From Nitrosomonas sp. (GTDB lineage Bacteria; Pseudomonadota; Gammaproteobacteria; Burkholderiales; Nitrosomonadaceae), in contig SSFV01000119.1 of the NCBI GenBank assembly GCA_008015565.1, positions 1-37,905 of the forward strand: 37,905 bases of DNA. Direction: 5' to 3'. The position numbers and the translations under genes were made by a program. The notes beneath the pieces were generated by a model. That model was not told where the DNA came from, searched no databases, and saw nothing but the letters and a program-made list of their open reading frames with translations. Shown piece after piece: positions 1 through 37,905 of this stretch; positions within the stretch are counted from its first letter, which is position 1, and the number at the start of each line of letters is the position of its first letter.

Positions 1-2
1 TC

Positions 3-131
3 ATTCATGCGCTCGGTTTACCTGTGGGTGAGTCACAACATCAACTTTCTAAGCGGCGCTTTTTCTTGCACATAATAAAAAAATTTGAGGTCAGAAATTA
101 TGTGGCAGCATTTGCGATGACCGATAGCTAA
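3..131 (+). other. Possible 3' end of a truncated CDS at the left edge
   Basis: One frame is open from the left edge to a TAA stop at 129-131, giving about 42 residues that end in AFAMTDS. No domain is recognisable. An open run of this length is not improbable by chance, so this is only a candidate gene tail; its start would lie outside the window. The rest of the stretch up to 243 shows no other gene. Confidence 0.2.
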
Positions 132-243
132 CAGATTGTTCCAGGTGTAATCTTATCCAACAGTTGTCAAATTAATAGTGCACCCATTTAATTAATTTAG
201 CGTTTCATAAAATTTACAGATTATCTGAAAGGGGTAACAACCT

Positions 244-1803
244 ATGACCACCTATACTTATCCAATGCTTCCAACTCCGGAACGCAACTTATTCAAACAG
301 TTTTTCAACACTATTTCTTTTATTTTAATCGTTTTCGCACATCCTTCCCTCGCTGCGACTTGGCCAGAACTGAGTTTTATTCCTATCGTGAACGGCCTGG
401 ACAGGCCGGTACATATAACACATGCCGCAGATGGCAAAGGCAGGCTTTTCATCATTGAACAGGCAGGCCGAATAAGAGTTGTCAGTAATGGATCTTTACA
501 GCCGGTACCGTTTTTAGATATCAGCGACCGGGTTGGTTGCTGCGGTGAACGCGGGCTGTTCAGCGTTGCTTTCCCGCAGGGGTTCGCAGTAAAAGGTTAT
601 TTTTACGTCAATTACACCAATACCGCCGGTAATACCGTTGTTTCCCGTTTTTCTGTGACGGGCGCCGGTGATATTGCGGATCCGGCCACTGAAAGCATTA
701 TTTTGGGTGTGGATCAACCTTTTCCCAATCATAATGGCGGACAAATCGCGTTTGGGCCGGATGGATTGTTGTACATCGGCATGGGCGATGGAGGGAGTGG
801 CGGCGATCCGCTGGGATCGGGTCAGGATTTGTCGTCATTGCTGGGTAAGATGTTGCGGATCGATGTTGAGTCAGGTGTTCAGCCTTATGCTATTCCTGCA
901 AATAATCCATTTGTTTCAACCGGCAATGCGCGCGCAGAAATATGGGCCAGCGGTTTACGCAATCCGTGGCGCTTTTCGTTTGACCGCGACAGTGGCGATC
1001 TCTATATCGCCGATGTAGGCCAAAATCAATACGAAGAAATCAACTTTCAAGCGGCAGGCAGTCCGGGTGGTGAGAATTACGGCTGGAATATCCGCGAAGG
1101 CAATCATTGTTTCCTGCAGCCGTCTTGCAATAATCAAGGCTTAGTTAATCCGGTTTTGGAATACGATCACGCCAATGGTGATCACTCGATTACCGGTGGA
1201 GTGATTTATCGCGGCAGTACATTTCCGCGCATGCGCGGTGTATATTTGTTCGGTGATTTCGTGTCGGGGCGCGTAGGCGGCATGCGTCGTACAAGTGCCG
1301 GTTTTGAGTCCGCCCTGCTCATCGATAGCGATTTTTCAATTAGCAGCTTTGGCGAAGATGAAAGCGGGGAAGCCTATGTCGCGGATATCAATGGCGTGGT
1401 GTATCGCATCGAAGATAATGTCCGTTACAGTGAATTAACCTTCTCTGGTTTGGTGGCAAACTACCAGCCTGGCGATACGATCCAAGCTACGGTTACGGAA
1501 AAATCGTCACAACGCACCGTTGCACAAGATCTTTGGATTGCGGTCAGTACGCCGGATGGCCAATTACTGTATTTATCCGGTCAGCCGGACGCGCAGTTTA
1601 GCACGTCGCCACAACCGTTCAAGCGCCAGATTGTTTCTGAGGATCGAATACATGCAATTTTAAATTTAACCTTGCCGGAATCGATTTTACCCGGCACCTA
1701 TCGCCTATACGCAGTTTATAATGACCCGAATCCCGGTAATTTGGATTTGCCGGCAACATTGCGCTCTAATGTTGCGCAAGCTGAAGTTATCATTTCGGAA
1801 TAA
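244..1803 (+). CDS. Exported PQQ-dependent sugar dehydrogenase (GSDH/YliI-type beta-propeller)
   Basis: This 519-residue protein resembles soluble aldose sugar dehydrogenases, which oxidise sugars in the periplasm with PQQ and pass electrons to the respiratory chain. A hydrophobic stretch at about residues 22-36 ending in a SLA-A type site suggests a signal peptide. The propeller follows, with family motifs: an HNGGQ segment at H163 (the usual catalytic histidine region), GPDGLLYIGMGDGG, GLRNPWRFSFD, DVGQNQYEEIN and NYGWN. After about residue 390 there is an extra C-terminal region of roughly 125 residues, rich in beta strands and resembling an Ig-like or adhesion domain; its function is unknown. 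The start at 244 is preferred because a GGGG ribosome-binding stretch lies at 231-234. PQQ synthesis genes are not in the window, so cofactor supply cannot be judged. The substrate cannot be read from sequence. Confidence 0.85.
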   Translation: MTTYTYPMLPTPERNLFKQFFNTISFILIVFAHPSLAATWPELSFIPIVNGLDRPVHITHAADGKGRLFIIEQAGRIRVVSNGSLQPVPFLDISDRVGCCGERGLFSVAFPQGFAVKGYFYVNYTNTAGNTVVSRFSVTGAGDIADPATESIILGVDQPFPNHNGGQIAFGPDGLLYIGMGDGGSGGDPLGSGQDLSSLLGKMLRIDVESGVQPYAIPANNPFVSTGNARAEIWASGLRNPWRFSFDRDSGDLYIADVGQNQYEEINFQAAGSPGGENYGWNIREGNHCFLQPSCNNQGLVNPVLEYDHANGDHSITGGVIYRGSTFPRMRGVYLFGDFVSGRVGGMRRTSAGFESALLIDSDFSISSFGEDESGEAYVADINGVVYRIEDNVRYSELTFSGLVANYQPGDTIQATVTEKSSQRTVAQDLWIAVSTPDGQLLYLSGQPDAQFSTSPQPFKRQIVSEDRIHAILNLTLPESILPGTYRLYAVYNDPNPGNLDLPATLRSNVAQAEVIISE

Positions 1804-1904
1804 ATTCAGAAAAGAAGTGGTATAAGTTCTTTTTACCAGAAAAATAGTGCATTCGATATTCGAGCGCCGCGCGCAAGCATTTATCCATTGTGCCTGAATG
1901 AAAA

Positions 1905-3050
1905 TTAAAAATGATAATGCGCGCCGACTCCTATATATTCCACGTTATTTCTGAGAAACTGCCCGCTCGGGGAATTGCCGTTGAAGTATTCAACGAGTAT
2001 TTGGAGTTTCCTATTGAGAACTTGCAAGTTATCGAACTCAATTCCTCCCCGGATTGAAACATCGGTATTCCAGTTATTTTCTTGGAAGTTTTTGAGATCA
2101 GCCGCGATGATAGGCCGTATCGGTGCAAAGTTCAGACGCCAAGGGCTGCGGAACTCCACACCATATTGCGCCATCCACACTTCGAGTGATGAAGGTTCTT
2201 TATGGAATAAGCCGCCTCCTCCGCCATATATCCGCACGCCGTAAGGAAACTCGTACGATAATCTGAGATCCGCGCCTTCATAGCTTAAGTTAATACGCTC
2301 AAATGTGGAATTTATCCTACGCAGCAAAAATTCGTCTCCCAGGTGTGAACTTTGATGATAAATCCGGCCAAATGCTGAAAATTGCTTGGCACGCACGCTC
2401 GCATAGGCCGATGCGATAAAATCTGTATTAATGAGATCTGTGGATGGAGCGCCTAAATTAAAATCACTGAAAACCCCGGCCTGAAGCCCTGCTTCCCACT
2501 GCGCAAGTGAGCGTCCAATACTGCCGCGGTAAAACGGTATCGTTTCACCAAAACTTACTGCACCGATATTCCTTCCGTCGAAATTATCATTGAGGAAACC
2601 ATGGTAAGAAGCCGAAAAATGCGCCCAGCGAGGATCTGCCAATAAGGGTTTGAATAAATGACCGCTCGGCAACAGGCCCGTCGGTAACAAAGTTGGATCA
2701 GTTTTGGTGATTGCAATGGTTTGATTGGCTTCATGCCTGATTGGCTGAGATGGAGCCGTAGCTACCGGTAATTCGTCGGGCTTAGCTTCGGCTATTTTTA
2801 CTTCATATACTCCCGGAATCTTCGCAAGCGATTGCACAATGCGACTCTGATCAGGGCTAGTCAGGCTATCTTTCGGCAAAACAATGACGCCATTTTGCAC
2901 GACGATCGAAGGAACATCCAGATTCCATTTATATTTCAACATACTGGTCGCGTAGCCGGCAATATAAGCGTCATGAGGCGGCGCAGCATGTCCTGGTGCT
3001 GTATTGAACAGCCAAAGCCCTGCTACCAGGAATAAACGTATATTGTTCAT
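1905..3050 (-). CDS. DUF1207 outer-membrane protein with N-terminal BON-like domain
   Basis: The 381-residue product starts with a signal peptide (hydrophobic core to about residue 18, then GHAAPP). Residues about 28-95 look like a BON domain (VQNGVIVLP, then IPGVYEVKIAE). From about residue 118 the sequence matches the DUF1207 family as I remember it: alternating amphipathic strands, WAHFSASYHG, SFGETIPFYRG, RIYHQSSHLGDEF and a terminal aromatic residue (GVGAHYHF), which is typical of an outer-membrane beta-barrel. It is the second gene of a two-gene minus-strand run: its ATG lies 3 bases after the stop of the BON lipoprotein gene. No enzymatic role is known to me. A role in envelope maintenance is an inference from the partner and the barrel-like sequence. 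Confidence 0.75.
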   Translation of the reverse strand: MNNIRLFLVAGLWLFNTAPGHAAPPHDAYIAGYATSMLKYKWNLDVPSIVVQNGVIVLPKDSLTSPDQSRIVQSLAKIPGVYEVKIAEAKPDELPVATAPSQPIRHEANQTIAITKTDPTLLPTGLLPSGHLFKPLLADPRWAHFSASYHGFLNDNFDGRNIGAVSFGETIPFYRGSIGRSLAQWEAGLQAGVFSDFNLGAPSTDLINTDFIASAYASVRAKQFSAFGRIYHQSSHLGDEFLLRRINSTFERINLSYEGADLRLSYEFPYGVRIYGGGGGLFHKEPSSLEVWMAQYGVEFRSPWRLNFAPIRPIIAADLKNFQENNWNTDVSIRGGIEFDNLQVLNRKLQILVEYFNGNSPSGQFLRNNVEYIGVGAHYHF

Positions 3051-3053
3051 TTT

Positions 3054-3527
3054 TTATTTGGGCAAAACGGCTTTAACGGTCAGGTTGTTTTGCAATAATT
3101 TGACATCCTTCTGTCTGGATACTACTTCGGACGCTCTATCAATAATTTGCTGGGATTCAACCATACCGCTTAGTTGCACTGTGCCATTCACCGTTGTAAC
3201 TTTAATATCGGATGCCTTAAGCAGGGGATCACTGACAATTGCTGTTTTGACATTGCTTGTAATCACCGAATCACTAATGTACTGAGCGCTTGCTTCAGCT
3301 TTTTCGGCTATTGATTTTCTGGCTTCGCTGATTTCTTTACCCGTATGCTCTGTTATGCTTTCAATTTTTTCGCCAGCATTTTCGATTGTACGGTCCAGCT
3401 TCTGTCCTGCTTTTTGCGCAGGACCTTCTTGCTGACAGCCAATTAAGACAAGAACAACGGTTAAGCCTGCAGCACGAATTATATCCGGTATTGAAATATT
3501 TTGAATAGCTTTGTTTTTCAGTTCCAT
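3054..3527 (-). CDS. BON-domain lipoprotein
   Basis: This 157-residue protein begins with a charged stretch and a hydrophobic segment ending in a lipobox (VLIGC, cysteine near residue 31), so it is probably lipid-anchored in the envelope. Residues about 45-80 are charged, helical and probably coiled coil (KLDRTIENAGEKIESITEH). A BON domain follows at about residues 83-155, with the family pattern of a short helix, VTTVNGTVQLSGMV and a final KLLQNNLTVK strand. BON domains bind phospholipid or other ligands and occur in OsmY- and DolP-type proteins. A GAGGAG ribosome-binding site precedes the ATG. The gene lies just upstream of the BON/DUF1207 gene and is probably cotranscribed with it. Stress-linked expression is typical of relatives but is not shown here. 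Confidence 0.85.
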   Translation of the reverse strand: MELKNKAIQNISIPDIIRAAGLTVVLVLIGCQQEGPAQKAGQKLDRTIENAGEKIESITEHTGKEISEARKSIAEKAEASAQYISDSVITSNVKTAIVSDPLLKASDIKVTTVNGTVQLSGMVESQQIIDRASEVVSRQKDVKLLQNNLTVKAVLPK

Positions 3528-3821
3528 ATAGTTCTCCTCAAATTTCTATTGAAATTAAATATCGTTTGCCGGTTTTATAGAGTCTTAAATTCTAATGGGC
3601 GCATTAAAGTTGATCTGTTCGCTCTCGCACATAAACATCGATATCGCCTTCTAAAGTCTGTTTTTCGCCTTACCGGTTCATTCATTCTTATGTAAGCAAC
3701 CGAACAGAATAAGAAGGGGTTTGCAGTTAGAGTTTTAGAAAGTTTGCTTTGAGAGAAGCAGTTAGCGCTTCCATTTTTTGACTAAAAATTTTTTTTGACT
3801 GTGCACGATAGGAGAATGTTT
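3528..3821. other. Divergent intergenic region, 294 bp
   Basis: This gap separates the BON lipoprotein gene (minus) from the copper-storage-like gene (plus), so it should hold promoters for both. A small hairpin AATTTC-TATT-GAAATT lies at about 3542-3557, just upstream of the BON gene. The decamer TTTTTTGACT occurs twice, 18 bases apart, shortly before the plus-strand gene. I could not assign a CueR-type or other metal operator, and I see no gene here. Confidence 0.5.
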
Positions 3822-4169
3822 ATGAATCAAACTATTTATGCCAACGACACTGTACAAGCCTGTATTGCGGCTTGTAGCAACTGCCATCAGGTTTGCCTGC
3901 AAATGGGGATGAATCATTGTCTTGAAACCGGTGGAAAGCATGTTGAACCCAGCCATTTCCGTTTAATGATGTGTTGTGCTGAGTTATGCCAAACATCCGC
4001 TAATTTTTTATTAAGCGGCTTTCACCAAAACGCTCTCTGCGGGATTTGTGCCGACATTTGTGAGGCATGCGCCACAGATTGCGAGCGAATTGGCGGCATG
4101 GAGGAATGTGTCAAAGCTTGCAGGAAATGTGCCGAGACATGTCGTCAAATGGCAAATATGCAACACTAA
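3822..4169 (+). CDS. Four-helix copper-storage-like protein (DUF326/Csp family)
   Basis: The protein is 115 residues long with about 17 cysteines, many in helical CxxxC and CxxC spacing (CIAACSNCHQVC, MMCCAELC, CGICADICEACATDC, CVKACRKCAETC). This is the pattern of the DUF326/Csp family, whose characterised members are four-helix bundles that hold many Cu(I) ions in their core. No signal peptide is visible, so it should be cytosolic, like Csp3. The start at 3822 is chosen because AGGAG at 3810-3814 gives 7-base spacing; the ATG at 3816 and an upstream TTG are badly placed. A catalase-like gene follows 103 bases later on the same strand. For an ammonia oxidiser, which depends on copper enzymes, a copper reserve would make sense, but this is inference. 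Confidence 0.85.
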   Translation: MNQTIYANDTVQACIAACSNCHQVCLQMGMNHCLETGGKHVEPSHFRLMMCCAELCQTSANFLLSGFHQNALCGICADICEACATDCERIGGMEECVKACRKCAETCRQMANMQH

Positions 4170-4188
4170 TCTAGTGTCTGAACGCCTT

Positions 4189-4244
4189 AACATACTTAAT
4201 AGCATAGAATGCAACTATAGACTATGCTTACAGGAAAGTATGTT
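4189..4244. repeat. Nested inverted repeat between copper-storage-like and catalase-like genes
   Basis: An outer perfect 9-bp pair (AACATACTT at 4189-4197, AAGTATGTT at 4236-4244) encloses an inner perfect 7-bp pair (AGCATAG at 4201-4207, CTATGCT at 4222-4228) around a 14-base loop. No T-run follows, so it is not a classical terminator. It ends 28 bases before the catalase-like start and could be an RNA hairpin or a protein-binding site. Confidence 0.6.
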
Positions 4245-4272
4245 GTGATAATGGATATTTCAGGTGATTAGC

Positions 4273-5319
4273 ATGTTAAACCGCCGGTTGCTGTTGTGGT
4301 TGTTTCTAATGAGTTTATTTTCAAGCTATGTGTCAGGCAGCCAGGAAATAACTACAGATGAATCCAAATCGATTCAGGACATTGCACAAATTGTCGAACG
4401 CAGTATCCGGGCGGAGGCGGAAAATGGTTTTGCTCGCAGAGGCGCACATGCCAAAGCGCATGGTTGCGTAAAAGCGCAATTCAGTGTGCTCCCGCTGCCG
4501 GATGAATTAAGCCTGGGGATCTTCTCCGAAGCGCGTGAGTATCCCGCCTGGATCCGCTTCTCCAATGGCGCTGAAAAGGTGCAGGATGATTCCGTTGGTG
4601 ATGGCCGCGGTATGGCAATTAAACTGATGCACGTTGATCGCAGTCCATCCGGTACACAAGATTTTGTCATGCTGAATCATCCCGTATTTTTCGTCCGAAA
4701 TGCGGCAGATTATGTGGAATTTCAGAAAGCTTTGGCAATAGACAATCCTGTCAAATTCTTTTTTCCGGATATCAATCCACTACATTTTCGCCTGCACGAA
4801 CTTGGAATAGTCATGGCAATCCGCAGTAAAAAAGTTAATAATCCTTTAGATGCACAATATTGGAGCGCGACGCCTTACCGCTTCTCTGATTCCGCAATGA
4901 AATTTTCCACCCGCCCCTGCAATCGGACAGCGCCAGCTTTATCTACTGATACCTCTTCTGCAAATTATCTGCGCCAAAATATGCAAGCACACCTTGATCG
5001 TGAAGAGGCCTGCTTCGATTTTATGGTTCAGCTCCGCAAGCGTGCCGCTGAAATGCCGGTCGAGGATCCTACCATCGAATGGAGCGAAAAAGATTCGCCT
5101 TTTATCACGGTAGCGAAAATCACAATCCCCGCGCAACGGTTCAATACGCCGGAGCAGCTGAAATTCTGCGAGGATCTTACTTTCTCACCTTGGCATGCGA
5201 TACCTGAACATGAACCTTTAGGTGGAATTAATCGGGTACGGAAAGCGGTCTATGAAATTTCTTCACGTATCCGGCACGAACTCAACCGCGCCTCTGAAAG
5301 AGAATCTTCAGGATTTTGA
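4273..5319 (+). CDS. Periplasmic catalase-like heme protein (y4iL-like)
   Basis: The 348-residue product has an N-terminal signal peptide (about residues 1-22, ending SSYVSGS) and then a compact catalase fold without the C-terminal flavodoxin-like domain of large catalases. Family features are the distal histidine region GAHAKAHGC, WIRFSNGA, GDGRGMAIKL, the asparagine-containing FVMLNHPVFFVRN and a late LTFSPWHAIPEHEPLGGINR segment. These match the y4iL-like subgroup of catalase-related proteins, whose exact reaction is poorly defined: peroxidase, or heme binding only. The ATG at 4273 is preferred over an in-frame GTG at 4264 because an AGGTGA stretch lies just before it. Neighbours suggest a link between copper handling and oxidant defence, but coexpression is unproven. 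Confidence 0.8.
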   Translation: MLNRRLLLWLFLMSLFSSYVSGSQEITTDESKSIQDIAQIVERSIRAEAENGFARRGAHAKAHGCVKAQFSVLPLPDELSLGIFSEAREYPAWIRFSNGAEKVQDDSVGDGRGMAIKLMHVDRSPSGTQDFVMLNHPVFFVRNAADYVEFQKALAIDNPVKFFFPDINPLHFRLHELGIVMAIRSKKVNNPLDAQYWSATPYRFSDSAMKFSTRPCNRTAPALSTDTSSANYLRQNMQAHLDREEACFDFMVQLRKRAAEMPVEDPTIEWSEKDSPFITVAKITIPAQRFNTPEQLKFCEDLTFSPWHAIPEHEPLGGINRVRKAVYEISSRIRHELNRASERESSGF

Positions 5320-5379
5320 AGTATGTTTATTACGTTGCGGCAAGTATAGTTTTATAAAAGCGGGCAGCTGGGGGAGGAG

Positions 5380-5892
5380 TCAAGCTTCAGAGATTGTTGC
5401 TTGGAGTTCCTGAAATAATAAGCGGAAATTCTTCGCTGGCTTATCCGCGGTTTTTTCTTTCTTAGCATTGCGGATCAGTAGATTAAAACGCTGTAAATCG
5501 GCATGTGGATATTTCTGTGCGAATTCAGTCAGCGCTTGTTCTTCGGTCAAAAGGCGTTCTCGCCAGCGTTCCAGATGATGTAACCGGGCAGTTTGCTGTA
5601 CCGAGACTTGATGCCAGGTTTCAAGTTTTTGCTGGATTGGCAGTGCATCGACTTCACGCATTAAACGGCCGATATATTGTAATTGCCGGCGGCGTGCGCC
5701 ATGTTTTTGCATGGATCGGGCTTGGTGGATTGCATCGCTTAAAATTTCGGGCAAATCAAATTCCGCCAGTTTATGGGCATCCAATTCCACTAATCGCTCT
5801 CCAATCGTCTGTAATGCATGCATTTCCTTTTTACGTTGGGTTTTGCTCGGTGTATTATCCTGCTGCATGTCATCTTCTGGGTCGTTCTGCAC
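5380..5892 (-). CDS. darP: Ribosome biogenesis factor DarP (YjgA, DUF615)
   Basis: This highly charged helical protein matches the DUF615/YjgA family, now called DarP, which promotes late assembly of the 50S ribosomal subunit. Visible features are SKTQRKKEMHALQ near the N terminus, HQARSMQKHGARRRQLQYIGRLMREVD and a basic C-terminal helix (LLIRNAKKEKTADKPAKNFRLLFQEL). The start is uncertain. A GTG at 5892 has AAGG at suitable spacing and gives 170 residues. An upstream ATG at 5922 lacks a clear ribosome-binding site, and a downstream ATG at 5868 is also possible. The gene is divergent from pmbA, an arrangement also found in E. coli and many betaproteobacteria, which supports both calls. Confidence 0.88.
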   Translation of the reverse strand: MQNDPEDDMQQDNTPSKTQRKKEMHALQTIGERLVELDAHKLAEFDLPEILSDAIHQARSMQKHGARRRQLQYIGRLMREVDALPIQQKLETWHQVSVQQTARLHHLERWRERLLTEEQALTEFAQKYPHADLQRFNLLIRNAKKEKTADKPAKNFRLLFQELQATISEA

Positions 5893-6028
5893 GGCAAGCC
5901 TTGTAATGTAATATAGTATCAAGAAGCTGTTATCATAACGTTTTACATCAACTTGATTGCAACAAATTTATTCGTTCGGCAAGAACTTTTTTTATTTCTC
6001 AATTAAATCCTTTGTTATATCGCTATTT

Positions 6029-7387
6029 ATGAACAATTCATCCGTTTCTGATTTTCGTTTTTCGTTCCCGGTTAGCACATTGCAGCAAATTGCCCGTGAT
6101 ATTTTGACCTTTGCTAAACAAGGGGGCGCTACGGCTTGTGAAACTAGCGTGTCGGATGGTTTTGGCCAAACCGTGGCGGTGCGTCAGGGTGAAGTTGAAA
6201 CGATTGAATATAATCGCGACAAAGGATTGTCCGTGACAGTCTTTATTGGGCACAAGCGCGGCAATGCCAGCACTTCGGATTTCTCAATGCAGGCTATTCA
6301 GGATACGGTTGCCGCTGCCTTATCAATTGCGCGTTATACCGCCGATGATGATTGTGCCGGACTGGCCGATGCGGAATGGCTTGCTAAGGATTACCCCGAT
6401 TTGGGTTTGTATTACCCTTGGGCAATAACTGTTGAAGAGGCCATTGAGCTGGCGAAAAAATGCGAACAATCCGCCTATGCAGTCGATAAACGAATCACGA
6501 ATTCTGAAGGCGCTACCATTTCAATCAGTGAGTCACAATTCATTTATGCCAATAGTCTGGGTTTTATGGGCGGATATCCGCTGTCGCGCCATAGTATGAG
6601 TTGCGCTATGATTGCCGAACAAGACGGTAGTAAACAACGTGATTACTGGTACTGCGTTGCACGCGATGCGGCTGATTTGGAATCGCCGGAGTATATCGGA
6701 GAAAAAGCCGGTATGCGTAGCGTGCAGCGTTTGGGAGCCAGAAAAATTGCCACACGTGAAGTGCCAGTTCTTTTTGAAGCGCCGATTGCATCCGGCTTGA
6801 TCGGGCATTTTGCTTCTGCGGTGAGCGGCGGCAGTTTGTATCGAAAATCTTCCTTTCTGTTGGATAGCATTGGTAAGCGAGTTTTTGCACCGGATATTCA
6901 AATTCGAGAATTGCCTCATCTGCACAAAGGCCTTGCTAGCAGCGCGTTTGATGATGACGGAGTTGCGACAGTCGAACGCAACGTAGTTGCGGATGGTGTT
7001 GTGCAGGGCTATTTTTTGAGTAGTTATTCAGCGCGCAAACTGGGTATGCGTACCACCGGAAATGCGGGCGGCACGCATAATTTAATCCTGCAGAATGCTG
7101 TTCCCCAGGATTTCGAGTCATTGTTGAAAAAAATGGATACCGGTTTACTCGTAACTGAGTTACTGGGACATGGAATTAATCCAGTAACGGGTGACTATTC
7201 CCGGGGTGCCTCGGGCTATTGGATAGAGAACGGTGACATCGCGTACCCCGTTGAAGAAATCACCATTGCGGGTAATCTGAAGGAAATGTTTCAAGGAATC
7301 GTGGCGGTCGGTAATGATATCGTAGTTCGTGGATCGAAGCAGAGCGGATCGGTGTTGATCGATCGCATGACGGTCGCAGGTGATTGA
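6029..7387 (+). CDS. pmbA: PmbA/TldE family metalloprotease subunit
   Basis: The product is about 452 residues, the usual length for PmbA (TldE). With TldD it forms a protease that acts on unfolded peptides, including microcin and antitoxin substrates. Recognisable segments are CETSVSDGFGQTVAVRQGEVE, YNRDKGLSVTVF, ASAVSGGSLYRKSSFL, a VTELLGHGINPVTGDYSRGA block and the C-terminal GNDIVVRGSKQSGSVLIDRM. TldE-type subunits lack the HExxxH zinc motif found in TldD, and none is seen here. The ATG at 6029 fits the family N terminus (SDFRFSFPV); a longer reading from a TTG at 5957 adds a sequence unlike the family. No tldD is present in the window, which is common because the two are often unlinked. 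Confidence 0.92.
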   Translation: MNNSSVSDFRFSFPVSTLQQIARDILTFAKQGGATACETSVSDGFGQTVAVRQGEVETIEYNRDKGLSVTVFIGHKRGNASTSDFSMQAIQDTVAAALSIARYTADDDCAGLADAEWLAKDYPDLGLYYPWAITVEEAIELAKKCEQSAYAVDKRITNSEGATISISESQFIYANSLGFMGGYPLSRHSMSCAMIAEQDGSKQRDYWYCVARDAADLESPEYIGEKAGMRSVQRLGARKIATREVPVLFEAPIASGLIGHFASAVSGGSLYRKSSFLLDSIGKRVFAPDIQIRELPHLHKGLASSAFDDDGVATVERNVVADGVVQGYFLSSYSARKLGMRTTGNAGGTHNLILQNAVPQDFESLLKKMDTGLLVTELLGHGINPVTGDYSRGASGYWIENGDIAYPVEEITIAGNLKEMFQGIVAVGNDIVVRGSKQSGSVLIDRMTVAGD

Positions 7388-7466
7388 TATTTTACAGAAC
7401 CGCTGTGATGGATGTTTTTATCGGTTTGAGGGATCTTTCCTAATTGTGCTTGCTTGCGATCATTTT

Positions 7467-7483
7467 GGATAATCTTATTATCC
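7467..7483. repeat. Small perfect hairpin downstream of pmbA
   Basis: GGATAAT and ATTATCC pair perfectly around a 3-base loop, 80 bases after the pmbA stop. There is no T-run, so it is a weak terminator candidate for pmbA at best. The rest of the gap up to the TusA-like gene shows nothing recognisable. Confidence 0.3.
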
Positions 7484-7629
7484 TTACCGGACATTAAAAA
7501 CGATTATGATCATGCTACATTGATGGCTGTGCTTTAGGTAGCAATGGCAGACATCTTTTTCAGAGAGTGATTCCATTTATCTTGATGAATTTTAAAGGAA
7601 AAATTCGATCTTTTTGATGAGATTAAAGG

Positions 7630-7857
7630 TTATTTCTTTTTCAAGATAAAAACAAATTCACCCGCAATTTCAGACATAAAAAGTAATTCATTTGCCGTTT
7701 GATCGGAAAATACCTGGAAATCAATGACAGAAGCCGGATCGGTTGCAGTAATCCGTAACGTTTGTCCGCTATCCATTTTTGCCAGCGATTGTTTGGTGCG
7801 TAAGATAGGCAATGGGCAAACTAATCCACGCACATCCAGTTCATGATCAATATGCAT
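7630..7857 (-). CDS. TusA family sulfurtransferase
   Basis: This 75-residue protein has the complete TusA/SirA layout: an N-terminal DVRGLVCPLPILR segment with the conserved CPxP motif (C14 to P17), then TLRITATDPASVIDF and a C-terminal strand. TusA-like proteins carry sulfur as a cysteine persulfide, for tRNA thiolation, molybdenum cofactor synthesis or sulfur oxidation. Which role applies cannot be told from sequence, so no gene symbol is given. It lies downstream of the carboxypeptidase gene on the same strand with a 69-base gap, so cotranscription is possible but not clear. Confidence 0.9.
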   Translation of the reverse strand: MHIDHELDVRGLVCPLPILRTKQSLAKMDSGQTLRITATDPASVIDFQVFSDQTANELLFMSEIAGEFVFILKKK

Positions 7858-7926
7858 TGATATTGGCCTTACTGTGCGAATCTGGTTTTTTAGATTGCGA
7901 TAGATGTGCGCTACAATATCGTGTAG

Positions 7927-9186
7927 CTAGCCTTGTGAGCGTATTACCAGACATTCCATTCGTTGCCGTGATAGATTCTGGCAGCCCGTACGTGCCTGAT
8001 TTTCTTGCAATCCCACAAGCCGGGCGCGATAAAGTTTTTGATTACTGATTTTTACTTCGGTAACGACTACTTCACCGGCTATCCAACGCGTTGCTGCTTG
8101 TGCCTGAGCCTGCGCTTTTTCATGCGCTTGATAAGAGCCAACTTGTACTTCCCAATTCCTGCTTGTTACTGCCGCATTTTTTGTGGGATGGGCTGGAACT
8201 CTGGCTTGATTGACTGGGGCAGTCCCGCTTGGAGAACTAGGTGCACTGCTCTTTACTTCGGTTGATTGAGGTGCCGTACGTGCTATATTGGTCTGACGCG
8301 GCACCGGTCTTATCTGCCCCTTATTAGTAGCAATAGCTGGGATTGGCATGCCTTGACTAAAACTACGATCGAGCAATTGCGACATGTACTGATCTCTGGC
8401 AGCGGCAGTGTGTCCGCCCATCACAACTGCAATAACACGGCGATCACCCCGTTTAGCCGAAGTGGCGACGTTAAATCCTGATGCGCGAATAAAACCCGTT
8501 TTTAAACCATCTACACCACGTGCGTTGCGCAACATACGATTATGACTATTGTAGGTAATGCCTTTGTGAGTAAACGATTGCGTCGAGAAAAAGTGATAGT
8601 TTTGCGGAAAATCCTTCATTAATCGTGTAGATAACGTTAGCAGATCGCGCGCGGTGGTTTTCTGTTCGCTGTGCGGTAAACCGGAGGCATTGCGAAAAGT
8701 AGTAGCGCGCATACCCATTGCACGTGCTTTGTCGGTCATCATACGTGCAAAATTAGCTTCCGTTTTACCTAAGGTTTCGGCTACCACAGCAGCAACATCG
8801 TTGGCGGAGCGCACTATCAGCGCAGCAATTGCATCACGGACTGCGATTGTCTCGCCTGCGCGCAGATTGATATTGGTGGATGGCATCGATGCGGCGTGCA
8901 TGGATACCGGCATGCGCGAGTCCAAGCTCAACTTACGCTGTTGCAATGCTTCGAAAAGCATATAAAGCGTCATCATTTTAGTTAGTGAGGCCGGGTAACG
9001 GATGGCGTCAGCATGCATTTCGTGCAGTATTTCCCCCGTGTTCGCGTCCACTGCAATCGAAGCATGAAGCGGATTGGCTTGCAGCAAATTCGGACTGATC
9101 GCGAGAAGTAAAAATAATGTTGCGGCAGTAGAGATCGCTGCTTTGGCAATTTGTTTCAGAGTAACTATTTGCTTGATCGTGTTCAT
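7927..9186 (-). CDS. D-alanyl-D-alanine carboxypeptidase (S11) with C-terminal SPOR domain
   Basis: The 419-residue product is a penicillin-binding-protein-type carboxypeptidase that trims the terminal D-Ala from peptidoglycan stems in the periplasm. All three active-site motifs are present: S67-L-T-K70, S127-A-N129 and K229-T-G231. Residues about 15-37 form a signal peptide or anchor. A proline- and serine-rich linker (about 285-335) leads to a SPOR domain (about 340-415, starting WEVQVGSYQ), which binds denuded glycan and often targets proteins to the division septum. It lacks the amphipathic C-terminal anchor typical of PBP5. The upstream leader carries a 37-bp palindrome, which suggests regulated expression. 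Confidence 0.9.
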   Translation of the reverse strand: MNTIKQIVTLKQIAKAAISTAATLFLLLAISPNLLQANPLHASIAVDANTGEILHEMHADAIRYPASLTKMMTLYMLFEALQQRKLSLDSRMPVSMHAASMPSTNINLRAGETIAVRDAIAALIVRSANDVAAVVAETLGKTEANFARMMTDKARAMGMRATTFRNASGLPHSEQKTTARDLLTLSTRLMKDFPQNYHFFSTQSFTHKGITYNSHNRMLRNARGVDGLKTGFIRASGFNVATSAKRGDRRVIAVVMGGHTAAARDQYMSQLLDRSFSQGMPIPAIATNKGQIRPVPRQTNIARTAPQSTEVKSSAPSSPSGTAPVNQARVPAHPTKNAAVTSRNWEVQVGSYQAHEKAQAQAQAATRWIAGEVVVTEVKISNQKLYRARLVGLQENQARTGCQNLSRQRMECLVIRSQG

Positions 9187-9205
9187 TCGTTGAAATACCC
9201 ATTAA

Positions 9206-9242
9206 TTGTATGAATATTACCTTTAAGGTCATTTTCATACAA
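9206..9242. promoter_or_regulatory. 37-bp near-perfect palindrome, candidate operator or leader hairpin
   Basis: The sequence is symmetric about base 9224. Arms TTGTATGAA (9206-9214) and TTCATACAA (9234-9242) are perfect, an AT pair follows inside, and the core ACCTT-T-AAGGT (9219-9229) is perfect; 16 of 18 base pairs match. It begins about where a minus-strand transcript from the TATAAA-like box at 9251-9256 would start, and ends 20 bases before the carboxypeptidase ATG. No regulator can be named from the motif. Confidence 0.6.
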
Positions 9243-9361
9243 ATGCATTTTTTATATTTGAGAAATAAAGGGGTAAAACATCGTTACATTTCAAGATTAA
9301 GGAAAAAATAGGCGAGTTTTGCTGAAATGCGGCAGGCTGCATCACAATTTCCGATAAATGC

Positions 9362-9389
9362 TTGAACTTTGCGTAGAAACGTGTATCTT
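9362..9389 (+). promoter_or_regulatory. Putative sigma-70 promoter of the cold-shock gene
   Basis: TTGAAC (9362-9367) and TATCTT (9384-9389) are separated by 16 bases. Transcription from here would give a leader of roughly 120 bases before the ATG, in keeping with the long structured leaders of cold-shock genes. Prediction by eye only. Confidence 0.35.
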
Positions 9390-9517
9390 AATGCGGTCTT
9401 TTGGATTCAAGTTGTGAAATGTGATGCTAACGGTTGAGCTTTTTCCTTGATATTCGATGGTCACTACAAAACAGCGTAGTTAGAAATAAATTCATTAATT
9501 ATTAAGGAAATCAACAC

Positions 9518-9721
9518 ATGGCAACAGGTATTGTTAAATGGTTCAATGACGCTAAAGGTTTTGGCTTTATTACCCCAGATAACGGTGGAGAAGATATATT
9601 TGCACATTTCTCTGCAATCAATGGCAGTGGTTTCAAAACATTGCGCGAAGCTCAGCGTGTTACTTTCGATATTACGTCAGGCCCTAAAGGCAAACAAGCA
9701 TCAAATATTGTACCTCAATAA
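9518..9721 (+). CDS. Cold-shock protein, CspA family
   Basis: The 67-residue product is a single cold-shock domain, the full length of the family. RNP1 is K13-GFGFI and RNP2 is D26-IFAHF, the two single-stranded nucleic acid binding motifs. The start [18 protein letters not shown] is typical, and an AAGGAA ribosome-binding site lies upstream. Such proteins act as RNA chaperones that melt secondary structure, either during cold shock or constitutively. The gene is monocistronic: it has a likely promoter upstream and a strong terminator 20 bases after the stop. Which paralogue it is cannot be decided. Confidence 0.95.
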
Positions 9722-9741
9722 ATTGAGCGTGACGTTTGAGC

Positions 9742-9769
9742 AAAAAACCCCGGTAATTCGGGGTTTTTT
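9742..9769 (+). terminator. Rho-independent terminator of the cold-shock gene
   Basis: AAAAAACCCCG (9742-9752) pairs with CGGGGTTTTTT (9759-9769) around a 6-base loop, ending in a T-run. It is the clearest terminator in the window, and its A/T flanks could also let it work in the reverse direction. Confidence 0.9.
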
Positions 9770-9884
9770 GTTGGATAACTGATCCTACGTATTTCGAATT
9801 CTAAATTCTTTTTCAACAGGATTTTTTTAATGTATGCATAAACTCAACTATCTAGAATTATTTTTTTAGGTGGAGCATAAGGAA

Positions 9885-9941
9885 ATGTCAGCATTTAACC
9901 CGTCAGTTCATTATTGGAATTTTTATAACATATTGCCATAG
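9885..9941 (+). CDS. Possible 18-codon leader ORF before argJ
   Basis: An ATG at 9885 follows a good ribosome-binding stretch, GGTGGAG at 9869-9875, with 9-base spacing. The reading frame encodes MSAFNPSVHYWNFYNILP and stops at 9939-9941, 44 bases before argJ. It contains an aromatic cluster (HYWNFY) but no arginine, so it does not fit a simple arginine attenuator. Short inverted repeats follow it: ATGC-GGTA-GCAT, and an alternative TAGCAT/ATGCTA pairing that uses the same GCAT. Whether it is translated is unknown. Confidence 0.25.
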   Translation: MSAFNPSVHYWNFYNILP

Positions 9942-9985
9942 ATGCGGTAGCATAACGTCATTTTATTAGATGCTAATTACTGATT

Positions 9986-11215
9986 ATGCCTGTTAATATC
10001 CCAACTTTACTTCCCGGACATTTGTTACCCATCCCGGGCATTACGCTCGGAATTGCGGAGGCCGGCATCAAAAAGCCTGGCCGAAAAGATTTACTGGTTA
10101 TGGTGCTGGACGAGGGCACGCATGTCAGCGGCGTTTTTACACAGAATCGCTTTTGCGCTGCGCCGGTGATTGTAGCGAAACAGCATCTGACCTATTCATC
10201 GGCTATCCGCGCAATGGTGGTAAATACCGGTAATGCCAATGCAGGAACGGGTGAGGCGGGTATCCAGCATGCCCTGTCAAGTTGTGCTGAATTAGCCAGA
10301 CTGCTAGGTTGTACCATGCAACAGGTACTCCCTTTTTCCACCGGTGTGATTATGGAGCCGTTGCCGCTGGATAAGATTGTGGCTGGTTTGCCCGCAGCCG
10401 TAGCCAATTGCAAGGCGGATAACTGGTTTAACGCAGCACAGGCGATCATGACTACGGATATCGTGCCAAAGGCGGCGTCCCGGCAGGTGCAGATTGATGG
10501 CAAAACGGTGACGGTTACGGGTATTGCTAAAGGTTCCGGCATGATTCGCCCCAATATGGCGACCATGCTCGGGTACGTTGCCACCGATGCGGCCATCGTT
10601 CCGGACTTGTTGCGGGCAATGGTGCATCATGCTGCTGATCGTTCATTTAACCGCATTACAGTGGATGGTGACACATCTACAAATGACGCATTTATCTTAC
10701 TAGCTACTGGGAAAGCTGGACATAGTGTGATTACCAGCCAGGACAGCGCAGCGTATTCAGTGCTGCAAGAGGCAGTTACCGCTGTTGCTGCCGATCTGGC
10801 CAAAATGATTGTGCGCGATGGCGAAGGCGCTACAAAATTCATAACCGTGCAGATCGATGCCGGTAAAAGTTCGGATGAGTGCAACAAAGTAGCTTACGCT
10901 ATTGCACATTCTCCATTGATTAAAACAGCTTTCTTTGCATCGGATCCGAATCTTGGACGTATTCTGGCGGCAATTGGTTATGCGGGTATTGACGATTTGG
11001 ATGTGAGCGACATCCAGTTGTATCTGGATGACGTATTGGTGGCTGAGCATGGAGGCAGGGCTTCGCGTTATCGTGAAGAAGATGGACAACGCATCATGAA
11101 TCAACCTGAGATTACCGTTCGGGTTGTGTTGAATCGTGGCTTGGCGTCCACTACTGTCTGGACTTGCGACTTTTCTTATGACTATGTCAAGATTAACGCC
11201 AGTTATCGCAGTTAA
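9986..11215 (+). CDS. argJ: Bifunctional glutamate N-acetyltransferase / ornithine acetyltransferase ArgJ
   Basis: This 409-residue enzyme of arginine synthesis transfers the acetyl group from N-acetylornithine to glutamate, and in bifunctional forms also uses acetyl-CoA. The self-cleavage and nucleophile site is clear: [11 protein letters not shown], with the cut expected between A192 and T193. Other family blocks are [33 protein letters not shown] and [19 protein letters not shown]. Whether it is mono- or bifunctional cannot be settled by eye. It heads a run with the DUF815 ATPase (15-base gap) and the Nudix/ThiE gene. Nothing in the upstream region looks like a plain ArgR box, but a short leader ORF lies there. 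Confidence 0.95.
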
Positions 11216-11230
11216 GCCGGTTCAGTTCAC

Positions 11231-12100
11231 ATGAATGATTTTGACAAACTGTATGAACGGACGGACAGGCTGCTCAACTGCCTGGAAAAACTTGTACCAT
11301 CAACCTGGCCGGAGCCAGACTGGCAAGCAGACTTTGCTTTCAGATGGCGCAGGCAAGGTAACAGCGGTTATATCGAGGCGGTGACGCATCCACATTGCAT
11401 TACACTCGATGCATTATGCGGAATTGACGATCAGAAACAACGGATTGATCAGAATACCAAGCAGTTTGTGCAGGGATTCACGGCCAATAATGTGTTGCTG
11501 ACAGGTGCGCGCGGCACGGGCAAATCATCCTTGATCAAGGCGTTGCTGAGCAAATACGCCAAGGATGGTTTGCGGTTGATCGAAGTGGAAAAACATAATC
11601 TGATTGATCTGCACGATATCGTTGAAAAAATTTATCGGCGTCCAGAACGCTTCATTATTTTTACTGACGATTTATCTTTTGAGCCCGACGAACCAGGCTA
11701 TAAAGCACTCAAAGTGGTTCTGGATGGATCGATTGCTGCGGTTTCCGATAATGTCCTGATTTATGCGACGTCGAATCGGCGCCACATGGTGCCGGAATTC
11801 ATGCGCGATAATTTAGACACACGTCATCTCGGCGAGGAAGTGCATCCAAGTGAAGCGATTGAGGAAAAGATTTCCTTGTCGGAGCGTTTTGGCTTATGGT
11901 TATCGTTCTATCCCTTTGATCAGGATCATTATTTGGAAATCGTGCGCTACTGGCTGTCTTTTTTCGGTATTCCTGAAATGACGGATTTAGTGCGTACCGA
12001 AGCGTTGCAGTGGGCATTGGAACGCGGTTCGCGTAGTGGCCGCGTCGCTTGGCAGTTTGCACGCGATCAAGCTGGCAGAAAGAATTCAATGACTCATTAG
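11231..12100 (+). CDS. DUF815 family AAA+ ATPase
   Basis: The 289-residue product carries a Walker A motif GARGTGKSSL (about residues 93-102) and a Walker B-like IIFTDDLSF (about 141-149), followed by a sensor-type YATSNRRH. Together with the opening segment LDALCGIDDQKQRIDQNTKQF, this is the DUF815 family, whose cellular role is not established. The gene sits between argJ and the Nudix/ThiE gene, with short gaps (15 and 12 bases), an arrangement common in betaproteobacteria as I recall. A function shared with either neighbour has not been shown. Confidence 0.85.
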   Translation: MNDFDKLYERTDRLLNCLEKLVPSTWPEPDWQADFAFRWRRQGNSGYIEAVTHPHCITLDALCGIDDQKQRIDQNTKQFVQGFTANNVLLTGARGTGKSSLIKALLSKYAKDGLRLIEVEKHNLIDLHDIVEKIYRRPERFIIFTDDLSFEPDEPGYKALKVVLDGSIAAVSDNVLIYATSNRRHMVPEFMRDNLDTRHLGEEVHPSEAIEEKISLSERFGLWLSFYPFDQDHYLEIVRYWLSFFGIPEMTDLVRTEALQWALERGSRSGRVAWQFARDQAGRKNSMTH

Positions 12101-12112
12101 TGCGGTTAGAGG

Positions 12113-13090
12113 ATGAGTCATTCTTCCAATCTATTCATTACCGGATCAATTTCCATTATTGAAGTTGTTGCTGCTGTTATCGTTAGGTCCGATGGTCAAT
12201 TTTTATTGACGCGCAGACCGGGAGGAAAAATATATTCCGGTTACTGGGAATTTCCGGGTGGAAAGGTCGAAAAGCATGAATCCTTATTTGAAGCACTCAA
12301 CCGAGAATTATGGGAAGAATTAGGGATTAAAGTCAGCGTCGCATATCCTTGGATAACCCGTATTTTTAGTTATCCCCATGCCACGGTGCGACTGCATTTT
12401 TTTCGTGTCGTGAAATGGGAAGGCAAATTGGCTCCCAGGGAGAAACAGGGATTATTTTGGCAATTTCCCGATCAAGTTGAGGTATCGCCTATTTTGCCTG
12501 CCAACGATGCTATCTTGCGGGCACTATTATTACCGCCTATTTACGCGATTACACGAGCCACTGAAGTTGGTATTAAGCTAGCATTAGAGCAAATTGAACA
12601 GGGATTGAAAAAAGGTTTGCGATTGTTACAAATTCGTGAAAAGAGCATGTCGCCGGAGGAACTGCTAGGGTTTTCCCGGCAAGTATTAGCCCTTGCGCAC
12701 GCTTATCGAGCGAAAGTAATGATCAATGGCGATCCTGAATTGGCTCGCGAAATAAGTGCCGATGGCGTACATTTTACTTCGACGCAACTAATGGCAATGT
12801 CATTCCGTCCCGATCCAGGTTATGGACTAAGTAGCGCATCCTGTCATAACAGCGAAGAGCTTTTTGTAGCAGAGCAGTTGGAATTAGATTTTGTTGTCCT
12901 CGGGCCGGTGCAGCCTACATTTAGCCATCCTAATCAATCGACCTTGGGCTGGAGACGATTTGCCAAGCTGACTTGCGGCTATTCTCTCCCGGTTTATGCT
13001 TTGGGCGGATTAAGTTCTGAAGATTTACCGGTTGCGCAGGAAATGGGCGGACATGGTGTTGCGATGATGCGCGGTATTGCAAGTCTATAA
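12113..13090 (+). CDS. Nudix hydrolase (MutT-like) fused to a ThiE/TenI-like domain
   Basis: The 325-residue protein has two domains. Residues about 16-140 form a MutT-type Nudix domain with a full Nudix box at 49-72 (GGKVEKHESLFEALNRELWE and on to EELGI), expected to remove oxidised dGTP such as 8-oxo-dGTP from the nucleotide pool. Residues about 143-325 resemble thiamine phosphate synthase/TenI (LQIREKSMSPEEL, SADGVHFTS, FVVLGPVQPTFSHP, ALGGLSSEDL). Two catalytic ThiE features look changed: the usual NDR is NGD, and the lysine after the GPVxxT loop is not where expected. So thiamine phosphate synthesis by this domain is doubtful. The fusion is widespread in beta- and gammaproteobacteria. 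It is the last gene of the argJ run. Confidence 0.88.
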   Translation: MSHSSNLFITGSISIIEVVAAVIVRSDGQFLLTRRPGGKIYSGYWEFPGGKVEKHESLFEALNRELWEELGIKVSVAYPWITRIFSYPHATVRLHFFRVVKWEGKLAPREKQGLFWQFPDQVEVSPILPANDAILRALLLPPIYAITRATEVGIKLALEQIEQGLKKGLRLLQIREKSMSPEELLGFSRQVLALAHAYRAKVMINGDPELAREISADGVHFTSTQLMAMSFRPDPGYGLSSASCHNSEELFVAEQLELDFVVLGPVQPTFSHPNQSTLGWRRFAKLTCGYSLPVYALGGLSSEDLPVAQEMGGHGVAMMRGIASL

Positions 13091-13259
13091 TTTGGAAAAT
13101 ATTTTTATGTCGTTTTAGAAAAATAAAACAGCTTAGATTGTTTTAATATAATGGCAGAAAAATTAAAATTCTTAATTTCTATTGCTGGGTATTTCTAGCT
13201 AAATTAATTAATCTGGTATGTAATGCATCAACTTAGCTCGCTAAGCGATTACTTTGTCA

Positions 13260-13445
13260 TTAGAAGCCGGCCGGCTCTTTATCCTGTTGATTGTTATCCG
13301 GCTCTGAGATTCGATAGGTTTCCTTAGCCCATTGTGCAAGATCATGAGCTTTACAGCGCTCGGAGCAAAATGGTTTGAATTGGCTTGAAACTTCCCATAC
13401 TACTTTTTTCCCGCATTGTGGACAACTAACAAGATGTTTATGCAT
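13260..13445 (-). CDS. yacG: DNA gyrase inhibitor YacG (zinc-binding)
   Basis: This 61-residue protein has the four-cysteine zinc site of YacG: C8-x2-C11 and C27-x3-C31 (SCPQCGKKVVWE and FCSERCKAHDLAQWA). In E. coli YacG binds GyrB and inhibits gyrase. The conserved DLAQWA and the short acidic tail agree with the family. In E. coli and many relatives yacG sits next to zapD and coaE; here zapD lies 9.5 kb away on the same strand, with the sigma factor and cyanophycin genes between them. A CTTAGC/GCTAAG inverted repeat lies just after its stop (13232-13245) without a T-run. Confidence 0.92.
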   Translation of the reverse strand: MHKHLVSCPQCGKKVVWEVSSQFKPFCSERCKAHDLAQWAKETYRISEPDNNQQDKEPAGF

Positions 13446-13702
13446 AAAAGTTTGTCATCGTTAGGTTAATTTTGGTGATTTCAGTATATGATTGCGTGTT
13501 ATAGAAAGATCATGTGAGTTCGCGCATTTAGTTATCTGTATGATTAAAATTGTAAATATTAATAATTTCTAACATTATGCATATATCGTTTAATCTTGCG
13601 AGCTGGTAATGAAATATCGTTTTGTATTTTACAAAAATTTTACACATATTAACCTAAACTTTAGTAAATCATGTTTAATTATTGATAGAAAGGTTGGCAA
13701 TT
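13446..13702. other. AT-rich divergent region before the sigma factor gene
   Basis: No gene is seen in these 257 bases. On the plus strand TTGTAA (13550-13555) and CATTAT (13573-13578) have 17-base spacing and could be a promoter for the sigma factor gene, leaving a leader of about 115 bases. AGAAAGG at 13687-13693 looks like its ribosome-binding site. Confidence 0.35.
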
Positions 13703-14269
13703 CTGGCAACACGAGAAGAACTTTCAGATTTTCTAATTGAAATCGAGCGGCGGGCGTACAAACAAGCTTTGTTTGCGGTGCAAGATGAGCAAGCAGCATT
13801 GGATATCATTCAAGATTCCATGATGAAACTTACGGCGAAGTACACTTCAAAACCGGTAGAGGAGTTACCTCTACTGTTTCAACGAATTTTACAAAATACC
13901 ATTCGTGACTATTATCGCCGGCAGAAGACCCGGACATTATGGACTACGTTGTTTTCGGCATTTATTCCCAGTGATCAAGATAAGGAGCGGGAGGATGCTG
14001 ATTTTCTTGAAACTTTTCCGGTTAAGCAAGAATCCAACGAGCCTGACGCTCAACTTGAGAAAGCGCAATTAGTTGATTTAATTGAGGAAGCAATAAAAAT
14101 TCTACCTGTGCGTCAACGGGAAGCATTTATATTGCGTTATTGGGAGGAAATGAGTTTGGCGGAAACGGCAGCAATAATGAATTGTTCAGAAGGAAGCGTA
14201 AAAACGCACTGTTCAAGAGCAGTTCACACGCTGGCTTCGGTACTCGGTGAAAAAGGGGTTAAATTATGA
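13703..14269 (+). CDS. ECF-like sigma-70 family RNA polymerase sigma factor
   Basis: The protein has a region 2 helix set (DEQAALDIIQDSMMKL, then LPLLFQRILQNTIRDYYRRQK) and a region 4 DNA-binding part (ILPVRQREAFILRYWEEMSL and GSVKTHCSRAVHTL). A charged linker of about 50 residues separates them. The start is odd. AGAAAGG at 13687-13693 points to a CTG at 13703, giving M-ATREELSDFL and 188 residues, which fits the N terminus I remember for homologues. The TTG at 13682 lies upstream of this ribosome-binding stretch, and the TTG at 13694 directly abuts it. The gene overlaps the next by 4 bases (ATGA), so the two are probably translated together, as expected for a sigma factor and its membrane regulator. 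The target genes are unknown. Confidence 0.85.
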   Translation: MATREELSDFLIEIERRAYKQALFAVQDEQAALDIIQDSMMKLTAKYTSKPVEELPLLFQRILQNTIRDYYRRQKTRTLWTTLFSAFIPSDQDKEREDADFLETFPVKQESNEPDAQLEKAQLVDLIEEAIKILPVRQREAFILRYWEEMSLAETAAIMNCSEGSVKTHCSRAVHTLASVLGEKGVKL

Positions 14270-14880
14270 ACGAGCAAGAGTTAGGTAAAAAAATTGCAGA
14301 GCTATTGGATGTTGGTGCAAGTGAGAATATTAAGCAAAGTACGCTCTATCGGTTGCAGTCTGCTCGTCGCTTGGCTCTGGAGAATTGCCAATCCAGCTAT
14401 GAAATCATTAATTCAGGTAACGGTACTTCCGCCTTCAGTGAACATGATCAGCATCATTTTCATACGGGAAAATTGATATTGCTATTAATTATGTTGTTTG
14501 CTTTCGCTCTGGTTTCTGCGACTTATTGGCAATTTCTTGAAAAGGGTAAATCCGCTGTGGAAGCTACGGTATTAATTGATGATAAATCATCAAGTGCTGT
14601 TTTGGATAATGAACATGAAGCAAGCGGTGAATCATCAATAGAGACTTACATTGATAATGTGCTTCAGTTGGTTGATGATTTATCAACAGACGATCAAATT
14701 GACAACGGATCAGAACAAGATGATGACGTTCCGACTGATGCTTATGTCACTGATGAAGCAATATCGGAAGATGATGGTTCATTAGACACACGAAGTAATG
14801 ATGAATTTGATCTGAATATTGATTCGCAGTCGAAAGAACATATCGACAATGAACTTGAAGAAAGTTTAGTTATTCAATAA
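14266..14880 (+). CDS. DUF3619-like single-span membrane protein, candidate sigma regulator
   Basis: The 204-residue product has a cytosolic-type N-terminal part (about 1-66) resembling DUF3619 (MNEQELGKKIAELLDVG, LYRLQSARRLALEN), one transmembrane helix (about 70-88) and an extremely acidic C-terminal part. In roughly 105 residues after the helix I count about 34 Asp/Glu and only 3 Lys/Arg. A DDDVPTDAY segment inside it recalls the DDLPxDAY motif of DUF3619 proteins. The coupling to the sigma factor gene suggests an anti-sigma or sigma-sensing role, with the N terminus in the cytosol and the acidic tail outside. This is inferred from position and topology only. Confidence 0.65.
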   Translation: MNEQELGKKIAELLDVGASENIKQSTLYRLQSARRLALENCQSSYEIINSGNGTSAFSEHDQHHFHTGKLILLLIMLFAFALVSATYWQFLEKGKSAVEATVLIDDKSSSAVLDNEHEASGESSIETYIDNVLQLVDDLSTDDQIDNGSEQDDDVPTDAYVTDEAISEDDGSLDTRSNDEFDLNIDSQSKEHIDNELEESLVIQ

Positions 14881-14990
14881 ATTGCTTATTATGAAGCTTG
14901 AGTTACCGAATCCGTTTCAAGTATATCTACGTATGTGAATGCGCCGTTAATTGAATTTATATCTTCTGTTCACAAATCAACAGTAATTGA

Positions 14991-15035
14991 ATAACGATGT
15001 GGTCCGATCTGTAGAGTTAATCTAATCATCGTTAT
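14991..15035. repeat. Inverted repeat upstream of the cyanophycin gene run
   Basis: ATAACGATG (14991-14999) and CATCGTTAT (15027-15035) form a perfect 9-bp pair with a 27-base spacer, 72 bases before the ABC transporter start. On the plus strand it is followed by A residues, so it is not a terminator there. It is a candidate regulator site. The gap 14881-15106 shows nothing else recognisable. Confidence 0.45.
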
Positions 15036-15106
15036 AAAAAAATAAAGTCTTTTGTTCATCTAAACTTCTTCAAAACAATTTTTTACATTCCATGGCAGCC
15101 TAGCTC

Positions 15107-17404
15107 ATGCAGCAGTTTCATCATTCTTCAATCAATCATTTATCTCAAACTTGGAGAGAGGCTATCGCATCACAATTGACCGATGGAGAAAATGTGATGG
15201 CTTGGATTGAAACTGATCTTGATTTGCAATTGCATTTTGCGAAAGGGATTGTAGTTGTTACCAATCAACGCTTGTTGGCTAAAATGTATGTCAGCGATAT
15301 ATGGCAAACGTGGTCTTATCGGCAGGGCCTACTGCTGACTCAGCGCGATTATGCAGGGATAGGGTGTTTGGAGTTATTCGATACGCATTCACGGCTCGCT
15401 CATTGGCGCTATCGCTTAGGTAGCGATAGTGCAGTTAATAGGTTGATTGAATCCTTTACTCAACAACGTGACAGCTATTGTACAGCTAGCGAGCTTCCTC
15501 GAATTGCAGATGCATTTATTCAATGTCCAGCTTGTGGCGCTGTGTTGGGCATGGGTCAGATTGATTGCCCGGTTTGTGAAAAACAAAATAACGTTCAGCC
15601 ATCTACATGGACGTTACTGAGGTTGTGGCGTTTTGCAAAGCCTTATCAAGGGCGTTTACTGATTGGATTTTTATTAACTTTATGCAGCACTGCGGCGACA
15701 TTGGTACCGCCTTATTTAACTATGCCGTTAATGGATAATGTGTTAATACCTTATCAGAACGGCCACCCGATCAATAACGAATTAGTCGCATTTTATCTAT
15801 CCGGATTGCTGGGCGCTTCAGTTCTGGCTTGGATGCTGGGATGGGCAAGAACTTATATGCTGGCGCTCGTATCTGAGCGCATCGGTGCCGATCTTCGCAC
15901 AACTACTTATGAACACTTACTTAATCTTTCTCAGGAATATTTCGGTGGTAAGCGAACTGGAGATTTGATGGCACGCATCGGCGCTGAGACCGATCGAATT
16001 AATCTGTTTCTTTCTCTGCATTTGCTTGATTTTGCAACAGATGTAATCATGATTGCAATGACCGCAGTAATTCTGATCTCAATCAATCCTTGGTTGGCAT
16101 TAGTGACGCTCGTGCCACTTCCTATTATTGCCTGGCTAATTCATCTGGTTCGTGACCGTTTAAGAATTGGTTTTGAGAAAGTCGATCGTATTTGGGCTGA
16201 AGTAAACAATGTACTTGCAGATACTATCCCAGGTATTCGAGTCATTAAGGCGTTTGCGCAAGAAAAAAGAGAAGCGGCACGTTTTCGCGCGGCAAATCAG
16301 AGAAATTTGCAGATCAATGACCGTGTAAATCGAATTTGGTCATTATTTACACCGACAGTGACTTTATTAACTGAGGTGGGTTTATTGGTGGTATGGATAT
16401 TTGGCATTTGGCAAATATCCAATGATGAAATTACAGTCGGTGTGCTGACAGCTTTTCTTGCCTATATCGGCCGGTTTTATATCAGACTGGATTCGATGAG
16501 TCGCATTGTATCGATCACACAGAAAGCTGCTGCTGGAACTAAGCGCATTTTCGATATTCTGGACCATGTCTCCAGTGTTCCGGAATCTCCTAATCCTGTT
16601 CATTTGAATACAGTGCAAGGTCAGATCGAGTTGCGCAACGTTAGTTTTCGCTACGGAACGCGAAGTATTGCACAGGATATTAATCTTGTGATCACACCAG
16701 GTGAAATGATCGGCCTGGTTGGGCATAGCGGTTCGGGGAAAAGCACATTGGTGAATTTAATTTGCCGTTTTTATGATGTAACTGAAGGAAAAATTTTAAT
16801 CGATGGGCATGATATCCGCTCATTGCCTGTTACTGAATATCGCAAACATATTGGTTTGGTGCTCCAAGAACCTTTTCTATTCTATGGCACTATTGCGGAA
16901 AATATTGCTTACGGCAAACCCGATGCAACGCACGATGAAATTGTGTCGGCTGCGCGTGCTGCGCACGCACATGAATTTATTCTGCGCTTACCGCATGGAT
17001 ATGATTCGCTTGTTGGCGAGCGGGGGCAAGCGCTTTCTGGCGGAGAGCGCCAGCGCATCTCAATAGCCCGTGCGCTATTAATTAATCCACGTATCTTAAT
17101 ACTAGATGAGGCGACATCTTCAGTGGATACAACTACTGAGAAGGATATTCAGAAAGCCTTGGATAACCTTGTGCGTGGTCGAACGACGATTGCGATCGCA
17201 CATCGCCTATCAACCTTGCAAGAAGCCAATAGGCTGGTTGTTCTTGATCGTGGCAAAGTTGTTGAGATCGGCAATCATTCGGAACTAATGTCGCGAGAGG
17301 GTTATTATTACCGCTTGTATCAAGCCCAAGCACGTAATGTAGATGTCGAAGACAGCGGATATGCTCCGTTTATCGAACATAGTGCAGCAGGGGAAATTAA
17401 GTGA
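15107..17404 (+). CDS. Cyanophycin-associated ABC transporter (fused membrane and ATPase domains)
   Basis: The 765-residue protein is an exporter-type half transporter with extra N-terminal parts. Residues about 20-125 look like a PH-type domain (DGENVMAWIETDLDLQLHFA, VVTNQRLLAKM). A zinc ribbon follows (C140-x2-C143, C154-x2-C157). Six predicted membrane helices span about 180-450. The ATPase domain has Walker A from G539 (GHSGSGKST), the signature L643-SGGE, Walker B with D667-E668, and an IAHRLS switch histidine. Such transporters next to cphA genes are known as cyanophycin metabolism-associated ABC transporters, but the substrate is not established to my knowledge. The gene ends in a 4-base GTGA overlap with the DUF1854 gene, suggesting coupled translation and possibly a complex. 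Arg, Asp or dipeptide transport is a guess. Confidence 0.88.
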   Translation: MQQFHHSSINHLSQTWREAIASQLTDGENVMAWIETDLDLQLHFAKGIVVVTNQRLLAKMYVSDIWQTWSYRQGLLLTQRDYAGIGCLELFDTHSRLAHWRYRLGSDSAVNRLIESFTQQRDSYCTASELPRIADAFIQCPACGAVLGMGQIDCPVCEKQNNVQPSTWTLLRLWRFAKPYQGRLLIGFLLTLCSTAATLVPPYLTMPLMDNVLIPYQNGHPINNELVAFYLSGLLGASVLAWMLGWARTYMLALVSERIGADLRTTTYEHLLNLSQEYFGGKRTGDLMARIGAETDRINLFLSLHLLDFATDVIMIAMTAVILISINPWLALVTLVPLPIIAWLIHLVRDRLRIGFEKVDRIWAEVNNVLADTIPGIRVIKAFAQEKREAARFRAANQRNLQINDRVNRIWSLFTPTVTLLTEVGLLVVWIFGIWQISNDEITVGVLTAFLAYIGRFYIRLDSMSRIVSITQKAAAGTKRIFDILDHVSSVPESPNPVHLNTVQGQIELRNVSFRYGTRSIAQDINLVITPGEMIGLVGHSGSGKSTLVNLICRFYDVTEGKILIDGHDIRSLPVTEYRKHIGLVLQEPFLFYGTIAENIAYGKPDATHDEIVSAARAAHAHEFILRLPHGYDSLVGERGQALSGGERQRISIARALLINPRILILDEATSSVDTTTEKDIQKALDNLVRGRTTIAIAHRLSTLQEANRLVVLDRGKVVEIGNHSELMSREGYYYRLYQAQARNVDVEDSGYAPFIEHSAAGEIK

Positions 17405-17874
17405 GTCATGCGCCAAATTTCCAGTTAACGCGCAATGCCTTTGGCCGGCTAGTCTTTAGAGATCAATGGGGAGCAATGCAAGAAGGAGTTGTTCCGATCA
17501 GAGGCTTCCCCATTACTAATCCCAATCGAGGTATTGCGTTGGTAGATTGTCACGGCCATGAATTGATATGGATAGACTGTTTGGCTGATTTACCGAGCGA
17601 TTATCGAATGCTCATTGAAGATGAGTTATTGAGTCGGGAATTTATGCCGGAAATAAAACGCTTGTATAACGTTTCGAGTTTTACTACACCAAGTACGTGG
17701 AAAGTTGTAACAGATCGCGGGGAAGTGTCATTTATCCTAAAAGGTGAGGAAGACGTTCGCCGGCTGACGTCCTCGTCATTCATGATTACGGATAGTCATG
17801 GTATTCATTTTTTGATTCGCGATCATTTGTCACTTGATCGTAACAGCCGTAAGTTATTAGATCATTTTTTATAA
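17401..17874 (+). CDS. Cyanophycin-associated DUF1854 protein
   Basis: The 157-residue protein starts at a GTG that overlaps the transporter stop by 4 bases. It matches DUF1854: an N-terminal FGRLVFRDQWGAMQEGVVPI segment, GHELIWIDCLADLP, then a REFMPEIKRLYNVSSFTTPS block and a C-terminal part ending in LDRNSRKLLDHFL. No signal peptide or membrane helix is seen, so it is probably cytosolic. The family recurs beside this type of ABC transporter and cyanophycin synthetases, but its function is unknown. The overlap suggests it works with the transporter, perhaps as a soluble regulator or subunit. cphA' begins 94 bases later, after a small AACCA/TGGTT hairpin. Confidence 0.85.
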   Translation: MSHAPNFQLTRNAFGRLVFRDQWGAMQEGVVPIRGFPITNPNRGIALVDCHGHELIWIDCLADLPSDYRMLIEDELLSREFMPEIKRLYNVSSFTTPSTWKVVTDRGEVSFILKGEEDVRRLTSSSFMITDSHGIHFLIRDHLSLDRNSRKLLDHFL

Positions 17875-17968
17875 TTAATGTGTCTGAGAATTATTTTTCT
17901 TTTCTTGTAAACCAATTTGGTTGCGCTGCGTTAATAATCTCAATGTCTTAACTACCTGATCCGGATTT

Positions 17969-20296
17969 ATGCCTAATTTAAATAGTAATAGTGAGAGAGA
18001 TATCAAATTTATTGAAATCAAGCACTTAAATGGCCCTAATCTTTGGACTTATTACCCGGCTTTAGAAGCAACTGTCGATATTGGCGATTTGGAAGACTTT
18101 CCTTCCGATAAAATTCCAGGCTTTTATGAACGTTTGTCAGAATGGTTGCCATCCCTCATTGAGCACCGCTGCAGTTACGAAGAACGTGGAGGATTTCTAC
18201 GGCGATTAAAAGAAGGTACGTGGCCTTGCCATATTCTTGAACATGTAACATTGGAGCTGCAAAATTTAGCGGGCATGCGAGGTGGTTTTGGTAGGGCTCG
18301 TGAAACCTCTGTGAGAGGTGTATATAAAGTTGCATTAAGCGCATGGCACGAAGAAATTACACGTACTGCTCTGCATTTAGCACGTGACCTGGTACTGACA
18401 GCTATGAACTTTAAGCAAATACCGGATCCTTCATATGATGTCGATGCCGCAATTCAGCATTTGCGGGATATGGTTGATTCCCTATGGCTTGGACCCTCGA
18501 CAGCGTGCATTGTTGATGCCGCAACAGCGCGTAATATTCCGGCTATACGGCTTATTGCAAAAGGAAATCTTGTTCAACTTGGATATGGCTCCCGTTGCCG
18601 GCATATCTGGACCGCGGAAACGGACAGGACGCCAGCTATTGCTGAGAGTATTTCACGTGATAAGGATTTGACAAAAGCGTTACTGCAATCGTGCGGAGTT
18701 CCGGTTCCTGAAGGATGTGTTGTTGAAAGTGCAGAGCATGCTTGGAAAGCGGCGAATGAAATTGGCTTGCCGGTTGTCATTAAACCTTGTGACGGTAATC
18801 ATGGTCGTGGTGTTTTTATCGAGTTAAGCGAACGGGAAGAAATTGAGTCAGCTTATCATGTAGCACTCAAAGAAGGTACCGGTGTGCTGGTTGAGCAGTA
18901 TATTGCAGGCACCGAGCATCGCTTATTAATTGTCGGCGAACAGCTTGTGGCCGCAACAAGGGGTGATTCAGTTTCAGTTATTGGAGATGGTATCTCGACG
19001 ATCAGCGAATTAATTGAGTTACAAATCAATTCTGATCCTCGCCGAGGAACTACGGAAGATCATCCGTTGAACTTGATTCGCATTGATAGTGCAGCGCGAA
19101 TTGAAATTGCGCGTCAGGGCTATCATAGCCATTCGGTTGTTCCTGTTGGTATCAAGGTTGTGATTCAACGTAATGGTAATCATGCGTTCGATGTGACAGA
19201 TCAAGTGCATCCCAATACTGCCGCTATCGCATCACTCGCGGCGCGCATTGTTGGGTTGGATATTGCGGGTATTGATTTAGTGGCGAACGATATTTCTCAT
19301 CCATTAAGCGAGCAAGGCGGCGCGATTGTCGAGGTGAACGCTGGACCTAGTTTATTGATGCATATTAAACCTGCGGTGGGCACACCCCGGCCCGTAGGTA
19401 AAGCTATAGTTACCCATCTTTTTCCAAATCAACAAGACAATGGCCGCATTCCTATTGTCGGAATTAGCGGTAGTTATGGCAAAACAGCTGTTTCATATCT
19501 GGTTGCGAGGCTGCTGATTCTTTCCGGCAAAAAAACTGGCTTAGCATGTAGTGATGGACTTTATCTGGACTATAGAAAAATAGATAAAAAAAACAGCGCT
19601 AACTGGGCAGCTGCAAATCGTACCTTAATGAATCCAACTGTTGAGGCCGCTGTGTTCGAGAACGGTTTTGACGTGCTTATGAATGAAGGGTTAGCTTACG
19701 ATAGCTGCGATGTGGGAGTAATCACTAATGTTGATTTGTCTCATCATTTTGAGCGGCATGGTATGGAGACACGTAAGCAAGTTTTCAATGTACTGCGCAC
19801 ACAAGTCGATGTGGTGACGCCTACAGCTGCAGCGGTTGATGATGTGGAGAAAGATGTCCGGTTACCTATTGGTGCTGCGATTCTCAATGCTAAAGATGAA
19901 ATATTGGTTGAAATGTCTGAGCTGTGCCACGGAGAAGTTATTTTTTTCAGTACCGAGCCAGAATTACCTGTGATCACTCAACATCGTGTCAACGGGACAG
20001 GCTCTGCACAAGGAAAAAGAGCGGTGATTCTTCGAAATAACAGCTCTATTGTGCTGGTTACCGGTGCTTATGAATTACCGTTGATTAAATTGACAGACAT
20101 TTTTTCAGATATCACTGATCACAGTTTGCAAGAGATAGAGAACATCTTGGCCGCTATTGGTGCTGCCTGGGCGTTGGGTATTGGGTCTGATCTTATACGG
20201 ATTGGCATTGCATCTTTTGGATTTACTCAGAATGAGTATAAACCGGAGAATCAGGATTTTTTAGCTAGCCTACAAACTCAAGGAATCAAATTATGA
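17969..20296 (+). CDS. cphA': Cyanophycin synthetase-like protein CphA' (shortened paralogue)
   Basis: This 775-residue paralogue of CphA has the N-terminal domain (about 1-165), an ATP-grasp domain (about 166-480) and only part of the Mur-ligase-like domain. The N-terminal domain keeps H88-I-L-E91-H92 and E96, an HxxEH metal-site pattern linked in some cyanobacterial CphA1 enzymes to cleavage of cyanophycin into primers. The ATP-grasp part keeps IKPCDGNHGRG, VEQYIAG and IVEVNAGPS, but the SNANLSTGGTAT loop of CphA is cut to about 6 residues (402-407). The Mur P-loop is G501-SYGKTA instead of GTNGKTT, and the protein ends where the last Mur domain should begin. Polymerase activity alone is therefore unlikely. 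The stop overlaps the cphA start by 4 bases (ATGA), so both are made together. Confidence 0.88.
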   Translation: MPNLNSNSERDIKFIEIKHLNGPNLWTYYPALEATVDIGDLEDFPSDKIPGFYERLSEWLPSLIEHRCSYEERGGFLRRLKEGTWPCHILEHVTLELQNLAGMRGGFGRARETSVRGVYKVALSAWHEEITRTALHLARDLVLTAMNFKQIPDPSYDVDAAIQHLRDMVDSLWLGPSTACIVDAATARNIPAIRLIAKGNLVQLGYGSRCRHIWTAETDRTPAIAESISRDKDLTKALLQSCGVPVPEGCVVESAEHAWKAANEIGLPVVIKPCDGNHGRGVFIELSEREEIESAYHVALKEGTGVLVEQYIAGTEHRLLIVGEQLVAATRGDSVSVIGDGISTISELIELQINSDPRRGTTEDHPLNLIRIDSAARIEIARQGYHSHSVVPVGIKVVIQRNGNHAFDVTDQVHPNTAAIASLAARIVGLDIAGIDLVANDISHPLSEQGGAIVEVNAGPSLLMHIKPAVGTPRPVGKAIVTHLFPNQQDNGRIPIVGISGSYGKTAVSYLVARLLILSGKKTGLACSDGLYLDYRKIDKKNSANWAAANRTLMNPTVEAAVFENGFDVLMNEGLAYDSCDVGVITNVDLSHHFERHGMETRKQVFNVLRTQVDVVTPTAAAVDDVEKDVRLPIGAAILNAKDEILVEMSELCHGEVIFFSTEPELPVITQHRVNGTGSAQGKRAVILRNNSSIVLVTGAYELPLIKLTDIFSDITDHSLQEIENILAAIGAAWALGIGSDLIRIGIASFGFTQNEYKPENQDFLASLQTQGIKL

Positions 20297-22863
20297 AAGT
20301 ATTACGTATTCGAACATTGCGTGGACCGAACTTATGGAGTCAGTATAATTCCATTGAAGCTACTATCCTTTGTAGTGAATTGGAGGCTAGTATCAATAAA
20401 ATACCTGATTTTGAATTACGCTTACGTGAACGTTTTCCAGAGATACCCCTCCATCAATTAGCCGGTTACAGTCAGGCTATACCGATTGCTCGCGTGCTTG
20501 AGTCCGTTACGCTAGGTTTGCAAGTCCAGGCCGGTTGTCCGGTAACTTTTAGTGATACGGTCAGAACTCCGGAAGCAAATACATATCAAGTGATTGTAGA
20601 ATACAGTGAAGAAAGAGTTGGTAGGTTTGCATTTGAAATGGCGCAATCTTTTTGCAAAGCAGTTATTGAAGATACTGGATTTGATATTGATGATGCTTTG
20701 TCACAACTGCGCGAGCTTAATGAAGATATACGTTTGGGACCTAGTACGAATGCTATCGTGCAAGCCGCAGTTGCGCGGGGTATTCCATTTCGACGGCTGA
20801 CCGAAGGCAGCCTAGTACAATTTGGCTGGGGAAGTAAGCAGCGACGTATTCAAGCTTCCGAAAGTGATATCACAAGCGCTGTTGCTGAATCAATCGTGCA
20901 AGATAAGGAGTTGACTAAAACATTGCTTCATGTAGCAGGTATTCCTGTTCCACAAGGTCGAAATGTAAAGAATGCGGAAGATGCATGGGCAGCGGCATCT
21001 GAGATTGGTGCACCAGTAGTCGTGAAACCACTTGACAGTAATCAAGGTAAAGGTGTTACGGTCAATCTTATTGATGCTGAGCAAGTAAAAGCAGCTTATC
21101 TGATAGCTGCCGAGTTTAGTAATAATGTCTTGGTCGAACGTTATGTTTCTGGATATGATTTTCGCATGCTGGTTGTTGGTAATAAACTGGTTGCGGCTGC
21201 CCGGCGGGATCCACCACATGTTATTGGTGATGGAGTTCATAATATTCGTCAATTGGTCGAGCAAATTAATCGTGATCCAATGCGTGGAGAAGGCCATGTT
21301 ACTTCATTAACTAAAATTTCCCTGGATGAGATTTCTTGCGCTCATTTAGCATTGCAGGGATTAACTGTTGAATCAATTCCGGAGAATAATGCGCGCATTG
21401 TGTTGCGCAGTAATGCTAATTTGTCAACTGGCGGTACGGCAACCGATGTTACCGATGATGTTCATCCCGAACTAGCGGCACGTGTAATTGAAGCCGCCAA
21501 AGTTGTGGGGCTGGATATTTGCGGCGTGGATGTTGTTTGTAATGATGTGAGACTTCCATTAGAAGAACAGAGTGGAGGCATAATTGAAGTTAATGCCGCT
21601 CCAGGTTTACGTATGCATTTGCAACCGTCATTTGGCAAAGGACGGGCTGTAGGTGATGCCATTATTGATAATATATTTTGCAAAGGAGATGATGCACGTA
21701 TTCCGGTTATTGCGATAACAGGCACAAACGGCAAAACTACATCTGCTCGTTTGATTGCTAATGTTCTCGAGAAAGATAGTAAGCGTGTAGGTATTGCCTG
21801 CACTGATGGAGTGTATATTAACGGGCAATGCATCGAAGCTGGCGATTGTAGCGGTCCAAAAAGTGCAAGAAATATTTTGTTTCACCCGCATGTAGATGCA
21901 GCGGTACTAGAAACAGCGCGCGGTGGCTTGCTTCGCGAGGGGTTGGGTTTTGATCGCTGTGATGTCGCTGTCGTAACAAATATCGGTATGGGTGATCATT
22001 TGGGCATTGCTTATGTGAATACTCCTGAGGAATTGTCTAATGTTAAACGCATTGTTGTACAAAACGTGGCTTCAACTGGCTATGCTGTGTTGAATGCAGC
22101 CGATCCGTTAGTGGTCAGTATGGCGGAACATTGCCCCGGTTCAGTTATCTTTTTTGCTCAAGACGCTCATAATTCAGTACTGGCTATGCATCGCGCCCAG
22201 CATAAACGTGTTATTTTTGTTGAAAATCGCAATATCGTTGCTTTGGATGAAAAAGGCGAATATCGAATTCCGTTGAGTGAAATTCCGCTAACAAAGAATG
22301 GCAGTATTTACTTTCAAATTGAGAATGCAATGGCGGCTATCGGGGCTGGTTGGGCGTTAGGGTTGGAGTGGGCTGTTATTCGTAAGGGATTGGCTAGTTT
22401 TGTAAACGATGCGCAGACAGCGCCAGGCCGTTTCAATTTATTTAGTTACCGAAATGCTACCTTGATTGCTGATTATGGACATAATCCAGATGCAATAAAA
22501 GCGCTCGTATGTGCTATTGATAATATTCCTTCTAAAAAACGTTCTGTAGTTATTAGTGCTGCTGGTGACCGGCGTGATGAAGATATTCGCCAACAGACTC
22601 GAATACTTGGTGATGCATTTGATGAAGTTGTACTGTATCAAGATCAATGTCAGCGCGGCCGCGCTGATGGCGAGGTGTTGTCTTTGTTGCGAGAAGGTTT
22701 GGGTAATGCCAAACGTACGCAGAAGGTTAGTGAGATCGTAGGTGAGGCTATTGCAATAGATAAAGCACTATCAAACCTTGAAGATGGCGAGTTGTGTCTT
22801 ATTTTGGTTGATCAGGTAGAACAATCTCTTGGGCAAATCAATAGTCGTATTGCTTTGGGTTAG
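20293..22863 (+). CDS. cphA: Cyanophycin synthetase CphA
   Basis: The 856-residue enzyme builds cyanophycin by adding Asp and then Arg with ATP. The ATP-grasp domain (about 165-475) is complete: VVKPLDSNQGKG, LVERYVSG, the loop with S378-TGGT, and GIIEVNAAPGLRMH. The Mur-ligase-like domain has the canonical P-loop G477-TNGKTT, ETARGGLLREGLGF, GDHLG and the final domain with APGRFN, DYGHNPDA and SAAGDRRDED. The N-terminal domain, by contrast, has lost the HxxEH pattern seen in CphA': the equivalent positions are R67, E70, S71 and G75. CphA may therefore depend on primers made by CphA' or supplied otherwise. No cyanophycinase or isoaspartyl dipeptidase gene lies in the window. The zapD gene converges 41 bases downstream. 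Confidence 0.95.
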   Translation: MKVLRIRTLRGPNLWSQYNSIEATILCSELEASINKIPDFELRLRERFPEIPLHQLAGYSQAIPIARVLESVTLGLQVQAGCPVTFSDTVRTPEANTYQVIVEYSEERVGRFAFEMAQSFCKAVIEDTGFDIDDALSQLRELNEDIRLGPSTNAIVQAAVARGIPFRRLTEGSLVQFGWGSKQRRIQASESDITSAVAESIVQDKELTKTLLHVAGIPVPQGRNVKNAEDAWAAASEIGAPVVVKPLDSNQGKGVTVNLIDAEQVKAAYLIAAEFSNNVLVERYVSGYDFRMLVVGNKLVAAARRDPPHVIGDGVHNIRQLVEQINRDPMRGEGHVTSLTKISLDEISCAHLALQGLTVESIPENNARIVLRSNANLSTGGTATDVTDDVHPELAARVIEAAKVVGLDICGVDVVCNDVRLPLEEQSGGIIEVNAAPGLRMHLQPSFGKGRAVGDAIIDNIFCKGDDARIPVIAITGTNGKTTSARLIANVLEKDSKRVGIACTDGVYINGQCIEAGDCSGPKSARNILFHPHVDAAVLETARGGLLREGLGFDRCDVAVVTNIGMGDHLGIAYVNTPEELSNVKRIVVQNVASTGYAVLNAADPLVVSMAEHCPGSVIFFAQDAHNSVLAMHRAQHKRVIFVENRNIVALDEKGEYRIPLSEIPLTKNGSIYFQIENAMAAIGAGWALGLEWAVIRKGLASFVNDAQTAPGRFNLFSYRNATLIADYGHNPDAIKALVCAIDNIPSKKRSVVISAAGDRRDEDIRQQTRILGDAFDEVVLYQDQCQRGRADGEVLSLLREGLGNAKRTQKVSEIVGEAIAIDKALSNLEDGELCLILVDQVEQSLGQINSRIALG

Positions 22864-22904
22864 AATGTCATGAGAATCGCCGCTTTATGCAATTAACTTG
22901 GTTA

Positions 22905-23660
22905 TCATAAATTACAGAAGGTGATTTCAAAGTCAACGTCGCCTTCGTACGTTTTGTTCCTCTGCTCGTATTGGAAAGGAACGAAACGAATGTTTAGTGC
23001 GTATTTATTTGCGCTGATCTCGGGTATGCAGGGTAAATCGCTATTTACAGTCAGCCTTAGCATGTGCGCTGAAAATGCTGCGCCAGTTTGCTGAAATACT
23101 CCCTGATTTGCCACAAACTTACCCGTCCGGCCACTTTTTCTCAATAAAAATAGAACGATTCCAAAGGCATTACGTATGGGTAGAAATGGTGTTAGCCATG
23201 TTTGAATGTCTTTGTGGCGCTGACTAGAATCTAAATTTAGCCAATAATGATAAGAAGGCAGGTCAAATACACAACCCCCTCCAGGAATACTAGTACGTTG
23301 CTTGATGGACATTAACCATTCATTCTCACGTAAATGTTCGCCGACTTTCCCTGGAAAGTCCAACATTTCTCTAAAAGTAATTTTTATACTTGTGAGTACT
23401 TCATCGAGCACTGTTTCAGAGACATTCGGATTTTTTCTTAACATCTCAAGTGCTTGCTTTTGTCTCTCAAGTTCTTGCAATAAATCTGATTTAATGTCTG
23501 CTCGACTTGTAATTTCTAGGATCTCAAATAATGCAATAAGTGATATGTGATGCTCAATAGCACTATCCTTGTTTGAGAAAAAATCTATTCTGCTAAATAA
23601 ATTTTCTAGTCGTAACAGAGTACGGATACGTTCATTTAATGGATGCTCGTAACTAATCAC
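22905..23660 (-). CDS. zapD: Cell division protein ZapD (YacF, DUF1342)
   Basis: This 251-residue protein matches ZapD, a cytosolic factor that crosslinks FtsZ filaments at the division ring. Family signs are the opening ISYEHPLNERIRTLLRLE, a helical N-terminal half with LLQELERQKQALEMLRKNP, and the beta-rich end with GGGCVFDLPSYHYWL, MLRLTVN and a late RFVPFQ. The start codon is GTG at 23660. It is the last gene of the pilC-pilD-coaE-zapD run, but a 125-base gap separates it from coaE and holds promoter-like hexamers, so it may also have its own transcript. In many proteobacteria yacG follows directly; here the cyanophycin genes come next. Confidence 0.93.
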   Translation of the reverse strand: MISYEHPLNERIRTLLRLENLFSRIDFFSNKDSAIEHHISLIALFEILEITSRADIKSDLLQELERQKQALEMLRKNPNVSETVLDEVLTSIKITFREMLDFPGKVGEHLRENEWLMSIKQRTSIPGGGCVFDLPSYHYWLNLDSSQRHKDIQTWLTPFLPIRNAFGIVLFLLRKSGRTGKFVANQGVFQQTGAAFSAHMLRLTVNSDLPCIPEISANKYALNIRFVPFQYEQRNKTYEGDVDFEITFCNL

Positions 23661-23748
23661 AATAGAATTGAATCGATAGCGAAGTGTGGAATTTATAATC
23701 TTGCCTTAAGCACAAGCATTTCACAAATGAAAATTAATTTCTCAAATA

Positions 23749-23773
23749 ATTATAGACAACAGTTTTTTGTCAA
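23749..23773 (-). promoter_or_regulatory. Promoter-like hexamers upstream of zapD with short spacing
   Basis: Read on the minus strand, perfect TTGACA (23773-23768) and TATAAT (23754-23749) occur 13 bases apart, about 90 bases before the zapD start. The spacing is shorter than the usual 16-18, so function as a normal sigma-70 promoter is doubtful. The TATAAT box alone could still be used. Confidence 0.3.
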
Positions 23774-23785
23774 CTAAATCTTGGA

Positions 23786-24388
23786 TTACATGTTTGAAAG
23801 AAGCAAATATTGGTTATGCCTATCAAGTACCTGTTGTTTTAGATGGTTAATGTCATAATTATTTATAATAATATCATCTGCTTTTTGTAGTCGTACCTCT
23901 CTGGATATTTGTGTGGCGATAATGGCTTTTACTTTTTCTGCTGATAGATTGGTGCGCGCTATAGTTCTTGAGAGTTGCAATTGTTCATCGCAATCGACTA
24001 CCAGAACTCGTTGGATAATATTTTCGTAATCGCATGTCTCAAATAGCAGTGGTATCACGACAATAGCATAGGGCGAACTGATTTTTTTAATGCGTGATAT
24101 TGTTTCTTTCAGAATAAGAGGATGAAGAATTTTCTCAAGTTTGAGCCGTGCCGCATAATCGGAGAATATTAGGTTACGCATTTTGTTTCTGTCTAGAGCG
24201 CCATCCGAGGTGACAAAACGATTTCCGAAACTATTCTGTATCGTGCTAATTGCCAGTCCGCCGGATTGAGTCAATTCTCTGGCAATTACATCAGTATCAA
24301 TGACAGTTATCCCTAGATTAGAGAAAAGTTCACTGGTACTTGTCTTTCCGCAACCTATTCCTCCAGTGAGCCCAACTATAAAAACCAT
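23786..24388 (-). CDS. coaE: Dephospho-CoA kinase CoaE
   Basis: The 200-residue kinase performs the last step of coenzyme A synthesis, phosphorylating dephospho-CoA at the ribose 3'-OH. The P-loop is GGIGCGKTS at residues 9-17. VIDTDVIARELT, the HPLI motif and VVIPLLFE follow, then RVLVVDCDEQLQLSRTIART in the lid region. Length is normal. Its ATG lies 3 bases after the pilD stop, so it is translated with pilD, an association common in proteobacteria. coaD, the preceding step, is encoded at the right side of this window. Confidence 0.95.
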   Translation of the reverse strand: MVFIVGLTGGIGCGKTSTSELFSNLGITVIDTDVIARELTQSGGLAISTIQNSFGNRFVTSDGALDRNKMRNLIFSDYAARLKLEKILHPLILKETISRIKKISSPYAIVVIPLLFETCDYENIIQRVLVVDCDEQLQLSRTIARTNLSAEKVKAIIATQISREVRLQKADDIIINNYDINHLKQQVLDRHNQYLLLSNM

Positions 24389-24391
24389 TGA

Positions 24392-25252
24392 TTAAAATAA
24401 TTTTAGATAAGTATGATTTAGATTTTCGCCCCAAAATAAGGCGATCAGCCCTCCTGCAACTAAATAAGGACCAAATGGCATAGGAATGTTTTTTTTGAGC
24501 TTACAGGCAATAATTAAACCAATTCCAACAATAGCTCCCACGAATGATGAAAATAATATGACCAGTGGGAGCATACTCCAGCCAAGCCACGCGCCGATAG
24601 CAGATAGCAATTTAAAGTCGCCATAACCCATACCTTCTTTTCCTGTCATCAGTTTAAAGCTCCAATATATAAACCACAAGGATAGATAACCCAGCACGGC
24701 GCCAATAACTGCTGAATCAATGGTAGTAAAGACGTTGTTCATATTGACAATTAGGCCAATCCATAGCAAAGGTAATGTTATATCATCAGGTAATAATTGT
24801 GTATTAAGATCAATAACGGCTAATGCGATGAGTGCCCATACAAAGATTAATGCTGCCAATGCAATAATACTAAAACCATAAAACCAAGCGACAAATCCGC
24901 TCAAAAGCGCTGTTATAGCTTCTACGGCTGGATATTGAAGAGAAATATGAGCATGGCATTGAGAGCAGCGTCCTCGCAGAACAATATAACTAATGATTGG
25001 AATATTTTCCAACGCATTTACTGTATGTCCGCAATGAATACATGCAGAACGTGGACTGATCAGATTGAAAATTGGCTGTAATTCAAAAGATTCACCACGT
25101 AATTCGGCGCACTGGTGTAACCAACTTTTTTTAATCATCAAAGGTAGGCGATATATCACTACGTTGAGAAAGCTGCCTACCATCAAACCGATAATTATGA
25201 TGAATGCAATAAATAAAGACGGGGAGTCTTGCAAGATGGATATGATTGACAT
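24392..25252 (-). CDS. pilD: Type IV prepilin peptidase/methyltransferase PilD
   Basis: This 286-residue integral membrane aspartic protease cleaves and N-methylates type IV prepilins. It shows the N-terminal GSFLNVVIYRLP segment, the zinc-type cysteine pairs C71-x2-C74 and C96-x2-C99 of the methyltransferase part, and the two catalytic aspartate regions (AVIDLNTQLLPDDITLP and GYGDFKLLSAIGAWLG). About eight hydrophobic helices are visible. It lies between pilC and coaE on the minus strand, with gaps of 42 and 3 bases. Confidence 0.95.
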   Translation of the reverse strand: MSIISILQDSPSLFIAFIIIIGLMVGSFLNVVIYRLPLMIKKSWLHQCAELRGESFELQPIFNLISPRSACIHCGHTVNALENIPIISYIVLRGRCSQCHAHISLQYPAVEAITALLSGFVAWFYGFSIIALAALIFVWALIALAVIDLNTQLLPDDITLPLLWIGLIVNMNNVFTTIDSAVIGAVLGYLSLWFIYWSFKLMTGKEGMGYGDFKLLSAIGAWLGWSMLPLVILFSSFVGAIVGIGLIIACKLKKNIPMPFGPYLVAGGLIALFWGENLNHTYLKLF

Positions 25253-25294
25253 GGTTAATTATGTTACAAAACAGATGATCTCGAGAGATTGGGC

Positions 25295-26518
25295 TTAATT
25301 GACAACCATTCCCATTTTAAAGATGGGTAAGTACATTGCGACCACCATTCCACCAATGAGGGTACCCAGTACAACCATTATTATCGGTTCCATCAGGCTC
25401 GACAGTGCAGCGACAGCATCGTCTACTTCTGCTTCATAAAAATCAGCTACTTTTCCTAACATCGAATCAAGAGAACCTGATTCTTCGCCAATAGCAACCA
25501 TCTGCACGACCATGCTGGGGAACAAATTGGTATTAGCCATTGAAGAAGTTAAACTATTACCCGTACTGACTTCTATTTGAATATTTTTTGTGGCTTCGTA
25601 ATAAATATAGTTTCCGGCTGCACCAGCAACTGAATCGAGCGATTCTACTAGAGGAACACCAGCAGCAAACATGGTTGAAAGTGTCCGTGACCAGCGTGCA
25701 ATAGTGGCTTTGCGAATGACTTCTCCAAAAATGGGTAATTTGAGTATTAGCTTATCCATAACGCGTTGCATCGGAATCGAGCGCTTCCAAGCGTAAAGAA
25801 AAGCGTAAATTCCGCCACCGAGTATGCCAATAATAGCCCACCAATAATCTACAAAAAAATCTGAGATCGACATAACTATCAATGTAGGTGCAGGCAGCTC
25901 TGCGCCAAATCCCTCAAAAAGACTTTTAAATGAGGGGATTACAAATATCATAATCACTGCGGTAATGATAAAAGCAACGACGATAATCGAAATAGGGTAA
26001 AAAAGTGCAGATTTAATCTTTCCTTTGATTGCTTGAATTTTTTCCTTATACGTTGCTAAACGGTCAAGTAAACTATCCAATATGCCTGCAGCCTCTCCAG
26101 CCCCGACTAGATTGCAAAATAATGTGTCAAAGTAAAGCGGATATTTGCGAAAAGCATCAGCCAGATTGCTGCCTGTTTCTACATCCGTTTTAATGTCAAG
26201 TAACAATTTGCCTACGGCGCGATTATTGTGTCCTTTTCCAACTATATCAAAGGCTTGCAGTAATGGTACACCTGATTTCATCATGGTGGCTAATTGGCGT
26301 GTAAAGAGTGTTATATCTTTTTCAGTTATTTTCCCGCTAGATTGGATTTTTTTAACTTTAGTTACTTTGATTCCTTGGCGGCGAAGCGTCGAGATAATGA
26401 CCACTGTTCCGGCTGCACGCATTTCACCTTTTACTTCTTTGCCAGATTTATCTTTTCCTTCCCACGAGTAATTGGTTTGTTTTAACTTCTTTCCCTTATG
26501 CGTAGCTAAAGTCGCCAT
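25295..26518 (-). CDS. pilC: Type IV pilus inner-membrane platform protein PilC
   Basis: The 407-residue product has two T2SSF domains (about 70-195 and 275-400), each with paired membrane helices. Motifs are FTRQLATMMKSGVPLLQAFD, NLVGAGEAAGILDSLLDRLA, RWSRTLSTMFAAGVPLVESL, MVAIGEESGSLDSML and a final EPIIMVVLGTLIGGMVVAMY. PilC forms the platform on which the PilB and PilT motors act. A GGGAG ribosome-binding site precedes the ATG. The usual partner pilB is not next to it; an epimerase-like gene lies upstream instead. Imperfect direct repeats sit in the upstream gap. Confidence 0.95.
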   Translation of the reverse strand: MATLATHKGKKLKQTNYSWEGKDKSGKEVKGEMRAAGTVVIISTLRRQGIKVTKVKKIQSSGKITEKDITLFTRQLATMMKSGVPLLQAFDIVGKGHNNRAVGKLLLDIKTDVETGSNLADAFRKYPLYFDTLFCNLVGAGEAAGILDSLLDRLATYKEKIQAIKGKIKSALFYPISIIVVAFIITAVIMIFVIPSFKSLFEGFGAELPAPTLIVMSISDFFVDYWWAIIGILGGGIYAFLYAWKRSIPMQRVMDKLILKLPIFGEVIRKATIARWSRTLSTMFAAGVPLVESLDSVAGAAGNYIYYEATKNIQIEVSTGNSLTSSMANTNLFPSMVVQMVAIGEESGSLDSMLGKVADFYEAEVDDAVAALSSLMEPIIMVVLGTLIGGMVVAMYLPIFKMGMVVN

Positions 26519-26563
26519 AATTTATCAGCTCCCACGGTGAATCTTGATTCAAGTTAATTAAAT

Positions 26564-26621
26564 ACTAAGAAAGTTTTGAAATTGCTTAGAGTGTTACGGC
26601 AAAGTTTTATAAATTCTTAGT
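26564..26621. repeat. Imperfect direct repeats and an inverted repeat upstream of pilC
   Basis: A 20-base element recurs at 26570-26589 and 26601-26620 (16 of 20 positions match; common parts AAAGTTTT and CTTAG), with starts 31 bases apart, about three helix turns. The outer ends ACTAAGAA (26564-26571) and TTCTTAGT (26614-26621) are also perfect inverted repeats. This could be a paired binding site in the pilC control region. Confidence 0.4.
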
Positions 26622-26659
26622 GAGGTACTTCATAGCCGCGACTGATGGGTGAAAAAGTT

Positions 26660-27562
26660 TCAAGTTTTATTAATTTGAAATTTTGCTGCTTGAATACCAT
26701 CTGTGACTGTTGGATACAATAGTCGGATGTGCAATTCTTTTTTTATACGTGCGTTATTAAGTCTTCTGGATTCTCTCATAAAAGAAAACATGTTAGGTGG
26801 TATGCGTTCTTGAGCTTCCTGGAAAGATATGCGGGGAGGAAGTGGTAAATCAAAATGAGTTGCTACGAGATCAAAATAGTCTCCCATCTTTAAATGAGAG
26901 TCATCATTGGAATGGTAAATTCTACATGTTCGTCCATGTAGTAAAGCTGCACGAATTATCTGTGCGAGATCATCAGAATGGATATGATTGGTATAGCCAT
27001 CTTCACTTGCTAATAACACCGGACGTCTCTCTTGAAGACGTACTAACGGTAATCTGTTTTCTGCATAAATGCCGGGCACCCTTAAGATCGAAACAGAGAC
27101 ATTATTCCGTTTTCCCCAATTTCGTATCTGCTTTTCGGCGTCGATGCGCCTTATAGCTCGATCAGTTTGTGGGTGCACAGGGTATGTTTCATCAATATAT
27201 GCTCCGTTACAGTTGCCATAAACTCCGCTGGTGCTGATATAGATAAGGCGTTGTGGTAGAATCGCCCGATAATTTTTTGCTGGTCTGGAAAGTGCGGATA
27301 ACAGGTGTTTGGTTCTGTCGTCTTGTAAGTCTAGATTGGGAGGAGGAGCCAAATGTACTACAAATTGTGCAATACCAGCGAGTCTTTGAAGGCTTTCAGG
27401 ATAGTCTAAATCTCCGTAAATTGGGATAATGCCGAGTGACCGTAAGTGATCAAGGCTGTTTAAATTGCGATACAGTCCAAGAACGCGATAGCGCTTTAAT
27501 AATAGCGGTGCTGTGCGAACAGCAACATCACCACACCCAACAATTAATAGTGTCTTTTTCAT
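26660..27562 (-). CDS. NAD-dependent epimerase/dehydratase family protein (YeeZ-like SDR)
   Basis: The 300-residue product has an N-terminal Rossmann nucleotide site (LLIVGCGDVA, G9 to A14), a VVHLAPPP segment, YISTSGVYGN with the usual Ser and Tyr of extended short-chain dehydrogenases, and a helical C-terminal half (RRLNNARIKKEL). This agrees with the NAD(P)-dependent epimerase/dehydratase family and with YeeZ-type proteins, whose substrates are unknown. The glycine motif is slightly altered from GxxGxxG. It is divergent from the flavin reductase gene, 47 bases away, and lies upstream of pilC on the same strand with a 141-base gap. Confidence 0.85.
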   Translation of the reverse strand: MKKTLLIVGCGDVAVRTAPLLLKRYRVLGLYRNLNSLDHLRSLGIIPIYGDLDYPESLQRLAGIAQFVVHLAPPPNLDLQDDRTKHLLSALSRPAKNYRAILPQRLIYISTSGVYGNCNGAYIDETYPVHPQTDRAIRRIDAEKQIRNWGKRNNVSVSILRVPGIYAENRLPLVRLQERRPVLLASEDGYTNHIHSDDLAQIIRAALLHGRTCRIYHSNDDSHLKMGDYFDLVATHFDLPLPPRISFQEAQERIPPNMFSFMRESRRLNNARIKKELHIRLLYPTVTDGIQAAKFQINKT

Positions 27563-27609
27563 ATAGCTTTATATTTTAACCATTATATTTTTTATTGGTT
27601 TGTTATTCA

Positions 27610-28647
27610 ATGTCGCATGAAATTATTATCCAGCCGAGTGGCCATGTCATTAAAGCGGAATCTGATGAAACTATTCTCGAAGCTGCTTTGCGGGAAGGCT
27701 TCTCGTTGCCTTATGGTTGTCGCAATGGTTCTTGTGGGATTTGCAAAGGAAAAATCTTACAAGGTAGGGTCGATTATGGCAGTTACAATGAAGAGACTCT
27801 AAGTGCGGAGGAAAAACAAGCAGGCATGGCATTATTTTGTTGTGCTTTACCTTTATCAGATCTGGTTATCGAATGCCATGAAATAAGTGCTACTAAAGAT
27901 ATCGAAATAAAAACTTTGCCGTGTAAAGTGCATAAACTTGAGTTAGTTGCCCCCGATGTAATGATTATTTCCTTGAAGCTGCCAGTTAATCAACGATTAC
28001 AGTTTCTTGCTGGGCAATATATCGATATTTTGCTCAGTGATGGCAAACGCCGGAGTTTTTCCCTGGCAAATGCTCCCCATGACGATGAATTCTTACAGTT
28101 GCATGCCCGCAATTATCCAGGCGGCGCATTTGCCGAGTATGTTTTTACAAAAATGAAAGTTAAGGATATGCTCCGTTTCACAGGGCCTTTGGGCTCATTT
28201 TTCTTGCGAGAAACGCCAAAAGGAAATTCAATTATTTTTCTAGCAAGTGGTACAGGGTTTGCACCCATCAAAAGTATTCTTGAGCATGTTTTTTTTCAGG
28301 AAAGCAATAGAAGCACTCCAAGAAAAATGATCCTTTATTGGGGGGCACGAGTAAGAGCTGATTTATATTTATTTGATTTGGCGGAGAAGTGGCAAAAGGA
28401 GCATGATAATTTCACTTTTATTCCGGTTTTGTCGGAATCGTTGTTATCTGACAACTGGCGAGGAAGAACAGGTTTGGTGCATGAGGCGGTTATGCAGGAT
28501 TTTCAAAATATGACTGCACATGAAGTGTATGCTTGCGGCGCACCAGCAATGGTAAAGGCTGCCTATCATGACTTTACCACCCAGTGCAATTTACCAAAAA
28601 ATGCTTTTTTCTCTGATGTGTTTACACCCTCAACCAGCAACCCGTAA
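27610..28647 (+). CDS. 2Fe-2S ferredoxin/flavin NAD(P)H reductase (CDP-glucoseen reductase-like)
   Basis: The protein (345 residues from ATG 27610; a TTG at 27595 would add 5) has an N-terminal plant-type 2Fe-2S domain with C37, C42 and C45 plus a distal cysteine at 77 or 78. A flavin-binding barrel follows (YIDILLSDGKRRSFSLANAP), then an NAD(P) domain (IIFLASGTGFAPIKSILEH, YWGARVRADLYL, VYACGAPAMVKAA). It moves electrons between NAD(P)H, flavin and the cluster. Betaproteobacterial relatives are often labelled CDP-6-deoxy-delta-3,4-glucoseen reductase, but no such sugar pathway is visible here, so the true electron acceptor is open. Confidence 0.88.
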   Translation: MSHEIIIQPSGHVIKAESDETILEAALREGFSLPYGCRNGSCGICKGKILQGRVDYGSYNEETLSAEEKQAGMALFCCALPLSDLVIECHEISATKDIEIKTLPCKVHKLELVAPDVMIISLKLPVNQRLQFLAGQYIDILLSDGKRRSFSLANAPHDDEFLQLHARNYPGGAFAEYVFTKMKVKDMLRFTGPLGSFFLRETPKGNSIIFLASGTGFAPIKSILEHVFFQESNRSTPRKMILYWGARVRADLYLFDLAEKWQKEHDNFTFIPVLSESLLSDNWRGRTGLVHEAVMQDFQNMTAHEVYACGAPAMVKAAYHDFTTQCNLPKNAFFSDVFTPSTSNP

Positions 28648-28673
28648 GTCAAGCTAGTGAGTTATTGATCATT

Positions 28674-29849
28674 CTAGTTTAGTTGCTTAAGTGTTAGTTC
28701 CAGCCCTTTGTTGTAATGATCCATAGCAATTTCATGCTTTCCTAATTTTTCATTTAACTGCGCTAATGCAAAATGAGCTTTATGCCCAGGTTCTACCGAT
28801 AAGCTTGCTTCTAGGTAGTTTTGGGCCTTGCCCCAGAGTTCGCAGTGTGTGCATAATTTACCGAGTGTGAGTAATAATTGCGCATTATTCGGGTGAGTTT
28901 TAAGCCACATCTCTGCGCACTCTATTTGTCTGCTGACATGGTAATCCAAACACTCTGCATAGAGTTCGATTAATTCGCTGTCACCGGTAATAGGAACATT
29001 TTGTTCGATGATTTGATTCGCCGTGTTACAGTTTCCGAGAGCGATATATGCGCGAGCTGCCGCAACGGCAAGTTTGCTATCCATTTTTTCCAAAGGTGAT
29101 AGATGTTGCCAATATTGATTAAGAGTTTGCAGGTCAGAGGATTTGTTCTTGATGTTTTCCATTTGAGCATCGTGCTTTAATTTTTTTACCAGCGACTTAT
29201 TTGTAGAATGACGAGTTGCGAGTATGTCAGCAAGCTCTATGACTGCATCCCAATTTTTTTCTTGCTGGTGCGCTTTTAATTCTAACTGAAGCGCGGAAGA
29301 AGGTTGCAATCCGCCATTGGAATACAGTGATTGTAAGGTTTTAAGCGCTTCTTTATGATGGCCGCCGCTTAATTGAAAATCAGCCTTGGCGATAAGCCTT
29401 AACGATTTTTCTCTTGGCGCTTTTTTAGCAGCGATTGCGAGATATTCATCCCGGGCATTATTATCATCAAGTTCATGAGCTGATCGGGCGGCTATTACAG
29501 AACTAATTGCTGCGATCATGGACGAATTAGTAAGTTTCAATGCGATGGCAGCGTTCTTTTGAGCCTTAGTATAATTACCTTCAAAATAAGCTTTTAGTCC
29601 TGAAAGCAGCATGATGTTCGATTTTTTGTACCGGCGCCGTTGATTGAATCCAAAAATTCCTAAAATAAACCGGACAACAATATAAAATAAAAAAAATAAC
29701 GCGATTAGTCCGATAATAAAATGATCCAGAGACAGTTCCAGTTGGTAAGGAGGCATTACTATTAATGCATGCCCAGTAGTATATTTAGCGGCGAGCGTTA
29801 CCGCTACAGCAGCAGCAAAAAGTGCCAATAGCCAGAGTATCAGTTTCAT
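28674..29849 (-). CDS. hemY: HemY-like membrane-anchored TPR protein
   Basis: The 391-residue protein has two N-terminal hydrophobic helices (about 2-22 and 44-66), then FGFNQRRRYKKSNIMLLSGLKAYFEG, the HemY N-terminal block, and a series of TPR-like helices to the end. This proteobacterial HemY is not the protoporphyrinogen oxidase of the same name in Bacillus; its role in tetrapyrrole synthesis is unclear. A strong GAGGAG ribosome-binding site precedes the ATG. It follows hemC and hemD on the minus strand after a 120-base gap. hemX, usually between hemD and hemY, is absent. Confidence 0.88.
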   Translation of the reverse strand: MKLILWLLALFAAAVAVTLAAKYTTGHALIVMPPYQLELSLDHFIIGLIALFFLFYIVVRFILGIFGFNQRRRYKKSNIMLLSGLKAYFEGNYTKAQKNAAIALKLTNSSMIAAISSVIAARSAHELDDNNARDEYLAIAAKKAPREKSLRLIAKADFQLSGGHHKEALKTLQSLYSNGGLQPSSALQLELKAHQQEKNWDAVIELADILATRHSTNKSLVKKLKHDAQMENIKNKSSDLQTLNQYWQHLSPLEKMDSKLAVAAARAYIALGNCNTANQIIEQNVPITGDSELIELYAECLDYHVSRQIECAEMWLKTHPNNAQLLLTLGKLCTHCELWGKAQNYLEASLSVEPGHKAHFALAQLNEKLGKHEIAMDHYNKGLELTLKQLN

Positions 29850-29969
29850 ATGTTCTCCTCGTTACGGTAGAATCGACAGTTGTAAATAATGAATCGAAAA
29901 TGACAAATTAGATTGAAGTCAGTTATGGTAGATACTAAAGATGTGATGATGCGTTTTACTGATTTGATT

Positions 29970-30800
29970 TTATTTTGAATATTTTTTTTCATATTCGTTT
30001 TCTTTATGCATCAATGTTTCTGGTGACGAAACAAAGTATTCCTGTAAGCTTTCAAGTAAACCTTTATCCCCGCTCGCTGATGTCGTTACAATTTTTTCCA
30101 ACCCGAGATTCTTTGCTGTCTGAGCAATACGTTCATGAACTGTAAAAATCGGAGTCAATTTCAGTAATTGTTGGCCAAGCTTGCCTATTATGTCAAATAA
30201 ATTATGTAATCCTTCGCTGCTGGTGATAATAACGGCATGGATTTCACCTTTTGACCAAGCTGCTACTACGGGTGAAGCATCAATATCCGGTTTCTTGCGT
30301 TGATAGCATTCAGCATATTCGAGTACCGCGCCGCGCCGTACAAGCGTTTCACCCAATAATTGCCTGCCATCGTTGCCTCGAAAAATAACCACACGTTTGC
30401 CTTGCATATTCTGTAATTCATTCCGGCGAAGTAGCGCTTCGCTATCGGAATGCTCGTCCGGGATTAGTACTTCGTTGACGCCATAATTACTTAATGTATC
30501 TGCGCTTCCTTTTCCAACAGCGGCGATTCTTAAGTGTTTGGGTAATCTGCGTTGTTGGATTATCACGCTCATGGCTTTGTTGACTGCATTGGGACTGACA
30601 AATATTGCCCAATCAAATTCATCGAGACGGCTAATTAAATTCTTCAATGGATTTAGATCCGTAATATCAGCTATTTCCAGCACCGGAAATAAAATCGGAT
30701 TACCGCCCAAAGCACGAATGCCTTCCGCTAAGAAAGCAGATTGGTGGAGTGGACGGGTAATGAGTATATTAAGGCCAATTAATGGTTTGTGGACTAACAA
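29970..30800 (-). CDS. hemD: Uroporphyrinogen-III synthase HemD
   Basis: This 276-residue enzyme closes hydroxymethylbilane to uroporphyrinogen III, the branch point to heme and siroheme. Sequence is poorly conserved in this family, but the pattern fits: LNILITRPLHQSAFLAEGI at the start, FDWAIFVSPNAVNKAM, VGKGSADTLSNYGV, GKRVVIFRGNDGRQLLGETL, VIITSSEGLHNLFDIIG and ASGDKGLLESL. Two bases separate the hemC stop from its ATG, so the two consecutive pathway enzymes are made together. The C-terminal tail is charged (ENEYEKKYSK). Confidence 0.93.
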   Translation of the reverse strand: MLVHKPLIGLNILITRPLHQSAFLAEGIRALGGNPILFPVLEIADITDLNPLKNLISRLDEFDWAIFVSPNAVNKAMSVIIQQRRLPKHLRIAAVGKGSADTLSNYGVNEVLIPDEHSDSEALLRRNELQNMQGKRVVIFRGNDGRQLLGETLVRRGAVLEYAECYQRKKPDIDASPVVAAWSKGEIHAVIITSSEGLHNLFDIIGKLGQQLLKLTPIFTVHERIAQTAKNLGLEKIVTTSASGDKGLLESLQEYFVSSPETLMHKENEYEKKYSK

Positions 30801-30802
30801 CT

Positions 30803-31759
30803 TTATGTCCAGCCTTCAGTGACTACCAGAGCAGCCAGAATTTGATCAGCACCTTCTTGCTTGAGCTTCTGAGCTAATTGCTGTCCCATTGCAACGCCGC
30901 TTTCAGGTGAGCCCGCTAATTCGCCGCTGACGACATGCTTGCCGTCAGGTTGTGCTACAAAACCTCGTAAATGAAGAGTGCCGTTGCTGATTTCTGCATA
31001 AGCACCAAGCGGTACTTGACAGCTTCCTCCCAGTACTTGACTCATTGCGCGCTCCGCTTCGACGCAATAAGCAGTTTCCTGGTGATGCAATGGTTGCATA
31101 AGTTCGACCAAGTCTGTACGATCAGCCCGGCACTCGATTCCAAGAGCACCTTGTCCAACCGCTGGCAAGCTTTGTTCCGGATTCAGAAGTGTGGTGATAC
31201 GATCAGATAGTCCAAGCCGTTTTAAACCTGCTGCAGCTAAAATAATTGCTGCATATTGACCTTCATCGAGTTTGCGTAACCGGGTTTGCACATTGCCACG
31301 CAAAGGTTGTACTTGAAGATGCGGAAAATGTGCGCGTAATTGACTTTCGCGTCGCAAACTTGATGTGCCGACGATACTGCCTTCCGGTAATGCATTCAAG
31401 CTTGCAAATTGGTTGGAAACAAAGGCATCGCGCGGATCTTCTCGCTCAGTAATGGCGGCAAGTTTGAATCCCTCAGGTACATTCATGGGCATATCTTTCA
31501 TGGAATGCACGGCAATATCAGCGCGGCCATCCTCTAATGCTTGCTCTAATTCTTTAATAAATAATCCTTTTCCACCAATTTTAGATAAGGATTGATCAAG
31601 TATTTGATCACCGCGAGTTGTCATACCGAGTATGCTGATTTCAGTTTGTGGGTATAATTCGCCTAATAATTTCTGAATGAATTTCGCTTGCCACATTGCG
31701 AGCAAGCTTTCTCGTGATGCAATCACGATTTTTTTAGTAGATAAAAGTGAACTAGGCAT
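30803..31759 (-). CDS. hemC: Porphobilinogen deaminase (hydroxymethylbilane synthase) HemC
   Basis: HemC joins four porphobilinogens into hydroxymethylbilane. The family blocks are [66 protein letters not shown] and GGSC247QVPLGAY, whose cysteine carries the dipyrromethane cofactor. The start at ATG 31759 (318 residues) is preferred because it places the family N terminus normally. An upstream ATG at 31804 adds 15 hydrophobic residues unlike the family. It is divergent from ppc, a pairing I recall from other betaproteobacteria, and is the first gene of hemC-hemD-hemY. Confidence 0.95.
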
Positions 31760-31862
31760 TGATAAAAAATGAAAAAAATACAGAAAATTCCTAATAACGA
31801 TCATTTTAGCATGACCGATACGGACTTGGCTTGCCGTACTGATGTGGGAGGCTCATTTTTAA

Positions 31863-34676
31863 ATGAGAGTATGTAAAACGATGAGCGCCACAGAATCACA
31901 AAAAATTGATACCAGCAATAATTTGGTAAATGATAAGGATTTGCCGTTGCGAGAAGATATTCGTTTTCTTGGTCGGATGCTGGGCGATACGCTACGCGAA
32001 CAGGATGGAGACAATGCGTTCGAGCTGGTAGAAAATATCCGGCAGACTGCTGTGCGTTTTCATCGGGATCAGGACCCCAGCGCACGCCACGAACTTGATA
32101 CCATTTTAACCCAATTAAGCGATAAAGATTCATTGTCCGTAGTCCGTGCTTTCAGTTATTTTTCATTACTGTCGAATATTGCTGAAGATGTTCATCACAA
32201 TCGGCGGCGGCGGGCCCATCTTCGTGCAGGATCCCCGCCACAAGCCGGTAGTGTTACCCTCGCTTTGGAGCGAGTGCTAGAGGCAAGGAAAGAAATTTCA
32301 GTACTGGCGGATTTTTTTAAAAAAGCTGTTGTTTCTCCAGTTTTAACAGCCCATCCAACAGAAGTGCAACGAAGAAGTATTTTGGATTGCCAGTTAGCTA
32401 TCGAGCGTTTGCTTAAAGAGCGCGCACGTACAGAGCTAACACCTAATGAATTGCGCCACAATGAAGAAGGCTTGCGTGCAACCATTCAGATTTTGTGGCA
32501 AACACGCATGTTAAGGCCAACCCGTTTATCGGTATATGATGAAATTGAAAATGGCCTGGCATACTACAGCTACACTTTTTTGACAGAAATTCCATATATT
32601 TATGCAAAAATGGAAGACTTGCTTGAGCGCCGTCTGAGTAAGAACGCTCCCGAAGTGACTTCTTTCTTGCGTATGGGAAGTTGGATCGGGGGTGATCGTG
32701 ATGGCAATCCTTTTGTCACACATGAAGTGATGCTGCGGGCTGTTGAACGCCAATCAGCCTTGGCCTTGGATTTTTACTTGGATGAAGTCATTAAACTAAG
32801 CCGTTCTATGAGTCTCACTGAGCGATTAGTGAAAGTCAGCGAGGAAGTGAAAAAACTGGCAGCAGTTGCGCCAGATATACCCAATCGATCTGATGAACCT
32901 TACCGACGGATTTTTCTCAGCATGGCAGCTCGTTTGACTGCAACTGCTCAGCAATTAGGGCACCAGGTTATGCAGCAAGGCGTGGTTGAAGCTGGTGAAC
33001 CTTATGCCAATAGTATTGAATTTCTGCATGATCTTGACACAATTATTCATTCGCTTGAGCAGCATAAATCCTACTGGGTAGCACATGGACCCTTGAGGAA
33101 TCTACGTCGGGCAGTAGATGTATTCGGGTTTCATTTGGCGCATTTGGATATGCGTCAGCATAGTAAGGTGCATGAGCAAGTCGTGGCTGAAATATTTGAA
33201 CGCAACGCGCATCGTAACAATTATTTACGATTGAACGAGTCGGAGCGTATTGAATTGTTATTGCAAGAAATCAGCCGGCCGCGCCCTTTGCTAACGAGTT
33301 GTGCGGATTATTCTGAAACAGCGCAATCCGAGTTACGCATTTTACAATGCGCAGCGGAAATTCATCGTCGTTTTGGACAAAAAGCGATGCCCAATTACAT
33401 TATTTCAATGACAACCGGTGTCGTTAATGTACTTGAGGTCGCATTGTTATTGCAGGAGGTGGGCTTATTACAAGCTGGTGAGAATCCGCAATTACATTTG
33501 AATATCATTCCATTGTTTGAGACCATCTCGGATTTGCGTAGCAGCGGCAAAATAATGGATCAGTTATTTTCACTGCCATATTACCGCAAGTTGCTTAATT
33601 CGCGTGGCAATGTGCAAGAAGTGATGCTGGGATATTCCGATAGCAATAAAGATGGCGGTTTTCTCACTTCCAACTGGGAAATATATAAAGCTGAAATTGA
33701 ACTGACAAAAATCTTTTCCAAGCATCAGATCAGTCTACGCTTGTTTCATGGTCGCGGCGGAACAGTAGGCCGAGGTGGCGGACCGAGTTATCAGAGTATC
33801 CTCGCGCAACCGCCGGGCAGTGTGAATGGTCAGATACGCGTTACCGAACAAGGTGAAGTTATTAGTAGTAAATATGCGGAACCTGAAATTGGGCGGCGAA
33901 ATTTAGAAACACTGGTTGCAGCGACGATGGAAGCGACGTTACTGGGTCATGATACGGCCGGAGCCAATGCGGATCGATATTATTCAGCTATGGAAAAACT
34001 TGCGTCGGCATCTTTCCGGGCTTATCGTGAGTTGGTATATGAAACACCGGGTTTTAAACAATTTTTTCTGGAATCGACACCCATCCGCGAAATGGCCGGA
34101 TTGCACATTGGTAGCCGGCCGCCGTCACGTAAGAATTCAGATGCAATTGATGATTTACGCGCAATTCCATGGGTGTTTAGCTGGAGTCTAAGTCGAATGA
34201 TGTTACCAGGATGGTACGGTTTTGGTCGTGCTGTGGAAGCTTTTGTTAATAATGAAGATGAAGCCGGGAGTGGATTGATATTATTACAAGAGATGTATCG
34301 CGAATGGCCATTTATGCAAACACTATTGTCAAATATGGATATGGTGCTTGCTAAAACGGACATGGGGATAGCTTCCCGTTACGCGGAATTGGTCGAAGAT
34401 ACCGCATTACGTGAACAAATCTTTGGACGCATCCAAGAAGAACGGATCCGGTGTGAGAAATGGCTCTTTGCAGTGACCGGCCATACCGAGCTATTGCAAG
34501 ACAATCCAACGCTTGCTCGCAGCATTCGTAACAGAACGCCCTATATAGACCCGCTTAACCACTTGCAAGTGGAATTATTGCGCCGTTATCGTTCCGGCGA
34601 AGATAGCGAAGAAGTAAAACGCTCCATTCACCTTACCATCAATGGTGTCACGGCCGGGTTGCGCAATAGTGGTTAA
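31863..34676 (+). CDS. ppc: Phosphoenolpyruvate carboxylase
   Basis: This 937-residue enzyme (931 if the ATG at 31881 is used) carboxylates phosphoenolpyruvate to oxaloacetate, refilling the TCA cycle. In an autotroph it would also supply aspartate for cyanophycin. Key sites are VLTAHPTEVQRRS with catalytic H164, the GSWIGGDRDGNPFVT block, GYSDSNKDGGF with K596, FHGRGGTVGRGGGP with R631, and the C-terminal GLRNSG, where an Asn-Thr/Ser-Gly end is typical. GGGAGG at 31846-31851 precedes the first ATG at 11-base spacing. The gene is divergent from hemC. Confidence 0.97.
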   Translation: MRVCKTMSATESQKIDTSNNLVNDKDLPLREDIRFLGRMLGDTLREQDGDNAFELVENIRQTAVRFHRDQDPSARHELDTILTQLSDKDSLSVVRAFSYFSLLSNIAEDVHHNRRRRAHLRAGSPPQAGSVTLALERVLEARKEISVLADFFKKAVVSPVLTAHPTEVQRRSILDCQLAIERLLKERARTELTPNELRHNEEGLRATIQILWQTRMLRPTRLSVYDEIENGLAYYSYTFLTEIPYIYAKMEDLLERRLSKNAPEVTSFLRMGSWIGGDRDGNPFVTHEVMLRAVERQSALALDFYLDEVIKLSRSMSLTERLVKVSEEVKKLAAVAPDIPNRSDEPYRRIFLSMAARLTATAQQLGHQVMQQGVVEAGEPYANSIEFLHDLDTIIHSLEQHKSYWVAHGPLRNLRRAVDVFGFHLAHLDMRQHSKVHEQVVAEIFERNAHRNNYLRLNESERIELLLQEISRPRPLLTSCADYSETAQSELRILQCAAEIHRRFGQKAMPNYIISMTTGVVNVLEVALLLQEVGLLQAGENPQLHLNIIPLFETISDLRSSGKIMDQLFSLPYYRKLLNSRGNVQEVMLGYSDSNKDGGFLTSNWEIYKAEIELTKIFSKHQISLRLFHGRGGTVGRGGGPSYQSILAQPPGSVNGQIRVTEQGEVISSKYAEPEIGRRNLETLVAATMEATLLGHDTAGANADRYYSAMEKLASASFRAYRELVYETPGFKQFFLESTPIREMAGLHIGSRPPSRKNSDAIDDLRAIPWVFSWSLSRMMLPGWYGFGRAVEAFVNNEDEAGSGLILLQEMYREWPFMQTLLSNMDMVLAKTDMGIASRYAELVEDTALREQIFGRIQEERIRCEKWLFAVTGHTELLQDNPTLARSIRNRTPYIDPLNHLQVELLRRYRSGEDSEEVKRSIHLTINGVTAGLRNSG

Positions 34677-34734
34677 TAATCAGGCTAAATAACTGTCATA
34701 ATGCCCTGATAAACGCCTAATGTAGGAGACTGCA

Positions 34735-36039
34735 GTGCAAATAAAACGATTTATTACAATATTATTGTTGAGTATTTATTCTCAGTGGGTGTTGGCTTCT
34801 CTATCGATACAAAATTGGCAAACATCCTCCGGCACAAGAGTTTATTTCGTTGAAAATCATGATCTGCCAATGCTCGATATCAGTGTCGAGTTTGCGGCGG
34901 GCAGCGGTATGGATACGGAAGATAAATCCGGGCGTGCCAACTTGGTGCAACATTTGCTTAGTCTAGGGGCGGGCGGCCTGACTGAAGATGAAATTGCTAC
35001 AGCATTGGCTGATGTTGGTGCACAACTTAAAAGTCATTTCGATAGGGATCGTGCGGGCATTACTTTGCGCACGCTCAGCAGTGAGCGGGAACGGAAGCAG
35101 GCGCTCGATGTACTTGCACGTATCATTCAGTATCCGCAGTTTCCGCAAGATGTATTGCTACGAGAGAAAACAAGAATTATCGCTGGTATTAAAGAAGCGA
35201 GCACTAAGCCGGATTATATTGCCGAACATCAATTGATGAAAATGCTTTATGGTGATCATCCTTACGGATTCAGTGAATTAGGGGAAATTGAAACACTTAA
35301 TGGATTGCAACAGCAAGATCTACTTACTTTTTATCGATCTTATTATGTAGCTAACAATGCGGTCATAGCGATTATTGGTGATATTACGCAAGTTGAAGCG
35401 GCAGAAATTGCGGAATCACTAACGAAGAAACTACCTTTCAATCAACAGAGCACTGAGATCCCTGCAGTGATTCTTCCAAAGGGAGCCGTAAAAAGGATTC
35501 TTCACCCGGCTACACAAAGCCATATCCAGTTGGCCTACCCAGGTCTGCGCCGCAACGATCCTGATTATTTTCCTTTGTTGGTGGGTAATCATATTCTGGG
35601 CGGTGGAGGATTTGTTTCGCGCCTGATGGAAGAAGTTCGTCAGAAACGTGGTTTGGCCTACAGTGTTTTTAGTTTTTTTACACCTTATAAGGAACAAGGA
35701 CCTTTCCAGATTGGTTTGCAGACTAAGAAGGAGCAATCGGAAGAGGCTTTTGTATTAACCCGTGAGATACTTAAAGATTTTGTTGCTTCTGGACCAACTG
35801 AAGAAGAATTAATCGCCGCAAAGCAAAACATAATTGGTGGATTTCCACTGCGCATAGATAGCAATAGCAAAATTTTGGGGTTTCTTTCCATGATTGGTTT
35901 TTATCAACTACCACTTACCTATTTAACGGATTATCTGATAGCTGTCGAAGGCGTAACGGTTGAGCAAATTCGGCAAGCATTCCAGCGGCGCATTCAACCT
36001 GATGCTATGGTAGGCATTATTGTTGGAGCAGTTGAGTAA
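34735..36039 (+). CDS. M16 family peptidase-like protein without the zinc motif, exported
   Basis: The 434-residue product (GTG start, with TAGGAG upstream) has a signal peptide ending near LAS and a full M16/insulinase domain pair (AAGSGMD, GDHPYGFSELGEIETL, YYVANNAVIAIIGDI, NHILGGGGFVSRLMEEVRQK). The position of the zinc motif HxxEH reads N69-L-V-Q72-H73, and no downstream glutamate block of the active type is seen. So it is probably the non-catalytic partner of a two-subunit M16 protease. In relatives the active subunit gene usually lies just upstream; here ppc is there instead, and no active partner is in the window. rsmD follows after 15 bases. Confidence 0.85.
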   Translation: MQIKRFITILLLSIYSQWVLASLSIQNWQTSSGTRVYFVENHDLPMLDISVEFAAGSGMDTEDKSGRANLVQHLLSLGAGGLTEDEIATALADVGAQLKSHFDRDRAGITLRTLSSERERKQALDVLARIIQYPQFPQDVLLREKTRIIAGIKEASTKPDYIAEHQLMKMLYGDHPYGFSELGEIETLNGLQQQDLLTFYRSYYVANNAVIAIIGDITQVEAAEIAESLTKKLPFNQQSTEIPAVILPKGAVKRILHPATQSHIQLAYPGLRRNDPDYFPLLVGNHILGGGGFVSRLMEEVRQKRGLAYSVFSFFTPYKEQGPFQIGLQTKKEQSEEAFVLTREILKDFVASGPTEEELIAAKQNIIGGFPLRIDSNSKILGFLSMIGFYQLPLTYLTDYLIAVEGVTVEQIRQAFQRRIQPDAMVGIIVGAVE

Positions 36040-36054
36040 TAGAGTCTTCGGCAC

Positions 36055-37085
<1,031 letters not shown>

Positions 37086-37102
37086 TTTCGAGAGAATTTT
37101 AA

Positions 37103-37354
<252 letters not shown>

Positions 37355-37505
37355 GTTGGTCGAAACCAGAGAATAACACCAATTAGTTTAGGAAGAAGTT
37401 TAATAACAGTGAATGAAGTGGATCGTACCCTGGAAAAATTAGTGGCTTGATGGAAAAACTGCTGTTATATGCTATTTGCACATATTCTCGATACTCCTTC
37501 TAATT

Positions 37506-37905
37506 TCACAACAATCCCGATTCATGTGCTTGCTGATCGGCATGGTAACTGGAGCGCACCATTGGTCCGCAAGCGGCGTGGCTGAACCCCATTTCGAATG
37601 CTGCACGTTCAAATGCTTTGAACCCTTCTGGGTTGACGTAACGCATGACAGGCAGATGGCCAATGCTTGGCTGCAAATACTGGCCAATAGTCAGTATTTC
37701 TACGTTATGTTCACGCAGATCGCGTAGCACTTGCATAATTTCCTCGTCGGTTTCCCCAAGTCCAAGCATCAACCCTGATTTGGTAGGAATGTGGGGAAAA
37801 TCCGCTTTGAAATCTTTCAGCAGTTTTAGTGAATGTGCATAATCAGCGCCAGGACGGCATTGTTTATATAATCTCGGCACCGTTTCAAGATTGTGATTTA
37901 ATACA
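37506..37905 (-). CDS. lipA: Lipoyl synthase LipA, 3' part (cut by the right edge)
   Basis: The frame is open through the right edge and reads [19 protein letters not shown], then [43 protein letters not shown] and the terminal MVRSSYHAD motif. These are C-terminal hallmarks of lipoyl synthase, the radical SAM enzyme that inserts two sulfurs into octanoyl groups on lipoyl domains. About 132 residues are present; the cluster-binding cysteines in the N-terminal part lie outside. The terminal RSSYHAD serine ligates the auxiliary cluster in characterised enzymes. It converges on the ferredoxin gene. Confidence 0.95.

Follow-up and report, generated by a model that had tools for sequence, protein, structure and literature searches.

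Two overlapping genes of the nitrifier Nitrosomonas sp., cphA' and cphA, encode homologues of the synthetase of cyanophycin, a polymer for nitrogen storage. They divide between them the active sites of the three-site enzyme CphA1, such that CphA' retains the hydrolase motif of the N domain and CphA retains the site for addition of arginine (M domain) and, H267 excepted, that for addition of aspartate (G domain). The partition, its conservation among relatives, the duplication from which the pair arose, and a mirrored pattern of constraint are established here. We consider it probable that the pair constitutes a split cyanophycin synthetase in which CphA elongates the polymer and CphA' cuts it for primers, probably within one complex; metal binding, cleavage, complex formation and primer supply are the parts of this reading that we infer.

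An overlapping pair of cyanophycin synthetase genes

The window, by which we mean the whole stretch of 37,905 nucleotides that was analysed (contig SSFV01000119.1), contains the following features, with start codons picked by rule.

15107-17404, forward strand: ABC transporter matching NF052233 (cyanophycin metabolism-associated), upstream of the pair; accessory, not universal
17401-17874, forward strand: DUF1854 protein matching NF052234 (cyanophycin metabolism-associated), upstream of the pair; accessory, not universal
17969-20296, forward strand: cphA' (775 aa), a cyanophycin synthetase paralogue with an intact N-domain hydrolase motif, an Asp-blind G domain, and a decayed M domain without its C-terminal lobe
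17999-18484, forward strand: N domain of CphA' (residues ~11-172), PF18921, 115.9 bits
18170-18256, forward strand: Cx19HxxEH...E metal-site stretch of CphA', with C68 at 18170, H88 at 18230, E91 at 18239, H92 at 18242 and E96 at 18254
18485-19450, forward strand (approximate limits): ATP-grasp G domain of CphA', with K232, K272, H278, R318, D436 and E455 kept, R323 replaced by G332 and R458 by L463
19451-20293, forward strand: M-domain remnant of CphA', with K505 kept, H592/H593 at the D585/H586 site and the C-terminal Mur lobe absent
20293-20296, forward strand: ATGA overlap of four bases between the cphA' stop and the cphA start
20293-22863, forward strand: cphA (856 aa), a cyanophycin synthetase with the Asp site (Q at H267) and a complete M site, the N-domain hydrolase site being lost
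20491-20517, forward strand: metal-site remnant of CphA (R67, E70, S71, G75)
21043-21045, forward strand: CphA Q251, which occupies the H267 position of SuCphA1

CphA passes the CphA1 equivalog profile TIGR02068 as a full CphA1 (987.1 bits, cut-off 850); CphA' falls below it (691 bits) and passes the broader subfamily profile NF010623 (1015 bits, cut-off 877). The N domain of CphA' is predicted to fold with block pLDDT values of 86-97, and the nearest named CphA' are 94% identical, from an ammonia-oxidiser assembly, and 82% identical, from Nitrosomonas mobilis. The ABC transporter and the DUF1854 protein were considered as obligatory parts of the system and rejected, both being present in only 29 of the 105 loci with more than 3.5 kb upstream.

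Pairing and linkage among relatives

Homologous loci came from three sources: 40 regions of relatives, 80 named loci that were the best 80 among 591 relatives, and a draw of 398 genomes from the phylum, with at most two candidates scored per genome. For residue counts, 27 fragments were dropped and duplicates were removed by protein sequence. At 112 of the 118 CphA' loci, which encode 112 distinct CphA', the gene that follows encodes a CphA lacking the full motif, and the partition is found in every one of the 112 pairs whose next gene was read whole, which bears out the earlier suggestion that the site is kept only in CphA'. The remaining six loci comprise a fragment (L035), contig ends (L038, L044, L077 and L151, with L044 and L151 representing the same end), and a lone extra CphA' (L128), the pair in that genome being on a different contig. 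The two genes are co-directional wherever both could be read and are separated by -10 to 199 bases, save for one gap of 600; a four-base overlap like that of the window is present in 13 of the 108 distinct loci with the next gene read.

CphA' is carried by 62 of 121 relatives, each of which also has a match to CphA, with oddities of placement in three, namely on another contig (G077), in two frames (G083), and cut by a contig end (G101); a single intact CphA1 is present in two relatives (G070, G112) and a broken pair in one (G006). The named hosts are mostly beta-proteobacteria, some labelled only Proteobacteria or gamma, and include Nitrosomonas, Accumulibacter, Cupriavidus, Ralstonia, Achromobacter, Herbaspirillum, Zoogloea, Dechloromonas, Polynucleobacter and Gallionella, among others. 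A search of plasmids for further pairs matched 19 records, at one place each. We note that classes were set by residues, single-copy CphA1 having the full motif plus R323 and CphA having R323 with an incomplete motif, so that motif counts of 11/11 in the single-copy class and 0/123 in CphA follow from the sorting, and the next-gene count and the single-copy genomes are the real tests. The CphA class of 123 takes in one unpaired protein, L161 (G407).

The N-domain hydrolase motif

The N site of SuCphA1 is reported to be a zinc endo-cyanophycinase, which generates primers by cutting nascent cyanophycin, and primer-free synthesis is reported to be abolished by the E82Q substitution (PMC9262961). 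Alignment with SuCphA1 (7LG5) places H66, C68, F76, R79, H88, E91, H92 and E96 of CphA' at H57, C59, F67, R70, H79, E82, H83 and E87, such that the HxxEH pattern given for CphA' in the preliminary description (H88, E91, H92, E96) is right to the residue. C68, which had been overlooked, lies at the position of the third metal ligand with the exact x19 spacing and strengthens the motif call. At the same positions CphA has H54, Q55, a gap, a gap, R67, E70, S71 and G75, the last four as previously assigned; the loop bearing F67 and R70 is deleted, and because the deletion sits there, the Cys position of CphA proteins reads as L or Q by alignment.

Conservation of the motif across CphA' homologues had been named in advance as a test, and the full Cx19HxxEH, together with H57, F67 and R70, is present in all 112 distinct CphA', with E87 in 111 (the exception, L128, has E87A). 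The F67/R70 loop is missing from 122 of the 123 distinct N-dead CphA, and four of the 123 (L057, L147, L163 and L165) have HxxEH but no Cys. The motif was read in 15 of the 21 single-copy genomes (all but G540, G577, G670, G725, G717 and G824), and each of these 15 keeps its residues. The Cys spacing in the 11 single-copy CphA1 checked is x19 in six and x21 in five, and the single-copy exceptions are Q at 267 in L162 and L at F67 in L199.

The G and M domains

The synthetase domains of CphA' had been described as damaged, which holds for the M domain and fails for much of the G domain. Decay has affected the M domain, and the G domain has lost the aspartate pocket, yet it keeps all of the ATP and acyl-phosphate residues checked. 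The six G-domain residues in question (K220, K261, H267, R309, D431 and E450 in SuCphA1 numbering), which are reported to take part in binding of ATP and magnesium and in stabilisation of the acyl-phosphate (PMC9427784), are kept in 112/112 CphA'. R323, S396 and R458, reported to line the site of the incoming aspartate (PMC9427784), are lost from 112/112 CphA', and all three are complete in 123/123 CphA. In the 112 CphA', R323 is replaced by G in 105 and by S in seven, R458 is replaced by L in 103, and the Asp-side loop at S396 is uniformly five residues shorter (112/112, the window's CphA' among them); N394 stays N in 109.

Within the Asp-adding G site of CphA (K220, K261, H267, R309, R323, N394, S396, D431, E450 and R458), H267 alone is missing and is replaced by Q in 118 of the 123 proteins. 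The CphA1 of Acinetobacter baylyi and Tatumella morbirosei keep H267 in the alignment, and L162 as well as the extra loci of G407 likewise have Q, which makes it probable that Q is tolerated in CphA. The M-site triad (K499, D585, H586) is complete in 123/123 CphA, with the Mur lobe read in 121; in CphA' the triad is present in 14/112 and the lobe in 13/112, the window's CphA' having neither. In CphA' of Cupriavidus, Ralstonia, Achromobacter, Pandoraea and a small number of other hosts, an intact M site and C-lobe accompany a lost Asp site, and by parsimony the Asp pocket was lost first and the M domain decayed later.

Origin of the pair and constraint upon it

A tree of the G domain was built for 81 rows selected from the set, 32 of them CphA' and 32 paired CphA, by a quick method with SH-aLRT support and no bootstrap. 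It places CphA' in one clade (SH-aLRT 99) and paired CphA in another (96); together with L162 these two clades form a group (98) that excludes the remaining single-copy CphA1. The same two clades are recovered from the N domain with the catalytic columns removed (96 and 99). The pair thus arose by one duplication, followed by partition, and the counts given above measure conservation and not repeated origin. L162 (genome G300) branches with paired CphA in its G domain (92) and yet has the full motif, and its N domain is 53% identical to CphA' and 33% to CphA. No CphA' was found in its genome, where the locus lies at a contig end in an assembly that is 8% contaminated; L162 looks like the undivided form, seen in a poor genome assembly.

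Pairwise dN/dS of the N domain (NG86) is lower in CphA' than in CphA among Nitrosomonas (0.046 and 0.164, with dS saturated at 1.4-1.8), Cupriavidus/Ralstonia (0.072 and 0.172), Herbaspirillum (0.097 and 0.147), and Achromobacter (0.069 and 0.152, from three pairs only). The other domains of CphA' are about as constrained as its N domain in Nitrosomonas and Achromobacter, and its G domain has values of 0.048-0.152. Across 107 loci, mean identity within CphA' and within CphA is, respectively, 0.67 and 0.58 for the N domain, 0.69 and 0.70 for the G domain, and 0.49 and 0.68 for the M core, and of 5671 locus pairs 4866 have the greater conservation in CphA' for the N domain and 10 for the M core. 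Constraint is therefore mirrored, with the hydrolase domain better conserved in CphA' and the M domain in CphA.

Distribution of cyanophycinase

Cyanophycinases of the CphB/CphE/CphI family are serine peptidases of family S51. Matches to TIGR02069 above its cut-off occur in 3 of 114 genomes that have only the pair (1/62 and 2/52 in two sets) and in 20 of 21 single-copy genomes (2/2 and 18/19), the exception being G300. The first set is the 121 relatives, in which three genomes are above cut-off, namely both single-copy genomes and the pair genome G092; the second is 80 further genomes chosen among those with a match, including those judged single-copy, and four of the 80 were left unclassed (G510 and G709, without an N domain, and G723 and G787, in which cphA lies at or close to the edge of a contig). 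In 17 of the 20 single-copy genomes the cyanophycinase lies on the same contig as cphA and at about 5 kb or less from it, and in three (G540, G670 and G824) it lies on another contig. The three pair-genome matches (G092, 136 bits; G523, 150; G554, 164) are frames of 407-424 aa that do not adjoin the pair, and five further pair genomes (G407, G707, G733, G807 and G783) have a strong cyanophycinase near an extra CphA locus and not near the pair. Matches below cut-off are present in the pair genomes of five Nitrosomonas relatives (G017, G051, G057, G058 and G068, at 61-82 bits), G077 (21) and G563 (95), and could be divergent cyanophycinases.

The window's genome, which is 91% complete, has no match to TIGR02069, and IaaA (PF01112) was not found in it. 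IaaA was considered as a marker tracking the pair and discarded, since PF01112 occurs in 62 of the 121 relatives (61 above cut-off), pair and non-pair alike. In a published survey, 2.8% of 903 beta-proteobacterial genomes with cphA1 are reported to have a cyanophycinase, and isozymes yet to be recognised are suggested (PMC10206079); our pair-genome counts agree with that figure and tie the lack of cyanophycinase to the split system. A role of CphA' in turnover had not been considered in the preliminary description.

A proposed split synthetase and its alternatives

CphA1 has been described as a polymerase with its own primer-making hydrolase, a single enzyme whose activities cannot be balanced by expression (PMC9262961). 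We propose that an ancestral three-site CphA1 was duplicated in a beta-proteobacterial lineage, that the CphA copy kept Asp addition (G) and Arg addition (M) and lost the zinc hydrolase of its N domain, and that the CphA' copy retained the hydrolase, its G domain losing the aspartate pocket and its M domain following later in most lineages. CphA would then elongate cyanophycin without being able to make primers, and CphA', probably its partner in a mixed oligomer, would use its N domain and its ATP-bound G domain to bind cyanophycin, cutting it endolytically to short oligomers for CphA to extend. Such a split is mechanistically plausible because the SuCphA1 N domain works in trans on a primer-dependent CphA1, the T. 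morbirosei enzyme being reported to become primer-independent when given either the isolated N domain or a G-dead/M-dead full-length SuCphA1 (PMC9262961). The earlier claim that the job of one protein had been split over two genes is likewise strengthened by the duplication (SH-aLRT 99 and 96), the partition in every pair, and the mirrored constraint, and its functional part keeps the conditional form given here.

Several observations nonetheless weigh against a split synthetase. The ATP site of CphA' is perfectly kept, with no obvious need for it in a mere primer cutter, and CphA has lost H267, an Ala mutant of which is inactive in SuCphA1, leaving CphA's own competence uncertain. Wild-type Ralstonia eutropha, with two homologues, is reported to be without cyanophycin (PMC11362209), and the benefit of splitting is mildly questioned by SuCphA1 heterodimers, in which primer-free synthesis is reported to be somewhat better with all sites in one protomer (PMC9262961). 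The lone CphA' of L128, in a genome with a complete pair elsewhere, indicates that CphA' is not always beside CphA, and the pairs represent one duplication event and its conservation, not independent events, which limits the weight of the counts.

The near-absence of cyanophycinase from pair genomes and its near-universal presence in single-copy genomes raise the possibility that CphA' is also, or even mainly, the missing beta-proteobacterial cyanophycinase, with an N domain freed from the polymerase that would turn over stored cyanophycin and replace CphB. That five pair genomes have their strong matches near an extra CphA locus instead of the pair, and that the published survey found so few cyanophycinases and suggested isozymes (PMC10206079), fit such a replacement, which as the main role of CphA' we regard as unlikely, although turnover is the strongest of the rivals, or additions, to the split synthetase. 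Single-copy genomes have both the N motif and a cyanophycinase, so the N site alone is no replacement there; the known N domain is reported to be slow and to yield mainly tetramers (PMC9262961), such that something else must finish the task; the matches below cut-off could be divergent cyanophycinases; the window's genome is without IaaA too, so that the absence may reflect either an unrecognised route or a lack of recycling; and the genomes, being related, are not 135 independent cases. A different role is suggested by the G domain of CphA', which could be a working ATP-grasp ligase with another acceptor. It would activate the cyanophycin C-terminus and join it to a partner without free aspartate carboxylates (the N-terminus of another chain, for example, or an amine), so that CphA' would cut and rejoin or cap chains and set their length. 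The six ATP and acyl-phosphate residues kept, the loss of R323, S396 and R458, and the uniform shortening of the loop, each in 112/112, are consistent with this, as are the low G-domain dN/dS and the loss, by parsimony, of the Asp site before the M site in Cupriavidus, Ralstonia, Achromobacter and others. The ATP and magnesium residues may instead have been retained for folding, for binding of cyanophycin or for allostery, N394 remains N in 109/112, and no acceptor is known for CphA'; we find a ligase quite improbable. Joined to turnover, it would make CphA' a two-way chain-end enzyme and the missing cyanophycinase at once, with a zinc site that primes and turns over and an Asp-blind G domain that re-ligates or caps ends. 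This combination is improbable in our judgement; if it were true, splitting the synthetase would have let these bacteria dispense with a separate cyanophycinase.

CphA' might also be non-catalytic and prozyme-like, stabilising or regulating CphA, with its N motif kept for structure or metal binding. It adjoins CphA in the pairs read, its M domain has decayed and its ATP-binding residues are kept, and dead paralogues that activate their partners are reported in other families. We think this very improbable: beside the ligands, 112/112 CphA' keep both the general base E82, of which a structural zinc site would have no need, and R70, which contacts the substrate, and CphA loses the same site, which is thus not needed for the fold. 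The notion that the pair is an artefact of annotation or assembly, or the relics of a decaying gene, draws on the broken pair of a genus member (G006) and the two-frame cphA of G083, and is contradicted: the CphA' frame is present in 80/80 of the named loci (the best 80 of 591 relatives), the same pair occurs in single-contig genomes (for example G027, G028, G043 and G059), and open frames together with low dN/dS in both genes rule out a pseudogene or artefact. With the split synthetase as the preferred reading, polymerase and hydrolase appear to be separated and kept apart throughout a large lineage, which offers a way to manipulate primer supply and chain length genetically and perhaps a tool for production, and the published question of how cyanophycin is degraded without cyanophycinase in cphA-bearing beta-proteobacteria becomes testable through one gene.

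Comparison with known systems

CphA2 (7TA5, 8FXH), which polymerises beta-Asp-Arg by adding whole dipeptides, resembles CphA' in having N and G domains and a shortened M domain. CphA2 is reported to be without the N motif (PMC9262961), whereas CphA' has it and is much closer to CphA1 (457 bits) than to CphA2 (199 bits); identity of CphA' with CphA2 is thereby ruled out. The inverzincin peptidases of family M16 take their third metal ligand from a downstream Asp, Glu or His, and the corresponding position in CphA' is an upstream Cys as in CphA1 (as defined in PMC9262961). With the cyanophycinases of TIGR02069, CphA' may share the cutting of cyanophycin, but the family differs, and CphA' would be a zinc endopeptidase.

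The three-site CphA1 (SuCphA1; PDB 7LG5, 7TXU and 7TXV) has the N-G-M architecture in common with the pair, in which CphA' has the N site and CphA has the G and M sites; the difference is that the sites are here divided between two adjacent proteins, neither of which has all three. The primer-dependent CphA1 of T. morbirosei (7LGN) is like CphA in being without the N motif and keeping Asp and Arg synthesis, as reported in PMC9262961. It differs, as does the A. baylyi enzyme (7LGM), in keeping H267 where paired CphA mostly have Q. Tandem copies outside cyanobacteria have been described in Accumulibacter, Tetrasphaera and Sideroxydans (PMC5178258, PMC10687191, where Fuser and Steinbuchel 2007 is cited for them), and the arrangement is like that found here; the published passages tell of the tandem and not of an active-site partition, no statement of which was found in the portions of the open-access literature covered. 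Both tandem cphA copies and the N-domain hydrolase are already known from that literature.

Genomic context of the cphA'-cphA pair

Two groups of genes lie upstream of the overlapping cyanophycin synthetase genes cphA' and cphA in the window:

13682-14880: sigma-70-family regulator, overlapping a DUF3619 protein
15107-17874: ABC transporter and DUF1854 protein (NF052233 and NF052234), directly 5' of the pair

NCBIfam labels both NF052233 and NF052234 as cyanophycin metabolism-associated, and the two genes are jointly present at 29 of the 105 loci with enough upstream sequence. The sigma-70-family regulator and the DUF3619 protein may form a sigma/anti-sigma pair.

Variation among synthetase paralogues

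Glutamine replaces H267 (SuCphA1 numbering), a residue otherwise needed, in nearly all paired CphA proteins (118 of 123), and the window CphA (20293-22863) carries Q251 at this position. A 751-residue CphA-like paralogue in G021, a genome of the same genus as the window (locus L204, 577-2832), retains the Asp-site residues by alignment and has lost both the M-domain P-loop and H267; a lone third cphA' copy in G826 (L128), on a different contig from that genome's cphA'-cphA pair, has E87A. We note that five genomes with the pair, G407 (L194), G707, G733, G807 and G783, have a second cluster of cyanophycinase and extra CphA; in G407 the N-domain motif is missing from each of the extra CphA copies, having been lost.

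Genome G300 encodes a protein of the CphA lineage whose N motif is intact (L193/L162), possibly an undivided form. Its sequence is cut off where the contig ends, and the assembly, in which searches found neither CphA' nor cyanophycinase, is contaminated. Single-copy CphA1 genes are adjoined at L155-L158 and L185-L188 by Mur-ligase-like frames of 411-461 residues, with the M-site residues present and without N or G domains.

The cphA'-cphA pair is in pieces in one relative from the same genus as the window (G006, L197), and the system can therefore be lost.
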